This document shows positions 1 through 64,000 of a stretch of 64,000 nt of DNA, piece after piece. Positions within the stretch are counted from its first letter, which is position 1, and each line of letters starts with the position of its first letter. The notes beneath the pieces are model-generated. The model was not told the DNA's origin. It made no database searches and saw only the letters and a program-made list of their open reading frames with translations. Source of the DNA: an uncultured Granulosicoccaceae bacterium (lineage in GTDB: Bacteria > Pseudomonadota > Gammaproteobacteria > Granulosicoccales > Granulosicoccaceae); the NCBI GenBank assembly GCA_938035945.1, contig CALHOU010000006.1:1-64000 (forward strand), given 5' to 3'. The translations under genes and the position numbers were made by a program.

Positions 1-503
1 CCCACACACAATTCCTTATAAATTATGTCGTGCACAATGGTTCTATCATCGTCGTTGGGAACAATCACATCGATACCGTGATTGGAGGCGAGGTGGCCCT
101 TATAAAAATCTTGTTCCATGGTGTAACGAGTGGCCAGCAACAATGGCTTTTTGGCATCGGTTTTGTTAATGGCTGCAGCTGTTGCATCGGCAATATGTAT
201 AAGCGGGATGTTAACGGCATTAGCAACATCGCCTGCCATCTTGTGCATGGTATTGGTGCAAATAACAATGCACTCAGCACCACCTTTTTCCAGCCGCTGA
301 GCCGCTTGTATCATTTCTTGTGTTGCCGCTGGCCAATCGTTGTTGGCTTGCAAAGCTTCGATGCCCGCAAAATCGAACGACCATAAAAGAAGCTGTGCAG
401 AATGCAGCCCACCGCATTGTTCACGCGTGAGTCTGTTAAGCAGTTTGTAGTACACAACGGTACTTTCCCAACTCATACCGCCGATGAGGCCAATTGTTTT
501 CAT
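1..503 (-). CDS. Aspartate/glutamate racemase family protein (partial, C-terminus beyond left edge)
   Basis: This frame is open from an ATG at 503 to the window edge. It encodes about 167 residues beginning MKTIGLIGGMSWEST, the start typical of the YgeA/RacD group of amino-acid racemases. The first catalytic cysteine lies in the motif ICTNTMH (Cys82). The second active-site cysteine, normally about 110 residues further on, would lie outside the window. The family racemises or isomerises acidic amino acids without a cofactor, using two cysteines, in the cytoplasm. A hairpin terminator for the gene to the right ends about 25 bases upstream of this start, so the racemase is probably transcribed separately. 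The substrate cannot be read from this fragment. Confidence 0.85.
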   Translation of the reverse strand, partial: MKTIGLIGGMSWESTVVYYKLLNRLTREQCGGLHSAQLLLWSFDFAGIEALQANNDWPAATQEMIQAAQRLEKGGAECIVICTNTMHKMAGDVANAVNIPLIHIADATAAAINKTDAKKPLLLATRYTMEQDFYKGHLASNHGIDVIVPNDDDRTIVHDIIYKELCV

Positions 504-527
504 GTTTGCATAGTAGCAAAAAAAGAA

Positions 528-547
528 AAGGCCGCATTAGCGGCCTT
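528..547 (-). terminator. Rho-independent terminator after the 42-residue protein gene
   Basis: Read on the minus strand this is a perfect 8-bp stem (AAGGCCGC / GCGGCCTT) with a 4-base loop, followed by TTCTTTTTTT. It lies about 65 bases after the stop of the small gene at 612-740 and just before the racemase start. Confidence 0.85.
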
Positions 548-611
548 GATCAAAACTACTTTGCTGGCAAGCTTTACGGCAAAGCGTAAGGGCCAAAATG
601 TTCAAAACTGA

Positions 612-740
612 TCAGTCGATCTTTGTCGCTTTGCCAGCGTTCTTAACAACCGGGAGAACCTTGTCGTTAAACTTTTTCTTCACCATATCCCAGTTACGAC
701 CAACCCACCAAGAAACAGCCATTAAAATTATTGTCCACAT
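612..740 (-). CDS. 42-residue putative membrane microprotein
   Basis: This short gene starts at ATG 740. The start is preceded on the minus strand by a good ribosome-binding site (AAGAGGG, 7 bases of spacing). The stop is at 612 and an intrinsic terminator follows. The product begins MWTIILMAVSWWVGRNWD. It has a hydrophobic, tryptophan-rich N-terminal stretch that could insert in or lie on the membrane, then a lysine-rich amphipathic tail ending NAGKATKID. The ribosome-binding site and dedicated terminator argue that it is a real single-gene transcript. I do not recognise the family and assign no function. Confidence 0.6.
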   Translation of the reverse strand: MWTIILMAVSWWVGRNWDMVKKKFNDKVLPVVKNAGKATKID

Positions 741-934
741 ACTTAAACCCTCTTACGAATTACTGTGCCGCCAAAGATGAAAACGATAGCAAGGCGGCCT
801 GAGAAAATGCTCACACACTCTATATGATGACGAGTCGGTGACTTTTCAATAGGTTAACATGCACTTACGAGCGCTTTGCAACTGCCATTCGGGTGAAATC
901 GTGCAAAATAGCGTTAACTTTATAGAATGTAAGA

Positions 935-1909
935 TTAACTCCCAGCCACAGTACCAAAACCGTTACGCCCGGGGAAATCAACGGCTAGCTGGCGCGCGTT
1001 TGACATCTTTAGCCACAATCGCAACATTTTTCGATGTTGCTCGGTTTGCTCATGATCTACAAATTCGGTGCGTGAATGCAAGACCGCGTAGTTATTCGCA
1101 AATTGAAGGTCGCCCGGTTCTAGCATCATATCCAGTCGTAATTCGCTGTTGTGCGTAATATTATCAAAAATGTCCAGCGCCTCTACTTCAATGCGAGACA
1201 GAGGCCGCTCCATCATTTCAGCACCAAGTTCAATGTATTGCCGCAAATATCGACAGCTCAGTTTTCCTTCATTAAAGCTAAATATAGGTGAAAGACCGGG
1301 TTCGTTTTTTCCCAGATGGGCGTAGTACATCGGACGATAATACAGGGCCAAAAATTCTGGGTGCTTCTCCAGGATTTCGTTGTATACCGCAGCCGCACTA
1401 ACCAAACTACTGAGTCCACCAGTTTTGGCTTTTCGCAAACACAATAAGCCGACCACGTCTGATGGGTCGGTGTGGTAGGGAAGGTAGGCATTGGTTTCAT
1501 AGACTCGGGTGTCTTTCTTACTCAAATCACCGACGTTCATTACCAAGCCCAGCAAATCGCCTTTTGGGTTTTGTTTGACCGGCTGCCCGAGGTTTAAACC
1601 TAAGCCGTAGTAAATGATATTGATATCGTCTTCTGTATAACGATCTACAGGTAATCCCTTAACCAACAGGAAACCTAAGCCTGTTTCCAATGACTTCTCG
1701 TGTCGTTGAAGAGCCGTTTGAAGTTCTGGAATGACAAAATCGGCTTTTGAAAAATGAGGAAATGCCAGATTTTTTTCTTTTATCCCCTTCAAAGCGGCTT
1801 CTAAGCTGGCAATGGCTGAATCGCTAAGGTGGTGAATCCAGCTAGTATCGTTTGCTAAGTCCGCCCCGCGCCATGCGGCCGGGCCGGTAATTTTTTCTTT
1901 GAGTATCAT
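935..1909 (-). CDS. TauD/TfdA-family 2-oxoglutarate-dependent dioxygenase
   Basis: The 324-residue product belongs to the TauD/TfdA (clavaminate synthase-like) Fe(II)/2-oxoglutarate dioxygenases. The iron-binding facial triad is visible: His146 and Asp148 in PYHTDPSD, and His278 in AVLHSRT. An arginine in LRLWL (Arg297) is placed to bind the 2-oxoglutarate carboxylate. The family hydroxylates small organic acids such as taurine, carnitine precursors or herbicides; the substrate here is unknown. The ATG overlaps the stop of the upstream hydrolase gene by 4 bases (ATGA), so the two are translationally coupled. They may act on related substrates, which is inference. Confidence 0.85.
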   Translation of the reverse strand: MILKEKITGPAAWRGADLANDTSWIHHLSDSAIASLEAALKGIKEKNLAFPHFSKADFVIPELQTALQRHEKSLETGLGFLLVKGLPVDRYTEDDINIIYYGLGLNLGQPVKQNPKGDLLGLVMNVGDLSKKDTRVYETNAYLPYHTDPSDVVGLLCLRKAKTGGLSSLVSAAAVYNEILEKHPEFLALYYRPMYYAHLGKNEPGLSPIFSFNEGKLSCRYLRQYIELGAEMMERPLSRIEVEALDIFDNITHNSELRLDMMLEPGDLQFANNYAVLHSRTEFVDHEQTEQHRKMLRLWLKMSNARQLAVDFPGRNGFGTVAGS

Positions 1910-2781
1910 GGCTTCACTTCCCCGATGCTGGGTATGTGTTGTTGTATAAATGCTTCAACAATACCCCAATACTGCTTCTGGTCAAAGCGTTCCAGATCTT
2001 CATGCGATGCACCCGTGAACAGGTAAAGCATTTTCGGTTCGGGCAGTGCGTCGAATAGTTTTTTTGTATCCTCAACAGTCGTTCTGATATCTGATTCCCC
2101 AGACAGTACAAGCGTTGCCGCACGTGTTCTACCAGCTTCTTTTACAGGCGATAGTTGTGATGCAGCAATGCCTGCACGGGGTTTTATTTGCGCCGACAGT
2201 AAAGGCGTAAGGTATTCACCACCTTTAATGCGTGAGCCTAATCTGTTGGCGATAGCTGTCTTTATATCCGGATAAACCGATTCGAGAATGAGTACATCAA
2301 CTTCAATACTCGGTTTAGCAAGTAAGAATGCGGAGCCACCCATCGACACACCAAAAACGACGACGGGTATTTCGTTATTGGATTTTTTGATAAATCGAAC
2401 GGCTGCCTGTGCATCGAATGACTCTAAATGCCCCAGCGTTATGATCGAACCCGGACTTTCACCGTGTGCCTGAAAATCGATAGCCAGAGACGTAATTCCT
2501 AGCTGTTGAAGGTGTTGGGCTCTGGTAATCATTTGTCCTCGATTTGAGCGCACACCGTGTAAGAGAACGGCGAACGCCTTTTCATGTTCGGCTTTGAATA
2601 ACCAGCCTTTAATTTCAGAATTTGAATCGGAGGGGAAGCTGACCGCGATAGCGCCGACAGGCATGTTTGAAAAAACATGTGCTACTGGCTTTGTTAAGTA
2701 CCAGCCTGCGAGCCATACGGCTGTCAGTGCAGCTAATGTGAGGCATAAAGCGACGAGCGCCAATTTTTCTTCATGCGGCAC
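1906..2781 (-). CDS. Membrane-anchored alpha/beta hydrolase
   Basis: The 291-residue protein has one N-terminal hydrophobic segment (about residues 7-28) and then an alpha/beta-hydrolase fold. The nucleophile elbow is GVSMGG with Ser146. The oxyanion region is LLHGVRSNRG. The likely acid is Asp231 (SGESDIRTT) and the likely base His260 (GASHEDL), so the catalytic triad looks complete. It resembles the BAAT/YtxM/FrsA-like and BD-FAE hydrolases of bacterial membranes; the ester or amide substrate is not readable. It lies 56 bases after the ETF-QO gene and overlaps the dioxygenase start, so it could sit in a three-gene transcript, although a strong hairpin lies in the upstream gap. Confidence 0.8.
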   Translation of the reverse strand: MPHEEKLALVALCLTLAALTAVWLAGWYLTKPVAHVFSNMPVGAIAVSFPSDSNSEIKGWLFKAEHEKAFAVLLHGVRSNRGQMITRAQHLQQLGITSLAIDFQAHGESPGSIITLGHLESFDAQAAVRFIKKSNNEIPVVVFGVSMGGSAFLLAKPSIEVDVLILESVYPDIKTAIANRLGSRIKGGEYLTPLLSAQIKPRAGIAASQLSPVKEAGRTRAATLVLSGESDIRTTVEDTKKLFDALPEPKMLYLFTGASHEDLERFDQKQYWGIVEAFIQQHIPSIGEVKP

Positions 2782-2794
2782 TCAATCGGGGATG

Positions 2795-2828
2795 CCAACC
2801 AACACGAACGGTTGCACGTGTTGATTGG
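2795..2828 (-). other. Intergenic 12-bp hairpin between ETF-QO and hydrolase genes
   Basis: The arms at 2795-2806 and 2817-2828 pair over 12 positions with one mismatch around a 10-base loop. No T-tract follows on the minus strand, so it is not a classical intrinsic terminator. It could be a 3'-end stabiliser or partial attenuator that sets ETF-QO expression above the downstream pair. Confidence 0.5.
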
Positions 2829-2837
2829 TGTGTTGAC

Positions 2838-4496
2838 TTACATATTTGGATAGTTAGGGCCACCGCCACCTTCTGGTGTTACCCAAGTTATATTCTGGCT
2901 GGGATCTTTAATGTCGCAAGTTTTGCAATGAATGCAGTTTTGCGAATTAATCTGAAATTGTGGAATATCGTTTTCAACCACCACTTCATACACGCCAACA
3001 GGGCAGTAACGCTGTGCTGGTTCTGCGAATTTTGGCAAGTTTTCTTTAATAGGAATGCTGGCATCAGCCAAGGTTAAATGCACCGGCTGGTTATCTTCAT
3101 GATTTGTGTTCGACAGAAAAACCGATGATGGCTTATCGAAACTGATTTTACCGTCGGGTTTTGGATACTCGATAGGCGTGCAGCTGTCAGCGCGCTTCAT
3201 GGTTGCATGGTCAGGAATTTCATCACGCATATTAAATGGTAGTTTGCCGCCAAAAATATTCTGATCGATAAAGTTATAGCCAGCACCTAAGAACATACCG
3301 AACTTGTGCATGGCCGGACCGAAGTTCTTTGATGATTCAAGTTCATCAAATACCCAACTTGCCTTGAAATTATCCGAATAACTAGCTGGGTCAACCGCGC
3401 GGCTATCACCTTTAGCTAATTCAACGGCAAGCGTTTCAGCGGCAATCATGCCTGACTTCATGGCGGTGTGAGTACCTTTGATCTTCGCAAAGTTCAGCGT
3501 GCCTGCATCACAACCAATTAAAAGTGCGCCTGGCATATGCATGCGGGGCAGGGAGTTCAAGCCACCTTTGATGATGGCCCGTGCGCCGTAACTTACGCGT
3601 TTGCCACCTTCTAGTTGTTTGGAAATGAGTGGGTGATGCTTAAAACGTTGGAACTCGTCAAACGTACTTAAGTGCGGGTTACTGTAGTTTAAATCGATGA
3701 TTAAACCAACCACGACTTGATTGTTTTCAAGGTGATATAAGAATGCACCACCCGTTGTTTTAGATTCGTTGAGTGGCCATCCGGTGCCGTGCAATACCAA
3801 ACCTGGCTTGTGGTTTTTTGGATCAACTTCCCAAAGCTCTTTAATACCAATCCCATAGTGTTGTGGTGAGCAACCTTCGTCGAGTTTGAATTTTCGAATC
3901 AGCTCTTTACCCAAATGACCACGGCAACCTTCAGCGAAGATCGTGTATTTAGCGTGCAGCTCCATACCAACTTCATGACTGTCTTTAGGATTGCCTTCAG
4001 CGTCTAAACCCATGTCGCCGGTAGCGACACCTTTAACGCTGCCATCTTCGTTATACAAAATTTCCGCTGCGGCAAATCCTGGGAATATTTCAACGCCTAA
4101 GCTTTCAGCTTGTTCGCCAAGCCAACGCGTTAAATTACCTACGCTTGCAATGTAATTGTTGTCGTTGTGCATGGTTTTCGGCGCCATCCAATTTGGAATT
4201 TTGAACGCACCGTCTTGCTTGGTGAAATAGTAAATCTCGTCTTCAGTCACTTCCGTGTTTAATGGCGCACCCATGTTTTTCCAGTCAGGGAATAATTCAT
4301 TGATGGCTTTGGGTTCAACCACAGCGCCGGATAAAATATGTGCGCCAACTTCAGATCCTTTCTCAAGTACAACCACACTGATTTCTTGTTCTTTTTCCTG
4401 CGCAATCTGCATAAGACGGCAGGCCGTACTTAGCCCTGCAGGGCCGGCGCCAACGATAACAACATCGAACTCCATCGATTCGCGTTCAGTAGTCAT
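2838..4496 (-). CDS. Electron transfer flavoprotein-ubiquinone oxidoreductase
   Basis: The 552-residue product matches ETF-QO (ETFDH) in length and layout. It has an N-terminal FAD dinucleotide-binding motif (VIVGAGPAGL, residues 14-22) and a C-terminal [4Fe-4S] domain with Cys498, Cys521, Cys524 and Cys527, ending in the family hallmark GGGGPNYPNM. The enzyme sits on the inner membrane and passes electrons from reduced ETF, loaded by acyl-CoA and other flavin dehydrogenases, to ubiquinone. It fits a genome with several acyl-CoA catabolic genes in this window. The etfA and etfB genes are not here. The start at MTTERES is the most natural, 7 residues before the FAD domain. Confidence 0.95.
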   Translation of the reverse strand: MTTERESMEFDVVIVGAGPAGLSTACRLMQIAQEKEQEISVVVLEKGSEVGAHILSGAVVEPKAINELFPDWKNMGAPLNTEVTEDEIYYFTKQDGAFKIPNWMAPKTMHNDNNYIASVGNLTRWLGEQAESLGVEIFPGFAAAEILYNEDGSVKGVATGDMGLDAEGNPKDSHEVGMELHAKYTIFAEGCRGHLGKELIRKFKLDEGCSPQHYGIGIKELWEVDPKNHKPGLVLHGTGWPLNESKTTGGAFLYHLENNQVVVGLIIDLNYSNPHLSTFDEFQRFKHHPLISKQLEGGKRVSYGARAIIKGGLNSLPRMHMPGALLIGCDAGTLNFAKIKGTHTAMKSGMIAAETLAVELAKGDSRAVDPASYSDNFKASWVFDELESSKNFGPAMHKFGMFLGAGYNFIDQNIFGGKLPFNMRDEIPDHATMKRADSCTPIEYPKPDGKISFDKPSSVFLSNTNHEDNQPVHLTLADASIPIKENLPKFAEPAQRYCPVGVYEVVVENDIPQFQINSQNCIHCKTCDIKDPSQNITWVTPEGGGGPNYPNM

Positions 4497-4608
4497 AGTG
4501 GTTACTCAATAGGGTCTGTTAGTACATTCGCCAGCAAGGCCTGTAAGGGCCTGCTGGGGGTCTGGTAATCGTTCAATTATATCCGTTTGTTTGTCGCGAC
4601 GGACGATT

Positions 4609-6015
4609 CTAGAAGCTCTCTAGCGACAGTAAATCGGTGGTTTTGCCTTTTTTTGCAGGTCTTGCTCGTGCACCGTGCTCTTTACGTAGTCGCTTGGCTA
4701 GCACCTTCTGCGCTTTCTTTTCACCGTGCACCAAAAGCACAGGTGGTTTGCCCTTGAAACTGGCATACCAGTCCATCATGCCTTGTTGGTCTGCATGGGC
4801 TGACAGGCCGCCTACAGTATGAATTTTTGCGGCTACTTTTATGCGTTGACCCCAAAGTTTGATAAATGGTTCACCGTCAACAAGCTTGCGTCCGGTTGAA
4901 CCAGGTGATTGGTAGCCAGCGATTATTACGTGGCACTCTGGCTTCCAAACATTGTGTTTTAGGTGGTGCCGAATGCGGCCACCTGTACACATACCACTAC
5001 CGGCAATAACAATCGCACCAGATTGAATTTTATTAACGGCCATCGAATCTTGAGGGGACTTGCTAAAAGATAAGTTAGGCATGTTTAGCAGTGGACCGTG
5101 TTCTTCGTAATAGGCAGCTGCTGTCTCATCGTAGAGTGAGGTGTGTTTTAGGTAGATCTCAGATGCTTCGATGGCCATAGGGCTATCAAGAAATATCTTC
5201 CAACGATCCAAACCCCATTCGTTGAAGTATCGCGCAAACATATACAAAATCATTTGGCTTCTGCCAACCGAGAAGGCTGGAATCAAAATGTTGCCTTTAC
5301 TGTGCTTAACCGCTTCGGCGATTTCGCTGACCTCTTCCATGGTTTCTGACCAGTCCCGGTGCAAGCGATTGCCGTAGGTGCTTTCCATTAGCACCAAATC
5401 GGCGTGTTCTAAGTGAGTGAAGTCGCGCAGAATAGGTGCGCCGCGGTGGCCAAGATCACCGCTAAACACAACGGTTCGTGTTTCATCACCTTCGCTAAGC
5501 GTGAGTTCGACTATGGCTGAACCGAGGATGTGGCCGGCATCATACAGTTTTATGCTGACGCCATCGGTGACTAGTTGATCTTGTTCGTAGCGTACGGTTC
5601 TGAATCGTTGCAGTGTAGTTTCAACATCTTGTTTCGAATACAAAGGCTCCAAAGGTGGCTTGCCTTTGCGCGCACGTATTTTATTGCGAAATTGCACGTC
5701 ACGCTCGTTTAAACTGGCAGAGTCTTTGAGCAGGACGTTACACAAGTCGGCGCTTGCCTCGTGCGTGTAAATGGGGCCTTTGAAACCAAGGCGAACCAGC
5801 ATCGGTAAGCGGCCGCTGTGGTCAATGTGAGCATGGCTGAGCACGACAGCGTCGAGCGTGGAGGGGTCGAAAGGGAAGCCGTCGTGATTGCGCAATTCGT
5901 CCTTGCGGCGTCCTTGAATGAGTCCGCAGTCGAGCAGAACCTTGCGGTCACCCACTTCGAGCAGGTGACAAGAACCGGTAACTTCTTCGGCAGCGCCGTA
6001 ACTGGTCAATTTCAT
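4609..6015 (-). CDS. Metallo-beta-lactamase/beta-CASP RNA-processing-type hydrolase
   Basis: A 468-residue protein from the ATG at 6015; an upstream ATG at 6129 would add 38 unconvincing residues. The N-terminal half has the metallo-beta-lactamase metal motif HAHIDH (His61, His63, Asp65, His66) and a later SGDLGH. The beta-CASP domain and the C-terminal HTVGGLSAHADQ motif are those of the YSH1/CPSF73-like RNA nucleases (COG1236 type). The fold cleaves RNA with two zinc ions; this bacterial subgroup is poorly characterised. It ends in the basic tail KRLRKEHGARARPAKKGK. It is divergent from rlmL across about 200 bases. Confidence 0.85.
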   Translation of the reverse strand: MKLTSYGAAEEVTGSCHLLEVGDRKVLLDCGLIQGRRKDELRNHDGFPFDPSTLDAVVLSHAHIDHSGRLPMLVRLGFKGPIYTHEASADLCNVLLKDSASLNERDVQFRNKIRARKGKPPLEPLYSKQDVETTLQRFRTVRYEQDQLVTDGVSIKLYDAGHILGSAIVELTLSEGDETRTVVFSGDLGHRGAPILRDFTHLEHADLVLMESTYGNRLHRDWSETMEEVSEIAEAVKHSKGNILIPAFSVGRSQMILYMFARYFNEWGLDRWKIFLDSPMAIEASEIYLKHTSLYDETAAAYYEEHGPLLNMPNLSFSKSPQDSMAVNKIQSGAIVIAGSGMCTGGRIRHHLKHNVWKPECHVIIAGYQSPGSTGRKLVDGEPFIKLWGQRIKVAAKIHTVGGLSAHADQQGMMDWYASFKGKPPVLLVHGEKKAQKVLAKRLRKEHGARARPAKKGKTTDLLSLESF

Positions 6016-6211
6016 GGCTATATCTATCGATCTCAATGCGGGTGAGTTGGACGTAATTTCTACGATAATGTTAGTAATACTGCAGAGAGTGTGCCCCAGC
6101 GTGCGACAGATCTGCTCGCACCGACACATCCTCAGGTTAAAATAGGTCAGATACGCCTATTATAGACTGCCAAAACGGCACCAAAATCCCTGCCATACTT
6201 CATACTGACGC

Positions 6212-8491
6212 ATGCCTGCTAACCAATCACTGTACGCCACTTGTGCCTCCGGGCTCCAGCATCTTCTGGCCGATGAGCTGGTGCAATTGGGTGCCAAATC
6301 TGTCTCTACAGCAGGCGCGGGTGCGCGTTTTTCAGGTGGCCTGGATATGGCTTACAAGGCCTGTCTGTGGTCGCGCGTGGCAAATCGAATTTTACTGCCC
6401 ATCCACCACGGACCGGCTGGCTCGCCAGAGGAGCTTTACGAACTGGTCAAGCAGGTTGATTGGTCGGAGCACATGGCCCTTAGCGGCACTCTGGCCGTTG
6501 ATTTTTTTACCGCGAATTCCACCATCACGCATTCTCAATATGGCGCATTGAAAGTCAAAGATGCGGTGGTGGATCAGTTTCGTGAAAATACCGGTGAGCG
6601 GCCGAATGTTGAACGCGATTCACCGGACCTTCGAATAAACGTGTATTTGTTTCGCAACAAAGCACGTATTGCCATCGACCTGTCGGGCAGCAGTTTGCAT
6701 CGCCGAGGCTATCGCGAGCAGGCAGGCCCTGCACCGGTAAAAGAAAATCTAGCCGCCAGCTTGCTTCTCGCTGCGAAGTGGCCTGAACGTGCCGAGCGTG
6801 GAGAACCGTTCGTAGACCCCTTGTGTGGGTCGGGAACCTTGGTAATTGAAGCTGCGATGATGGCTTGCAACATGGCGCCAGGTTTAAAACGCACGCACTT
6901 CGGGTTCAGCGGTTGGCGTGGGCACGATGAAAGCGTTTGGAACTCAGTCTACAACGATGCAGTGCAAGCTGTGCGAGTATGTCCATCCGACATTAGCGGT
7001 GCTGACAAAGATTCGCGTTCGATTCAATTGGCCATTGAAAATGCGGCGCTTGCGGGTGTTGAAGAGTCTGTATCTTTTACCAAAGCCGATGTGTTAACCG
7101 ATGAGTTAAAAGTCAACATAGCGCATGGCTTAGTGCTCACCAATCCGCCTTATGGCGAACGCTTGGAAATTGATGCATCTTTTTATCATAACTTAGGTAG
7201 CGCACTCAGTGGTAGCTATGACGGTTGGCATGTCGCCTTATTCACAGCTGACTCTGCACCCGTACGGCAAACCCGTTTGCCATTAAAAGCAAGCTTGGCT
7301 GTGCGAAATGGTCCGATAGAGTGTTCTTTGTACGAGGGCACAATTCCAACGGCATCGGCCAAAGGCACAGCGTCGGTTTGGGCAAGTGCTAAAACGACCG
7401 CTACGCCTGTAACCGATGAAAAGAAGTTTCCAAGCGAGCCAGGTGAAGCCGGTGACCACAGCGGTGTGGATGCACAACCCTTTGCCAATCGTTTAAAGAA
7501 AAACCTCAAACATTTGAAATCGTGGTTAAGGCGCGAGAATATTAGCGCTTGGCGAATCTATGATGCCGATTTACCCGAATTTTCAGTGGCGATAGATATT
7601 TACGATTGCGATGAACGCCATGTCGTGGTGCAGGAATACCAAGCGCCGGCAACCGTTAATGCTGCTATGGCTTCGGCGCGACTTAAAGCCTTGTTGCAGG
7701 TTATTCCTGAAACCTTAAATGTCCACGCTGAGCACGTACATTTGAAGGTGCGCGAAAAACAGACCGGGCTTGCACAGTATGAAAAGCAATCGGGTAGTCA
7801 GGTAACGGGGTTGGTTCGTGAGCTGGGCTATCAGATTGAATGTAACTTTAGCGACTACTTAGATACTGGCTTGTTTTTAGATCACCGAAAAGTGCGTGAG
7901 TATATTAAAACGAATGCGCAAGGCGTGCGCTTTTTAAATTTGTTTTCGTACACAGGTAGTGCCAGTGTGGCTGCAGCAACAGGTGGCGCAAGTCGCACAG
8001 TGTCTGTGGATTTATCCAATCGCTATTCTCAGTGGTTAACGCGAAACCTACGGCTTAATCGATTGGATGAAACCAGCAATCAGGTCGTAAAAAGTGATGT
8101 GACTCAGTGGCTTGATCAGAACAAAGATCAGCGCTTTGACTTGATTTTGCTGGACCCGCCAACATTTTCTAATTCAACGGGCATTGATGCCGATTGGAAT
8201 GTGCAGCGAGATCACGTTACCTGTATCCGTGCTTGCATGAATATGTTGGAACCAGATGGTGTTTTGGTGTTCTCAAATAATTACCGACGCTTTAAGCTTG
8301 ACCCCGCTCTCGGTGAGGTTGTGTTACCGAAAAAAGCGCGTCAAAAAAACCATGCGGCTGTTGCCCAAAGTAGTAACGCTGGCGGCAGTGACACACAGTA
8401 TACTATTGAAGACCGTTCGCATTGGTCGATCGATCAAGATTTTCAGCGTAATACCCGCATCCATCAATGTTGGTTTATTCGTCATAAATAG
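6212..8491 (+). CDS. rlmL: Bifunctional 23S rRNA methyltransferase RlmKL
   Basis: The 759-residue fusion contains an N-terminal THUMP domain (about residues 45-155), an m2G methyltransferase with the motif TNPPYGER (about 309-316) and a second, C-terminal SAM methyltransferase with LLDPPTFSNS (about 645-654). In E. coli the two halves methylate G2445 (N2) and G2069 (N7) of 23S rRNA. The protein is longer than the E. coli one because of a low-complexity Ala/Thr/Gly-rich linker at about residues 373-425 (TASAKGTASVWASAKT onward) between the two domains. It is followed after 9 bases by sohB, so the two probably share a transcript. Confidence 0.95.
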   Translation: MPANQSLYATCASGLQHLLADELVQLGAKSVSTAGAGARFSGGLDMAYKACLWSRVANRILLPIHHGPAGSPEELYELVKQVDWSEHMALSGTLAVDFFTANSTITHSQYGALKVKDAVVDQFRENTGERPNVERDSPDLRINVYLFRNKARIAIDLSGSSLHRRGYREQAGPAPVKENLAASLLLAAKWPERAERGEPFVDPLCGSGTLVIEAAMMACNMAPGLKRTHFGFSGWRGHDESVWNSVYNDAVQAVRVCPSDISGADKDSRSIQLAIENAALAGVEESVSFTKADVLTDELKVNIAHGLVLTNPPYGERLEIDASFYHNLGSALSGSYDGWHVALFTADSAPVRQTRLPLKASLAVRNGPIECSLYEGTIPTASAKGTASVWASAKTTATPVTDEKKFPSEPGEAGDHSGVDAQPFANRLKKNLKHLKSWLRRENISAWRIYDADLPEFSVAIDIYDCDERHVVVQEYQAPATVNAAMASARLKALLQVIPETLNVHAEHVHLKVREKQTGLAQYEKQSGSQVTGLVRELGYQIECNFSDYLDTGLFLDHRKVREYIKTNAQGVRFLNLFSYTGSASVAAATGGASRTVSVDLSNRYSQWLTRNLRLNRLDETSNQVVKSDVTQWLDQNKDQRFDLILLDPPTFSNSTGIDADWNVQRDHVTCIRACMNMLEPDGVLVFSNNYRRFKLDPALGEVVLPKKARQKNHAAVAQSSNAGGSDTQYTIEDRSHWSIDQDFQRNTRIHQCWFIRHK

Positions 8492-8500
8492 GAGAGCCTG

Positions 8501-9595
8501 GTGGCCGAATTTTTTCTAGACTACGGACTGTTTTTTCTCAAAATCCTCACGTTCGTTATTGCCATTATATTTGTTGTTTTTGCCATCACAATGCTGACCT
8601 CACGTGGCCGTAAGGCCAGTTCTGAGGGACGTATAGAGATCACTAATCTCAATGAACAACTTGACGATTTAAAAGAGACGCTATCGTTTTCATTGCTCGA
8701 TGATGAAGCGCAGAAAGTTGCACTAAAAGAGAAAAAAGAAAAAGACAAGCTTGAACGAAAAGAGAAAAAAGCCGCTGCGAAGAAAGCGAAAAAACAACGT
8801 GGCGATGGTGAAACCGTGGTGGATGAGCGAACGAATAGTCGCGTGTTCGTGATGGACTTCGACGGCGACATGCGCGCATCCGCTGTTGATAATATGCGGC
8901 GCGAAATCACTGCGATCTTAACCAGCGCAGGTGAGAACGATGAAGTTGTTTTACGCTTGGAAAGTGGCGGTGGGATGGTTACGTCCTACGGTTTGGCCGC
9001 ATCGCAACTTGATCGCATTAAAGATAAGAAAGTACCGCTAACCATTTGTGTTGATAAAGTTGCGGCCAGTGGCGGCTATATGATGGCCTGCGTTGCTGAT
9101 AAGCTCATTGCTGCGCCATTTGCTGTGCTGGGCTCGATTGGCGTGGTTGCGCAAATTCCAAACTTTCATAAAGTGTTAAAGCAATTCAATATTGATTTTG
9201 AAATGCTCACGGCCGGTAAGTACAAGCGCACCTTAACTATGTTTGGTGAAAATACGGATGAGGGGCGCGAGAAAATGATTGAGGACATCGAACGCATTCA
9301 CGAACAGTTTAAAGGCTACGTGAATGAGCGTCGGCCATCGTTAAACATTGAGGAGGTTGCAACTGGTGAGATTTGGTCGGGGCAAGATGTCATCGACAAC
9401 GCTTTGGCCGATGAGCTAATGACCAGTGATGCGTATTTAATGGAAAAATGCGGTGATGCTGAAGTGATTAAAGTGCAGTTCAAGAAGAAGAAACCGATGT
9501 CTGAGCGCTTTTCCATAGGTATCCAAGATACCGCTGATGGTTTGCTTATGCGTTGGGTTGATCGCGCGTTCAAATCGCGATTCACCATTGGTTAA
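8501..9595 (+). CDS. sohB: SohB-type S49 serine peptidase
   Basis: The 364-residue membrane protease starts at GTG 8501 with GGAG at 8491-8494. One transmembrane helix (about residues 9-32) is followed by a strongly charged Lys/Glu coiled region (about 70-100) and the S49 (SppA/ClpP-like) domain. The catalytic serine is Ser190 in KVAASGGYMM, and the general-base lysine lies in TAGKYKRTL (residues 240-242). The active site is expected on the periplasmic face. SohB is linked to degradation of signal peptides or misfolded envelope proteins. The size and order match E. coli SohB. Confidence 0.93.
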   Translation: MAEFFLDYGLFFLKILTFVIAIIFVVFAITMLTSRGRKASSEGRIEITNLNEQLDDLKETLSFSLLDDEAQKVALKEKKEKDKLERKEKKAAAKKAKKQRGDGETVVDERTNSRVFVMDFDGDMRASAVDNMRREITAILTSAGENDEVVLRLESGGGMVTSYGLAASQLDRIKDKKVPLTICVDKVAASGGYMMACVADKLIAAPFAVLGSIGVVAQIPNFHKVLKQFNIDFEMLTAGKYKRTLTMFGENTDEGREKMIEDIERIHEQFKGYVNERRPSLNIEEVATGEIWSGQDVIDNALADELMTSDAYLMEKCGDAEVIKVQFKKKKPMSERFSIGIQDTADGLLMRWVDRAFKSRFTIG

Positions 9596-9618
9596 CTAGC
9601 GCTTGCGAATATAAGCTC

Positions 9619-10251
9619 ATGCCTGAAATTCAAACACTGTTATTGTTTTGCGTTGCAGCATTTGCCTTGACCATCAGTCCGGGGCCTGACATGTTGCTGA
9701 TCGCGTCGCGCTCCGCAGCACAAGGGCGTGCCGCAGGCCTGGCAACTTGGTGTGGTATTGCGGCGGGTACCTACTGTCACGCTCTGGCTGCAGCGTTTGG
9801 TTTGTCGCAGTTGTTTGTGGCTGTGCCAATGGCATTCGATGTGGTTCGCTATATTGGTGCGGCATACCTGTTGTACCTAGCGTGGTCTACTTTGACCTCC
9901 AGCTCTGCGCTTCAATTGTCCCGCAGCAATGAGAAAACCAAATTGTCAACGGCTGTGATGTTTCGGCAGGGCTTGCTCACGAACGTGTTAAACCCGAAGG
10001 TTGCACTATTCGTATTGGCTTTGTTTCCACAATTTGTCGACCTGCAGGCAGGATCGGTTGCTTTGCAAATTATGGTATTTGCTACGGTCATTAATGTGGT
10101 CGGATTTTTTGTCAATGGCAGCGTAATCTTATTGGCAGACGGGTTTTCTTCGGCCTTGTCAAAACACGTAGGCGTGCAGAAAGTAATGAATTACTTTTTA
10201 GCGACTGTATTTACTGGATTGGCCGTGCGCCTTGTGTTGGATGATCGATAG
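9619..10251 (+). CDS. LysE/RhtB-family amino-acid exporter
   Basis: The 210-residue hydrophobic protein has about six predicted membrane segments. Near the N-terminus is the family signature SPGPDMLLIASRSAAQGRAAG. LysE/RhtB proteins export amino acids such as lysine, homoserine, threonine or leucine, and related small molecules. The substrate cannot be told from sequence. The gene starts 23 bases after sohB and ends 1 base before the convergent soxR gene, leaving no room for a normal intergenic terminator. Confidence 0.9.
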   Translation: MPEIQTLLLFCVAAFALTISPGPDMLLIASRSAAQGRAAGLATWCGIAAGTYCHALAAAFGLSQLFVAVPMAFDVVRYIGAAYLLYLAWSTLTSSSALQLSRSNEKTKLSTAVMFRQGLLTNVLNPKVALFVLALFPQFVDLQAGSVALQIMVFATVINVVGFFVNGSVILLADGFSSALSKHVGVQKVMNYFLATVFTGLAVRLVLDDR

Positions 10252-10252
10252 C

Positions 10253-10726
10253 TCAAGTCACATCGGTCGCATTATCACCGAGCAAGTAGCGCGGTCCTGC
10301 ACCCAGTTTAGCCGCAGCATCGTCTGGGTTGTAAAGCCTGCAGCTGGACATCGATAAGCACCCACAGCCTATGCAAGTCGTTAAGTTTTCCCGGAGTTGG
10401 GTAAGCCCTGCAATGCGCTGATCAATGTCAGCCACAAATTTTTTGCTCAGGCGCTCCCAGTCACGTTTGGTGGGTGTGCGCCCGTCAGGTAGCGTGGCCA
10501 GGGCAGCTCGAATGTCGTTGAGTGAAAACCCCAAGCTTTGCGAGATTTTGATAAACGCTAAGCGCCGAATGTCTCCGCGTTTGAATCTACGTTGGCCTCC
10601 TGCATTGCGGGTGGGCTGCAACAAGCCTTCAGCTTCATAGAAACGCAGTGCTGTAATTGCCAATCCAGTCCGTTTTGATAACTCACCAATGGCGAGAGTG
10701 GGTTGAGCAGTAGCGGATTTGCGCAT
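10253..10726 (-). CDS. soxR: Redox-sensitive MerR-family activator SoxR
   Basis: The 157-residue regulator has an N-terminal MerR helix-turn-helix (AIGELSKRTGLAITALRFYE), a dimerisation helix and the SoxR-specific [2Fe-2S] ligand pattern C-X2-C-X-C-X5-C at Cys118, Cys121, Cys123 and Cys129 (CIGCGCLSMSSC). SoxR senses redox-cycling compounds through oxidation of this cluster and activates promoters with an over-long spacer. A matching operator lies in the divergent region, 26 bases from its start, so it probably controls the neighbouring VOC gene and perhaps itself. No soxS is present in the window, consistent with SoxR acting directly on effector genes, as in most non-enteric bacteria. Confidence 0.95.
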   Translation of the reverse strand: MRKSATAQPTLAIGELSKRTGLAITALRFYEAEGLLQPTRNAGGQRRFKRGDIRRLAFIKISQSLGFSLNDIRAALATLPDGRTPTKRDWERLSKKFVADIDQRIAGLTQLRENLTTCIGCGCLSMSSCRLYNPDDAAAKLGAGPRYLLGDNATDVT

Positions 10727-10748
10727 ATCAACTTTTTTAAGTATTTGC

Positions 10749-10779
10749 TTGACCTCTACTTTACTGGAGGTATTACTAT
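10749..10779 (+). promoter_or_regulatory. SoxR-type promoter and operator (19-bp spacer)
   Basis: The -35 is TTGACC (10749-10754), the spacer is 19 bp and the -10 is TACTAT (10774-10779). The dyad CCTCTACTTTACTGGAGG at 10753-10770 matches the classical SoxR box CCTCAAGTTAACTTGAGG at 14 of 18 positions, including both CCTC/GAGG ends. The long spacer is the hallmark of MerR/SoxR-activated promoters. It faces the VOC gene at 10832. Confidence 0.9.
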
Positions 10780-10831
10780 TTTCCTAGTGCCAGTATTTGA
10801 CTGGTAATCCATCAACTGCAGGAACAGGACT

Positions 10832-11215
10832 ATGAGTGAAGTCAAAATTGAACACATTAACCTAACCGTTGAAGACCCAAAAGCCACAGCTGCGATGCTG
10901 GTCGACTTGTTTGACTGGCGCATCCGATGGCAAGGTGAAGGTATTTACAACGGCTTAACGGTACATGTAGGCGGTGATTCCACCTACATAGCTCTGTACA
11001 ACAACAGTGAACAAAAGTCTGGAGTCAATGACCCTCACTATCATGCCATGGGCTTTAATCATCTTGGTATTGTGGTAGATGATCTAGAAAGGGTTGAAAA
11101 GCGAGTAAAAGATGCAGGGTTTAAAACATATAACCACGGTGACTATGAACCCGGTCGCCGATTTTATTTCGATGATGGAAAGGGCTTTGAAATAGAAGTG
11201 GTTAGTTATGCATGA
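10832..11215 (+). CDS. VOC-family (glyoxalase/bleomycin-resistance fold) protein, predicted SoxR target
   Basis: This 127-residue single VOC-domain protein has paired beta-alpha-beta-beta-beta modules. Putative metal ligands are His8 (IEHINLTV), the His in FNHLGIVVDD and a Glu in GFEIEVV. VOC proteins include glyoxalase I, dioxygenases and antibiotic-binding proteins. The substrate is unknown, but placement behind a SoxR promoter suggests a role against redox-active or electrophilic compounds. The gene seems monocistronic. Confidence 0.85.
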   Translation: MSEVKIEHINLTVEDPKATAAMLVDLFDWRIRWQGEGIYNGLTVHVGGDSTYIALYNNSEQKSGVNDPHYHAMGFNHLGIVVDDLERVEKRVKDAGFKTYNHGDYEPGRRFYFDDGKGFEIEVVSYA

Positions 11216-11420
11216 TCACGTTTATCATAATGAGTCCATAGTGGGAATGCCGCAAGAGATGGTTCACTTTGGTGACTAGCAAAAAGTTTACGCCGGTTTT
11301 ATGCACAGGCATACTTTTCCTGTAGAGCGCGCATAATCCATACGCCGTAGGGGTTTGTGCAATGGCGTTAGCGAAAACGAAGATAGACAGAAGAAGGGTT
11401 TTAATAGGATGCTTAAACTT
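11202..11420 (-). CDS. Possible small exported protein (doubtful)
   Basis: From ATG 11420 this frame gives 72 residues beginning MKFKHPIKTLLLSIFVFANAIAQ, which looks like a Sec signal peptide with an AXA-type cleavage site. It overlaps the last bases of the acyl-CoA synthetase gene (out of frame) and, at its other end, the VOC gene. The remainder shows no recognisable domain. It may be a real small secreted protein, a remnant of one, or chance. The signal-like N-terminus is the only positive evidence. Confidence 0.3.
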   Translation of the reverse strand, partial: KFKHPIKTLLLSIFVFANAIAQTPTAYGLCALYRKSMPVHKTGVNFLLVTKVNHLLRHSHYGLIMINVIMHN

Positions 11421-13068
11421 CATTCGCCCATTCACGTAATTGGAATTTTTGCACTTTGCCTGTTGAGGTTTTAGGTAGTTCCCGAAAGACTACTTTGGTG
11501 GGACATTTAAAGTGCGCCATATTCTCGCGGCAATAATCGATGATGTCTTGTTCGGTAAGCGACGCACCGTTAACCAATTGTACAAATGCACAAGGTGTTT
11601 CTCCCCAGTGTTCATCGTTCTTCGCGGCAACAGCTGCTTCTAGTACATCGGGGTGCGAGTACAGAACATCCTCAATTTCGATCGACGATATGTTCTCACC
11701 CCCAGAAATGATTATATCTTTCGCACGATCAAGAATACGCAAATAACCATCCGGGTCCATCACAGCGAGATCGCCACTGTGAAACCAACCTCCTGCAAAT
11801 GCGGCTTCGTTGGCGTCACGGTTTTTAAAGTAACCGCGCATCACGATGTTACCGCGAAACATGATCTCGCCAATAGTTTCGCCATCACGTGGTACAGGTT
11901 TTAGTGTTTCAGGGTCTAATACATCCAGTTCGTCCAGCACTTGATAGCGTACGCCTTGGCGAGCTTTTAAAACCGATTGTTCGGTCGCTGATAACGCATC
12001 CCATTCTTTTTTCCATGCGCACATAACTGCCGGACCATAGGTCTCTGTTAAACCATATACATGCGTCACATGAAAGCCGAGCGCCTCCACGCGTTGTAAC
12101 ACGCTGGCAGGTGGTGGGGCGGCAGCTGTCATGATTTCAACCGGCTTTGCAGGTTTTTTCGCAATGGCAGGGTCTGCATTAATAATAAAATTTAAAATTA
12201 TTGGCGCGCCACAAAAATGAGTAACACCGTGTTGTTCAATACTGTTGTATATCACGCTCGCTGATATGCTTCGCGCACAAACACTCACGCCAGCGTTTGC
12301 GGCCAACGACCATGGAAAGCACCAACCATTGCAATGAAACATGGGCAGCGTCCAAAGATACACAGGGTGCGGGCCCATATGCCAACCGGTGATGTTGCTC
12401 ATCGCATTCATATAGGCGCCACGGTGGTGATAGACAACACCTTTTGGATTGCCGGTTGTACCTGACGTGTAGTTAAGTGAAATAGATGCCCATTCATCCT
12501 CCGGTAGCGCCCAATCGTAGTGAGCATCGCCTTGTGCTAGAAAAGTTTCATAGTCAACATCTGATACAGCATCACCTGTAGCAGCTGGGTCGTTAATGTC
12601 GATTAAGATTGGTGGTTTAGTTAGCTTAGCCAAAGCTTCATTGACAACAGCGGTCGAATCACGATCAACCAGTAAAACTTTTGCTTCGCTGTGCTCCAGA
12701 ATATACGCAATGGTTTTTGCTTCCAAGCGCGTATTAATTGCGTTGAGAATGGCGCCGCACATCGGAACGGCGAAATGAGCTTCGTACAATTCAGGAATGT
12801 TCGGGGCTATTATAGACACCACATCGCCGGTTTCTACTCCGGCTTGGGCGAGCCGTGACGCCAGTTGGCGGCAACGTGTATACACCTCTTTATAATTGGT
12901 GCGGCGATCACCATGAATAATGGCCGTATGCTCAGGGTAGACTTCCGCTGAGCGTTTGAGAAAGCTTAACGGTGATAAGGGGGTATAGTTAGCTTGGTGC
13001 TTGGCTAGTGGATACCGACCGTCACCCGGTTGAGCGTCACTGTTTGCGCTGTTTGTTTTTGCGTTCAT
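11413..13068 (-). CDS. AMP-forming acyl-CoA synthetase
   Basis: The 551-residue ANL-superfamily ligase carries the AMP-binding P-loop YTSGTTGNPKG (residues 200-210), the A5-type motif VYGLTETYGP, the hinge region SGDLAVMDPDGYLRILDRAKD and the catalytic lysine in KTSTGKVQKF (Lys538). Its overall layout is that of medium-chain fatty-acyl-CoA ligases and DmdB-like 3-methylmercaptopropionyl-CoA ligases; substrate chain length is not decidable by eye. It activates a carboxylic acid to its CoA thioester in the cytoplasm. It is divergent from the CaiB-type transferase gene, with only 30 bases between the two start codons. Confidence 0.9.
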   Translation of the reverse strand: MNAKTNSANSDAQPGDGRYPLAKHQANYTPLSPLSFLKRSAEVYPEHTAIIHGDRRTNYKEVYTRCRQLASRLAQAGVETGDVVSIIAPNIPELYEAHFAVPMCGAILNAINTRLEAKTIAYILEHSEAKVLLVDRDSTAVVNEALAKLTKPPILIDINDPAATGDAVSDVDYETFLAQGDAHYDWALPEDEWASISLNYTSGTTGNPKGVVYHHRGAYMNAMSNITGWHMGPHPVYLWTLPMFHCNGWCFPWSLAANAGVSVCARSISASVIYNSIEQHGVTHFCGAPIILNFIINADPAIAKKPAKPVEIMTAAAPPPASVLQRVEALGFHVTHVYGLTETYGPAVMCAWKKEWDALSATEQSVLKARQGVRYQVLDELDVLDPETLKPVPRDGETIGEIMFRGNIVMRGYFKNRDANEAAFAGGWFHSGDLAVMDPDGYLRILDRAKDIIISGGENISSIEIEDVLYSHPDVLEAAVAAKNDEHWGETPCAFVQLVNGASLTEQDIIDYCRENMAHFKCPTKVVFRELPKTSTGKVQKFQLREWANEV

Positions 13069-13098
13069 CGAATAATAATAAACCTTTTAGGTATCTAT

Positions 13099-14298
13099 AT
13101 GCCAACGAAAAAACCACTTGCGGGAATACGTGTGCTGGAAATGGGGCAACTCATTGCGGGGCCCTTTGCCGGGCAAATGCTAGCGTACTTTGGTGCTGAG
13201 GTTGTGAAAATAGAACCACCTGGCCGAGGCGACCCTTTACGCACCTGGCGCTTGTTAGATGATGCTGGAACGTCTTACTGGTGGTCGAGCATTGCGCGCA
13301 ATAAAAAATCTGTCACGCTCGATCTTTCCAATCCGCAAGGCCAAAAAGTTGCACATCAGTTGATAAATCAAGCGGATGTTCTGGTCGAGAACTTCAGACC
13401 CGGCAAAATGGAAAGCTGGGGATTGGGCCCGGGTGAGTTTGAAACAAGCAATCCAAAATTAGTTTATACACGAGTATCTGGGTATGGTCAGGATGGACCT
13501 TATGCGAGCATGCCCGGTTTTGCTTCGGTGTGTGAAGGTGTGGCTGGTATGCGATACGTGAATGGTTTTCCTGGCGAAGCGCCCGTGCGCGCTAATTTAA
13601 GTTTGGGCGACACGTTCGCGGGAATGCATGCTGTTATCGGTGTGTTGTTATCGTTGGTTAACCGGCAAAACGATGATGGTCGTGGACAAGTGGTAGATGT
13701 GTCGATCGTGGAATCAATTTTTAATATGATGGAAGGCGTCGTGTCTGAATACGATGGGACAGGCTCGATCAGGCAACCATCAGGAACAACGCTTACGGGG
13801 ATTGTGCCAACCAACACCTATGCATGTGCGGATAAAAAATTCATTGTTATTGGTGGCAATGGCGATTCCATTTTCAAACGTCTAATGCAAGCTATCGGTC
13901 GCAATGATTTGGCAGAAGATGAGCGACTCGCCTCCAATACCGGTCGTGTTAAAAACGAAGCCATGATCGACAAAGTATTGAGCAATTGGACTGGTTCGAT
14001 CAATTCACAAGATGCACTTAATGTCCTTGCCGATGCATCGGTACCGGCAGGGCCTATAAATTCAGTGGCCGATGTGGTGGCCGATCCGCATTTCAAAGCG
14101 CGCGGGAATTTTGAGTCGATCGATGTAGATGGTGAGCAGCGCGTGGTTCCTGCGGTACATCCGAAACTCGGTCGAACTCCTGGTTCCACCGAATGGGCAG
14201 GCCCTAAGCTGGGTGAGCACAACGATGTTGTTTTGACTGAGTGGCTTGGTGTTGATGACGACACTATTCAATCCTGGAGAAAATCGGGTTTGATCTAA
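13099..14298 (+). CDS. CaiB/BaiF family III CoA-transferase
   Basis: The 399-residue protein starts at ATG 13099, preceded by TTTTAGG. It begins PLAGIRVLEMGQLIAGPFAG, the typical family III start. The catalytic aspartate that forms the acyl anhydride is Asp171 in LSLGDTFAGM. These enzymes move CoA between carboxylic acids (formyl-, oxalyl-, carnitinyl-, succinyl-, mesaconyl-CoA). The donor and acceptor cannot be read here. A frame extends upstream to 13030 inside the divergent synthetase gene, but no start there is credible. Confidence 0.9.
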   Translation: MPTKKPLAGIRVLEMGQLIAGPFAGQMLAYFGAEVVKIEPPGRGDPLRTWRLLDDAGTSYWWSSIARNKKSVTLDLSNPQGQKVAHQLINQADVLVENFRPGKMESWGLGPGEFETSNPKLVYTRVSGYGQDGPYASMPGFASVCEGVAGMRYVNGFPGEAPVRANLSLGDTFAGMHAVIGVLLSLVNRQNDDGRGQVVDVSIVESIFNMMEGVVSEYDGTGSIRQPSGTTLTGIVPTNTYACADKKFIVIGGNGDSIFKRLMQAIGRNDLAEDERLASNTGRVKNEAMIDKVLSNWTGSINSQDALNVLADASVPAGPINSVADVVADPHFKARGNFESIDVDGEQRVVPAVHPKLGRTPGSTEWAGPKLGEHNDVVLTEWLGVDDDTIQSWRKSGLI

Positions 14299-14685
14299 GT
14301 CCAGGCAGCTCAGGTGTCCGCGCTAAAGCGTCCGAAATTTCTGCCTCAAACATGCGCCACAATAAGTTTGATGTGTGTCATATCCTAGGTTTAGATCGCC
14401 TTTGGAGCGCGATATCCTTAGCTTACACTGCGTGCTGTTTGGCCGAAATTTGAATCAGGTTCAATCACTCACAAAAAATACCTAACTTACTGATTTATAT
14501 AGACTAACCAGGTATCTCTACGTGCATGTCAAGCTTGCGCCTAAGAAGGTAATGATTTCAACTCTAAAAACCCCGACTTTTTTATCAAGATGTTTGTTAC
14601 ATCGTCGCTACAAACTAAGTACGCGTGGCCATTTCAGGGCGCTTTGCGGCCATTTTTGCCGAGAATGTGTGCTTTGTAAGTAGCC
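14299..14685 (+). other. 387-base gap with no recognisable gene
   Basis: The stretch lies between the CoA-transferase stop and the phosphorelay operon. I see no credible coding frame, tRNA or intrinsic terminator with a T-tract. It contains a short direct repeat, GGCCATTT at about 14622 and 14650. It presumably carries the operon promoter, but no strong -35/-10 pair stands out. Confidence 0.5.
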
Positions 14686-15036
14686 GTGATAACTGAGGAA
14701 TTGGTGTTGAACTGGAATTCAATGATAAAAGCTGGAGGCGCATTCGCAGTCTACATTGCGCTGATGGGTGCCTATTTGGGCGACTTCAGTGCTTTGAGTT
14801 TTGCGCTTGTTTCAGCCGTGCTGCTATGCCTAAGTCTATCCCTACACCACGTTGGCTTGGTATCGGCCCAACCAAAAAAAGAATACCTAGCTTTGCAATC
14901 GGTCTTGCCTTCCGTATCGGAATCGATGGCCGAGCTGCATGTGTTGCAAAAAGAAATTAATGAATTGCAGGCGCAATTCGCTGCAGAGAACGCTGCGCAA
15001 GGGAATCGTAGTTTGCCAAACGGTTCAGGAAGTTAA
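14686..15036 (+). CDS. Small two-helix membrane protein of unknown function in phosphorelay operon
   Basis: The 116-residue protein (GTG 14686; an ATG at 14722 is an alternative start) has two hydrophobic segments, about residues 16-35 and 38-60 (GAFAVYIALMGAYLGDF, then ALSFALVSAVLLCLSLSL). A polar helical tail follows with heptad-like pattern (VSESMAELHVLQKEINELQAQF), suggesting a short coiled coil. The family is not recognised. Its stop is 17 bases before the HPt gene, so it probably belongs to the same operon and might be a membrane anchor or sensor input. That is inference. Confidence 0.65.
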   Translation: MITEELVLNWNSMIKAGGAFAVYIALMGAYLGDFSALSFALVSAVLLCLSLSLHHVGLVSAQPKKEYLALQSVLPSVSESMAELHVLQKEINELQAQFAAENAAQGNRSLPNGSGS

Positions 15037-15053
15037 CAGCGGATAACGAGATC

Positions 15054-15416
15054 ATGAGTGAAATAGATCAATCAGCCTTGGATAACGTTCGAGCATTGCA
15101 ACGACCCGGTTCTCCGGACTTGCTTAGTCGTATTATCGGTATATTCGTAGCGCAAACACCGGAGGGTGTTCATGCAATCATTACAGCCCTTGCTGCCAAC
15201 GATTTAGACACAGTACGAAATACAGCGCACTCCATAAAGTCGAGTGCGGCTTATGTGGGTGCGGCGCGATTGTCTTCGCGCATGGCAGACTTAGAACGTG
15301 CCGCGCGTGAAGAACACGTTGACATATGTAGGGAAATAGTCGAAGGCCTAGAAGCACATTCGCAAAGTGTGATAGATGAACTTCAAAGCCTATCGTCACA
15401 GGACAAAGCTGCGTGA
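15054..15416 (+). CDS. Histidine phosphotransfer (HPt) domain protein
   Basis: The 120-residue single-domain HPt protein has the phospho-accepting histidine His59 in NTAHSIKSSAAYVGA. HPt proteins shuttle phosphoryl groups between hybrid histidine kinases and response regulators. The downstream response regulator overlaps by 4 bases (GTGA), so the HPt is almost certainly its direct partner. No histidine kinase is encoded in the window, so the source of phosphate must be elsewhere. Confidence 0.9.
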   Translation: MSEIDQSALDNVRALQRPGSPDLLSRIIGIFVAQTPEGVHAIITALAANDLDTVRNTAHSIKSSAAYVGAARLSSRMADLERAAREEHVDICREIVEGLEAHSQSVIDELQSLSSQDKAA

Positions 15417-17611
15417 GAGCTGGCTCTTTGTCATCTATTGACGCGACTACGGGCGAGTCTCGCCCGCGCGGCAAGCCAGTGGTATTGCTGGTGGACGATG
15501 ATATTGCAAGTCTAATGATGGCCGAAGGCCCGCTTGAGGACGCCGGATTTCAAGTTGTGCAAGCGGTTGACGGTGTCGAAGCGGTTGATCAATTCAATCG
15601 CCATCATCCTGATCTGGTGATTATGGATGCGGTCATGCCTAACATGGATGGCTTTGAGGCCATCCGTGAAATTCGCAAAACCAACTTTGGCCATCATGTG
15701 CCTATATTAATGACGACGGGTTTAGACGATCTGGAGTCTATCACTCGCGCCTATGACGAAGGCGCCACCGATTTTTTGACTAAGCCGATTAACTTTTTCA
15801 TACTGCCTTATCGGGTGCAGTATATGTTGCGTTCAAAAGAGACCGCCGATGAATTGCGTTCAAGTCAAGCACGATTGGATAACGCACAGCGCATCGCCAG
15901 ACTAGGCCATTGGGAATGGGACATTGGTTCTGATACGGCGAACTGGTCTTTGGAAGTTGCGCGCATGTTCGGTTTTGATAAGCGACTACTGTACGGTTCA
16001 ATGGAAAGTTTGTTCAGTAAGGTTGATGCGAATAAGCGCCAAGAAATTCGTATGGATACTGAGCAAGCGGTTGAAGCGGGTAAGCCGATTACATTGGAGT
16101 TTAATATCCAGGGTGAACTTGAAAACGATTTGCGCTCGGTACGCTTAGAAGCAGAACCTAAAATTGACAGTGAAGGCAACTGTACCCACATGCTCGGTAC
16201 AATCCAAGACATCACTGAGAGCGCGCATGCACAAAAACAAATTCATGACCTTGCGTACTATGATTTGGTAACTGGTTTGCCGAATCGCGCCCAACTGCGC
16301 GAGAACTTAGCGCAAGCCTTGCGTTTATCAGAACGACAAGACAATCAGTTTGCGCTGCTGTTTCTTGATCTTGATCATTTCAAACAAGTCAACGATACCT
16401 TAGGCCATGATGCTGGCGATGATCTACTCGTCCAAGTATCGCAGCGTCTATCGGGTGTGTTGCGCGATTCTGATACGCTGAGTGGGCCGAATAACCACGA
16501 TGATGATTCGGCATCGAAAAATACCGTGGCCAGAATCGGTGGTGACGAATTCGTTGTCTTGCTCGGAAGCATTAATCGGGCGGAAGATGCTGCCCGTGTA
16601 GCGGAGCGCATTGCTGAATCTACCAGTGCGCCGTATACCATTTCTGACGTTGAAGTGGCGGTGACTACCACCATTGGTATCAGTGTCTATCCGACTGACG
16701 GTCGTGACTCAGAAACATTGATGAAGCATGCCGATGTCGCTATGTACCATGCAAAAGAAAATGGTCGTAATGGCTATCAGTTTTACTCAACCGATATTCA
16801 TGAGCACGCCTTGTCGCGTTTTTCAATGGAGCGCGAATTAAAGCTAGCCATTGAAGATAATCAATTATCATTGTTGTACCAACCGAAGCTCGACATGGTT
16901 ACTGGTGAGACCATCGGTGTTGAGGCGCTTGCGCGTTGGAATCACCCAGAGCGTGGCCCGATTAGCCCAACCGATTTTATTCCGCTGGCCGAAGAGACTG
17001 GTTTAATTATGCCCTTGGGTAAGTGGGTATTGGAAGAGTCGACACGGCAAGTGCAGAAATGGAAAGACCAGGGGCTAGGCACATTTTCGGTTGCGATAAA
17101 TTGCTCCCCGGTGCAATTTACCCGTGGCAATATGATTGCTGATATTGATGAAGCACTTAAAGCCAGTCAAATTGATCCAAATTTGCTTGAAATAGAGTTA
17201 ACGGAAAACCTATTCTTACACAATATTGAAAATGGAATTCAGTTACTCAACAGTTTAAAAGGGCTGGGTGTGCAGATTGCTATCGACGACTTCGCTACGG
17301 GTGTTTCATCGTTAAGTTATTTAAAGCGTTTGCCAGTTGATAAATTAAAAATTGATCGCGCGTTTGTAGAAGAGCTGCATGTTGATAAAGGCGACGAGGC
17401 GATTGTATCGGCCATTGTGACCTTAGGCCATCGGCTTGGCTTAAAGATCGTGGCTGAAGGCGTGGAGCTGGAGGAGCAGTACGACATCCTGCGCAAGCTT
17501 AAATGCAATGAAATCCAAGGCTACTATTTCAGTTACCCTTTAAGTAGTGATGATTTTGAACAATGGGTTCACGATCAACATAGACCCTTGGTTAAAACAG
17601 GCACCGCTTAA
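15413..17611 (+). CDS. REC-PAS-GGDEF-EAL response regulator (c-di-GMP turnover)
   Basis: The 732-residue cytoplasmic regulator starts at GTG 15413. Domains in order are: REC (acidic pair near residues 28-30, phospho-acceptor Asp72 in VIMDAVMP, conserved Lys in TKPIN); PAS (about 140-275); GGDEF (intact GGDEF at 376-380); and EAL (EAL at 504-506, DDFATG and AEGVE present). Both catalytic domains look active, so it may make or degrade cyclic di-GMP depending on phosphorylation. No RxxD inhibitory site is visible just before GGDEF. An acidic insertion (SGPNNHDDDSASKN) sits in the GGDEF domain. It is co-translated with the HPt protein. Confidence 0.95.
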   Translation: MRAGSLSSIDATTGESRPRGKPVVLLVDDDIASLMMAEGPLEDAGFQVVQAVDGVEAVDQFNRHHPDLVIMDAVMPNMDGFEAIREIRKTNFGHHVPILMTTGLDDLESITRAYDEGATDFLTKPINFFILPYRVQYMLRSKETADELRSSQARLDNAQRIARLGHWEWDIGSDTANWSLEVARMFGFDKRLLYGSMESLFSKVDANKRQEIRMDTEQAVEAGKPITLEFNIQGELENDLRSVRLEAEPKIDSEGNCTHMLGTIQDITESAHAQKQIHDLAYYDLVTGLPNRAQLRENLAQALRLSERQDNQFALLFLDLDHFKQVNDTLGHDAGDDLLVQVSQRLSGVLRDSDTLSGPNNHDDDSASKNTVARIGGDEFVVLLGSINRAEDAARVAERIAESTSAPYTISDVEVAVTTTIGISVYPTDGRDSETLMKHADVAMYHAKENGRNGYQFYSTDIHEHALSRFSMERELKLAIEDNQLSLLYQPKLDMVTGETIGVEALARWNHPERGPISPTDFIPLAEETGLIMPLGKWVLEESTRQVQKWKDQGLGTFSVAINCSPVQFTRGNMIADIDEALKASQIDPNLLEIELTENLFLHNIENGIQLLNSLKGLGVQIAIDDFATGVSSLSYLKRLPVDKLKIDRAFVEELHVDKGDEAIVSAIVTLGHRLGLKIVAEGVELEEQYDILRKLKCNEIQGYYFSYPLSSDDFEQWVHDQHRPLVKTGTA

Positions 17612-17618
17612 TTCTGCT

Positions 17619-18428
17619 TTACCGGTGTTTCCAAACCGCCGGGCGTTTTTCTTTAAACGCATCTATCCCTTCTGATACGTCCTCTGCCATCATATTGCAC
17701 GCCATTGTTTCGCCCGCTAGAACATAGGCCTGCTTTAATGGCATTTCTAGTTGATCGTAAAACAAGCCCTTACCTGTAGCGACTGCAACAGCCGATTTTT
17801 GTACAATACGTTCGGCCAGTTCTAACACCGCGTCGTCGAGTGCCTCGGCTTCAACAACCCGATTGAGCAGGCCCCATTCTAGGGCTTTTTCTGCGTCAAT
17901 AAATTCGCCGGTCATTAACATTTCAAACGCTCGTTTACGCGACACGTTTCGCGACAAAGGAACTGAAGGTGTGCTGCAAAACAAACCCACATCAATGCCA
18001 GACACAGCGAAGCGCGAAGTGTTGGATGCAATTGCCAAATCGCAATTTGCGACCAACTGGCAGCCGGCTGCTGTGGCAATACCATCGACTTGCGCAATGA
18101 CGGGTTGTTTTAACGCAAGCAGGGAATTCATAAAATGGCTGCATGTTTTAAATAAGGCATTGTAATAATCCTGAGTCGGGTTACTGCGCATCTGTTTTAA
18201 GTCGTGGCCTGCACAAAATGCCTTGCCCAGTGCTTTGATGACGACGACGCGTTGATCACCATCTATCGAGTCGATCGTGTCCTGTAAGGCCGCAAGCATT
18301 TCTTCAGAAAGAACATTGTACTTGGCAGGTCGATTCAGCGTAATGTGGGTGATGCCGTTAGCGGCACTGATCAGCAGCAGTGGTTCGCTTTCATCAGCGC
18401 TTGCAGTATTCTTTGTTGGTTCGGCCAT
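17619..18428 (-). CDS. ECHDC3-like enoyl-CoA hydratase/isomerase family protein
   Basis: The 269-residue crotonase-fold protein has an oxyanion-hole stretch KAFCAGHDLKQM and the segment DVGLFCSTPSVPLSR, characteristic of the ECHDC3 subgroup. The two glutamates used by classical enoyl-CoA hydratases are absent: the first is Gln124 (GCQLVAN) and the second falls at Gly144 (VSGIDVG). It is therefore unlikely to be a standard hydratase. Other crotonase chemistry, or a role in acyl-CoA binding, is possible. It is convergent with the GGDEF-EAL gene (7 bases apart) and divergent from the thioesterase gene. Confidence 0.85.
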   Translation of the reverse strand: MAEPTKNTASADESEPLLLISAANGITHITLNRPAKYNVLSEEMLAALQDTIDSIDGDQRVVVIKALGKAFCAGHDLKQMRSNPTQDYYNALFKTCSHFMNSLLALKQPVIAQVDGIATAAGCQLVANCDLAIASNTSRFAVSGIDVGLFCSTPSVPLSRNVSRKRAFEMLMTGEFIDAEKALEWGLLNRVVEAEALDDAVLELAERIVQKSAVAVATGKGLFYDQLEMPLKQAYVLAGETMACNMMAEDVSEGIDAFKEKRPAVWKHR

Positions 18429-18540
18429 GGCGCGTTACCTTGCGAAGTCGTTGGCTCGAGTCTGCCACCGGTGTAATGGAATTTCAATCGAATCCACACA
18501 TTGTTATGCTAGAGCCCAGGTATTTATGGTGAATTTTAGT

Positions 18541-18969
18541 ATGAGTTCGAAAATAAGCGTCCAACAGTTCAATCAGCTCAGTGAAGATCAAATGCCGTTT
18601 GCCAAAGCGATGGGCTTAGAACTGGAACAGATTACTGAATCAGATGTACTCATGCGTGCGCATTATTCAGAAGCATTTCTCCGTCCCGGCGGTACGATAT
18701 CCGGGCCGATCATGATGGCTCTGGCTGATGCGGCAATGTATGCCCTGGTACTCAGCCGCATTGGTCCGGTGGAGTTAGCCGTCACAACCAATTTATCGAT
18801 TAATTTTTTGCGTAAACCCCTACCCGGTGATGTAATGGCGCAGGCGAAGATGCTCAAGTTGGGTAAGCGGTTGGCGGTAGGGGAGGTTACTCTGTACAGT
18901 GATGGTGGTAGTGTCACTGAACCTGTTGCCCACGTTACGGCAACGTATTCTATACCCCCACAAACTTAA
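18541..18969 (+). CDS. PaaI-type hotdog-fold acyl-CoA thioesterase
   Basis: The 142-residue hotdog-fold protein has the segment RPGGTISGPIMMALADAAMY, which holds the likely catalytic acid (the Asp of ALADAA). It has the later INFLRKPLPGDV strand typical of PaaI-like thioesterases. It hydrolyses acyl- or aryl-CoA esters; the substrate is unknown. An in-frame ATG at 18526 with an AGG-type site is an equally possible start (147 residues). The frame continues upstream into the divergent crotonase gene but that part is not protein-like. It is followed 17 bases later by the dehalogenase gene. Confidence 0.85.
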   Translation: MSSKISVQQFNQLSEDQMPFAKAMGLELEQITESDVLMRAHYSEAFLRPGGTISGPIMMALADAAMYALVLSRIGPVELAVTTNLSINFLRKPLPGDVMAQAKMLKLGKRLAVGEVTLYSDGGSVTEPVAHVTATYSIPPQT

Positions 18970-18986
18970 ACAAACGGGATTGCAGT

Positions 18987-19676
18987 ATGAGTGAATGTTC
19001 TATCAACGGTATCGAAGCCTGTGTGTTCGACGCTTACGGCACATTGTTTGATGTACATAGCGCGGTGGGAAATTTAAGCGATGAAGTGGGGCCAAGACAT
19101 GCTGAGCTATCTATGCTTTGGCGAACCAAACAATTAGAATACACCTGGTTAAGATCCTTGATGCGCTCGCATTGTGATTTTTGGCAAGTAACATCCGATG
19201 CTTTGCAGTACGCGATGGATGCCACGAATATCAACGATAAGGCATTGCATGAAAAACTCATGCAGGCTTATTTGAAGCTCGATGCGTTTGCTGAAGTGCC
19301 AGCCGTTTTAAATTTATTAAAAAAAGCTGGTATCCCAACGGCTATCCTAACCAACGGTTCACCGATGATGATCGAGGCTGCCGTTGATAGCGCCGGTTTA
19401 AACGATGTGATCAGTCATCAACTATCGGTTGAGTCGGTTGGTATTTTCAAACCCGATCCGCAAGTGTATAAACTCGCATCTGACACCTTGGGTATAGCAC
19501 CCGAAAAAATCAGCTTCCAATCTTCCAATGCGTGGGATGCAGCAGGAGCGGCACACTTTGGCTTTCAAGTGGCTTGGGTGAACCGTTACTCGCAGCCTGT
19601 GGAACGCTTGCCAGGAACGCCGAGTGCGGTGATATCTGATTTAGATGGTTTGCTAGGTGTTATTGGGCTTTGTTGA
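18987..19676 (+). CDS. Haloacid dehalogenase, type II (L-2-haloacid dehalogenase-like)
   Basis: The 229-residue HAD-superfamily protein has the nucleophile Asp15 in VFDAYGTLFD. Motif II is in ILTNGSP, the lysine is in GIFKPDPQVY, and the terminal motif is SSNAWDAAGA, which is the type II haloacid dehalogenase version rather than the phosphatase version. Such enzymes hydrolyse L-2-haloalkanoates to D-2-hydroxyacids, although some family members act as phosphatases. Its last 91 bases overlap the convergent DUF1289 gene. Confidence 0.9.
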   Translation: MSECSINGIEACVFDAYGTLFDVHSAVGNLSDEVGPRHAELSMLWRTKQLEYTWLRSLMRSHCDFWQVTSDALQYAMDATNINDKALHEKLMQAYLKLDAFAEVPAVLNLLKKAGIPTAILTNGSPMMIEAAVDSAGLNDVISHQLSVESVGIFKPDPQVYKLASDTLGIAPEKISFQSSNAWDAAGAAHFGFQVAWVNRYSQPVERLPGTPSAVISDLDGLLGVIGLC

Positions 19677-19864
19677 TCGTTATTTAGCTTCGCCGCCCGT
19701 TTGCGGGCAACCACATCCTGAAGCACAGCCAGCTTGGTATCATTGTCCATTCTCGACCAGCGTGTTATCTCATCAATGGTGCGTTCACAGCCCATACAGC
19801 GTTGGGATGGCTCGTCGATCTTGCAAATATTGATGCAAGGCGACGGTACGTCGTCAATGTTCAT
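19586..19864 (-). CDS. DUF1289-family small cysteine-motif protein
   Basis: The 92-residue protein has the DUF1289 signature: PC-INIC-KID followed by C-MGCERTIDEITRW, with cysteines at residues 10, 14, 23 and 26 that probably bind a metal. The function of the family is not established. Homologues are usually near 60-70 residues, and here the poorly conserved tail (PITPSKPSKSDI onward) extends into the convergent dehalogenase gene, giving a 91-base antisense overlap. Confidence 0.85.
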   Translation of the reverse strand: MNIDDVPSPCINICKIDEPSQRCMGCERTIDEITRWSRMDNDTKLAVLQDVVARKRAAKLNNDQQSPITPSKPSKSDITALGVPGKRSTGCE

Positions 19865-20023
19865 CTACTTAGAAGTGCCCTTGTCCAAAATGCCCAATTT
19901 ATCGAATATGCTGGGCTTTTGCGCATCGTACACAAACAAATATTTCCCTGCACTCAATTACCGCACAGAATGGCTGTCTAAGACTGGTAGACTGATGCCT
20001 ACGTCGTACACAGGTAATTTGCA

Positions 20024-20947
20024 GTGACTGTTTACAATTTTGGTTCGATCAACATTGATTATGTTTATCGTATGCCGCACTTTGTGCAGCCAGGTGAGAC
20101 GCTGGCCAGCGAATCGCTAGAAACCGTGCTCGGTGGAAAAGGGGCGAATCAATCGGTGGCGCTGGCGCGTGCGGGTGTGTCGGTTAAGCACCTGGGCAGG
20201 GTGAGCCGCTCTGATCAATGGGCGGTGGATGGCATGCGCGACTATGGTGTCGATGTCAGCAGCATTGACACGATTGATGGCGCTAGTGGTCATGCGATTA
20301 TTCAAGTGGATGCCAATGGTGAGAACGCTATTGTGTTACACGGCGGCGCGAATCAAAGTTTTGATGAGTCGAGTTTGCAAAGCATGCTCAGTGGTGCGCA
20401 ATCAGGTGATTGGTTACTTATTCAAAACGAATGCAACGCATTGGCCGATGCTTTTGCGATTGCAGAAAATAAAAAAATGAATATTGCTTTTAATCCAGCG
20501 CCGATGAATGCTGATGTTTTGTCTTTGCCGTTGGAGCGCTGTCAGGTTCTTATCGTTAATGAACTAGAGGCTTTGCAACTGGCGAATCCAAACAGCGCCG
20601 GTAGCTTGTCAGAACAAGATGCAGAATCAAACTCGCAATTGCATGAATACTTGCAGCAACACTATCCCGACTCTATGATCGTGCTGACTTTAGGTGGCAA
20701 GGGCGCGCTGTTGTTGCACGATAATAAAGTAACACGCGTCCTAGCGCCAAGTGTTGAGGTGGTTGATTCTACGGGTGCTGGTGATACGTTTGTCGGGTAT
20801 TTCTTAGCAGGCCTTATTGATCAACTTGAACCTCAAGCCGCGCTCGAAAGAGCCTGTGCTGCTGGCGCACTCGCCGTTACTGTGGCAGGTGCAACACCCG
20901 GTATCCCAGACAAAGCTGCCGTTGACCGTTTAACCCAAGGAAAATAG
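20024..20947 (+). CDS. rbsK: Ribokinase (PfkB family)
   Basis: The 307-residue PfkB-family sugar kinase starts at GTG 20024. It has the N-terminal pattern NFGSINIDYVYRMP, the GGKGANQSVALARAG substrate motif and the C-terminal DSTGAGDTFVGYF anion-hole/catalytic motif that contains the catalytic Asp. It phosphorylates D-ribose (or a close sugar) at O5. The nucleoside hydrolase gene begins 5 bases after its stop, so released ribose would be captured by this kinase. Assignment to ribokinase rather than another PfkB kinase rests on motif fit and this context. Confidence 0.88.
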   Translation: MTVYNFGSINIDYVYRMPHFVQPGETLASESLETVLGGKGANQSVALARAGVSVKHLGRVSRSDQWAVDGMRDYGVDVSSIDTIDGASGHAIIQVDANGENAIVLHGGANQSFDESSLQSMLSGAQSGDWLLIQNECNALADAFAIAENKKMNIAFNPAPMNADVLSLPLERCQVLIVNELEALQLANPNSAGSLSEQDAESNSQLHEYLQQHYPDSMIVLTLGGKGALLLHDNKVTRVLAPSVEVVDSTGAGDTFVGYFLAGLIDQLEPQAALERACAAGALAVTVAGATPGIPDKAAVDRLTQGK

Positions 20948-20952
20948 ATTTC

Positions 20953-21951
20953 GTGCATAAAGTTATATTGGATACCGATCCAGGTATTGACGATGCGATG
21001 GCCATTGCCTATGCAATTGCGCATCCGGATATAAAACTACTGGGTCTCACAACAGTGTTTGGCAATGTAAGTGTAGAAAAGGCTACTCGCAATGCGCAAT
21101 ACATTCTGGATGTTATGGGCGTTAGCGATGTTGCCGTTGCTAAAGGTGCAGGTGTACCGGTTGTTCAATCTCCATTGCCGCATTCAGAATTTGTGCATGG
21201 TGATGACGGTATCGGTAATTGTTATCCGCAATCCGATGTTGCACTGAACGCGAATGCACAACATGCCCAGTTGCATGCTCTCAATGCGGCTGACTACATC
21301 ATTGAACAGGCACGAGCGCATCCGGGTGAGATCTCGCTACTTGCTGTTGGTCCGCTAACCAACATCGCTTTGGCGTTGGAAAAAGAACCCGATCTGCCTA
21401 ACCTGGTTAAGCAACTCATTGTTATGGGTGGAGCGGTTGATGAGCCAGGCAATGTAACGCCACTTGCTGAAGCCAATTTTTTTAACGACCCGCACGCAGC
21501 AGATCGGTTGCTCGCACGGGACTGGCCTATGATGGTGGTGGGTCTTGATGTGACTCATAAAGTTATGATCACCGACACGCACTTAGCCAAACTGCGTGAT
21601 GAAGCTGGTGTGACTGGCGATTTTCTATGGCGCACGAGTCGCTTTTACATCGACTTCTACACCAGCAAAGGGGCTGCCAAAGATGCCGTTGAGCCGCAGT
21701 GCGCAATGCACGATGCCGCCGCGGTTGCCTATTTGGTGGAACCTGACGCGTTCAGCGTAGCCAGAGGAGCCGCACGCGTGATTGAAGATGGTGTAGCCGC
21801 AGGTCAGCTAGCCTTGGACCGAAAAGGCTACCAATACACGACCGAGCACTGGAGTGAGCGCGCTAGTAATAACGGCGCATGTATGAGCGTCGATGCGGAG
21901 CGTGTGCTTGATTCATTTTTGACCAATATTATTGCGCATAGGTTGGTCTAG
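20953..21951 (+). CDS. Inosine-uridine-type nucleoside hydrolase
   Basis: The 332-residue protein starts at GTG 20953 with AAGGAAAA upstream. It has the calcium-binding aspartate cluster DTDPGIDDA (residues 7-15) and the later VGPLTNIALAL and VMGGAV motifs of IU-nucleoside hydrolases. It cleaves the N-glycosidic bond of ribonucleosides to base plus ribose. Its partner is the adjacent ribokinase. Base preference (purine or pyrimidine) cannot be decided. The stop codon TAG abuts a long inverted repeat that begins at 21951. Confidence 0.92.
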   Translation: MHKVILDTDPGIDDAMAIAYAIAHPDIKLLGLTTVFGNVSVEKATRNAQYILDVMGVSDVAVAKGAGVPVVQSPLPHSEFVHGDDGIGNCYPQSDVALNANAQHAQLHALNAADYIIEQARAHPGEISLLAVGPLTNIALALEKEPDLPNLVKQLIVMGGAVDEPGNVTPLAEANFFNDPHAADRLLARDWPMMVVGLDVTHKVMITDTHLAKLRDEAGVTGDFLWRTSRFYIDFYTSKGAAKDAVEPQCAMHDAAAVAYLVEPDAFSVARGAARVIEDGVAAGQLALDRKGYQYTTEHWSERASNNGACMSVDAERVLDSFLTNIIAHRLV

Positions 21952-22090
21952 AGAAATACGGGGCGGGGAAATACGGGGAAATACGGGGACAGTTTACTTA
22001 ATTCGATTGAAATCTCATTGATAGCTGGAAGCTTGGACGAATTAAGTAAACTGTCCCCGTATTTCCCCGTATTTCCTCGTACTTCTCCCG
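21951..22090. repeat. Long inverted repeat (REP/MITE-like element)
   Basis: The arms 21967-22005 and 22038-22076 are perfect reverse complements over 39 bp, around a 32-base loop. Imperfect pairing extends outward to about 21951 and 22090. Each arm contains the tandem unit AAATACGGGG and the core GGGGACAGTTTACTTAAT. Similar GGGGACAGT-type ends are, from memory, associated with IS200-like/REP-associated tyrosine transposases. No transposase is present, so this looks like a non-autonomous or relic element. As RNA it would form a very stable hairpin at the end of the nucleoside operon. Confidence 0.85.
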
Positions 22091-22184
22091 TTTCCGCATT
22101 GCCTTTTCTTGCAGTAACGACATTTGTAGACGTTCAACGGCAAACTCGACTGGCCTTCTGGCGCTGATGGCATACAATTAGTGT

Positions 22185-24149
22185 ATGAGTGTCAAAATCC
22201 TGCTAGCTATTGCCCCGTTAAGTCTGCTCGCCGCTTGTGGTTGGGTTGACAATACGGGCCGTGATGCCAATGCCGCACCAGTGACGCAAATCAGTTTTGC
22301 TGATGGGCAACAACTTGATGCAAGTTCGCTGGACGAACGCGCGTCCATGGTCATCAAAGTTAGCGGGAGCGACGTTGATGGGGAAGTGAACAGCTACGCA
22401 TGGAGCGAGCAGCCGGTTGAGCAAGGCGCTCTGCAACAATGTGCTGGTGAGCCGGATTTCGATATGGCTCTTGCCGCTGATTCATTGGCCGCAGCGTGTG
22501 GTAGCAATCCTGATTGCAGGGTGACCATCGATGCGCTCAATAATGAAACCAATGACAACGACTTTTTAGTCAGCGCGCCAGTACTCGCCGCCCCAGTTGG
22601 TGTGACTTATGAGCTTACCGCGACTGATAATGAAGGCGGCACGGGTAAGCAACGGTCAACGTTTTGTCTGATTGCGATAAACGAAGCTCCTGACGTCAAT
22701 GACGACAGCTTCGACATACTCGAAGGCACAACCCGAACCGTCACTACTTCTGAAAGAAACTTACTCACTAATGATGCGGCGCATGAGCATGTATCGAATC
22801 AATCCTTGCGCGTACTGACTGAGCCTGAAGTAGCGCCTAGGCTTGCCACGTCATTTTCGCTGGGCACCGATGGGAGTTTTACGTACGAAGCCGCGCTTAT
22901 TTCTGATCGCAGTGCCGCATTCGCAGAAGATACGTTTGAGTACGCAGTTACCGATGGCATTTATGAAAATGCCACAGCGACCGTCACTATTCGAATACTT
23001 GCGCAAAATGATCCCCCGTCTCAGTTAGAACGAATGCCAACGCAAACGGCTGTAGCGGGTGTTGATTTCGAAAGTGATTTAAGTGTGTATTTTGAAGACC
23101 CTGAAGGTACCGAATTATCCTACGCGATCGTTGATGGATCGTTACCTTCGTCAGGTGGGCTCACACTCTCAGCGACCGGGCAACTCACCGGTACGGCAAC
23201 AGTCTTTGATGAAGGAAGTTACCCCATTACCATTAGCGTGTCTGATGGAAGCGAACGGATTGAAAGCGACGTCATGGTTGTAGTTGCAGATAATCTACCT
23301 GTGGCTGCACAATCGATTGAGCTTCAGCCATTGGAACTTGGCGATACGCTCAGCCTGGATGTGAGCGATTACTTTACCGACCCTGAAAGTCAAATACTCA
23401 TTTATACCGTGGGCACGACTTACCGAAATGCTAGTTTAGACATGGATGAACTCACCGGTGTTCTTAGCGCCACGTTTACGGTTGAAGGTAGGTACGCGGT
23501 GGATGTGCTGGCCGATGATGGTGTGAATACACCAACAAGTATTCGTTTTGTTATTGATGTTACATCCGCTAACGAAGCCCCCGTTTTCCGTGGGCAAATT
23601 TCAGATAAGACCGTTAACATCGGCAACCCCATTGACGCGGTGGTTGGCGTCTTCTTCGATCCTAATGGCGATGACCTGACCTACACGGTTATCGGAACCT
23701 TGCCAGATGGATTAAGCATTAGCGACACCGGCGTATTGAGCGGTATACCCACGCAAACCGGTAGTTTTCGAAATATTCGCATCGTGGCGTCCGACCCATT
23801 TAGTGAGTTTGCGCGTAGCAATCCGTTTGCGATAAATGTCGTCGGCACCTTGATCACGGTGCGTAACACAGCACCCGTATTCGTGGTTGGCAGTGTCGGC
23901 AATCAAGGCATCACGCTAGGTCAGCCCATCACGCCTGTAAGGCCGCGCTTTACCGATGCCGAAAACGATCAACTCATATACAGCATCACCGGCAACACTC
24001 TGCCAGCAGGGGTTGTGTTAGATCCAGCAACCGGCGTTATCTCGGGCATACCGAGGTCACGTGGGCGGACCGCAGGCCTGCGCGTAGTGGCCACGGACCC
24101 TGCTGGCGCGGTGGCGACATCATCCGCATTTTGGATAATCGTGCGCTAG
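22185..24149 (+). CDS. Lipoprotein with cadherin-like/Ig-like (He_PIG) repeats
   Basis: The 654-residue exported protein has a lipoprotein signal peptide (lipobox LLAAC, Cys18). It then carries a run of tandem beta-sandwich modules. The repeats from about residue 280 onward show the dystroglycan-type cadherin/putative-Ig pattern: a strand ending YFxDPE/DPNGDxLxYxV, then LPxGLxLxxxTGxLSGxPT, then VxASDxxG. At least four such modules are visible, with a VCBS-like module before them. Such proteins usually bind calcium, sugars or other surface proteins at the outer membrane. The target is unknown. It seems monocistronic. Confidence 0.85.
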   Translation: MSVKILLAIAPLSLLAACGWVDNTGRDANAAPVTQISFADGQQLDASSLDERASMVIKVSGSDVDGEVNSYAWSEQPVEQGALQQCAGEPDFDMALAADSLAAACGSNPDCRVTIDALNNETNDNDFLVSAPVLAAPVGVTYELTATDNEGGTGKQRSTFCLIAINEAPDVNDDSFDILEGTTRTVTTSERNLLTNDAAHEHVSNQSLRVLTEPEVAPRLATSFSLGTDGSFTYEAALISDRSAAFAEDTFEYAVTDGIYENATATVTIRILAQNDPPSQLERMPTQTAVAGVDFESDLSVYFEDPEGTELSYAIVDGSLPSSGGLTLSATGQLTGTATVFDEGSYPITISVSDGSERIESDVMVVVADNLPVAAQSIELQPLELGDTLSLDVSDYFTDPESQILIYTVGTTYRNASLDMDELTGVLSATFTVEGRYAVDVLADDGVNTPTSIRFVIDVTSANEAPVFRGQISDKTVNIGNPIDAVVGVFFDPNGDDLTYTVIGTLPDGLSISDTGVLSGIPTQTGSFRNIRIVASDPFSEFARSNPFAINVVGTLITVRNTAPVFVVGSVGNQGITLGQPITPVRPRFTDAENDQLIYSITGNTLPAGVVLDPATGVISGIPRSRGRTAGLRVVATDPAGAVATSSAFWIIVR

Positions 24150-24277
24150 CGATTGGCTGTGAGAGCAGATTTTAAATAGTTTTACGTTCAACTTTTCCAC
24201 CAAAGTACCGCCAAATTGTTATGGTGTATGACATTGTCCAATAAAACTATTCGGGTGCGTTGCGCAACAACATCTAG

Positions 24278-24997
24278 ATGTCTCAATCTAATATAAGCAA
24301 ATTTTTACTGGTAAAACATTCCGAAGGCTGGAACGTCGATCGTTGCTGTCGCTGGATGGAAAAAACGAATACGCAATTCGACTGGTGTTATCCCGCCAGT
24401 GGACAAGACTTTCCGGCACCTGAACAATACGATGGCATTATCGTTTTTGGTGGTGCAAATAGCGCTAACGATTGCCAGGAACACGATTGGGTGCGAGAAG
24501 AACTCGGCTTTATCGAATCGTGCTTAAAAACCGAAACACCATTTTTTGGTATTTGTTTAGGTGCACAAATGTTAGCGCGTGTGATGGGGGCATCGGTTGC
24601 GGCTCGCGACGATGAAGGCAAGGAAGTTGGGTTTTGCGAAGTTACACCAACCGCGGCCGGTCAAGACTTTCTTCCAAAACCATTGAAGTTTATGCAGTGG
24701 CATAGCGAGGGTATGGAGCTACCCAGTGGCGCTACGCATTTAGCCTATAACGAGTTGTTCTCAAATCAGGCCTATCGCGTTGGCCACAATGTGGTTGGCG
24801 TGCAATTTCATCCCGAAGTGAATCTGGATGTGTTACGCATCTGGCACGAACGTAATAAGACCCGCGCAACCGGTGTACTGGACGACGCCACCCGAGCGCA
24901 GCACATTGCTGATGCAATTGAATGTGAAGACAGGGTAACCGCTTGGCTAGACGGCTTTCTGACAGACTGGACTCGCCGAGCTGTAAAGGCGGCTTAA
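24278..24997 (+). CDS. Class I glutamine amidotransferase-like protein
   Basis: The 239-residue protein has a complete class I amidotransferase triad: Cys93 (FFGICLGAQML), His178 and Glu180 (VQFHPEV). It resembles the free-standing GMP synthase-like amidotransferases (GuaA N-domain type, as in YfeJ). These hydrolyse glutamine or gamma-glutamyl compounds and pass ammonia to a partner. No synthetase domain is attached. The next gene, 83 bases downstream, encodes a GltB-like FMN protein that itself lacks a glutaminase domain, which makes it a possible partner. Confidence 0.85.
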   Translation: MSQSNISKFLLVKHSEGWNVDRCCRWMEKTNTQFDWCYPASGQDFPAPEQYDGIIVFGGANSANDCQEHDWVREELGFIESCLKTETPFFGICLGAQMLARVMGASVAARDDEGKEVGFCEVTPTAAGQDFLPKPLKFMQWHSEGMELPSGATHLAYNELFSNQAYRVGHNVVGVQFHPEVNLDVLRIWHERNKTRATGVLDDATRAQHIADAIECEDRVTAWLDGFLTDWTRRAVKAA

Positions 24998-25080
24998 CCT
25001 TCAACTGATCACCTCACACAACGCACTTTTTTGCGCTGTATAGGTCACAATGTGCGGGTGAACAGTCTGGAGTGCAGGTG

Positions 25081-26727
25081 ATGCGCAAGCAGTTTATTAT
25101 TTGGTCGGTCGTAGCAGTGGTTGTTGTGCTGTTTCTATGCAGCGTGTGGACGCCTGCATGGTTTTTGTTCCTGTTGATACTGCCAGCTATTGCCGTTGGT
25201 GTGTACGACATGCATCAGAAAGAGCATTCTCTAAGACGTAACTTTCCATTGGTTAGCCGAGGTCGCTGGTTTTTGGAGTCCTTGCGACCGTTTCTTCGTC
25301 AATACCTATTCGAATCTGAAACTGATGGCGTGCCGGTGAATCGCATGTTCCGATCAGTTGTGTATCAACGCGCCAAAGGTGTGCGTGATACCGTTCCATT
25401 CGGTACCAAAATGGATACTTATCGAAGTGGTTACGAATGGATAGCGCATTCCATCGCTGCCACCGATACTCATCATGCAAACAAAGACCCTCGCGTGTTG
25501 GTTGGCGGACCTGACTGTACGCAACCTTATTCAGCGAGTGTTTTGAATATAAGTGCGATGAGTTTTGGTTCGCTTAGCAAAAATGCTGTGCGGGCACTCA
25601 GTGGCGGTGCAGCAAAAGGTGGCTTCGCTCAAAATACAGGCGAGGGTGGTGTGACACCTTTTCATCTTGAACCAGGTGGTGATTTAATTTGGCAGATTGG
25701 CACGGGTTACTTTGGTTGTCGAGCGCCAGATGGTGGATTCGATGCGGAGCGTTTTGTTGAAACTGCATCGCAAGAAAACATCAAGATGGTAGAGATAAAA
25801 TTATCGCAAGGCGCAAAACCGGGCCACGGTGGTATTTTACCGGCGATTAAAAACACCGAAGAAATTGCACGTATTCGCGGTGTTGAAGCAAACACAACCG
25901 TGCTATCACCACCGAGTCACTCTGCCTTCACAACGCCGATCGAAATGATGCATTTCATTGCTTTGCTGCGAGAGAAAAGCGGTGGAAAACCCATTGGTTT
26001 TAAACTTTGCGTTGGCCGTCAAAGTGAATTTGTAGCCTTATGCAAAGCCATGGTTGAAACCGGAATAAAACCCGACTTCATCACGGTAGACGGTGGCGAG
26101 GGCGGTACCGGTGCGGCACCGCTTGAATTTACTAACTCTGTGGGCATGCCACTGCGCGACGGACTGGCGTTTGTATGTGATTGCTTATCAGGCTTTGGCG
26201 TCAAGAAAGATATAAAAGTGATTGCGGTCGGTAAAATGTTCAGCGCATTTCATCTTGTTAAGAATCTCGCCTTGGGCGCCGACATGTGTTATTCAGCACG
26301 TGGGTTTATGTTGTCGTTAGGTTGCGTGCAATCGCTAATTTGCAATACCAATCATTGTCCAACCGGTATTGCGACTCAAGATGCCGCACTAACAGACGGA
26401 TTAGTCGTTGGCGATAAAACGGAGCGTGTTGCGCGCTTTCATAAGGACACGATGGAACATTTAGTCGAAATTGTAGGTGCGGCTGGTTTGAATGCACCTG
26501 AGGAATTAACCAGAACACACATTTACCGACGAATCGATCAAGACTCCATTCGGCGCTACGATGAAGTGTTTGAATACGTTGAAGTGGGGAGTTTGTTAAA
26601 CAAACCTTATCCACCCCGTTTTCAACAAGCGATGGAAGAAGCGACAGCGGATAGCTTTTTGCCGAGCCACTATATTGCGCAACACGGGGAAGGACTCAAG
26701 TCTGTTGATATGGCCGCGAGTGCCTAA
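25081..26727 (+). CDS. Membrane-anchored FMN-binding glutamate synthase-like protein
   Basis: The 548-residue protein (ATG 25081 with GGAG eight bases upstream; in-frame GTG codons at 25072 and 25078 are alternatives) begins with two hydrophobic segments (about residues 5-45). It then has the GltB-type FMN barrel: MSFGSLSKNAVRALSGGA, SQGAKPGHGG, and DGGEGGTGAAP. The [3Fe-4S] pattern C-X5-C-X4-C occurs in GCVQSLICNTNHCPTG. The N-terminal glutaminase and C-terminal beta-helix domains of true glutamate synthase are missing. The electron donor and reaction of this subgroup are not established. An orphan amidotransferase lies directly upstream. Confidence 0.88.
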   Translation: MRKQFIIWSVVAVVVVLFLCSVWTPAWFLFLLILPAIAVGVYDMHQKEHSLRRNFPLVSRGRWFLESLRPFLRQYLFESETDGVPVNRMFRSVVYQRAKGVRDTVPFGTKMDTYRSGYEWIAHSIAATDTHHANKDPRVLVGGPDCTQPYSASVLNISAMSFGSLSKNAVRALSGGAAKGGFAQNTGEGGVTPFHLEPGGDLIWQIGTGYFGCRAPDGGFDAERFVETASQENIKMVEIKLSQGAKPGHGGILPAIKNTEEIARIRGVEANTTVLSPPSHSAFTTPIEMMHFIALLREKSGGKPIGFKLCVGRQSEFVALCKAMVETGIKPDFITVDGGEGGTGAAPLEFTNSVGMPLRDGLAFVCDCLSGFGVKKDIKVIAVGKMFSAFHLVKNLALGADMCYSARGFMLSLGCVQSLICNTNHCPTGIATQDAALTDGLVVGDKTERVARFHKDTMEHLVEIVGAAGLNAPEELTRTHIYRRIDQDSIRRYDEVFEYVEVGSLLNKPYPPRFQQAMEEATADSFLPSHYIAQHGEGLKSVDMAASA

Positions 26728-26754
26728 GCGATTCAAGAATAAAGAGTGTTCACC

Positions 26755-28455
26755 ATGACAGGTGATGACAATCTACTGGTTAATGCCTTCGTCTTTTTGC
26801 TGGTAGCACTGGTTGCGGTACCGGTGGCAAGGCGTGTGGGGCTAGGACAGTCGGTTGGGTATTTACTTGCGGGTATTTTTATCGGCCCATGGGGGCTTGC
26901 CATTATTCGTGATGCGCAAACCATTGACTTGGCGGTTCGGGTAAGCACTTTTCTATTACTATTTGTGGTTGCACTGCAAGCCACACCTGCACGCATTCGC
27001 ATGCTAGCGACTGATTTTTTCTCACTAAGCATGTTGCATTTCGGGCTTACCGCTTTACTGGTTTTTATGGTGTCGATGCTTACCGGCGTACATTGGCATC
27101 ACGCCTTGGTAATTGGCGTAACCCTGGCTTTGTCTTCAAGCGCTTTAGCAAATCAAGCTTTTAGAGATAGCTTTCCCTCGGGATCGCCGTTAACCGATAC
27201 CGGAAGGCGTTTGTTGTTATCGCAAAATCTGGCGGTAATCCCCATTTTGGTTTTTTTTCCACTGCTTAGTTTTCCGGCTCTGATTACGCAGGGCAGTGCA
27301 TCACCGATGGTGTTGCGTTCGTTCATTATGGTGGTTGCGTTTGCCTTGTTTGGTCAGTACTTATTGCGCCATTTGTTCAGGTTTGTGGCGGCAATTGGAT
27401 TAGATGAAGTGTTCGCGGCCTTTGCCTTGATTCTGGTGATTGGTACGTTATTACTTGCGCAAGTATTGGGTGTACCAATGGAGCTGGGTGCGATACTCGC
27501 CGGTCTACTATTAACCCGTTCTGAATACGGTTCTGCGATCAATATTGCGATACGTCCGTTCAGGGATTTAATGATTGGTTTGTTCTTCATTGCGATAGGC
27601 ATGACAGTCAACTTCAGCACGTTTATTGGCAAGCCTGTGCAATTGTTGGTGTTGGTTATATTGTTGGTGGGTATAAAAATTTGGGTACTTCGGAATATTT
27701 TGCGTTATTCCTCGGTGCCACGTGCGCAGAGGATTTGGTTGGCAACTGTCTTATCGCAAAGTGGCGAGTTGGCATTTATTGTTATTGCGTTCTCTGAGAA
27801 TTACCAAACCATTACATCAAAATTAGGGTCAGAGTTAACGGTGTTGGTTGCCCTGTCCATGCTTACCACTCCTATCCTTCTTATTCTTGCTGATCGCAAA
27901 GGTTTGGTTCCTGCACAGCAACAAACCAATACCGGTTTGAGCACCGGCGCTGTTGCTGATTCACAGGTGGTGATCGCAGGTTATGGCCGCATAGGTCAAG
28001 TCATTGCCAAGCTGTTAAAAAACAATGGTTATCGCACGGCCATCATCGATCACAATCCGGAGCGCTTCGCGGCCTTGCGCAAAGATGATTTCGTCGGTTT
28101 CTATGGCGACATGCTAAGGCCCGATTTACTCAGCGCTGCTGGCATCGACAACGCCGCAGTACTGGTGATCACCATCGACAATTCACAGCGCGCGGAGGAA
28201 CTGATCGTACGCGCTCGGCGCGAGTATCCTGGAATGACCATCGTCTCGATTGCGGCCGACGCCCATGGCAAAAAAGCCTTGATTGAGCGCGGTGCTGACC
28301 GCGCTTACCCAGAGACATTTGAAACTGCGCTGCTAATGGGCGAAGATATACTCGAACTGGTCGGCGCGAGTCCATTAGATGCTCAGTCCATGACTGAGGC
28401 TTTTAGGGACGCCAGCGAAGAGCCAGAACCACTAGACATTGAATCGAAAACCTAA
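26755..28455 (+). CDS. Kef-type K+/H+ antiporter with TrkA-N domain (CPA2)
   Basis: The 566-residue protein (ATG 26755 with AAAGAG upstream; GTG 26746 is possible) has about 12 hydrophobic segments of the CPA2 Na+/H+ exchanger domain. A cytoplasmic TrkA-N domain begins at about residue 402 with the NAD-binding motif VVIAGYGRIGQVIAKLL. This is the KefB/KefC or YbaL layout: a glutathione- or nucleotide-gated potassium efflux system that protects against electrophiles by acidifying the cytoplasm. The ancillary KefF/KefG quinone reductase is not nearby. Confidence 0.9.
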   Translation: MTGDDNLLVNAFVFLLVALVAVPVARRVGLGQSVGYLLAGIFIGPWGLAIIRDAQTIDLAVRVSTFLLLFVVALQATPARIRMLATDFFSLSMLHFGLTALLVFMVSMLTGVHWHHALVIGVTLALSSSALANQAFRDSFPSGSPLTDTGRRLLLSQNLAVIPILVFFPLLSFPALITQGSASPMVLRSFIMVVAFALFGQYLLRHLFRFVAAIGLDEVFAAFALILVIGTLLLAQVLGVPMELGAILAGLLLTRSEYGSAINIAIRPFRDLMIGLFFIAIGMTVNFSTFIGKPVQLLVLVILLVGIKIWVLRNILRYSSVPRAQRIWLATVLSQSGELAFIVIAFSENYQTITSKLGSELTVLVALSMLTTPILLILADRKGLVPAQQQTNTGLSTGAVADSQVVIAGYGRIGQVIAKLLKNNGYRTAIIDHNPERFAALRKDDFVGFYGDMLRPDLLSAAGIDNAAVLVITIDNSQRAEELIVRARREYPGMTIVSIAADAHGKKALIERGADRAYPETFETALLMGEDILELVGASPLDAQSMTEAFRDASEEPEPLDIESKT

Positions 28456-28508
28456 CCCGCTTTCGGTTTAACGACGGTAGCTCGAGAAACGAAAGAAGTG
28501 AGAAGCGC

Positions 28509-28844
28509 ATGAAAGGTTCAGATGTAGAATCCATGACCAAGTTGCTCAAAGAGCATGATATTCCCTTGTCTGCGGTAAGGGCAAACAAATTGTTATTAAC
28601 GCTGGGCTTTTTAGAAGAAGCGGAGCGGCCAAGCTCAACCCGGCCTGATGTGATAAAAAAATACAAAGTATTGGCTGGTAAAGGATTGGACTATGGTGTT
28701 AATGAAGAGAACGACCAAAGCCCCGGACAAACCTCACCGTACTATTACAAAGATAGCTTTGCAGAATTGGCCCAATTACTCGTTACCGCAAGAGACGAAG
28801 AAGATGCCGCCAAGGCTGCCGCCAAAGTCAAAGCTAAAAAATGA
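28509..28844 (+). CDS. Small conserved-looking protein of unknown function
   Basis: The 111-residue soluble protein has an N-terminal helical part (MTKLLKEHDIPLSAVRANKLL), a central segment VIKKYKVLAGKGLDYGVNEEND, an aromatic YYYKDSFAELAQLL and a Lys/Ala-rich tail. The central part resembles the C-terminal recognition segment of some phage antirepressor or KilA-C-like proteins, but only loosely, and I assign no function. It follows the Kef-type gene by 53 bases and precedes the nucleoside-binding protein gene by 39 bases. Confidence 0.7.
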   Translation: MKGSDVESMTKLLKEHDIPLSAVRANKLLLTLGFLEEAERPSSTRPDVIKKYKVLAGKGLDYGVNEENDQSPGQTSPYYYKDSFAELAQLLVTARDEEDAAKAAAKVKAKK

Positions 28845-28883
28845 TTATCTGTTGCATGACTGTTTACATTCTGCTGGAAGAAC

Positions 28884-29879
28884 ATGTTTGGTAAACGCGT
28901 TTGCGTTGTGCTTACTCTTTTATTTACCGCATCGCTTGCTGACTCGGCACAAATTAATCCTGCGATTATTTTTGATATCGGCGGCAAATTTGATCAGGCA
29001 CTTAATCAAAGCATGTTTGATGGTGCTGAGAAATTCAAAGCAGACACTGGCATAAACTACGTCGAAGTAGAAATCACTGATGACGAGCAGCGTGAACAAA
29101 CGCTGCGAAGTTTAGGCCAAAGCGGTGCCAATCCCATCATATCAGTCGGTTTTGCTCAAGCAAGCCCATTAGAGTTGGTCGCTCAAGAATTTCCTGGCAC
29201 GCGTTTTATTCTTATCAATGGTGTGGTAGATCTTCCGAATGTACGGTCCATCTTGTTCAAAGAGTATGAAGCCTCGTTTTTAGTTGGAATGTTGGCAGCG
29301 TTTGCGGCCGAGGATAAGCCTATCGGTTTTATTGGTGGCATGGACATTCCTTACACGCGTCGCTTTGCGTGTGGTTACGAACAAGGGGCAAAGCATGTGC
29401 GCCATGACATATCCGTAATCACAGACATGGCTGGCAAAACGCCCACCGCGTGGAGCGACCCGAAGCGAGGGGGCGAACTAGCGCAATACCAATTCGAGCA
29501 AGGTGTGGAGGTGGTTTTCGCCGTTGCCGGTGGCACCGGACTTGGCGTTTACCAACAGGCGCAAGCGTCAGGCAAATTAGCCATAGGGGTCGACTCCAAC
29601 CAGAATAGCCTGCATCCGGGGACCATGCTCAGTTCCATGCTCAAGCGAATCGATACAGCGACCTACATCGGCTTGCAGGACGCCACCAGTGATACTTGGT
29701 TGCCAGGCATACAGGTCATCGGGTTGGCCGAAGAGGGTGTGGGTTGGGCGCTTGATGAGCACAATGCAACCCTCATCAGCGATGACATGAAACAAGCCGT
29801 GGAATTGGCCACTGAAAAAATTGCTGCCGGTGCTCTGCGCATCCACGACTACATGCTTAATAACAGCTGTGATTACTAG
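28884..29879 (+). CDS. BMP/PnrA-family ABC transporter substrate-binding protein
   Basis: The 331-residue exported protein has a Sec signal peptide (MFGKRVCVVLTLLFTASLADSA) and the basic membrane protein/PnrA fold: PAIIFDIGGKFDQALNQSMFDGA at the ligand-binding start, FLVGMLAAFAAE, GFIGGMDIPYTRRFACGYEQGA, and VFAVAGGTGLGVYQQAQ. The family binds purine nucleosides for ABC import. No permease or ATPase gene is adjacent, so the transporter partners must be elsewhere. With the nucleoside hydrolase and ribokinase about 7 kb upstream, it supports nucleoside use by this organism. A predicted lipobox is not evident. Confidence 0.85.
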   Translation: MFGKRVCVVLTLLFTASLADSAQINPAIIFDIGGKFDQALNQSMFDGAEKFKADTGINYVEVEITDDEQREQTLRSLGQSGANPIISVGFAQASPLELVAQEFPGTRFILINGVVDLPNVRSILFKEYEASFLVGMLAAFAAEDKPIGFIGGMDIPYTRRFACGYEQGAKHVRHDISVITDMAGKTPTAWSDPKRGGELAQYQFEQGVEVVFAVAGGTGLGVYQQAQASGKLAIGVDSNQNSLHPGTMLSSMLKRIDTATYIGLQDATSDTWLPGIQVIGLAEEGVGWALDEHNATLISDDMKQAVELATEKIAAGALRIHDYMLNNSCDY

Positions 29880-30040
29880 GCCACGACGCCGCTAAAAGTA
29901 CCGCGAATCCCTCGATGGTGTCGCAAATGCGCTCGCTTCGAGGCTGGAGATGCCTGTTTGGCGCTCCGGTGTTTACAGGAGCGCTCGGCGCTGTGGTTTG
30001 GTAAACTGTCGACCAGCCTTTCGCTGTCTAATTTTCTTGA

Positions 30041-31393
<1,353 letters not shown>

Positions 31394-31421
31394 TGTTGTT
31401 GTTGGGAATCATATAGATCGC

Positions 31422-32543
31422 ATGAGCGAACAGCCCGCTAGCGATGACTACGCCGGCATTCTTTTGAGCGGTGTCGCCTTGCTTGACGTACGCGCACCGG
31501 TGGAGTTTACCAAGGGCGCCTTTCCCGGTTCGATCAATATTCCGCTTCTAAGCGATGAAGCGCGACATCTTGTTGGTCTAGAATACAAAGTAGCCGGTCA
31601 GGAACGTGCGATTGAACTTGGCGCGAAGCTACTGCCCGAAGCGGACAGAGTAGCGCTTGTGCAAGGTTGGTTGGCGTTCGCTAAAGATAATCCCAAGGCG
31701 TATCTGTATTGTTTTCGTGGTGGCTTACGTTCGCGTATCAGCCAGCAATGGTTGAAAGACGCAGGTGTCGACATACCCATAGTCACCGGTGGCTATAAAG
31801 CGCTCAGGCAGTTCAGTATTCATACATTGGAACAGCAATGCGCGCGAGTGTCGTTTTGTTTGATTGGTGGTAGAACAGGTACTGGTAAAACTCGCTTACT
31901 CAATACACTGCCAAACTCAATTGATCTGGAAGCATTAGCTCGTCACCGCGGATCCAGTTTTGGCAGGATGGTGGTTGAGCAACCCTCGAATATCGATTTC
32001 GAAAATGCCATCGCCATTGAATTGTTACGCTTTTCTACTAAACCAATAAAGCCGTTGTTCCTGGAAGATGAAGCCCGCATGATTGGTTCGGCTTGTATAC
32101 CAGAACCTCTGCGCAACAGGACGATCAAAGCACCGGTTGCGATTTTGGAAACACCCTTAGAAACACGCGTGCAATTTGGTATTGAGGACTACGTAATCGA
32201 CTTACTTCAGCGCTATCGTGAGCGTGACGGTGAGGCAGCAGGATTTGCGGCATTCGCAGATTATCACCGTGGTAGTTTAAGTCGGGTGCAAAAACGGTTG
32301 GGTGGTGTACGCTATAGTCAAGCCAGAGCCTTATTAGAAACTGCGTTGCAAACGCATGAAAGTAAGAATGAAACTCATGACTATAATCCATTTATAGAAA
32401 TGATTCTTACCGATTACTACGACCCTATGTACGACTATCAAACCAAAGCCAAGCACGCCCGAGTAGTGTTTAAAGGTGATCGCAAAGCCTTAAGGGAATG
32501 GGCGCAAAGCTATGTGCCGCAAGAAATTGCGCCAGCCACATGA
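31422..32543 (+). CDS. mnmH: tRNA 2-selenouridine synthase MnmH (SelU)
   Basis: The 373-residue protein has an N-terminal rhodanese domain with catalytic Cys97 in YLYCFRGGLRS, the same number as in E. coli. A P-loop domain follows (IGGRTGTGKT, residues 148-157). It replaces sulfur by selenium in 5-methylaminomethyl-2-thiouridine at the tRNA wobble position, using selenophosphate and a geranylated intermediate. The selD fusion gene starts inside its stop codon (ATGA overlap), so the selenophosphate source is translated in step with its user. Confidence 0.95.
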   Translation: MSEQPASDDYAGILLSGVALLDVRAPVEFTKGAFPGSINIPLLSDEARHLVGLEYKVAGQERAIELGAKLLPEADRVALVQGWLAFAKDNPKAYLYCFRGGLRSRISQQWLKDAGVDIPIVTGGYKALRQFSIHTLEQQCARVSFCLIGGRTGTGKTRLLNTLPNSIDLEALARHRGSSFGRMVVEQPSNIDFENAIAIELLRFSTKPIKPLFLEDEARMIGSACIPEPLRNRTIKAPVAILETPLETRVQFGIEDYVIDLLQRYRERDGEAAGFAAFADYHRGSLSRVQKRLGGVRYSQARALLETALQTHESKNETHDYNPFIEMILTDYYDPMYDYQTKAKHARVVFKGDRKALREWAQSYVPQEIAPAT

Positions 32544-34789
32544 ATAGTTCACCGGTTGTTAAAGACGTCGTGCTTGTTGGTGGTGGCCACAGCCACGTGT
32601 TGTTGATTCGTATGTGGGCGATGCAGCCTATTCCGGGTGTGCGTTTAACCTTGATATCAGAAAAAGTTGAAACACCTTACTCGGGTATGTTGCCTGGTCT
32701 AATAGCCGGCCACTACACGCAAGATGATGTCCATATCGATTTAGCCAGGCTCTGTGCGTGGTCGAATGTACGATTTATTGAGCAACGCGTGACGGCGATA
32801 AATTTGCCTGATAAAAATCTGCAGGTCGACGTTGATCGGCCAAGCATTGGCTTTGACGTATTGTCTCTCGATACAGGTTCCACACCAGAGCTGGACATTA
32901 AAGGTTCGAAGAATTTTAGTGTGCCGGTAAAACCTGTGCATGGGTTTTATAGCCGATGGCAATCAATTCTTGCTCGTATTGAGAGTCACGCCAACAACTC
33001 ATCCTCTAATCAAGCATTGTCGCTTGGTGTTGTGGGTTCGGGGGCAGGTGGTTTTGAGCTGATTATGGCCATGCGACATGCCTTGCCTAAGGAACTGGCC
33101 AGTTGTCATTGGTTTGTTCGTGGTGAGCGCGTACTCAAGGGGCGTCCGGAAAAAGTATCCAGGTTGGCGATGCAAGCGGCCAAAGATGCCGGAGTGATTG
33201 TGCACGAAGGCTTTGATGTTGTTGAGGTGCAAGAGCAGGCGCTGCTAGCGCGCGATGGTCGTAGCGTTGGTCTGGACGAAATTGTTTGGTGCGCGGCTGC
33301 AAAGGCTCCCGCCTGGCCAAAACAGGCTGGCTTTAATGTCGATAAGCGCGGGTTTGTATTTACCAATGCGCATTTGCAAAGTGAATCGCACGACTTTGTT
33401 TTTGCTACGGGTGATATCGGCACCCAACGCGACACACCGAGCGATAAAGCTGGCGTATTTGCGGTGCGGCAAGCTCCGATCCTGTTTCAGAACATTCGAC
33501 GCTACTTACTAAACACCAGACTTAAAACATATCGCCCACAGAAAGATTTTTTATCCTTGATGGCAACCGGTGCAAAGTCCGCGATTGGCAATCGCGGCCC
33601 CCTCACCGTGCAAGGTGCTTGGGTGTGGCGCTTAAAAGACATGATTGATCAAAAGTTCATGAATCAGTTTAGACGCTTACCCGATATGAATTCCAAACGG
33701 GTTCCATTTGCTATTCCTAAAGCATTGTTAAGCGATACTGAATTAAAGCCTGAAGATGTCGCGAGCAACGCCATGCGTTGTAGTGGTTGTGGTGGAAAAG
33801 TGGGGGCCTCGATATTAGATTCTGTATTGGCCGACTTGCATCCGTTAAGAAACGCCGATGTGTTGTCCGGCCTAGATGAGGCTGAAGATGCAGCCGTTTT
33901 GAAAGCGCATTCCAATGTGCTTGTACAATCGGTTGATCAAATTTCGGCGGTGTGCTCCGACCCTTATGTGTTTGCACGAATAGCCACGGTTCATGCATTG
34001 TCCGACGTAGTGGCCTCCGCGGCAACTGCGCATTCAGCACAAGCGATAGTGAGCTTACCGTTTGCTGATCGGCATGTTGTGAAACGAGATCTGAAACAAC
34101 TGATGGCTGGCGTGGTTGATGCACTCAATGCCGACGAATGCAGTTTGATAGGTGGGCACACATCAGAGGGTAGCGATGTGAGTTTAGGGTTTGTGATTAA
34201 TGGTTTTCTAGATAATGCTGTTGAACATATTGCAGGAAAAACGGTAAAAGCGAATGTCGGCGACCACCTTATCTTGACCAAGCCCATCGGAAGTGGTGTG
34301 TTACTTGCCGGCATGATGCACGGCCAAGCAAAAGGCCGTGATGTGCAACAGCTTTTGCTTCATATGCAACGCAGCAATAGAGTTGCGGCATCTGAGTTGT
34401 TCGAACACCAAGCCAGTGCTGTAACCGATGTCACCGGCTTTGGTTTACTCGGTCATTTGCAACGACTGATAGCACCTATAGGCTTAGGCGCTGCGCTGGA
34501 TGTCGGCAGTGTACCTGTTTATCCCGGCGCGTTGGACCTAGCGCAGAGCGGGGTTAGCAGTACACTATTAAGCCAGAATCAACAGGTTTTATCGCTAACG
34601 AGCGGTCCTGATGATCAGTCGGATGCATGGCTTAACTTATTGTGCGACCCGCAAACCAGCGGGGGATTGCTGGGCGTGGTGCCTGCGGCTGTTTCCGACA
34701 CGGTTTTAAATAAGTTGCGCCATCACGCTTGTGAACACGCCTGCGTTATCGGTAGGATTACAGCCGATGATGGAATCAAACTAATATAA
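32540..34789 (+). CDS. selD: FAD-dependent oxidoreductase fused to selenide, water dikinase (SelD)
   Basis: The 749-residue fusion starts at ATG 32540, overlapping mnmH. Residues about 8-370 form an NDH-2-like pyridine nucleotide-disulfide oxidoreductase (VVLVGGGHSHVLLIRMW; second dinucleotide motif GVVGSGAGGFEL; ATGDIGT). Residues about 410-749 form SelD, with catalytic Cys417 and Lys420 (SGCGGKVG), the ATP-site aspartates in VQSVDQISAV, and IGGHTSEG. SelD makes selenophosphate from selenide and ATP. The N-terminal domain probably supplies or handles reduced selenium; this architecture is known but its oxidoreductase substrate is not settled. The active-site residue is Cys, not selenocysteine. 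Confidence 0.93.
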   Translation: MNSSPVVKDVVLVGGGHSHVLLIRMWAMQPIPGVRLTLISEKVETPYSGMLPGLIAGHYTQDDVHIDLARLCAWSNVRFIEQRVTAINLPDKNLQVDVDRPSIGFDVLSLDTGSTPELDIKGSKNFSVPVKPVHGFYSRWQSILARIESHANNSSSNQALSLGVVGSGAGGFELIMAMRHALPKELASCHWFVRGERVLKGRPEKVSRLAMQAAKDAGVIVHEGFDVVEVQEQALLARDGRSVGLDEIVWCAAAKAPAWPKQAGFNVDKRGFVFTNAHLQSESHDFVFATGDIGTQRDTPSDKAGVFAVRQAPILFQNIRRYLLNTRLKTYRPQKDFLSLMATGAKSAIGNRGPLTVQGAWVWRLKDMIDQKFMNQFRRLPDMNSKRVPFAIPKALLSDTELKPEDVASNAMRCSGCGGKVGASILDSVLADLHPLRNADVLSGLDEAEDAAVLKAHSNVLVQSVDQISAVCSDPYVFARIATVHALSDVVASAATAHSAQAIVSLPFADRHVVKRDLKQLMAGVVDALNADECSLIGGHTSEGSDVSLGFVINGFLDNAVEHIAGKTVKANVGDHLILTKPIGSGVLLAGMMHGQAKGRDVQQLLLHMQRSNRVAASELFEHQASAVTDVTGFGLLGHLQRLIAPIGLGAALDVGSVPVYPGALDLAQSGVSSTLLSQNQQVLSLTSGPDDQSDAWLNLLCDPQTSGGLLGVVPAAVSDTVLNKLRHHACEHACVIGRITADDGIKLI

Positions 34790-34794
34790 ATTTT

Positions 34795-34823
34795 CGAATT
34801 TCTTACTATTACCGAATTTCTTA
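34795..34823 (+). repeat. Direct 11-mer repeat just before the saccharopine dehydrogenase start
   Basis: CGAATTTCTTA occurs at 34795-34805 and again at 34813-34823. The second copy ends at the base before the ATG at 34824. It fills the space where a ribosome-binding site would be expected, and none is visible. It could be a slippage duplication. Confidence 0.6.
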
Positions 34824-35912
34824 ATGGCACAAAAACCCACCCTTTGGTTGCGCTCGGAACATAAGCCGAACGAAGCACGCACCCCGATCACACCAGGCAC
34901 GGCTAAACAGCTTATTGCTGCTGGCTACAATATGACCGTTGAGCGCTCTGGCGCGCGAGCGTTTGCCGACAACGCATATGCCGATGTTGGTTGCGGCATT
35001 GTTGAGGAGTTTAGTTGGCGCACCGCACCAAGTGATGCAATTATCATCGGGCTCAAAGAACTTTCTGAGGATCTGGGGCCCTTTACTCATCGGCATGTGC
35101 ACTTTGCGCATGTTTATAAGAACCAGGAAGGTTGGGCTGATTTTTTAAATCAATTTAATTCAGGTGGTGGTGATCTATACGACCTTGAATATTTAGTTGA
35201 TGAAAACGGCCGACGCATAGCCGCTTTTGGTTATTGGGCAGGTTATGTTGGTGCAGCTGTCGCTTTGTTGCAATGGGCGGCGCAACAAAATAATACGTCT
35301 ATTGGTGCGCTGCACCCTTGGGCAAGCCGGGATCTATTGCAACAAGAAGTTCAAGCTGCCATCGATAGTGCTGGCATAACGCCCAAAGCTATGGTTATAG
35401 GTGCGAAAGGGCGCAGTGGTGGCGGTGCAATTGAACTGTGTGAACGTTGCGCAATAGAGGTAACCAAGTGGGACATGGAAGAGACGAGTGCTGGCGGCCC
35501 TTTCGATGCCATGCTCGATCACCATGTCATGATCAACTGTGTGTTTTTAAGCGCGCCGATACCACCGTTTACAACGCATGCACATTTACAATCATCATCG
35601 CGAGTGCTCAGCGTTATTAGTGATGTCAGTTGTGACCCGTTCAGTGACGCGAACCCATTGCCTATTTACAACAACTGTACAACGATGGACCAACCAAGTA
35701 TGCGGGTTGTTGATGTAGAATCGCATCCGCTCGATTTAATCTCTATTGATCACTTACCCTCGCTATTACCGGTAGAAAGCAGTGACGAATTTGCCAACGC
35801 ATTGCTACCTTATTTATTAGACATCAATCAGCTAGATAAAGGCGTCTGGCAACGCGCTGCGGCTGTATTCAAAGACAAATGTGCTCAGGCACAAAACGGA
35901 GTAAAAGCATGA
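34824..35912 (+). CDS. Saccharopine dehydrogenase (NAD+, L-lysine-forming), LYS1-like
   Basis: The 362-residue protein has the AlaDH/PNT-like N-terminal domain (WLRSEHKPNEARTPITPG), the lysine and histidine of GLKEL and HVHFAHVYKNQEGW, and a Rossmann segment (MVIGAKGRSGGGAIELC). It matches eukaryotic-type LYS1, which interconverts saccharopine with lysine plus 2-oxoglutarate. In a bacterium the pair of this and the next gene more likely serves the saccharopine route of lysine degradation or interconversion. The next gene's ATG overlaps its stop. Confidence 0.88.
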   Translation: MAQKPTLWLRSEHKPNEARTPITPGTAKQLIAAGYNMTVERSGARAFADNAYADVGCGIVEEFSWRTAPSDAIIIGLKELSEDLGPFTHRHVHFAHVYKNQEGWADFLNQFNSGGGDLYDLEYLVDENGRRIAAFGYWAGYVGAAVALLQWAAQQNNTSIGALHPWASRDLLQQEVQAAIDSAGITPKAMVIGAKGRSGGGAIELCERCAIEVTKWDMEETSAGGPFDAMLDHHVMINCVFLSAPIPPFTTHAHLQSSSRVLSVISDVSCDPFSDANPLPIYNNCTTMDQPSMRVVDVESHPLDLISIDHLPSLLPVESSDEFANALLPYLLDINQLDKGVWQRAAAVFKDKCAQAQNGVKA

Positions 35913-37078
35913 GTAGAGTTCATTGGTTAGGTGCAGGGCTGTCAACCTTCCCCGGTATTCGTCGTTTGGCAAATACTGATCAACCGTTAATTGTTTGGAA
36001 CCGAACCCTATCAAAAGCGAGCGAGGCAATTAAGGGCACAACGGGTGAGAAGAACGGTACGGCCGAAGCGGCTAGTCTTGATTGGGATATGCTCGATGCC
36101 AGCATTGATGCAGGCGATGTATTGGTGTCCATGTTGCCGGGTGACTTACACGTGAAAGTTGCCAAGATGTGCATTGAAAGTAAGGCACATTTTGTGTCCA
36201 GTAGTTATTTGTCGCCAGAGATGACAGCTTTGCATGCGGAAGCCATAAGTCAGGGTGTATCTATTGTGAATGAAGTTGGCCTTGACCCTGGTATCGATCA
36301 TTTGTTCGCACACGACCTGGTCGATGCGTACAAGGCATCGGATAACTATTCAAGCGACAATAAAATGTACTTTCGATCGTATTGTGGTGGTGTACCTGCG
36401 ATACCGAATGACTTTAAATACAAGTTTTCGTGGTCGCCGTTTGGTGTGCTTAAAGCCTTGACATCGCCGGCTAAATGGATGGAGCACGGCGATGAGCAAA
36501 CCACTGCCACGCCTTGGAAGGCGGTGAACGATTACAAAATTACCAACGCGAGCGGCAAGAAAGAATCGTTTGAAGCCTATCCAAATCGCGATTCCTTACC
36601 GTTTATGGATGCCTATCACTTTGAAGATAACTGGCAGGTAGAACAGTTTGTACGCGGTACCTTGCGCTTGTCGGGTTGGACCAAAGCCTGGGATCACTTA
36701 TTTAAAGAAATTGAAAGCATGAACAGCAAGGACATGCAATCGCGTTTAACAGCGATCAGTGATGATCTATGGGCTGACCATGCCTACGCCGACGGCGAAC
36801 TAGACCGGGTTGTACTTGTGGTTGAACTTGAAGCACGCAACAGTGATGGCAAGGTGGTGTGGCATCAAGTGCATTCCATCGATGATCAAGGTAACGACGA
36901 GGGCACATCAATGGCTCGCTTGGTATCACACACCGTAAGCCTTGCAGTACAAGCCAGCATAGCCAACGACTTCGCCCCGGGCGTCCACGCCGCCCCCAGC
37001 GACACCGCCACCGTCAAGCAATGGATGGACACCCTCTCCACCCTAAACTCCGGCTTCACCCACACCATCCTCACCTAA
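35909..37078 (+). CDS. Saccharopine dehydrogenase family protein, LYS9-like (glutamate-forming)
   Basis: The 389-residue protein starts at ATG 35909, in the TGA of the preceding gene. It has an N-terminal Rossmann motif (HWLGAGLSTFPGIRRL), the NEVGLDPGIDHL motif of saccharopine reductases and the YRDSLP-like EAYPNRDSLPFMD segment. Together with the upstream gene it would convert saccharopine to glutamate and 2-aminoadipate-6-semialdehyde. In animals and plants both activities are in one LKR/SDH protein; here they are separate, overlapping genes. Homospermidine or carboxynorspermidine synthesis by a related family is a less likely alternative. Confidence 0.85.
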   Translation: MSRVHWLGAGLSTFPGIRRLANTDQPLIVWNRTLSKASEAIKGTTGEKNGTAEAASLDWDMLDASIDAGDVLVSMLPGDLHVKVAKMCIESKAHFVSSSYLSPEMTALHAEAISQGVSIVNEVGLDPGIDHLFAHDLVDAYKASDNYSSDNKMYFRSYCGGVPAIPNDFKYKFSWSPFGVLKALTSPAKWMEHGDEQTTATPWKAVNDYKITNASGKKESFEAYPNRDSLPFMDAYHFEDNWQVEQFVRGTLRLSGWTKAWDHLFKEIESMNSKDMQSRLTAISDDLWADHAYADGELDRVVLVVELEARNSDGKVVWHQVHSIDDQGNDEGTSMARLVSHTVSLAVQASIANDFAPGVHAAPSDTATVKQWMDTLSTLNSGFTHTILT

Positions 37079-37083
37079 CCACA

Positions 37084-37330
37084 GGTCGGACCACGATAAG
37101 CGCTTGATCTGCATACAAAACTGATTCGTAACTCGGCTCAAAACGCCCTTAGATGGCGTTTTGAGCCGCAATAACGGAGTTTAAGAAACTCGGAGCGTTG
37201 AGGGTCGGACCACGGTAAGTATTTGATCGGCAAATAAATATAGAATATCAATCCTGCGAATCAGCCCTTAAACTGCGTATTTGGGCTCAAAAGCGATCGT
37301 AGTCTTTTTCCGAAAAACACCCATCGAATC
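37084..37330. repeat. Two tandem copies of a degenerate ~115-base intergenic repeat
   Basis: Copy 1 begins GGTCGGACCACGATAAG at 37084. Copy 2 begins GGTCGGACCACGGTAAG at 37203. In both, a second conserved block (CCCTTA then GCGT-TTT) begins exactly 62 bases after the first. Copy 1 contains a perfect 14-bp hairpin (arms 37134-37147 and 37155-37168, 7-base loop). No T-tract follows, so it is not a standard terminator. A third copy lies at about 37872 on the other side of the Nudix gene. Confidence 0.75.
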
Positions 37331-37338
37331 AAAGTGTC

Positions 37339-37878
37339 ATGCGACTGTTAAGAACGGCCTTCCACGCTGATGTATCGCCAGAAGATATAGCGCCAGCAAG
37401 CAAACTCACTATTGCAGAACGTCACGCGGCGCGGGCCATTGTGGTTAAAGGGGAAAATATTCTGTTGCTGTACACCCAGCGGTACGACGACTACAGCTTG
37501 CCTGGCGGTGGCATTGACGACGGCGAAGATAAGCTCGAAGGTTTAGTGCGCGAATTGCAAGAGGAAACTGGGGCGAAAGGTGTGTGCAACATACGCGCTT
37601 TTGCGCGCTACGATGAATATCGGCCTTGGTACAAAGACGATGCGGACATAATCTATATGAGTTCTTATTGTTATATCTGCGACATAGATGACGAGCTCGG
37701 TGAAACGGCCTTAGAAGCGTACGAGGTTGGAAACGGTATGAAGCCAGGGTGGGTCAATATTCACGAGGCCATAGCCCACAATGAGCAAGTGATGAAGTCA
37801 AGCGACAAGAAAGGGTTATCCATTGAGCGTGAAACCTTTCTTCTGAAGCTGATTGCTAAAGAGCTGGTGGTGGTCTGA
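37339..37878 (+). CDS. Nudix hydrolase
   Basis: The 179-residue protein has a complete Nudix box (consensus G-x5-E-x7-REUxEExGU), running from GGGIDDGE to RELQEETGA at about residues 56-79. Nudix enzymes hydrolyse nucleoside diphosphates linked to another group. The substrate cannot be predicted. Its last codons and stop (VVV then TGA) lie inside the third copy of the intergenic repeat, so the repeat may have redefined its C-terminus. No close neighbour gene suggests a pathway. Confidence 0.9.
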   Translation: MRLLRTAFHADVSPEDIAPASKLTIAERHAARAIVVKGENILLLYTQRYDDYSLPGGGIDDGEDKLEGLVRELQEETGAKGVCNIRAFARYDEYRPWYKDDADIIYMSSYCYICDIDDELGETALEAYEVGNGMKPGWVNIHEAIAHNEQVMKSSDKKGLSIERETFLLKLIAKELVVV

Positions 37879-37985
37879 CCCCAGTAAGTGGTTGAAAGTC
37901 TTGGGGATAGGGGGTGCTAACTTGCGGTATAAGCCGATTAGAGTGCGTTTTTGATGCAAAAAATGCGAGTGTAAGTGTGCAGGGC
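37872..37985. repeat. Third copy of the Nudix-flanking repeat
   Basis: It begins GGTCTGACCCCAGTAAG at 37872 inside the end of the Nudix gene. The second conserved block (CGATTAGAGTGCGTTTTTGA) starts 63 bases later, nearly the same spacing as in the two upstream copies. It ends shortly before the FAN1 gene start. Confidence 0.65.
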
Positions 37986-38030
37986 TATGCTGAGCTGGAC
38001 TACGGCCCGTGTTGCCGGTAGCCTGAACCC

Positions 38031-39665
38031 GTGCTTGAAGAAGACTATTATCTCGCCAACTTTCGTTCTCTGGTCGATTTTGTTGGCAAAACTTATCATG
38101 GCTTGCTAAGTGACGCTGAGGTCCGATGGCAACGCGCCATTTTGGGCGTTCCAGAGTCTGCGCAACGACTTTATGTTCGACTGTCTAATCGCCGCGCTAC
38201 TGTTTTCCGAGTCAGCAAACTCAAGTATCCCGAGATTGATTCCATAGCAAATGCATCTCTTGCTCTTGAGAATAGTCACTTAGCTCAAACAGCACCGCCC
38301 GACGATATAGGGCTACTGTTGGTTGCGTTCACCAAACCAGAAATTATCAAGCTGCTGGACTTGAAGAATCATCGACAGCTATCGCGTAGTGATCTGGAGG
38401 ACGTTGTCATAGAGCGGCAACAAGTAACCGATATAGACATCCTGCAACAGGCCGATCAGTGGATAACATTAGCAGGACTGGAACAGTACACCGTTTTTAA
38501 ACTGTGCTTCTTCGGCAACTGCTATCAAGACATGTCGGAATTTGTGCTAAGAGATTTAGGCGTTTTTGAATACGAACAATACCGAATTGATAAACATTCT
38601 CGTGTTTTTCAATCCAGAGCCCAACTTGATGCGCATCTGCAATACTTCGCATGCGCTGATGTTTTTAGTGAGATTGATCAAACTCAAGTAGCCTTGTTGC
38701 ACGAAGTTCATCGCAGTTTGCCTGATCGCAATCCTAACGACCCCCATCTCACGCGTCGAGTAGATCGTATGCGTAATACCATTGCACGCCAACTGGAGCG
38801 CCTAGGTGAACCCGAACAGGCCTTAGCTCTATACCAGCTCTCTGAAAAACCACCATCCAGAGAAAGGCAGGTACGGCTATTGATGAAGTTATCTCAATTT
38901 AAAGATGCCTTAACTTTGTGTGAACAAATCAAGCTTACACCCATGGCCGACGAAGAGCTGCAGTTTGTGGATACCATCACCCCCAAGCTCTATAAGCAAT
39001 TAGATTTTCCAGCACCCAGGAAAACTAACTTTCGACCCAGTACTACGAAGTTGACGTTGACACAAAGTGATGCACGCGTAGAATTTATCGCCAAAGATTT
39101 TTATGCCCAATTCGGTGAATGCTTTTACGTTGAAAACGCGCTGATCAACGGCGTGCTCGGTTTGTTCATTTGGGATATTATTTTTGCACCCGTTGATGGT
39201 GTTTTTTACAACCCTTTCCAGTCAGCACCAGCAGATTTTTATGAACAAGAATTTTTTGAAAAGCGATCAAGCCTTTTAAAGCAGCGTTTCAAAGAACTTG
39301 AAGATCCACTGCATTTTTCAGCCAGAGTATGGGAATGCTACGAACACCGGCAAGGTGTCATGAATCCTCTGGTGAATTGGCATTACCTAAGCGAAGAATT
39401 GCTATCATTGGCGCTAATAAGAATTCCAGCCATGGACTGGAAAATTTTATTCCAGCGCATTCTTAAAGACCTACGCAATCACACAAGTGGCTTGCCGGAC
39501 CTTATATTATTCCCAACCGATGGCTCGTATGAAATGATCGAGATTAAAGGGCCGGGTGATGCTGTGCAAAAAAATCAGCGGCGCTGGATGGAATATTTTT
39601 CAAAGCACCGGATTCCGTATAGAGTTGTGCATATACGTTGGGCCAGTCAAACCACATCCGCGTGA
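38031..39665 (+). CDS. FAN1-type VRR-NUC structure-specific nuclease
   Basis: The 544-residue protein starts at GTG 38031. The C-terminal VRR-NUC (PD-(D/E)XK) domain has Asp490 (GLPDLIL), Glu504 and Lys506 (MIEIKGPGD) and the following Gln in VQKNQRRWM. Before it lie a SAP-like stretch (DLKNHRQLSRSDLEDVV) and a TPR-like helical region (EPEQALALYQL and FKDALTLCEQI). This is the layout of FAN1, a 5'-flap nuclease that removes DNA interstrand crosslinks in eukaryotes and is also found in Pseudomonas. The helicase gene overlaps its stop by 4 bases, so the two probably work together. Confidence 0.88.
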   Translation: MLEEDYYLANFRSLVDFVGKTYHGLLSDAEVRWQRAILGVPESAQRLYVRLSNRRATVFRVSKLKYPEIDSIANASLALENSHLAQTAPPDDIGLLLVAFTKPEIIKLLDLKNHRQLSRSDLEDVVIERQQVTDIDILQQADQWITLAGLEQYTVFKLCFFGNCYQDMSEFVLRDLGVFEYEQYRIDKHSRVFQSRAQLDAHLQYFACADVFSEIDQTQVALLHEVHRSLPDRNPNDPHLTRRVDRMRNTIARQLERLGEPEQALALYQLSEKPPSRERQVRLLMKLSQFKDALTLCEQIKLTPMADEELQFVDTITPKLYKQLDFPAPRKTNFRPSTTKLTLTQSDARVEFIAKDFYAQFGECFYVENALINGVLGLFIWDIIFAPVDGVFYNPFQSAPADFYEQEFFEKRSSLLKQRFKELEDPLHFSARVWECYEHRQGVMNPLVNWHYLSEELLSLALIRIPAMDWKILFQRILKDLRNHTSGLPDLILFPTDGSYEMIEIKGPGDAVQKNQRRWMEYFSKHRIPYRVVHIRWASQTTSA

Positions 39666-42031
39666 GCAAGAAAATCCTCAAAGTATCAGTCACAACGCTT
39701 GCTGACTTCTCCTGTCGACAGGGTGATCTGGAGCTATCAGGCCCAGTCGGGCCGTCGGCACGCGAGGGCATGCGCGCCCATCAGCGCATTCAAAAACAAC
39801 GTGAGGTTGAATCTGAAACCAAGCTTAGTGTTGTTAACAAAGTTGCTGGTATCACAGTCACTTTGTCTGGCCGAGTAGATTTACTCGACTCGAAGCGGCA
39901 TCGGCTAAGCGAAATCAAGACTACCCTAGTACCCACATCACGCTTAAGTGAATCTAGGCTTGCATTGCAATGGGCGCAAATAAAGCTCTATGGATTTTGT
40001 TATTACAGGCAGTTGCTTAAAAACGGTGATGAAATTCCTGAAGCTGGTCTAGAGCTAGAACTTATACATGCCAACATCCGTGCTGAAAACGAAAATGCAC
40101 AACTACAAGTTTTCAGTTTCGCTGAGCTTGAAGCGTTTGCATTGGAAGCACTTGAACGTTATGTAGCTTGGTATAAAATTGTGTGGCGATCGCAAGCTAT
40201 AACCAAAGAAACGGCAGCTAAAGTCGAATTTCCCTTTCAACCGTACCGTGCGGGCCAAAGAGATATGGCTGCTGCTATTTTTCGTAGCGCCAGAGACGGC
40301 GACCCATTGTTGTGTGAAGCACCAACAGGTACTGGTAAAACCTTAAGCAGTGTATTCCCTGTTGTGAAAGCGCTCGGAGAAGGGTATGTGAAGCATGCTG
40401 TTTATCTAACCGCTAAAACCTCTGGTCGCGAAAGTGCTATGCAGGCTATTCGCAGCTTGGAACAAGCCGGTTTGAAAATAACATCAGTGATGCTTCGGTC
40501 GAAGTCGCCAACTTGTTTTTGTAGCAATGGACGCTGTGAGCGAGATGATAAGAATACCTGCCCGATGACGATCGGATTTTTCGACCGTTTACCAGCGGCG
40601 CGAGAAGAAGCTTTAGCGGCTGGCGTGCTGGATGGCCCTCAGCTTGACGAGATTGCCTGGCAACATCAGTTGTGTCCTTTTGAACTCGCGCTGCAAATGT
40701 TGCCATGGGTATCGTTTGCAGTTGCCGATTACAATTACGTGTTCGATCCGCTCGTTCGCATTGGCCGTTTCAACGAGTCGCGTGCTGATACAGCTCTCTT
40801 GGTAGACGAGGCTCATAATCTTGTAGACCGTGCCAGAGGTATGCACTCGGGCTATTTGAATCGAAAAGAGCTTGCTGAAGCGCAAAAGTTGGTCGATTTA
40901 AGTCATCCTATATTGGCTCAGCGAATTCAAAGTCTATGCAATGAGCTACTGGCTTTTTCTAAAACGCAAGAAAAGCCGAGCTGCGTATCTGATGACGTTC
41001 CTAAGAATTTACTCAAACACGCAAGCGCCGTTGTAGAAGCCTATACAGATGGACTCGATAGAGGGCCGACAATGCCAGAAGCCCTATTCGATATATTCAA
41101 GATGGCCTGTCGATTTTTGGCAATCAGTGATCTGTATTCTAAGCAGCATAAAGTGGTTACCCACCAGGAATCTCTTGGCCATTTCCGGGATGTAGAGGTC
41201 AATTTAAAGTGCTTAGATGCCGCAAGCTTTTTAACACCGCAGTACAATATATTTCGAAATGCGGTTGTTTTTTCGGCGACGTTGAGACCTGCACCTTTTT
41301 ATCGTGACGCATTGGGTATGCATGAAGGAACACAACAGTTAGTCATTGGTTCACCGTTCTCTATTGATCAAGTTAAGCACTGCGTGGTGGGGCACATCAA
41401 TACTCGCTACCGACATCGCTCAAGCTCTGTCCTCGAGCTTATTGAATTGCTAAACCAGATGCTCAACAGTAAATCAGGAAGCTACATGGTGTTCTTTCCA
41501 TCCTATGCTTATTTGGATTTGGTGTATAAATCATTCATAAAAAAGTATCCAAAGGTTGAAACGTGGAAGCAAGAACGGCAAAGTGACGTTGATGAGCGCA
41601 ATAGATTGTTAGGGAAGTTGGATACCGAGGGTACAAAACTCGGCTTCGCTATTTTAGGCGGTGTGTTTGGAGAAGGCATTGATTACATTGGTGACAAACT
41701 CATTGGTGTTGTAGTGGTTGGTGTAGGTTTACCTGGTATTGGTGTAGAGCAGGATTTAATTGCCAACTGTTATAGAGAACAGGGCTTAGACGGATTTGAT
41801 TATGCCTATCGCTATCCCGGTTTTACTAAAGTGTTGCAAACGGCCGGGCGTGTTATTCGAACTGAGAGTGACAGAGGCGTTGTGATTTTGGTTGATGATC
41901 GATTCAATCAGGCCTTTTATCGAGAGCTATTCCCTGAACATTGGCAGGTTGATACAGCGAATTCTTTGGCAGAGGTAAAGCTGCAATTGAATGACTTTTG
42001 GCAGGCGCAAAATCAGCTCGAACTAGCCTAA
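39662..42031 (+). CDS. XPD/DinG-like Fe-S helicase with N-terminal PD-(D/E)XK-like domain
   Basis: The 789-residue protein starts at GTG 39662, within the FAN1 stop. An N-terminal Cas4/RecB-like nuclease region is suggested by the C-terminal part of its motif (TLSGRVDLLD, then RLSEIKTTL). A superfamily 2 helicase core follows: Walker A EAPTGTGKT (about 218-226), a cysteine cluster (TCFC-SNGRC-ERDDKNTC, about 283-300, and QLCPFE later) fitting an XPD-type [4Fe-4S] domain, DEAH box LLVDEAHN (about 378-386) and the C-terminal motif VLQTAGRVIRTESDRG. XPD/DinG helicases unwind 5'-3' at lesions and structured DNA. With FAN1 it forms a likely crosslink- or flap-repair pair. Confidence 0.88.
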   Translation: MSKKILKVSVTTLADFSCRQGDLELSGPVGPSAREGMRAHQRIQKQREVESETKLSVVNKVAGITVTLSGRVDLLDSKRHRLSEIKTTLVPTSRLSESRLALQWAQIKLYGFCYYRQLLKNGDEIPEAGLELELIHANIRAENENAQLQVFSFAELEAFALEALERYVAWYKIVWRSQAITKETAAKVEFPFQPYRAGQRDMAAAIFRSARDGDPLLCEAPTGTGKTLSSVFPVVKALGEGYVKHAVYLTAKTSGRESAMQAIRSLEQAGLKITSVMLRSKSPTCFCSNGRCERDDKNTCPMTIGFFDRLPAAREEALAAGVLDGPQLDEIAWQHQLCPFELALQMLPWVSFAVADYNYVFDPLVRIGRFNESRADTALLVDEAHNLVDRARGMHSGYLNRKELAEAQKLVDLSHPILAQRIQSLCNELLAFSKTQEKPSCVSDDVPKNLLKHASAVVEAYTDGLDRGPTMPEALFDIFKMACRFLAISDLYSKQHKVVTHQESLGHFRDVEVNLKCLDAASFLTPQYNIFRNAVVFSATLRPAPFYRDALGMHEGTQQLVIGSPFSIDQVKHCVVGHINTRYRHRSSSVLELIELLNQMLNSKSGSYMVFFPSYAYLDLVYKSFIKKYPKVETWKQERQSDVDERNRLLGKLDTEGTKLGFAILGGVFGEGIDYIGDKLIGVVVVGVGLPGIGVEQDLIANCYREQGLDGFDYAYRYPGFTKVLQTAGRVIRTESDRGVVILVDDRFNQAFYRELFPEHWQVDTANSLAEVKLQLNDFWQAQNQLELA

Positions 42032-42053
42032 GCTAATTCGTAGGCAAAAAAAT

Positions 42054-42082
42054 GGCCCGGCTCCCATAGGGAAGCTCGGGCC
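42054..42082 (-). terminator. Rho-independent terminator of the histone H1-like gene
   Basis: A GC-rich hairpin (outer stem GGCCCG / CGGGCC, inner stem CCC / GGG with small bulges) is followed on the minus strand by ATTTTTTTG. It lies 22 bases after the minus-strand gene and also 22 bases after the convergent helicase stop, so it may serve both. Confidence 0.8.
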
Positions 42083-42104
42083 GTCAGTACTTATCGGAAA
42101 ATAA

Positions 42105-42503
42105 TTAGGCCTTTCGACGACGAGTAGTAGACGATTTACGGCGGGCTGTTGCCTTTCGTTTAGTGGATTTGCGTACCGGCTTTTTTGCAGCAGGTTTACG
42201 CTTTGTTGCAGCTTTGCGCTTCGCAACAGTTTTCTTAGCAGGCTTACGCTTAGCAGCCGTCTTTTTAGCTGGTTTACGCTTGGCCGCTGCTTTCTTCTTA
42301 GCAGGCTTGCGCTTGGCAACAGTCTTCTTAGCAGGCTTACGCTTAGCTACGGCTTTCTTCTTGGCAGGCTTCTTTTTAGTGGCCGCTTTTTTCTTCGCTG
42401 GTTTACGCTTCGCGCCGGCCTTTCCAGCGGTTGACTTTTTTCCAACAGTTTTCTTAGTTGTGACCTTGCGGGTCACCTTTTTCTTAACACTCTTAGTTTT
42501 CAC
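42105..42503 (-). CDS. Histone H1-like Lys/Ala/Pro-rich repeat protein
   Basis: The protein is 132 residues from GTG 42503, preceded by GAGGAA at a good distance. An upstream in-frame ATG at 42614 would add 37 unrelated residues and is rejected. It is almost entirely made of Lys, Ala, Arg, Pro and Thr, with repeated KRKPAKK(T/K)xA units, resembling the bacterial H1-like/AlgP (KPAA-repeat) proteins. These bind DNA non-specifically and affect nucleoid structure or gene expression. The coding DNA carries matching tandem repeats prone to slippage, so its length probably varies between strains. Confidence 0.85.
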   Translation of the reverse strand: MKTKSVKKKVTRKVTTKKTVGKKSTAGKAGAKRKPAKKKAATKKKPAKKKAVAKRKPAKKTVAKRKPAKKKAAAKRKPAKKTAAKRKPAKKTVAKRKAATKRKPAAKKPVRKSTKRKATARRKSSTTRRRKA

Positions 42504-43080
42504 GTAGTGTTCCTCATTTAAATGGCTAAAGTGCGTTCTCGCAGAGCAAATAGCGTACACATCGGCAAAAACTAGAGAAAAAAGTTTGATATAGAGCACT
42601 TTTTTATAACTCAAGTGCCAAATTCACACCGTATTCTAAGAAAAAGAGTGTTTTTAATTTTTCTATTTATTTTCTTTGATTACAAAAAAGGCCTATGTTT
42701 GCGGCAATAGATTCAACTCTCAACGTAATGTTGATTCATGCAGGACAATTCCTTTCATGAGGCGTGATGAGCCCTAACTGCGATGGTGTGTGCAGATCAT
42801 ATAGATGCTTTGCGCATCGAACTAGTGCTCAGAGAACGTTCACGCCACTAAAAACACAAGAAATGCGAACCCAGGATGGGTATAAATTTCTTTGTTCACT
42901 ACCAGAATTCATGCGTTAGCAGGTTTAGTGAGAAAAAAATATAACTTAAATCGACTAGTAAACGTTGCAATTTGTTGAATTAGTGATACCGTTGTAACTT
43001 AGGCTTTAGTATAGTTTTCGGTGCAGGAGGCTCCGAATTCGGATCATCGATTTACATATAATAAAAAGAGGGCTTCTCAG
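42504..43080. other. Gene-free 577-base stretch between H1-like gene and csrA (two leaders)
   Basis: The stretch holds the divergent leaders of the H1-like gene and csrA. I find no credible coding frame in it. AT-rich DNA lies around 42640-42690. Several GGA-containing sites occur on the csrA side, including AGGAGG at 43025-43030. No tRNA or small-RNA structure could be recognised with confidence. Confidence 0.5.
42586..42614 (-). promoter_or_regulatory. Possible sigma-70 promoter of the H1-like gene
   Basis: Read on the minus strand: TTGAGT, a 17-bp spacer, then TATCAA, about 80 bases before the GTG start. It is a moderate match only. Confidence 0.35.
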
Positions 43081-43293
43081 TTGCTTATTCTGAGCAGAAG
43101 GACAGACGAATCTATCGTTATTGGTGACGAAGTCACCATCACTATTCTGAGTGTTAAGGGAAAGCAAGTCAGAATTGGTATCACCGCTCCGCCTGATGTC
43201 AGTGTGCATCGTGAGGAAATTTATCAGCGAATCCAATCGGGTGAGCCATTGGAAACCGCTTCAAAGGCCGATCCTGAGAGTCCTGACGAATAG
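43081..43293 (+). CDS. csrA: Carbon storage regulator CsrA
   Basis: The 70-residue RNA-binding regulator has its core [17 protein letters not shown], followed by [16 protein letters not shown] and HREEIYQRI, as in gammaproteobacterial CsrA/RsmA. The normal N-terminus MLILSRR falls on a TTG at 43081 with AAGAGGG eight bases before it, so I place the start there. A GTG at 43021 in the same frame would add a 20-residue extension not seen in the family. CsrA binds GGA motifs near ribosome-binding sites and controls carbon flow, motility and biofilm. The rare TTG start implies low or controlled translation. Confidence 0.92.
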
Positions 43294-43319
43294 ACAGGGA
43301 AGATACAGCTTAAGACCCG

Positions 43320-43341
43320 AAAGCCCGCAAAAGCGGGCTTT
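43320..43341 (+). terminator. Rho-independent terminator of csrA
   Basis: The stem AAAGCCCGC / GCGGGCTTT (9 bp) with a four-A loop lies 26 bases after the csrA stop. A short T-containing run follows. Confidence 0.85.
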
Positions 43342-43423
43342 CTAGCGTTTATATGACCGGTTTGCTTCGAATCTTTGGCGTGAAATCCTTTTTTTACGCA
43401 TGAATCAATCGATGCGGCACATA

Positions 43424-43469
43424 AAGTACGGCTTATATAAAGCGCCGTTTAATAAGTACGGCTTTTATA
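43424..43469. repeat. Two 16-bp direct repeats, 30 bp apart
   Basis: AAGTACGGCTTATATA (43424-43439) and AAGTACGGCTTTTATA (43454-43469) differ at one base and lie exactly 30 bp apart, about three helical turns. They lie between the 3' ends of csrA and the M16 protease gene. The spacing suits a pair of protein-binding sites, but no function can be assigned. Confidence 0.7.
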
Positions 43470-43520
43470 GACTCGAGCGAGCGCGCGACCCATAGCTCTC
43501 CAGCCATGGAAAATCGCGAA

Positions 43521-46445
43521 TTACAACTGATGCATGGATAGACCTAACGCCTTTACATCACCGGCTTCGGCTGTGGCTGCGCTCGTTATAACTGCGGTGC
43601 TCGCGGTTGAGGCGTCGAAATAGGTTTCGCCGACGCGTTTTAAATCCTCTAGGCCCACATTCAATATTTTCTGCCGCGCCGCTTGTCGCACTTCTGGTGA
43701 TCGGCCAAATAGTTCACCTTGGTAAGCACCTCGTGCTTCGCCAACCGGTGAGGCTGGTTTGTCGATGCTGCTAATCACATTCAAAATCGCTTCTTCCAGA
43801 GCTTGTTCATCGTGCTTTTCATTTCGCAACCATTGAATCGATGCATCAAAATCATTGAGCGTATCGACTAAACGAGGGTCTCGATACGAATAGAAGTTGA
43901 ACGAGGCAGCGTCTTGATTGTAAGTAGCGCCTCCGCCATAGGCTCCGCCAGTTTCGCGAATACAACGATGTAGATAGCCATTTCTTAAAAAAGGGCCCAA
44001 AACTGTCAACGCTGCACTGTCTTCGTGCGCAGAAGGCACGGTTGGATAGGCTTTAGCGCAGAAATTTACTTCTGTACTGGTTGTCCATAGCTGGCTGACC
44101 GACTCGCGGATTGCATCAGGCTTATCCAACGGCAGGGCCGAGTCCACTGGTAGAGCAAATATCGGTGCGAATTGCGCACTGACTGACGCTAAGTTGTCTT
44201 GCTCTGCCACCAGCATAAATTGCCGAGGAGCTGCTTTAACCGCATCGGCAATGCGCGAGAGCTTTTCACAAATCGCAGCCAGTGATTGTGGGTCGTTGGC
44301 CAGCTCATCCAACTTTTTCAATTCTTGTATACCCACTAACCCACTGAGTTCGTGAGAGAGCTTTGCGATAGGGCTCATGCCACTGGAGGCTGCAGACATA
44401 GCCAGGCTATGACCTCGACCCGTTACGCTCTGTTCGGCCGATGTCCGTGATTGGGCGAGCAGTTCGCGGATGCGGTCGTGTTCATCAAAGCGAAGATTGT
44501 TAAGCGTATCGTTTAATATTTCGCTCAATGCACCTGAATTGCGCACTAAGGACTTTCCTCTCATGATCAAGTAGCTCGTTACGTCTTGCTCGCTTTCACG
44601 CGCGCTACGGCGACTAACATAAGTTGAGATACCGCCAGTAACCGATGCCTGTAAAGCTTGTGTCTCGATATAGTCTCGACCGCCAGAACCAAGCTCTGCC
44701 GCAATGCCTGTGTAGATAGGTAGCAGTGCTTGCAGTTCATCATCAAGTTTAGGTAGCTGCATAACAATGTGAGGATAGACAAGCCCGTTCGTGCCTTGTG
44801 CATAGTGCATCGCGGGCGCAGCCTCTATGGTTGTACTTGTGCCCGAGCAAATGTGCATCGTGGCAGGTACATCGGCTCGGGTCACTTTGGGCAAGATATC
44901 TGGGTCTTCCTCCATACCTTGTCGCTCAGCTAGGGCTTTGGTCTGTTCGATGATTCTGGTTATGTCATCGCTATCAAGGCTTGCCTTTATTTCACTGAGA
45001 CGTTCCTTTTCTGCAATCACGCGGCGTTCACTGATTTTATTATCAGGTCTAAGCGTTAGTCGAACCTGGTGGGTGTTGTCTAACAATAACCGTTGCACCA
45101 GTTCAGGAATAAAGTTTGGATCGTCAGCAGCAATGCGTAAACGCTCTAATGCTGGATCGAGATCGAGAGCAGCAATTGCATCACCCCGTTGCATCGCAGG
45201 CGATAAACCACTTAATAGTAGGGTTAAACCGAACGGCATACCGTCGCCACGAATTTCACGTTGGCTTAGTTCGAGCTGGTGAAGTACGGCATCTACTTGT
45301 TCTTTTGGTACTCCGTTTTTAGCAACGTCTCTTAATACATCGAGAATAAGCTTTTCGATTTCATCGGCCTTGTCTGGTTCGGTTCCATCAACACCACACA
45401 CAAAAACCATTTCCAATGAGCCGTCTTCCACACCGCAAAGTCGCGACGGTGCATTACCCAAGTCAGTTTTTTCCAAAGCTTGCATCAATGGGGACGCACT
45501 GTTGTCCAACAACACGCTCGATAACAAATGCGTTTTTAAGCGTTCATCTAGGTCGATACTTTTGCCAAGTAGCCAACTCATCACAACGTGGGTACGGTTG
45601 TTTTGATCTGGTTCTTCGTTGGCATACGCTTCTTCAACTCTTACTGGCGAGTGAATAGGGTGTGCTTTGTCAACTTTGATAACACGATCGAGTTTTTCAA
45701 AACGGGACAAAACCTGGTCTTGAAAACGAGTTTGCAATTCAGCGGCAGGGATATCGCCAAACGTCATGAACACGGCGTTGCTGGGGTGATAATGCGTTTT
45801 ATAAAAGCTGATGAGCTCATCGTAACTTAAGTCTGGAATCGCTACCGGATCACCGCCACTGTTGTGATGGTAGGTGTTGTTAGCGTGCAGGTGCTTACTG
45901 ATTTCTTGCCACAGGATACTTGATGGTGAACTCATTGCGCCTTTCATTTCGTTGAACACAATGCCTTTGAACACGAGATCGGAATTTGGGTCGTCCGGTG
46001 TTTCAAATTCAACCCGATGACCTTCTTGCATAAAATCAAGCTCGGCAATGCGCGAGAAGAACACCGCGTCCAGATAAACATCGAGCAGATTGAAATAATC
46101 TTTTCGATTTTGGCTGGCAAACGGATAGGCCGTCCAATCGCTGGAGGTAAATGCATTCATAAATGTATTCAGCGAGCGCCTGATCATCATGAAGAACGGG
46201 TCGCGCACAGGGTACTTTTCACTACCGCAGAGGACTGTGTGTTCAAGAATATGTGCCACCCCGGATGAGTCGGTCGGGATGGTGCGCAGGCCAACCAAAA
46301 ACACGTTTTCTGGGTTGTCGGCTGCTAGGTGAATATGTGGTGCACCTGTTTTTTTGTGACGAAATTCATGTACCTCGACGTCGAGAGACTCGATTTTGGC
46401 GGTTCGCAGCTGCTCGAAAGCAGGGTGTGGCGACATGATGTTCAT
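43521..46445 (-). CDS. M16C insulinase-family zinc metalloprotease (PreP-like)
   Basis: The 974-residue protein has the inverted zinc motif HxxEH (His65, Glu68, His69 in AHILEHTVLCGS), followed by the conserved RDPFFMMIRRSLNTFMNAFT segment. Its overall length and four-domain layout match presequence protease (PreP/Cym1) in subfamily M16C. These enzymes degrade short unfolded peptides in a closed chamber. No signal peptide is visible, so it is probably cytoplasmic. It starts at ATG 46445, or at ATG 46436 three codons on. It is divergent from the pilin-ankyrin gene. Confidence 0.92.
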   Translation of the reverse strand: MNIMSPHPAFEQLRTAKIESLDVEVHEFRHKKTGAPHIHLAADNPENVFLVGLRTIPTDSSGVAHILEHTVLCGSEKYPVRDPFFMMIRRSLNTFMNAFTSSDWTAYPFASQNRKDYFNLLDVYLDAVFFSRIAELDFMQEGHRVEFETPDDPNSDLVFKGIVFNEMKGAMSSPSSILWQEISKHLHANNTYHHNSGGDPVAIPDLSYDELISFYKTHYHPSNAVFMTFGDIPAAELQTRFQDQVLSRFEKLDRVIKVDKAHPIHSPVRVEEAYANEEPDQNNRTHVVMSWLLGKSIDLDERLKTHLLSSVLLDNSASPLMQALEKTDLGNAPSRLCGVEDGSLEMVFVCGVDGTEPDKADEIEKLILDVLRDVAKNGVPKEQVDAVLHQLELSQREIRGDGMPFGLTLLLSGLSPAMQRGDAIAALDLDPALERLRIAADDPNFIPELVQRLLLDNTHQVRLTLRPDNKISERRVIAEKERLSEIKASLDSDDITRIIEQTKALAERQGMEEDPDILPKVTRADVPATMHICSGTSTTIEAAPAMHYAQGTNGLVYPHIVMQLPKLDDELQALLPIYTGIAAELGSGGRDYIETQALQASVTGGISTYVSRRSARESEQDVTSYLIMRGKSLVRNSGALSEILNDTLNNLRFDEHDRIRELLAQSRTSAEQSVTGRGHSLAMSAASSGMSPIAKLSHELSGLVGIQELKKLDELANDPQSLAAICEKLSRIADAVKAAPRQFMLVAEQDNLASVSAQFAPIFALPVDSALPLDKPDAIRESVSQLWTTSTEVNFCAKAYPTVPSAHEDSAALTVLGPFLRNGYLHRCIRETGGAYGGGATYNQDAASFNFYSYRDPRLVDTLNDFDASIQWLRNEKHDEQALEEAILNVISSIDKPASPVGEARGAYQGELFGRSPEVRQAARQKILNVGLEDLKRVGETYFDASTASTAVITSAATAEAGDVKALGLSMHQL

Positions 46446-46525
46446 TATCTTGTAGGGCTCCGAATCTGCACTATGGGCTGTTTAGTAGCTAAGTATATGC
46501 CGCATGGCCTAGTTCGTGGCCAGTT

Positions 46526-48400
46526 TTGCCAAGTTCACACTTTAAGACAATGTATAACGGGCCGCTATCAATTACGGGAATGAGTGGTTCTTCGTGCTTT
46601 TGCGATAGATCAACCCTAGTGGTGTGGAGCGCTGTGAAATTATTTATAATTCTAATTGCGATGGTAGGGATGGGTGCCGGTGCGTTGCACGCCTACCAGA
46701 AACGTAATCTGCTGATACAGGCGGCGATGTATTCTGAAGCGTTCCTGCTGAGCACGCCAGTTAAAGCGCGCGTGTCCGATCACTATGTCCAGCACAGCAT
46801 CATGCCGCACGACAACACGGAGGTGGAGTTGGGTGTGCCGAAAAGTATCTACGGCACCAGTGTAAAGCGTGTGTCTGTACAGCGCAGTGGTCTGGTCATG
46901 GTCGATTTCGCTGATGAGATCGGCGAGCAAAGCCTGTTATTCACACCTTCAGTTAGCCCAATCTCGGGTCTACTCGAGTGGCGCTGTACAAGTGATTCAA
47001 TTGATCGAAAAGTGCTTGAATTGCTTAAGCCGGTCTGCCACCACACGCCGTCTACTAACGAAGGCAAATTGATCAACGCTATTGCTAATGGCAAGCTCGA
47101 AGTAGTGCGGCAACTGCTCACCGCCGGTGCTAATCCCGATGCCGTAGTGAATGGAAATTCCCCACTGATGTTGGCTGCAAAAATGGGCAACATCGATATT
47201 GTCAAACTGTTAGTTAGTAAGGGTGCCAGTGTCGACAATAATGCATTGAATTCTGAACGGCGCACACCGCTTATGGTAGCGATCAATAGTAACAATGCCG
47301 ATGTCGTTGGGTATTTACTTGCCAACGGTGCTTCTGTCACGCGGCGTGACTACAAAGGCCTTACGGCGCAAGACCATGCAGTTAACACCGATCGCCGTCT
47401 GAGCGGGGAACGATATGAATTGATGGTGCTGGCCCGACTTAACCCTAATTTTGCAGGTAAGCCTCAACGTAAGGGTACGAATAAGCGCAGTGGTGCACAA
47501 CAAGCAGCGCATTTAGAAGGACTGTTTGCGCAACTAACGACTGCTGCTAGGGATTGTCATGTGCAACGCCTTGCGACCTTGCTGCAAGAAGAGAAAGATT
47601 ACAATTCACCCGAAATGATCGATGGCAAGCCTTTATCCACCTACATCACTAAGCCTGCGTGTTCTGCCAAGCTAACTGAATTTATAAGAGCTAAGAAAAC
47701 CTATCAACATGGTTTGGAAGCTCGGTTTAATCGAGCGAATGATAGCTGTGACTTGAAAACGATTGACTCACTGTTAAGAGACAATCCGGAGCTTGATTTG
47801 CTGGGTACAGATCGTTTGCGTTCGCATTTTGATCGTGCGATCTTCGCTGGCTGCTCGAAGCTGGTGTCTTTCTATATCAGAGATCATGGGTTGGGCGATA
47901 AAATCGATGGCAGTCATTTGCTAAACGCGATACGAAAGGCACCTACTGCAAAACAAGTTGAGTTGGTGGGGACGATGCTAGCAGCGGGCGTTGACGTTAA
48001 CTTCCGAGATGATCACGATGAAACACCGCTAGAGGTGGCGATTGCACTGGAACAACCCGTTGTCGCAAAGTACCTAGTCGATGCTGGCGCCGATGTCAGT
48101 GCGCCAACCGTTAATGGTTCCTACCCAATAATAGAGGCATCGAAGAAAGGCTTTAATCACTTGGTTTCACAATTGATAAATCAGGGCGCTGATATCAATC
48201 AGCAAGATGCGATGGGTAGAACAGCATTAGTTGCCGCAGTTGCAAAGGGGCGTCGTCGGCTTGTTGATACCTTGCTACGCTCTGGTGCGGATCCTGTGCA
48301 AAAAGACCGAGACGGTATTAGTGCTGTGATGTTGGCTGAGAGCCTAAATTTCAAGCAGATTTATTCACAGCTCACAGCCAGTGCGTCAATAGATAACTAA
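46526..48400 (+). CDS. Membrane-anchored pilin-like domain fused to ankyrin repeats
   Basis: Up to 624 residues; starts at 46526 (ATG), 46580 (ATG) and 46634 (GTG) are all possible, and the conserved part begins near 46634. The segment VKLFIILIAMVGMGAGALHAYQ resembles a pilin N-terminal helix but lacks the prepilin peptidase site and Glu5. Residues 60-171 follow the type IVa pilin globular pattern: SEAFLLSTPVKARVSDHY, MPHDNTEVELG, SVKRVSVQRSG, LLFTPSVSPISGLLEWRC and a closing Cys171 that would pair with Cys154. Residues 177-345 and about 460-620 are ankyrin repeats (NSPLMLAAKMGNIDIVKLLVSKGA and similar). Function is unknown; a surface- or periplasm-facing binding protein is plausible. Confidence 0.8.
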   Translation: MPSSHFKTMYNGPLSITGMSGSSCFCDRSTLVVWSAVKLFIILIAMVGMGAGALHAYQKRNLLIQAAMYSEAFLLSTPVKARVSDHYVQHSIMPHDNTEVELGVPKSIYGTSVKRVSVQRSGLVMVDFADEIGEQSLLFTPSVSPISGLLEWRCTSDSIDRKVLELLKPVCHHTPSTNEGKLINAIANGKLEVVRQLLTAGANPDAVVNGNSPLMLAAKMGNIDIVKLLVSKGASVDNNALNSERRTPLMVAINSNNADVVGYLLANGASVTRRDYKGLTAQDHAVNTDRRLSGERYELMVLARLNPNFAGKPQRKGTNKRSGAQQAAHLEGLFAQLTTAARDCHVQRLATLLQEEKDYNSPEMIDGKPLSTYITKPACSAKLTEFIRAKKTYQHGLEARFNRANDSCDLKTIDSLLRDNPELDLLGTDRLRSHFDRAIFAGCSKLVSFYIRDHGLGDKIDGSHLLNAIRKAPTAKQVELVGTMLAAGVDVNFRDDHDETPLEVAIALEQPVVAKYLVDAGADVSAPTVNGSYPIIEASKKGFNHLVSQLINQGADINQQDAMGRTALVAAVAKGRRRLVDTLLRSGADPVQKDRDGISAVMLAESLNFKQIYSQLTASASIDN

Positions 48401-48407
48401 GCTGGTT

Positions 48408-49775
48408 CTACTCTTCGAGAACCAGCGTGCCCATCACCGACGGATTTAAATAAGTAGTATCGGTATCAATCCCGTTTTGCATGGATGGGTGAAACCAGCC
48501 CCACTTGCTGTCTCGATCACCACTGTTGTCGTCATCATCGACTTGGATTTCAAATCCAAACTCCTCGCCTAGTTCGATGTCGGCTGAGTCGATGGAGATA
48601 GCCACTTCATAAACATCTTGTTCAAAGTTTGGAAAGCGAATTCCATCGGGGCCTTTGTCAGGCCCGGTGGTGAACTCTAAATCCAGCTCTAAATCTCTAG
48701 AGCCTGGGCCTGGTCTGAAACGCCCTTCGAATTCGTTATTCGCTTCTTCTGTATCCAGTTGAAGGAGCGGAATAAGATAGTGAAAGTCATCATCATCACC
48801 CCAGTCTTGTAGTTTACTGTTGTCGCCATCAATGAAAATCTCAATATTGTCATCCATCCATGCTTCAACTGAGTCACCGTAAATAGCACCAACATCATCA
48901 ACCATAACCAATATGTAGAGATTTTTACCGTCGTGCATGGCAGCCCAACGGCGTATTTGCGTGCCATCGGGGACATCGGCACCGTTGTCGATCATCAATC
49001 GATCGATGCTGAGCAGAGCGCCAGAATTATCGTATTGAACTGCGGCCGCCCATTCACCGTCTAAGTTATTTTCGCTGTTAAGTTCAACACCGAGTCCATC
49101 GATCTTGGGTGCTTGACTACGTGATATGCGCGGTACTAGAACGTTCGCACGAACTTGTGTCGGTGGTTGTTCGTTAGTTGGGGGGGCGTCGTCGGGAAGT
49201 TGCGATGGTGTGTCGTCATCAACAGGTATCACCGGATCATCTTCATTAGGTGGATTATCTTCAGCTTCATTATTAGGCAGATCATCAGTAGGTTGATCGC
49301 CGTTGTTTATCGCATCGTTTGGTACGAAGGGGTCGGTTTCATTTTGACGCTCTTCTATATTCGTGAATGAATCGCCGTCCGTATCGATAGCATAGTTGTA
49401 GCTCTCGTTATTAAGATCAATTTGTGCACCTATTGAATTTACAATCACGTTGTCGGTCCAACGTGCTAGCACAAGTTCGCCGTTAGCCAGGTTTTCAATC
49501 CACTCAACCGAGATGGTATAGGTAGCATTGGCCTGCACATTAATGGTACCGGTCCAACTGCTGTCGCCAACCTGTTGCATTGGAATAACCGCACCGGTTG
49601 ATAATGTGACAACTGGACGTAACTGGCTTCGATCAATCGCCCGAACTTGCATAATGCGAGCTGGTGGAGTGAATTTTAAGTTTGCATCAGGTTGTACGTC
49701 ACTTTGACAAGCAGACAAAGCCAATGCACTAAGCATGGCCACAGCGATTTTCAATCGATTAATGTGACTTTGCAT
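48408..49775 (-). CDS. Lipoprotein with CBM9-like domain and calcium-type acidic linker
   Basis: The 455-residue exported protein starts at ATG 49775 (AGGA upstream), with GTG 49781 overlapping the previous stop as an alternative. It has a lipobox (LSALALSAC), a small N-terminal beta domain containing PMQQVGDSSW, and a DTDGDSFTNIEE calcium-type loop. A long Asp/Asn/Pro-rich linker follows, then a C-terminal domain (about 215-455) like family 9 carbohydrate-binding/DOMON-like sandwiches (KNLYILVMVDD, DDNIEIFIDGDNSK, YEVAISI, GFEIQVDDDD). It probably binds sugars or heme-like ligands at the cell surface. It is co-translated with the preceding exported protein gene. Confidence 0.8.
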   Translation of the reverse strand: MQSHINRLKIAVAMLSALALSACQSDVQPDANLKFTPPARIMQVRAIDRSQLRPVVTLSTGAVIPMQQVGDSSWTGTINVQANATYTISVEWIENLANGELVLARWTDNVIVNSIGAQIDLNNESYNYAIDTDGDSFTNIEERQNETDPFVPNDAINNGDQPTDDLPNNEAEDNPPNEDDPVIPVDDDTPSQLPDDAPPTNEQPPTQVRANVLVPRISRSQAPKIDGLGVELNSENNLDGEWAAAVQYDNSGALLSIDRLMIDNGADVPDGTQIRRWAAMHDGKNLYILVMVDDVGAIYGDSVEAWMDDNIEIFIDGDNSKLQDWGDDDDFHYLIPLLQLDTEEANNEFEGRFRPGPGSRDLELDLEFTTGPDKGPDGIRFPNFEQDVYEVAISIDSADIELGEEFGFEIQVDDDDNSGDRDSKWGWFHPSMQNGIDTDTTYLNPSVMGTLVLEE

Positions 49776-49777
49776 GG

Positions 49778-50383
49778 TCACAGTCCTGTTAAATTAACGG
49801 TAAGAGGCACTGTTGCCTCGTTGCTTGCACCACTATCACCACCGGCGGCAGAGGCCAGTGCACCGACCAGCAGCACACCTGCGGCAATCTGCCACCAACG
49901 CAAGCCGCCTGACGAGCTCGTTTCATTGGTAGTAGCGATTGGCGCAGTTGGTGGAGCAACAACTAAGTTCGGATTCGCCGTGATAACGCGCGTGTAAGGG
50001 TCGAAGGCATAACCTTCTACGGTTCTGTTACCGCCTTCATCACGGGCTTGTATGTAATATTCAAATGCACGCAGGTCGTCTGTTTTTGTATCCACTGTGA
50101 CTGAGTAGTAGCTGCTGTCGCCAATTTGTGTCATTGGCACGGGTAGAAAGGGCTGCTGACCCGCTCGACGAAAATACAGCGATACATCTTTTAGCACGCG
50201 ATCATCTACCACTTGAGCGGTAAAAACTTGCGAAGTGTCAGCAACGGCCTGTGCCACCGCTTCCAATTCTATGAGTGGTGAACGAGTGTCTGGCGAACTT
50301 TGCGCAAATACAGCGGTCGCATTGGCAAGCTGCATGGCAATAACCATTGAAATGACTATAATTTTTTTGGTTAATCCGTTCAC
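49778..50383 (-). CDS. Exported protein with C-terminal membrane anchor
   Basis: The 201-residue protein has a signal peptide (about residues 1-27, ending AVFAQ). Its beta-type domain contains VPMTQIGDSSYYSVTVDT and AFEYYIQARDEGGN. A low-complexity Thr/Pro/Ala stretch follows, and then a C-terminal hydrophobic helix (WWQIAAGVLLVGALASAAG). The PM-x-Q-x-GDSS motif also occurs in the N-terminal domain of the next protein, which suggests a shared domain. The family name is not known to me. Its stop nearly overlaps the start of the lipoprotein gene, so the two are one unit. Confidence 0.75.
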   Translation of the reverse strand: MNGLTKKIIVISMVIAMQLANATAVFAQSSPDTRSPLIELEAVAQAVADTSQVFTAQVVDDRVLKDVSLYFRRAGQQPFLPVPMTQIGDSSYYSVTVDTKTDDLRAFEYYIQARDEGGNRTVEGYAFDPYTRVITANPNLVVAPPTAPIATTNETSSSGGLRWWQIAAGVLLVGALASAAGGDSGASNEATVPLTVNLTGL

Positions 50384-50510
50384 AGCGCTGGGCTTCTCAC
50401 TCTATACAAAGGAAAGTAACAAGTATATGTGAGCATGCCATTGTTACCGTGATGAGTGCAACGTAACTCGAGTACCATTTAGTTACCTTCGTCGAAGAAA
50501 CCAAACTATT

Positions 50511-52199
50511 TTGAAACGTCTCGCAATTGTGTCAGTAGCGGTACTGCTTCTCATATCCGGGGGCGTACGCACCCATTCTGACCTTGTTTTTATCAACGGC
50601 CATATCCTCACAATGGATGAACGAAACAGCGTTGTGGAGGCCATGCTGGTTGAGAATGGGCGTATTTCAGCGCTTGGCAGCAACGATTCTGTGAATGCGA
50701 AATTACCGAAAAATATTCCAGTCGTTGACTTAGGCGGGCGTACCTTAATACCCGGTTTTGTCGATGCACACAGCCATTTTCCGGCTTCAGGTATCCGCGC
50801 AGTTAGCGTTGACTTATCGCCGCCACCGATTGGTGACACAACATCACTAAAAACGCTGTTGGCTCGACTATCGAACGCGGCAAAATCGAGTAACGGAAAA
50901 GATTGGATACTGGGTTATAACTACGACAACACAGCACTGAAAGATGGCCAGCACCCCACGCGTGAACAACTGGATTCGGTTGTGTCCGATCAACCTGTAT
51001 ACCTATGGCATAGCTCAGGGCATATGGGTGTAGCCAATTCCACTGCATTAGCCAAGTTGTCCATCGATGAGTCAAGTAAAGCGGTGCAAGGTGGTTTTAT
51101 AGGTCGCGACCTTAAAACAGGAAAGCTAACAGGGTTGTTGCAAGAAAAATCTGCACCGCCACTGGCAGATATTGTTACTCGGTATTCTATGCTAAAGCAG
51201 CTAGAAATATTAACCACAGCGCGCGACGAATACTTAGCCGCAGGCGTTACCACCGTACAAAACGGATACGCCGGAAAAAACATGACACGCGTGTTGAAGT
51301 TTGCACAGCGCTTAGGGTTTATTAGGCAACGCGTTGTTATTTGGCCTGCAAGTGATAAGCGGCGAATTAGTTACAAACCAAACCTTGCGCCAAATAAAGA
51401 TTTCCAATTTACTTTAGGCGCGGTGAAAATTTTGGTTGACGGTAGTCCACAAGGCTTTACCGCTTTTTTGAGCCAGCCGTATTTTTTTAATAAGGACCGT
51501 GCTGCGAACTATCGAGGTTTTGCATTATTCAATCAAGACGCCTTAACAAAGCTTGTAGTTGATTACCATGTTGCGGGTTACCAGTTGGCCCTGCACGGCA
51601 ATGGGGATGCCGCCATTGATCAAATTATTGTTGCTGTAAAAGCGGCTCAAGCGGCCTTGCCTCGACCTGATGCCCGACACATCATTGTGCATGCACAAGT
51701 GCTTCGACAAGATCAAGTTGATCAGCTTAAAACCTTAAGCTTGTATCCAAGCTTTTTCACATCGCACACGTACTACTGGGGTGATTGGCACCGGCGGACT
51801 TCGCTTGGCCCTGCGCGTGCGCAAAATATCAGCCCAGCGCAGTGGGCGCTCGACGCAGGTGTAAGGTTTTCCTTGCATTCAGATTCGCCGGTAACACCAA
51901 TAAATCCGATGCAACTGATTTGGAGCGCAACAACTCGGCAAACACAATCGGGTTTTACCTTAGGTCCTGATCAACGTATTAGCGCCTTAGCCGCTTTGCG
52001 AGCACTGACCATTGATGCAGCCTGGCATAACCATATAGAAGGCTCGGTCGGTTCGTTCGAGCTTGGCAAATTCGCCGATGCTGTGGTGTTATCGCAAAGC
52101 CCGTTAGAAGCGGATGATGCGCGCAAAATACGCGTATTAGAGACCTATATAAACGGGGTCAAGCGCTACTCTCGTGAGCCAGTGCCTGCCGGCGACTAA
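50511..52199 (+). CDS. Exported amidohydrolase (YtcJ-like, COG1574)
   Basis: The 562-residue protein starts at TTG 50511 and carries a signal peptide (MKRLAIVSVAVLLLISGG). It shows the amidohydrolase metal motif DAHSHF after the GGRTLIPGFVDAHSH strand, further histidines in LALHGNGDAA and IIVHAQVL, and an Asp in SLHSDSPVT. YtcJ-like enzymes are presumed amide or cyclic-imide hydrolases, but few substrates are known. It precedes the carnitine operon by 81 bases, with an inverted repeat in between, so it may or may not be co-transcribed. Confidence 0.88.
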   Translation: MKRLAIVSVAVLLLISGGVRTHSDLVFINGHILTMDERNSVVEAMLVENGRISALGSNDSVNAKLPKNIPVVDLGGRTLIPGFVDAHSHFPASGIRAVSVDLSPPPIGDTTSLKTLLARLSNAAKSSNGKDWILGYNYDNTALKDGQHPTREQLDSVVSDQPVYLWHSSGHMGVANSTALAKLSIDESSKAVQGGFIGRDLKTGKLTGLLQEKSAPPLADIVTRYSMLKQLEILTTARDEYLAAGVTTVQNGYAGKNMTRVLKFAQRLGFIRQRVVIWPASDKRRISYKPNLAPNKDFQFTLGAVKILVDGSPQGFTAFLSQPYFFNKDRAANYRGFALFNQDALTKLVVDYHVAGYQLALHGNGDAAIDQIIVAVKAAQAALPRPDARHIIVHAQVLRQDQVDQLKTLSLYPSFFTSHTYYWGDWHRRTSLGPARAQNISPAQWALDAGVRFSLHSDSPVTPINPMQLIWSATTRQTQSGFTLGPDQRISALAALRALTIDAAWHNHIEGSVGSFELGKFADAVVLSQSPLEADDARKIRVLETYINGVKRYSREPVPAGD

Positions 52200-52211
52200 G
52201 TAGGTCGCTTG

Positions 52212-52247
52212 GAACATGCCTCATTGGCCAAGTAAAGTGGTATGTTC
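52212..52247 (+). promoter_or_regulatory. Inverted repeat before the carnitine operon (candidate operator)
   Basis: GAACATGCC at 52212-52220 and GGTATGTTC at 52239-52247 are reverse complements except for one G-T wobble position, separated by 18 bases. They lie 34 bases before the first operon gene. They could be a dimeric regulator site or a weak hairpin. No regulator gene is next to it. Confidence 0.45.
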
Positions 52248-52280
52248 TGCACTTTATTATTACAATGGTTGGTGAGACAC

Positions 52281-53192
52281 ATGCCCTTAGCGATGAACCG
52301 AGATGTCTTTATCACGTGTGCAGTGACAGGTTCTGGCGGTACGCAAGATAAGTCAGATCAAGTACCGCGAAGCCCTGAACAAATTGCCAATAGTGCCATT
52401 GACGCGGCCAAAGCCGGTGCGGCAGTTGTTCATTGTCATGTGCGCAATCCAGATACCGGAGCGCCATCGCGCGATTTAGGTTTTTATCGAGAAGTCACCG
52501 ATCGCATTCGATCAGCTGATGTTGATTGCGTGTTGAATTTAACCGCCGGAATGGGTGGCGATCTTGTTTTGGGAAATACCGAATCTCCATTGCCCGTAAA
52601 TTCAGCTGCAACTGATATGGTTGGTGCAACTGAACGCCTTGCTCATGTCGCTCAGTGCTTACCAGAAATTTGTACACTCGATTGCGGCACCATGAACTTT
52701 GCTGAAGCAGACTACGTCATGGTCAATACGCCAGGCATGTTGCGCGAAATGGCAAAACAAATTCAATCCCTAGGTGTGCGCGCAGAAATAGAAGCATTCG
52801 ATACCGGTCATTTATGGTTTGCTAAAAAATTAGTGGAAGAAGGCTTAATAGACGCTCCCGTTTTGGTGCAGTTGTGCATGGGGATTCCATGGGGCGCGCC
52901 AGACGACATGAACACGCTGATGGCTATGGTAAACAACGTGCCCAGTGATTGGACGTTCTCCGCATTTTCCATCGGTCGCAATGAAATGCCCTACGTTGCG
53001 GCATCGGTGCTTAACGGCGGTAACGTACGTGTTGGTTTAGAAGATAATCTTTATCTCGACCGAGGTGTGCTTGCAAGCAACGCACAGTTGGTCGAACGCG
53101 CTGCAAATATAATCACTAATCTTGGTGCCAATGTGATTGGGCCAGAAGAGGTCAGAGCAAAACTTAAGTTAACCAAAAGAGCCGCTGTATGA
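52281..53192 (+). CDS. Beta-keto acid cleavage enzyme (BKACE, DUF849), predicted 3-dehydrocarnitine cleavage
   Basis: The 303-residue protein starts at ATG 52281; upstream in-frame codons to 52242 are not protein-like. It has the zinc-ligand motif VVHCHVRNP (His51, His53), the FDTGHLWF segment and the C-terminal GLEDNLYLDRG motif of the BKACE family. BKACEs split a beta-keto acid with acetyl-CoA. Next to an L-carnitine dehydrogenase gene, the established pairing is 3-dehydrocarnitine plus acetyl-CoA giving betainyl-CoA and acetoacetate. It is overlapped by the next gene (ATGA). Confidence 0.88.
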   Translation: MPLAMNRDVFITCAVTGSGGTQDKSDQVPRSPEQIANSAIDAAKAGAAVVHCHVRNPDTGAPSRDLGFYREVTDRIRSADVDCVLNLTAGMGGDLVLGNTESPLPVNSAATDMVGATERLAHVAQCLPEICTLDCGTMNFAEADYVMVNTPGMLREMAKQIQSLGVRAEIEAFDTGHLWFAKKLVEEGLIDAPVLVQLCMGIPWGAPDDMNTLMAMVNNVPSDWTFSAFSIGRNEMPYVAASVLNGGNVRVGLEDNLYLDRGVLASNAQLVERAANIITNLGANVIGPEEVRAKLKLTKRAAV

Positions 53193-54196
53193 GCAATAAC
53201 GAAAAAGTTGCCGCCATTATCGGTGGTGGCGTTATAGGCGGCGGCTGGGTTGCACGATTTTTACTGCACGGCTGGCGTGTGCAGGTGTTTGATCAAGATA
53301 GCGCGGCAAAAGAGAAGATCGATGCGGTACTAGACAATGCCCGCGCATCTCTGCCTAAACTGTTTGCCGATGCGATGCCGCAAGAAGGCAAACTGGTTTT
53401 CACCAGCAGTATCACTGAAGCTGTTGCAGGAGCAAGCTGGATACAGGAAAGTGTGCCAGAGCGGCTAGACATCAAACATGCGGTATTTAAGGAAATAGAA
53501 GCCGCGGCCGCCGACAATGCCATCATTGGCAGTTCAACCTCGGGTTTTATGCCATCAGAATTAAAAACGGTGTTGGCAAAGCCTGAGCGTTTGTTCGTTG
53601 CGCACCCGTTTAACCCAGTTTATCTATTGCCACTGGTTGAGTTGGTGCCTGGTGATGAGCATAACCCAGAGGAAGTAAAGCGTGCGCAAGCTGTGCTCGA
53701 ATCCATTGGTATGAAACCACTGCACGTTCGAGCCGAAATGCCAGCGCACATAGCCGATCGGTTTTTAGAAGCTGTTTGGCGTGAAGCCTTATGGATGATA
53801 AAAGATGGCAGCGCTACCACCGAAGAAATAGACGACGCGATCCGATACGGTTTTGGGTTGCGGTGGGCACAGATGGGGTTATTTGAAACCTATCGCATTG
53901 CCGGTGGTGACGCCGGCATGAAACATTTTATTGCGCAGTTTGGTCCGTGTCTGGAATGGCCCTGGACCAAGTTGATGGATGTACCTGAGCTTACCGATGA
54001 ATTAGTTGAGAAAATTGCTGCGCAATCTGATGCGCAATCTGGCGCCCATTCAATACGAGAGTTAGAGCGAATCCGCGATAACAATCTGGTCGATATGATG
54101 GTAGCGCAAAAGCATCGTAATTGGGGGGCAGGCGAGTTGTTGAATAAGCACGATGCCCGACTAGCCGCACTTAAAGCATCTAAAAGCGGCTCATGA
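53189..54196 (+). CDS. L-carnitine dehydrogenase (3-hydroxyacyl-CoA dehydrogenase family)
   Basis: The 335-residue protein has the NAD-binding GGGVIGGGW motif (residues 12-20), the catalytic His/Glu region VAHPFNPVYLLPLVELV and the C-terminal helical domain of the 3-hydroxyacyl-CoA dehydrogenase fold. It is most like carnitine 3-dehydrogenase (LcdH), which oxidises free L-carnitine to 3-dehydrocarnitine. The overlap with the BKACE gene, the classic carnitine partner, is the main support for substrate assignment. Confidence 0.9.
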   Translation: MSNNEKVAAIIGGGVIGGGWVARFLLHGWRVQVFDQDSAAKEKIDAVLDNARASLPKLFADAMPQEGKLVFTSSITEAVAGASWIQESVPERLDIKHAVFKEIEAAAADNAIIGSSTSGFMPSELKTVLAKPERLFVAHPFNPVYLLPLVELVPGDEHNPEEVKRAQAVLESIGMKPLHVRAEMPAHIADRFLEAVWREALWMIKDGSATTEEIDDAIRYGFGLRWAQMGLFETYRIAGGDAGMKHFIAQFGPCLEWPWTKLMDVPELTDELVEKIAAQSDAQSGAHSIRELERIRDNNLVDMMVAQKHRNWGAGELLNKHDARLAALKASKSGS

Positions 54197-54243
54197 GTCG
54201 ATTTTTACTATAAAACTGAAATTAAATTGAGACAAGGCCTGAT

Positions 54244-55404
54244 ATGAATTTTGGTTTAACCGAAGAACAACAACTCATTGTCGATACCGTTCGCAGCTTT
54301 GTTGAACAAGAGATCTATCCACACGAAGATGAGGTTGAGCGTACCGGTGAGGTGCCCGAGTCTATTTCGAGCGCCATTCAACAAAAGTGTATTGACTCGG
54401 GTTTTTACGCGGCGAATTTGCCGGAGGAAGTTGGCGGTGGTGGCTTAAACAATCTTGATTTTACGTTGTTAGAGCGTGAGTTGGGTCGAGGTTCGATGGC
54501 TTTGAATCATTTTTTCGGCAGGCCCTCCGGTATTTTGATGGCGTGTAATAACGAACAAAAAGAGCGTTACTTGCTGCCTGCTGTAAAAGGTGAGCGTCAC
54601 GATGCCTTGGCCATGACAGAACCTAATGCAGGTTCAGATGTTCGTGGCATGCAATGCCAGGCGCGCGCTGATGGGGATGATTGGGTTGTTAATGGTACAA
54701 AACATTTTATCTCGCATGCCAATGTTGCAGATTTCGTTATTGTGTTCATCGCAACGGGTACTGAACAAACCAGTCGTGGTGAAAAGAAACTGATAACGTG
54801 CTTTTTGGTTGATCGTGGCACACCCGGGTTCGAAATTTTACCGGGCTACGAATCGGTCTCGCATCGCGGTTATAAAAATTGCATTCTGAGTTTTAAAGAT
54901 TGTCGGTTGCCGTCAGCACAAATTTTAGGTGAATTGCACAAAGGCTTTGATATTGCGAATGAATGGCTTTACGGTACACGACTGACCGTCGCTGCGAACT
55001 GCGTAGGCAGAGCGCGGCGCGTATTCGAGATGACCTTGCCCTATGCTGCAGAGCGTGAACAATTCGGCCAACCCATCGGAAAATTTCAAGGGGTGTCTTT
55101 TCAGTTGGCCGATTTAATAACGCAAATCGATGCGGCAGACTGGTTAACGCTAAGCGCGGCTTGGCGACTCGATCAAGGCCTACCGGCTAACCGAGAAATC
55201 GCTTCAGCCAAGTTGCACGCCAGTGAGACGCTGGCCAAAGTCACCGACACTGCCATTCAAATTTATGGTGGTATGGGCCTGATGTCTGATCTGCCGTTCG
55301 AACGTTTTTGGCGCGATGCGCGAGTGGAGCGTATTTGGGACGGCACATCTGAAATTCAGCGTCATATCATTAGTCGTGAGTTGCTGCGCCCACTAGGCGC
55401 TTAA
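54244..55404 (+). CDS. Acyl-CoA dehydrogenase (CaiA-like, carnitine/betaine operon)
   Basis: The 386-residue FAD enzyme has the acyl-CoA dehydrogenase signatures AMTEPNAGSDVRGM and IQIYGGMGLM and the C-terminal DGTSEIQRHIISRELL. In this operon it probably oxidises gamma-butyrobetainyl-CoA to crotonobetainyl-CoA, the reverse of CaiA, because a CaiD homologue lies in the same operon. Its electrons would go through ETF and the ETF-QO encoded at 2.8 kb. The substrate is inferred from context only. Confidence 0.88.
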   Translation: MNFGLTEEQQLIVDTVRSFVEQEIYPHEDEVERTGEVPESISSAIQQKCIDSGFYAANLPEEVGGGGLNNLDFTLLERELGRGSMALNHFFGRPSGILMACNNEQKERYLLPAVKGERHDALAMTEPNAGSDVRGMQCQARADGDDWVVNGTKHFISHANVADFVIVFIATGTEQTSRGEKKLITCFLVDRGTPGFEILPGYESVSHRGYKNCILSFKDCRLPSAQILGELHKGFDIANEWLYGTRLTVAANCVGRARRVFEMTLPYAAEREQFGQPIGKFQGVSFQLADLITQIDAADWLTLSAAWRLDQGLPANREIASAKLHASETLAKVTDTAIQIYGGMGLMSDLPFERFWRDARVERIWDGTSEIQRHIISRELLRPLGA

Positions 55405-55416
55405 TATAGCCCACTC

Positions 55417-57519
55417 ATGAGTCGCGCAATAGAACGATTGATAAGGCCAACCAGCATAGCGGTGTTTGGTGGTAGCTGGGCACACAGCGTTGTGGAGCAG
55501 TGTCAAAAGATGGGATTCACAGGCAAGCTTTGGCCTGTGCATCCAAATCGTGAGACGGTTGCCGGTTTGCCATGCTACGCCTCCATCGAAGACTTGCCCT
55601 CAGCGCCCGATGCCAGCTTTCTTGGTGTCAATCGGGAAACTACAATCGAGCTGGTTGCAAAACTTTGCGCCATGGGTGCCGGTGGTGCCGTTTGTTTTGC
55701 TGCAGGCTTTAGTGAGGCGATAGAGGAAGATGCCAATGCCGATCAGTTAGAACAAGCCTTACTCAATGCAGCCGGCGATATGCCCATTCTAGGGCCAAAT
55801 TGTTATGGTTTCATAAACTGTTTAGACAATGCCTTACTGTGGCCAGATCAACATGGTGCGCTCAGTGTTAAGTCGGGTGTTGCGATCATCACACAGTCGT
55901 CAAATATAGCGATTAATCTCACCATGCAAACGCGTGGTTTACCTATCGCCTATGTATTTACCGCTGGCAATCAAGCGAAGGTAAGTTTGGCGCAGTTAGC
56001 GATGACCGCACTAGATGATGATCGTGTTACCGCAGTTGGTTTGCACATTGAAGGCTTTGGCAGTGTTCGTGAGTTTGAACAATTAGCGCAACATGCGAGA
56101 CACGTGAACAAGCGTGTCATCGCGTTAAAGGTTGGTAAAACCGAAACTGCGCAACAGGCGCTTAAATCGCATACCAGTTCGCTTGCAGGCAGTGATGCCA
56201 GTGCCGATGCATTCCTTGCTCGGCTTGGGATTGCACGCGTGCACAGCTTGTCGATATTCATTGAAACCTTGAAACTGCTGCATGTGAGTGGTGGTTTGGA
56301 TGACCGACACGTGCTGTCTATGAGTTGTTCTGGCGGAGAAGCATGCCTGATGGGTGATGCGGCTGCTGAGCACGGATTGGTTTGTCCGCCACTTAATCAA
56401 TCGCAATTTGATGCTTTAAGGCATGCACTTGGACCGAGAGTCGCACTAGCAAATCCACTCGACTATCACACCTACATCTGGAATGATGCGCAGGCCATGG
56501 AGGCCATGTTTACGGGGATGTTGCAAACAAAATCGGGCATAGCGGTGTTGGTACTAGACTTTCCTCGTATTGATCGTTGTACGTTTGAGAGTTGGATTGT
56601 AGCGATAGATGCATTCAAAAAAGCGGGTTCGAATTGGTCTGGTCAATTAGCCGTGTTAGCCAGTTTGCCTGAAAACATGCCTGAAGATATCGCTATTGAT
56701 TTAGTTAGTGGTGGTGTTGTGCCACTGTGTGGATTAGATGATTCCATGGCAGCTATAGATGCGGCAGCGATGAATCTATCGAAAACTACTGATGTTTTGG
56801 AACCAGTATTGTTGCCTGTTAAAACGGTCAGTGACCTAAAAAAGGAACTACTGGCACTTGAAGAAGCGCTGGCAAAGCGTTGGTTATCTTCGCAGCATGT
56901 ACGTACGCCAAAGGGTGCTTTGTTGGATTTTAATGGTATGAGTGAGTCAGAGCGCTCAAGCACTATTGATCAACACAGTAAAACCTTAACTTGGCCACTT
57001 GTTTTGAAAAGTACGGGTAGCTTGCATAAAAGTGATGCCGGCGGTGTTGTGCTAGGTATAGAAAACACACAGCAGTTAAAACAAACTATTGCGGCTATGG
57101 GTGCAAGCTCATACCTTGTTGAAGAGCAGATTGGCGCTGTTGTATTTGAGCTTCTTGTCGGTATCACCAGAGATCCAGTACACGGGTTTTTATTCACCCT
57201 CGGCGCCGGTGGCGTAGAAACTGAAATACTCAACGACACTGTGAGTGGATTACTTCCGTTAAGTCGATCAAACTTGCAAAGCATGCTTGAGACACTACGA
57301 TGCTACCCACTTTTAACCGGCTACCGCGGTCGCGCAGCTTGCGATATTAATGAATTACTCGATACACTAATGAATATCCAACGCGCGGCGCAATCGATCG
57401 CCGATGACCTCTACGAGCTGGAAATCAATCCGCTTCTGTGCACGGAACATGGCACTATGGCAGTTGATGCATTGCTTCGAATTAACCAACAATCCCCACA
57501 CTTTATCTCCACACCTTAG
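55417..57519 (+). CDS. ADP-forming acyl-CoA synthetase (acetate-CoA ligase family)
   Basis: The 700-residue protein has an N-terminal CoA-binding domain (PTSIAVFGGSWAHSVVEQC), succinyl-CoA ligase-like domains with ILGPNCYGFIN, and the phospho-histidine loop KSHTSSLAGSD (His252). A C-terminal ATP-grasp domain follows (WPLVLKSTGSLHKSDAGGV, LYELEINPLL). It matches single-chain NDP-forming acyl-CoA synthetases. In this operon it probably activates gamma-butyrobetaine, crotonobetaine or carnitine, taking the place of the AMP-forming CaiC. That role is inferred. It starts 12 bases after the dehydrogenase gene. Confidence 0.88.
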   Translation: MSRAIERLIRPTSIAVFGGSWAHSVVEQCQKMGFTGKLWPVHPNRETVAGLPCYASIEDLPSAPDASFLGVNRETTIELVAKLCAMGAGGAVCFAAGFSEAIEEDANADQLEQALLNAAGDMPILGPNCYGFINCLDNALLWPDQHGALSVKSGVAIITQSSNIAINLTMQTRGLPIAYVFTAGNQAKVSLAQLAMTALDDDRVTAVGLHIEGFGSVREFEQLAQHARHVNKRVIALKVGKTETAQQALKSHTSSLAGSDASADAFLARLGIARVHSLSIFIETLKLLHVSGGLDDRHVLSMSCSGGEACLMGDAAAEHGLVCPPLNQSQFDALRHALGPRVALANPLDYHTYIWNDAQAMEAMFTGMLQTKSGIAVLVLDFPRIDRCTFESWIVAIDAFKKAGSNWSGQLAVLASLPENMPEDIAIDLVSGGVVPLCGLDDSMAAIDAAAMNLSKTTDVLEPVLLPVKTVSDLKKELLALEEALAKRWLSSQHVRTPKGALLDFNGMSESERSSTIDQHSKTLTWPLVLKSTGSLHKSDAGGVVLGIENTQQLKQTIAAMGASSYLVEEQIGAVVFELLVGITRDPVHGFLFTLGAGGVETEILNDTVSGLLPLSRSNLQSMLETLRCYPLLTGYRGRAACDINELLDTLMNIQRAAQSIADDLYELEINPLLCTEHGTMAVDALLRINQQSPHFISTP

Positions 57520-57528
57520 AGATTGGAC

Positions 57529-58326
57529 ATGAGCATAACAAGCAGCAGCGAATCACTCGAACTTAAAAGTGAAGACGGTATATTAGAGGTTACCTTAAAC
57601 CGCCCTAAAGCCAACGCAATTGATTTGGCTACCAGTCGTGAGATGGGGGACGTGTTCATGGCCTTTCGTGATGATCCAGAGCACCGTGTCGCTATATTGC
57701 GTGCCGCTGGCGATCGATTTTTTAGCGCAGGTTGGGACCTTAAAGCCGCCGCTGATGGCGATGCTGTTGATGGAGACTATGGCATCGGTGGCTTTGGTGG
57801 TTTGCAGGAACTTGGGTTTGTGGATAAACCCATTATTTGTGCTGTGAATGGCATCTGCTGTGGTGGCGGACTTGAATTAGCGCTCTCGTGTGACCTGATC
57901 CTTGCTTCAAACAATGCAAGCTTTGCTTTGCCAGAGATTCGATCAGGAACCGTTGCAGATGCGGCTTCAATCAAGCTGCCAAAACGTATTCCCTATCATG
58001 TAGCGATGGACCTGCTGCTAACCGGTCGATGGTTCGATGCGGATGAAGCTCAACGCTGGGGAATGGTTAAAGAGATTATTGAGCCAGAGAATTTACAAGC
58101 CGCTGCCTGGGAGCTTGCACGTCATCTTGTTTCGGGGCCACCGCTAGTCTATGCTGCCATCAAAGAGGTGGTGCGTGAAGCTGAGGATATGCGTTTTCAA
58201 GATATGCTTAGTCGTATAACCAAACGCCAACTGCGCACCGTAGATACACTTTACTCATCAGAAGATCAGCTCGAAGGTGCTAAAGCGTTTGCTGAAAAGC
58301 GCGATCCGGTTTGGAAAGGGCGCTAG
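57529..58326 (+). CDS. caiD: Carnitinyl-CoA dehydratase (CaiD-like crotonase)
   Basis: The 265-residue protein (ATG 57529; TTG 57523 is an alternative) is strikingly like E. coli CaiD: LNRPKANAIDLATSREMGD, FFSAGWDLKAAADGD, NNASFALPE and the shared C-terminus FAEKRDPVWKGR. Both catalytic glutamates of the crotonase site are present (Glu116 in GGGLELA, Glu136 in LPEI). CaiD interconverts crotonobetainyl-CoA and L-carnitinyl-CoA. Here it would hydrate crotonobetainyl-CoA toward carnitine. It is the last gene of the operon and converges on the ABC/peptidase gene. Confidence 0.92.
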   Translation: MSITSSSESLELKSEDGILEVTLNRPKANAIDLATSREMGDVFMAFRDDPEHRVAILRAAGDRFFSAGWDLKAAADGDAVDGDYGIGGFGGLQELGFVDKPIICAVNGICCGGGLELALSCDLILASNNASFALPEIRSGTVADAASIKLPKRIPYHVAMDLLLTGRWFDADEAQRWGMVKEIIEPENLQAAAWELARHLVSGPPLVYAAIKEVVREAEDMRFQDMLSRITKRQLRTVDTLYSSEDQLEGAKAFAEKRDPVWKGR

Positions 58327-58336
58327 CGCAAAGAAG

Positions 58337-61300
58337 TTAGTTTGGAGTCGGTTGACTGACCTCGATTAAATTGTCTTTAACATTGCGCTCGAATAATAGT
58401 CTTGCAGGATCTAAAAGAACATGCGTTGGACGTTGAGCGACGTCGAAAGCAAGGGTTGTGGTCGTTTTACTAAGCCGAATCCGCTCTTTAGCAAACCAGC
58501 CATCACCAAGTTGTTTGGTGGGGTCTTCTGTGTAGAAACCCACTTCTACAAGTTCATCTAAGGTGACATCATCCATGTGTGTTACCGACACCTCAGTATC
58601 ATCTTCAGCAGAAGTCACTAGTTTGTCGATACCAATATCAAAACTCACCCTGTAAGTGCCATCCGCATTGCTCGACACGTTGATGTCACTCTGGGCGAAT
58701 GTCAAATCCCAAAAAGTAACCCTGTCCCAGTAGTCGGATATGAGTTGATGGAACTCTGGCTCAGTTGCTTGCTTTAGATAATCAACGACTTCAATAGTGG
58801 TGACATAGGGAGGCCCAATGGAGCCGAAATCCTGTATTAAGCTTTTCATCGCACCGTTGACCTTGTCAGCACCAACCGTTTGGCGAAGCCCCCAAAATAC
58901 CCAACTCGCTTTTGCATAGTCTTGGTAAGCCTTGCCATCGCCCAGGGCAAGAGGAAGCTCATTTTCAGAATCCATTGTACGACCCGTTAAGTAGACTTGA
59001 ATTGCCCTTTTATCGAGCAATCGACGAGCTTTGGCCCATCCAAATTCTTTTTCGTAGGCGTGTAGGGCAGCGTTTTCCGTCAAGCCTTCAGAAACCACAT
59101 TAAAACCTTTGACATCAGCCGGCACGAGTTGGTGCGCAAACCATTGGTGTGCAATCTCATGCATGGTGACATAGCTTGCGCTATCAATGCTGTCCAAGTC
59201 ATCGGGGTCGCCTGGGTTTTGGATAAAGCCGATGTTTTCGGAAAAGGGGATTGTCCCTGCAAAAGCCTGTGCGTGTGCACCATAGGGAAATTCCATGATG
59301 CGAAGTTGCTCGTATAAATAGGGACCATATGCTTGCGTGTAGATATCGAGTGACGATTTCGCCGCCGTCATCATCAACGGTACGTTGTAGTTGTGTGCTT
59401 CGTGATAATAGATGGCGACATCCACGGTTTGTCCATTCGTGCCAGACCAAACTTCGTTCACTTGCGCATAGTCCTGCGATACAAATGAAAAGAAATTTAG
59501 GATAGGACGGTTGGCTTCATAGTCACGACAGGCCTGGTCGTTTTTTTCATACGTGTTGATGAGTGTTCCGGGTGCAATAGCGATTTGATCAGCGTCAGTG
59601 CACATGGTGGCCTTGAAATCAACGTAGTCCGCTGAGCTGCCAAATAGATTATTTGCGCGCGCATTCAAGTCATCGCGCTTAGCGCGCTTTTCCCGTTCAG
59701 GCAGTTTGTATTTGCGGCGTTTGTCAGGGTCGTACATAAAGTTCTTCGGTACACCCAAGTTTGGTAGCACTTGGGTGTTATTTAAAAAAGTGCCATTTTT
59801 CAGAATAGGGCTACCATCGCCAAACCGTGGTGAATGAAAGTAGGTTTCAAACTCCATGGTGGCGGTCTGACCCGGAAGGAGCGCTGGTTCAAATTTAAAT
59901 CGTCGTAGCTGATAGCCCGCAAGCAGGGCTGCATCATCGGCGTTTAATTCAGCGATGGCGCCCGTTATTGTTAACACTCTGTTGTCTTCTGTATGTCCGG
60001 AAGCTAATGACACATACACTGTTTCTATGGCTTGATCGCTTGCGTTTTCTAATTGATAAGTGCCAGAAACAGTGGCCTCTTGATTCGACGGTTTCAGGTT
60101 AACATTGAGTTCCACACGGCGAATTCTGGGCAAATCAAGCGTGGTGAATTGCTTCATGTCTTGTTCGTACTTTACTTGGAACTTTTCACTTGCTTTTGCA
60201 TTTCTGTAGTTTTGATCGATATTGAGTCTTTTGTAGATCAAGCTGCCAAAACCGATAAAACCCGCCAATCCTACAACCGCTATGAAGCTGGTGGCTGGAC
60301 CAATCTGTGCGCGTAGTCCTTTTATCCGCGCACGTAAAGACGTTTGGGTGCCACGTCTGAATAACCAGATTGATGCCACGAGCAGCAGCAAGATAAGTCC
60401 AATCCAATAGGCAGACCACCAACCCATGTCAGTAAGCCCGTTGAAGCCGTTTATTTCTGAATAAGCGCCAGGGTGCATGCCTGTGCCGTAGTTCATCAGC
60501 GGGTGATAAAACGGCAGATAAGCCAGAAACGAAAACCCAATTGACAGTGCACCCGCCACTAACATCCCAATCACTCGACCAGGCATGAAATTTTGTATAA
60601 ACAACACGGCCACCGCATCAACCAACATGGCCAAAGCAAAAGCGACTAAGCCCACTTTTAAGTACGTCCATGGATTGATGGGTACATCGCCCAATACGGT
60701 TTGACCGATCATACCCACAATGATGCCTAATAATACAAGCGTTAATATGACACCAAACAATGCAATCCATTTAGCGCACAGTAACACCGCGTTTTTAACG
60801 GGGGTAGCATCGACTATCTCATGGATGTTAACTGTGCGTTCGCGCCAAATAATATCGCTACCAAAAAATACCGTGATGATGAGCATCGAAAAGCCAAACC
60901 CCATCATAACCATTTGCACAACAGTGGCACTGGTCGGTAAAGTTGGATCGGCTGTAAAACTTGCTGAGAAGTAAATAACGGTCACGAACATAGCAAGCGC
61001 TATCAGAGACAATATAAGAAAAGGAATGCTTTTTACGATTGCTAAGTATTCCATTTTTGCACACGCGAAAAATGCGATGAGATTCGCTGAAGAGCCATGG
61101 TGTGTAGTTGCACCGGTCACCTGTATAGGCTGGGTTATCTCTTTAACATTTGTCTTGTTAGTTTTTCTACCGGTACTGACGAGGCCGCGTTTATACATGG
61201 CCAGAGTCACACCGAAGCTTGCGATGGCCACCGCTAGCCAGAGCAAGCGATTCAAGCCCAATAAACTCATTATGGGCACGAGGTTTTGGTTTTTTTCTAC

Positions 61301-61978
61301 TGCTGTCCAGTATTGGGTAATGATCTGCAATGGCGCGCCACCAAAAGGGTCTGCGAGCGATGTGACAAGATCAGCCGAATTTTCTCCAATGAAAATACCA
61401 ACGCCTGTCAATAACATAAACAAGGCAACCGCGCTCACGTAAACCAATGAACGTCGACGTGTAATTGTTGCTACCGCAATGTAAATGGAAGAAACCAACA
61501 GCGAATTGATAACCAGAAAAAGTAGGATGGGTTGTAAATAAAAAAGTGGGTTGAATTCACCAAAGGCTTCCGCATCTACTGATGGCATGAATTGCCCCAC
61601 GAACATACCGAGCACGCCTACTAGCAAGCAAATAAACGTCACGCTAAATACGCCAAGCATTCGCGAAAAAGCCAAGTCAAATGTTTTGACGGGTGTGGCA
61701 TGAACTATTTCTATGGCTTTGTGTTCATCATCTCGCATAACGCCGGTGACCGTGAAAACGGCAGCGAAAAATAAAGTTAGCTGACCAAGGGCTGAAATGG
61801 ATTGTGCAATATTAATAGCACCGTTGGTTTTAACACGCTCACCGCCATTGACACCGAGTGAGAATAAATCAGTGCCGGTGATTAGAATGCCAAAGGCAAA
61901 TAAAACCACGCAAGTAACCCAAAAGCCAACTTGACTGGCTTGTAGTTTTAGTTCGAAGCAGAGCAGTCTGGCGAGCAT
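58337..61978 (-). CDS. ABC-2-type permease fused to M1 metallopeptidase domain
   Basis: The 1213-residue fusion has an N-terminal half with about 12 membrane segments arranged as two ABC-2-type permease units (the first begins MLARLLCFELKLQASQVGFW, the second around residue 310). A C-terminal periplasmic M1 aminopeptidase-like domain carries the zinc motif HEIAH (His940, Glu941, His944) and the downstream Glu in SEGLTEN. The substrate-entry segment AGTIPFSENIGF replaces the GAMEN motif. The matching ATPase gene lies directly upstream, ending 9 bases before. Proteins of this architecture are widespread but their transport and proteolytic substrates are unknown. Confidence 0.9.
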   Translation of the reverse strand: MLARLLCFELKLQASQVGFWVTCVVLFAFGILITGTDLFSLGVNGGERVKTNGAINIAQSISALGQLTLFFAAVFTVTGVMRDDEHKAIEIVHATPVKTFDLAFSRMLGVFSVTFICLLVGVLGMFVGQFMPSVDAEAFGEFNPLFYLQPILLFLVINSLLVSSIYIAVATITRRRSLVYVSAVALFMLLTGVGIFIGENSADLVTSLADPFGGAPLQIITQYWTAVEKNQNLVPIMSLLGLNRLLWLAVAIASFGVTLAMYKRGLVSTGRKTNKTNVKEITQPIQVTGATTHHGSSANLIAFFACAKMEYLAIVKSIPFLILSLIALAMFVTVIYFSASFTADPTLPTSATVVQMVMMGFGFSMLIITVFFGSDIIWRERTVNIHEIVDATPVKNAVLLCAKWIALFGVILTLVLLGIIVGMIGQTVLGDVPINPWTYLKVGLVAFALAMLVDAVAVLFIQNFMPGRVIGMLVAGALSIGFSFLAYLPFYHPLMNYGTGMHPGAYSEINGFNGLTDMGWWSAYWIGLILLLLVASIWLFRRGTQTSLRARIKGLRAQIGPATSFIAVVGLAGFIGFGSLIYKRLNIDQNYRNAKASEKFQVKYEQDMKQFTTLDLPRIRRVELNVNLKPSNQEATVSGTYQLENASDQAIETVYVSLASGHTEDNRVLTITGAIAELNADDAALLAGYQLRRFKFEPALLPGQTATMEFETYFHSPRFGDGSPILKNGTFLNNTQVLPNLGVPKNFMYDPDKRRKYKLPEREKRAKRDDLNARANNLFGSSADYVDFKATMCTDADQIAIAPGTLINTYEKNDQACRDYEANRPILNFFSFVSQDYAQVNEVWSGTNGQTVDVAIYYHEAHNYNVPLMMTAAKSSLDIYTQAYGPYLYEQLRIMEFPYGAHAQAFAGTIPFSENIGFIQNPGDPDDLDSIDSASYVTMHEIAHQWFAHQLVPADVKGFNVVSEGLTENAALHAYEKEFGWAKARRLLDKRAIQVYLTGRTMDSENELPLALGDGKAYQDYAKASWVFWGLRQTVGADKVNGAMKSLIQDFGSIGPPYVTTIEVVDYLKQATEPEFHQLISDYWDRVTFWDLTFAQSDINVSSNADGTYRVSFDIGIDKLVTSAEDDTEVSVTHMDDVTLDELVEVGFYTEDPTKQLGDGWFAKERIRLSKTTTTLAFDVAQRPTHVLLDPARLLFERNVKDNLIEVSQPTPN

Positions 61979-61987
61979 GGTACTGGC

Positions 61988-62857
61988 CTAGATAAAACGA
62001 TAAAGATGTGCAAAATACGCATCTTCAAGTGTGGGTTCTTCAGTTTGGTCGAACCCTTCAACAGGTTGTTGGTCAGCGAGTATTGTAATCAAGACGCCGC
62101 CCATGAGCAGGCGAGTGGATAGCACCTTATGTTCTCGCTGTAGTGCTTCCACTTCTGGCTTGCTAATTTTCTTTCGCCAAACGTGGCCACGAATTTTATT
62201 GATAAGCTCTTCAGGTTGCCCTCGAGCCACTAGTTCTCCATCACCTAAAATGGCCATGTCGGCACACAAATCACGTACATCTTCGACGATGTGTGTGGAG
62301 AGGATGATTATTTTCTCTGTTCCAGCTTCGGAAAGTAGATCAAGAAAACGTTGACGTTCAAATGGATCCAGTCCAGCGGTAGGTTCATCAACAATGAGAA
62401 TTTTTGGATCGCCCAGCATGGCTTGGGCAACCCCAAAACGTTGGCGCATACCGCCGGAAAAATTCGACACCCAAGCGGATTTAACGTTATACAGGTTGAC
62501 ATTGTGTAGTAATTGCTCGACTTGCTCCGAGCGTTCTTTTTTATTGATTAATCCTTTTAGTACGCCAATATGATGCAGTAAGGCCTCACACGTCATTCGA
62601 GGATAAACACCAAAATCCTGCGGTAAGTAACCGAGCGTGCTACGCACAGTGTCTGGATTGGCGACAATATCGTCGCCTTGAAATGTAATTGAACCACTGT
62701 CTGGCGCCTGTAAGGTGGCAAGCGTTCGCATGAGGGTGGATTTACCAGCACCATTAGGACCGAGCAATCCGAATAGACCGGCGTGCAGGTCGAGACTAAC
62801 ATTCTTTAATGCATCGACATCACCAAAGCTTTTAGAGATATTTTTTATTGATAGCAT
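61988..62857 (-). CDS. ABC transporter ATP-binding protein
   Basis: The 289-residue ATPase has Walker A (GPNGAGKST), Q-loop (YLPQDFG), signature (FSGGMRQR), Walker B (ILIVDEPTAGLDP) and switch His (STHIVED). Its C-terminal extension after about residue 215 is typical of ABC-2 exporter ATPases. It pairs with the permease/M1 fusion gene, which begins 9 bases downstream. The upstream 188 bases to the sigma factor gene hold its probable promoter; none is clear-cut. Confidence 0.93.
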   Translation of the reverse strand: MLSIKNISKSFGDVDALKNVSLDLHAGLFGLLGPNGAGKSTLMRTLATLQAPDSGSITFQGDDIVANPDTVRSTLGYLPQDFGVYPRMTCEALLHHIGVLKGLINKKERSEQVEQLLHNVNLYNVKSAWVSNFSGGMRQRFGVAQAMLGDPKILIVDEPTAGLDPFERQRFLDLLSEAGTEKIIILSTHIVEDVRDLCADMAILGDGELVARGQPEELINKIRGHVWRKKISKPEVEALQREHKVLSTRLLMGGVLITILADQQPVEGFDQTEEPTLEDAYFAHLYRFI

Positions 62858-63045
62858 GTATGTCTTGTTGGGTACAGGTGTTCCAGAGCTGGCCGCTGTT
62901 TCAAACCATAAATCAAAAAATGGATAGCTTCACTAGTTTAACTGATTAAACCCGTCACCGAGAATGATTGCCTAGCGTTTCGTCTAGGATGGTTCTCTAA
63001 ACAGTAATGGACGAACGATTTGTATCCTAATTAAAGAATAACGCT

Positions 63046-64000
63046 CTAGAGTGCCTCCATACGTTGCTGCAAATAGTCTCGTCGCGCATCGTTATCTGAT
63101 AATGCAATAGCCCTGGCAAAATCGGATTTGGCCAAGCGCTTTTTGTTTATACGTGAATGCAGGTCGGCTCTTGCGGCATAAAAAGGTTGATACGCATCCA
63201 TACCTGGTTCATTTTCGATGGATTGTAAGACAAGCAGCCCATGTTCAACCGACTGTGCATAGCTTATCGCAATCGCATGATTAACTTTCACGACCGCCGA
63301 TGGGTGCATGGAATACAGTAATTCGTAGAGCGCATTAATTTGCGACCAATCTGTTTCTTCCCAGTTTGACGATTCGGCGTGTATCGCGCTTATTGCCGCT
63401 TGTATCTGATAGACACCGACTTGCTGCATGGCCAAAGTCTTTTTTAATAAAGTGGTGCCTTCCAATATTTGCGTCTTGTCCCAGCTTGATCTGTTTTGAT
63501 ATTCAAGTGGAATAAAGGGTTTAGATTCAGTTGCACGTGCTATGCGTCTTGAATCGTGTAACAACATAAGACAGAGCAACCCGGCTACTTCGGCCTTTTC
63601 AGGCAGCAATTGCACCATAATGCGAGCCAGACGAATAGCTTCTTCGGATAGATCACTGCGCGTAACAGCATTGCCCGAGGAGGCGGTATAACCTTCGTTA
63701 AATATAAGATATATAACCGACAGAACTGAATCTAATCGCTCGTTCAGTTTTTGTTCTTCCGGCACCTCGAAGGGTATACCTGCGGCTGAAATCTTTGTTT
63801 TGGCGCGAGACAATCGCTGCGCCATAGCGGTGGTTTTATCTAGAAAAGCGGCGGCGATTTCCTCTGTTTTTAACCCACCCAATGTTTTAAGCGTTAGCGC
63901 TACCTGGGTTTTTTGTTCCAGTGCTGGGTGGCAACAGGTGAAAATCAACTCAAGTCGTTTGTCTGGAATGACGTTGTCGATGTCGTTTTCCGACGGCTGT
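63046..64000 (-). CDS. ECF-type RNA polymerase sigma factor, ECF42-like (partial, N-terminus beyond right edge)
   Basis: The frame stays open to the window edge, so the TTG at 63948 is not a real start. The visible 317 residues contain the end of sigma region 2/4 linker and region 4 (LELIFTCCHPAL, VALTLKTLGGLKTEEIAAAFL, TTAMAQRLSRAKTKI), followed by the long C-terminal TPR-like domain of the ECF42 group (YLIFNEGYTAS, LLCLMLLHDSRR, GLLVLQSI, AARADLHSRI). ECF42 genes normally sit beside a DGPF/YCII-domain protein gene, which would lie further right, outside the window. The large C-terminal domain is required for activity in studied members. Confidence 0.9.
   Translation of the reverse strand, partial: QPSENDIDNVIPDKRLELIFTCCHPALEQKTQVALTLKTLGGLKTEEIAAAFLDKTTAMAQRLSRAKTKISAAGIPFEVPEEQKLNERLDSVLSVIYLIFNEGYTASSGNAVTRSDLSEEAIRLARIMVQLLPEKAEVAGLLCLMLLHDSRRIARATESKPFIPLEYQNRSSWDKTQILEGTTLLKKTLAMQQVGVYQIQAAISAIHAESSNWEETDWSQINALYELLYSMHPSAVVKVNHAIAISYAQSVEHGLLVLQSIENEPGMDAYQPFYAARADLHSRINKKRLAKSDFARAIALSDNDARRDYLQQRMEAL

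Follow-up and report, generated by a model that had tools for sequence, protein, structure and literature searches.

We found that a gene on the forward strand of the window, which is the whole stretch of 64,000 nucleotides of Granulosicoccaceae DNA analysed here, encodes a type IVa pilin-like head fused to ankyrin repeats. The gene extends from 46634 to 48400 (+), has a GTG start and a stop codon at 48398-48400, and encodes a protein of 588 amino acids, as delimited by Pfam matches, ortholog starts and AlphaFold. The pilin-ankyrin design is real and conserved, and it is apparently undescribed, as our literature search among open-licence papers found no paper describing such a fusion. We favour, with about even confidence, the reading that the protein is a periplasmic ankyrin adaptor, which is tethered to the inner membrane and built on a non-assembling type IVa pilin. 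Pilins are viewed as subunits that either join the filament or wait in the membrane for it. A conserved gene that keeps the fold, drops the processing signal and adds a binding arm suggests that pilins can also be put to use as domesticated anchors or docks in the periplasm. The preliminary description of this DNA had proposed the pilin fold, the loss of prepilin processing and of Glu5, and the fusion to ankyrin repeats. All of this stood, whereas the role as a decoy or sensor that it had put forward is now less favoured.

Start codon, conservation and genomic slot

An open reading frame from 46526 to 48400 (+) is present in the sequence, as had been stated before. However, the TTG at 46526, previously taken as the start, lies 36 codons too early, and the ortholog alignment favours the GTG at 46634, which is almost surely the true start. 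Nearly all orthologs have GTG, rarely TTG, at the equivalent position (alignment, n=23), and the in-frame sequence 5' of this codon shows no conservation among them. In L047, L048, L049, L050 and L059, the frame 5' of the start is open for 1-9 codons before a stop is reached. An overlooked leader further 5' is ruled out by these upstream stops together with the unconserved sequence. That the N-terminal part might derive from a frame error, as had been considered, is not the case. A common architecture, placed in the same slot in 23 genomes (three of which recur as separate MAG records), rules out both a frame error and an assembly chimera.

A search for the fusion in related genomes, proposed earlier as a check, returned it in 22 of the 27 genomes of the source genus (Granulosicoccaceae) and in G032, one of the three genomes from a sister genus. 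A plasmid search gave no match. The ratio dN/dS is about 0.01-0.09 for the pilin and ankyrin parts alike (NG86; pairs with unsaturated synonymous sites), and by this estimate the fusion is under strong purifying selection.

Synteny places the gene in a constant slot, in the order csrA, M16C peptidase (-), fusion (+) and CBM9 lipoprotein-like gene (-). In the window, the divergent neighbour encodes an M16C (PreP-like) peptidase (43521..46445, -; Pfam, synteny), for which a signal peptide is not evident from the sequence. The convergent neighbour encodes a CBM9-domain lipoprotein-like protein (48408..49781, -; Pfam, synteny). None of the conserved neighbours of the fusion is an obvious partner. 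In the sister-genus genomes G035 and G027 the neighbours adjoin each other without the fusion, separated by about 19 bp in L088. The five genomes of the source genus without a fusion match are also without an M16C match, and in two of them (G016 and G007) the upstream helicase gene stands at a contig end. For these reasons, assembly gaps are the simpler reading of the absence from these five genomes, and a true loss is not supported.

Several other genes of the window are worth recording. A FAN1-like VRR-NUC nuclease gene is immediately followed by a DEAD_2/Helicase_C_2 helicase gene with a PD-(D/E)XK-like part (38031-42031), and this pair stays together across the genus. The gene at 42105-42614 (-) encodes a Lys/Ala-rich, histone H1-like protein with KPAKK repeats. 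At 31422-34789, a rhodanese/tRNA 2-selenouridine synthase-like gene lies beside a FAD oxidoreductase-SelD-like fusion, both named from sequence only.

The pilin head and its missing assembly signals

Residues 1-137 (46634..47044, +; PF00114, AlphaFold, PDB matches) are predicted with confidence to adopt a type IVa pilin fold. In the Pfam search with the whole ORF, Pilin PF00114 scored 28.8 bits against a cut-off of 22 (E 2.6e-6). Using phmmer, Neisseria PilE structures were matched at E 2.6e-7, the alignment opening at the start of the hydrophobic helix. Modelled alone with AlphaFold, residues 1-143 gave a pLDDT of 87.7, with a long helix (residues 2-54) and four strands in the order of the pilin elements; the mean pLDDT of the whole fusion was 85. 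The best PDB matches of the pilin-part model were type IVa pilins. For 1ay2, the Foldseek E value was 3e-6, and the structure alignment gave a Z of 11.1 and an rmsd of 4.6 for 132 residues at 27% identity. The type IVa pilin pattern that the preliminary description had read in the N-terminal part is thus borne out by PF00114, by the PilE matches and by the structure prediction that it had named as a check.

The C-terminal disulfide pair, previously given as Cys154/Cys171, corresponds to Cys118/Cys135 in the numbering of the 588-residue protein. Cys118 in the WxC motif (46985..46987, +) and Cys135 in the LKPxC motif (47036..47038, +) are invariant in the 23 orthologs, as are further residues of the pilin core including Pro58, Gly74, Val77, Gly86, Pro105, Gly112 and Trp116. 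The pair is also kept in the sequences of two distant pilin-ankyrin fusions.

The hydrophobic helix comprises residues 3-20 (46640..46693, +), as delimited by phmmer against PilE, the ortholog alignment and the upstream stops. Since the alignment with PilE begins at about residue 6 of the mature protein, in the alpha-1N part of the pilin helix, the start codon lies inside helix alpha-1. The N-terminus holds no prepilin leader, Gly(-1) or PilD cleavage site. Moreover, the stop 1-9 codons upstream makes a prepilin leader impossible in several orthologs. At the place of the pilin Glu5 there is Lys2 (Arg in L045), according to phmmer and the ortholog alignment. The ORF has no N_methyl match in Pfam and lacks the IPR012902 motif of class III signal peptides. 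The loss of both the prepilin site and Glu5, as claimed before, is therefore confirmed by the N-terminus, the ortholog starts and the PilE alignment. Type IV pilins without leader, Gly(-1) and Glu5 are not processed by PilD, and their assembly is unlikely. With neither leader nor Glu5, a non-assembling pilin is to be expected. The hydrophobic N-terminus and the conserved Cys residues are compatible with a predicted export to the periplasm, and the fusion should leave the cytoplasm and take on the pilin fold, yet not be assembled.

The ankyrin arm and its possible role

In Pfam, Ank_2 matched the whole ORF at E 2e-38, and the structure matches of the non-pilin remainder were ankyrin and DARPin structures. 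Matches to AnkX-type effectors, MzaA and PDC-M72A were set aside, being driven by the ankyrin part and reflecting repeat similarity only. As had been described, there are two ankyrin blocks, and between them lies a low-confidence linker. Block 1 (residues 142-270; 47057..47443, +; Pfam Ank_2, model helices, alignment) is missing in L058 and L059 according to the ortholog alignment. The variable linker (residues 271-286; 47444..47491, +) has the lowest conservation and a low pLDDT, which falls below 50 in the AlphaFold model at residues 274-283. Block 2 (residues 287-586; 47492..48391, +; Pfam, AlphaFold, alignment) is kept at its end (about 441-588) in all orthologs, whereas L056 and L057 lack the beginning of the block. 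Hence the pilin head and the final ankyrin block are constant across orthologs, whereas the middle repeats are variable. Conserved basic residues of the final block (Lys504, Lys505, Arg529 and Arg542; alignment) occupy, when placed by the repeat register, what we take to be the usual ligand-facing positions of ankyrin repeats, and they are the likeliest putative contact surface.

A stretch with four cysteines (47555..47854, +; alignments) falls within block 2. Cys308, Cys343, Cys372 and Cys407 are nearly invariant, and each is located at the inter-helix turn of one repeat, so that they form a ladder at the same place in successive ankyrin repeats. The four residues are lost together in L056 and L057, the orthologs without this stretch.

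How could such a protein work? The gene starts inside helix alpha-1 and hence encodes neither a PilD leader nor Glu5. Sec/SRP would insert the helix in an N-in/C-out orientation, and the helix would stay as a membrane tether. The head would fold as a pilin, disulfide included, as suggested by the predicted fold and the invariant Cys residues; a disulfide in the head implies the oxidising periplasm. Barred from the filament, the head may act as a spacer or dock at the inner membrane, and the ankyrin arm would bind a periplasmic protein. Pilin head and final ankyrin block would be the constant unit of this adaptor. By analogy, the binding role of the arm is plausible, because enzyme-binding ankyrin proteins of the periplasm are known, such as Bd3460 (PMC4686830).

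As the main rival we rank a soluble periplasmic adaptor, in which signal peptidase I would cut after A15-G16-A17 and free the pilin head together with the ankyrin part. The helix could be a cleaved signal peptide because its hydrophobic stretch, at about 16-18 residues, is short and leads into A-x-A, and there is a Lys at position 2. Of the 23 orthologs, 19 have this A-x-A at residues 15-17, and the others have A/S, I/G, I/G and V/A. However, canonical pilins carry a similar A-x-A at the matching place (AAIAIP) and are not cleaved there. The motif was perhaps inherited, and since canonical pilins share it, it decides nothing between an anchor and a cleaved signal peptide. In addition, the helix of a distant pilin-ankyrin fusion (G244) is hydrophobic but has no A-x-A-type motif. 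We regard release by signal peptidase I as a possibility to be kept in mind, although a doubtful one. Apart from this, a leaderless pilin might be a regulator or decoy, competing with PilA or reporting on it either at the assembly platform or at the PilS kinase. The pilin fold is retained under selection. PilQ was matched in all 27 genomes of the genus (26 over the family cut-off), and contig C121 of the host genome carries the prepilin genes for PilA1 and PilA2 along with pilB-, pilC- and pilSR-like genes, named from their sequences. However, PilQ is universal in the genus, so its co-occurrence with the fusion is uninformative. The pilin part is distant from the host pilins, with a shuffle z of 4.3-4.4 against PilA1 and PilA2 versus 10-28 against pilins of other bacteria, which also rules out a duplicate of the host PilA. 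Furthermore, the distance to pil genes, which was to be checked according to the preliminary description, speaks against such a regulator or decoy, as the fusion locus is not near them. Because the pilin part is unlike the host PilAs and the locus lies away from the pil genes, a decoy or sensor for the bacterium's own pilus is less favoured than it was before, and we consider it unlikely.

The fusion might instead inhibit or chaperone a neighbouring enzyme, for example the divergent M16C peptidase, as Bd3460 does for endopeptidases. The M16C gene adjoins the fusion at every same-family ortholog locus examined, and the five genomes of the genus without the fusion are also without M16C matches. 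This joint absence, however, fits assembly gaps. The peptidase has no evident signal peptide and so probably resides in a different compartment, and five other family members have it but not the fusion, with an empty slot shown in two of them. Such a role is therefore very improbable in our view. Hardly credible is a true modular minor pilin at the pilus tip with the ankyrin repeats as its functional module. Its layout of a pilin followed by a module resembles that of modular pilins as presented in the main text of PMC8179133, but class III signal peptide and Glu5 are lacking, and several orthologs have no room for a leader. Envelope-stress signalling by a truncated pilin (PMC3684759) was also weighed, and nothing links the fusion gene to it.

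Other leaderless pilin fusions and known systems

We scanned 369 gammaproteobacterial genomes and 398 genomes from across the phylum, both sets having been drawn evenly. The counts of pilin fusions are a lower bound, since those best matches that had long open frames were the ones examined. At least two further pilin-ankyrin proteins are present in other gammaproteobacterial families, one in G061 (L060:6570-8306, -; 578 amino acids, Pilin E 4.5e-11) and one in G244 (L075:3805-6345, +; 846 amino acids, Pilin E 4e-7). Both have an N-terminal hydrophobic helix and no leader, and the protein from G244 bears an additional, unassigned region at its C-terminus. In the pilin tree, the G061 type grouped weakly with the window's own family and the G244 type was unplaced; a single origin of the three types is undecided from these sequences.

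Pilin domains were also observed on other proteins. In three genomes, an M48 peptidase has a C-terminal, apparently leaderless pilin (L062:6697-8097, -; L078:979-2367, +; L094:1197-2501, +), and our literature search found no paper describing these proteins. A DUF2628-like protein with multiple transmembrane segments (L079:1513-2577, +) has a C-terminal pilin domain at E 8.5e-26. A protein of 964 amino acids (L093:2698-5592, +) appears to cross the membrane once; it contains a long low-complexity region and ends in a pilin-like head. This head is without helix alpha-1 and has no Pfam match, and its reading as a pilin comes from the A1 model (E 5.5e-11).

Thus, pilin heads appear to recur repeatedly on membrane proteins without an evident prepilin leader, and leaderless fusions such as the M48 peptidases and others would escape searches that are keyed to prepilin motifs. 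We tentatively raise the possibility, which we think less probable than not, that Proteobacteria reuse leaderless pilin heads as a module outside the filament. Such heads would put other domains, such as ankyrin arms or M48 peptidases, on the periplasmic side of the inner membrane, where they might dock on the platform of the type IV pilus. If true, there would be a class of pilus-associated proteins which never become pilus.

With the type IVa major pilins (Neisseria PilE, PF00114) the fusion shares the long N-terminal helix, the four strands and the C-terminal disulfide (WxC...C). In contrast to them, it has neither leader nor Glu5, starts inside helix alpha-1 and carries about 450 additional residues of ankyrin repeats. 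Modular pilins, for instance PilB of Streptococcus sanguinis, consist of a pilin with a grafted module and are defined in the main text of PMC8179133, where ankyrin is not mentioned, by the N-terminal IPR012902 motif. The fusion likewise has a pilin module and then an unrelated C-terminal module, here the ankyrin repeats. As judged from its sequence it is built like a modular pilin but is not classed as one, because IPR012902, the motif of class III signal peptides, is missing. Bd3460 of Bdellovibrio is a small periplasmic ankyrin inhibitor with an ordinary signal peptide, whose target gene adjoins its own (PMC4686830). Ankyrin repeats for protein binding outside the cytoplasm would be common to both, the export of the fusion being predicted; unlike Bd3460, the fusion bears an N-terminal pilin part and has no obvious target gene beside it. 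The M48 peptidase-pilin proteins share with it that an apparently leaderless pilin forms one module of a membrane protein, whereas their pilin is C-terminal, sits on a peptidase and is not combined with ankyrin repeats.
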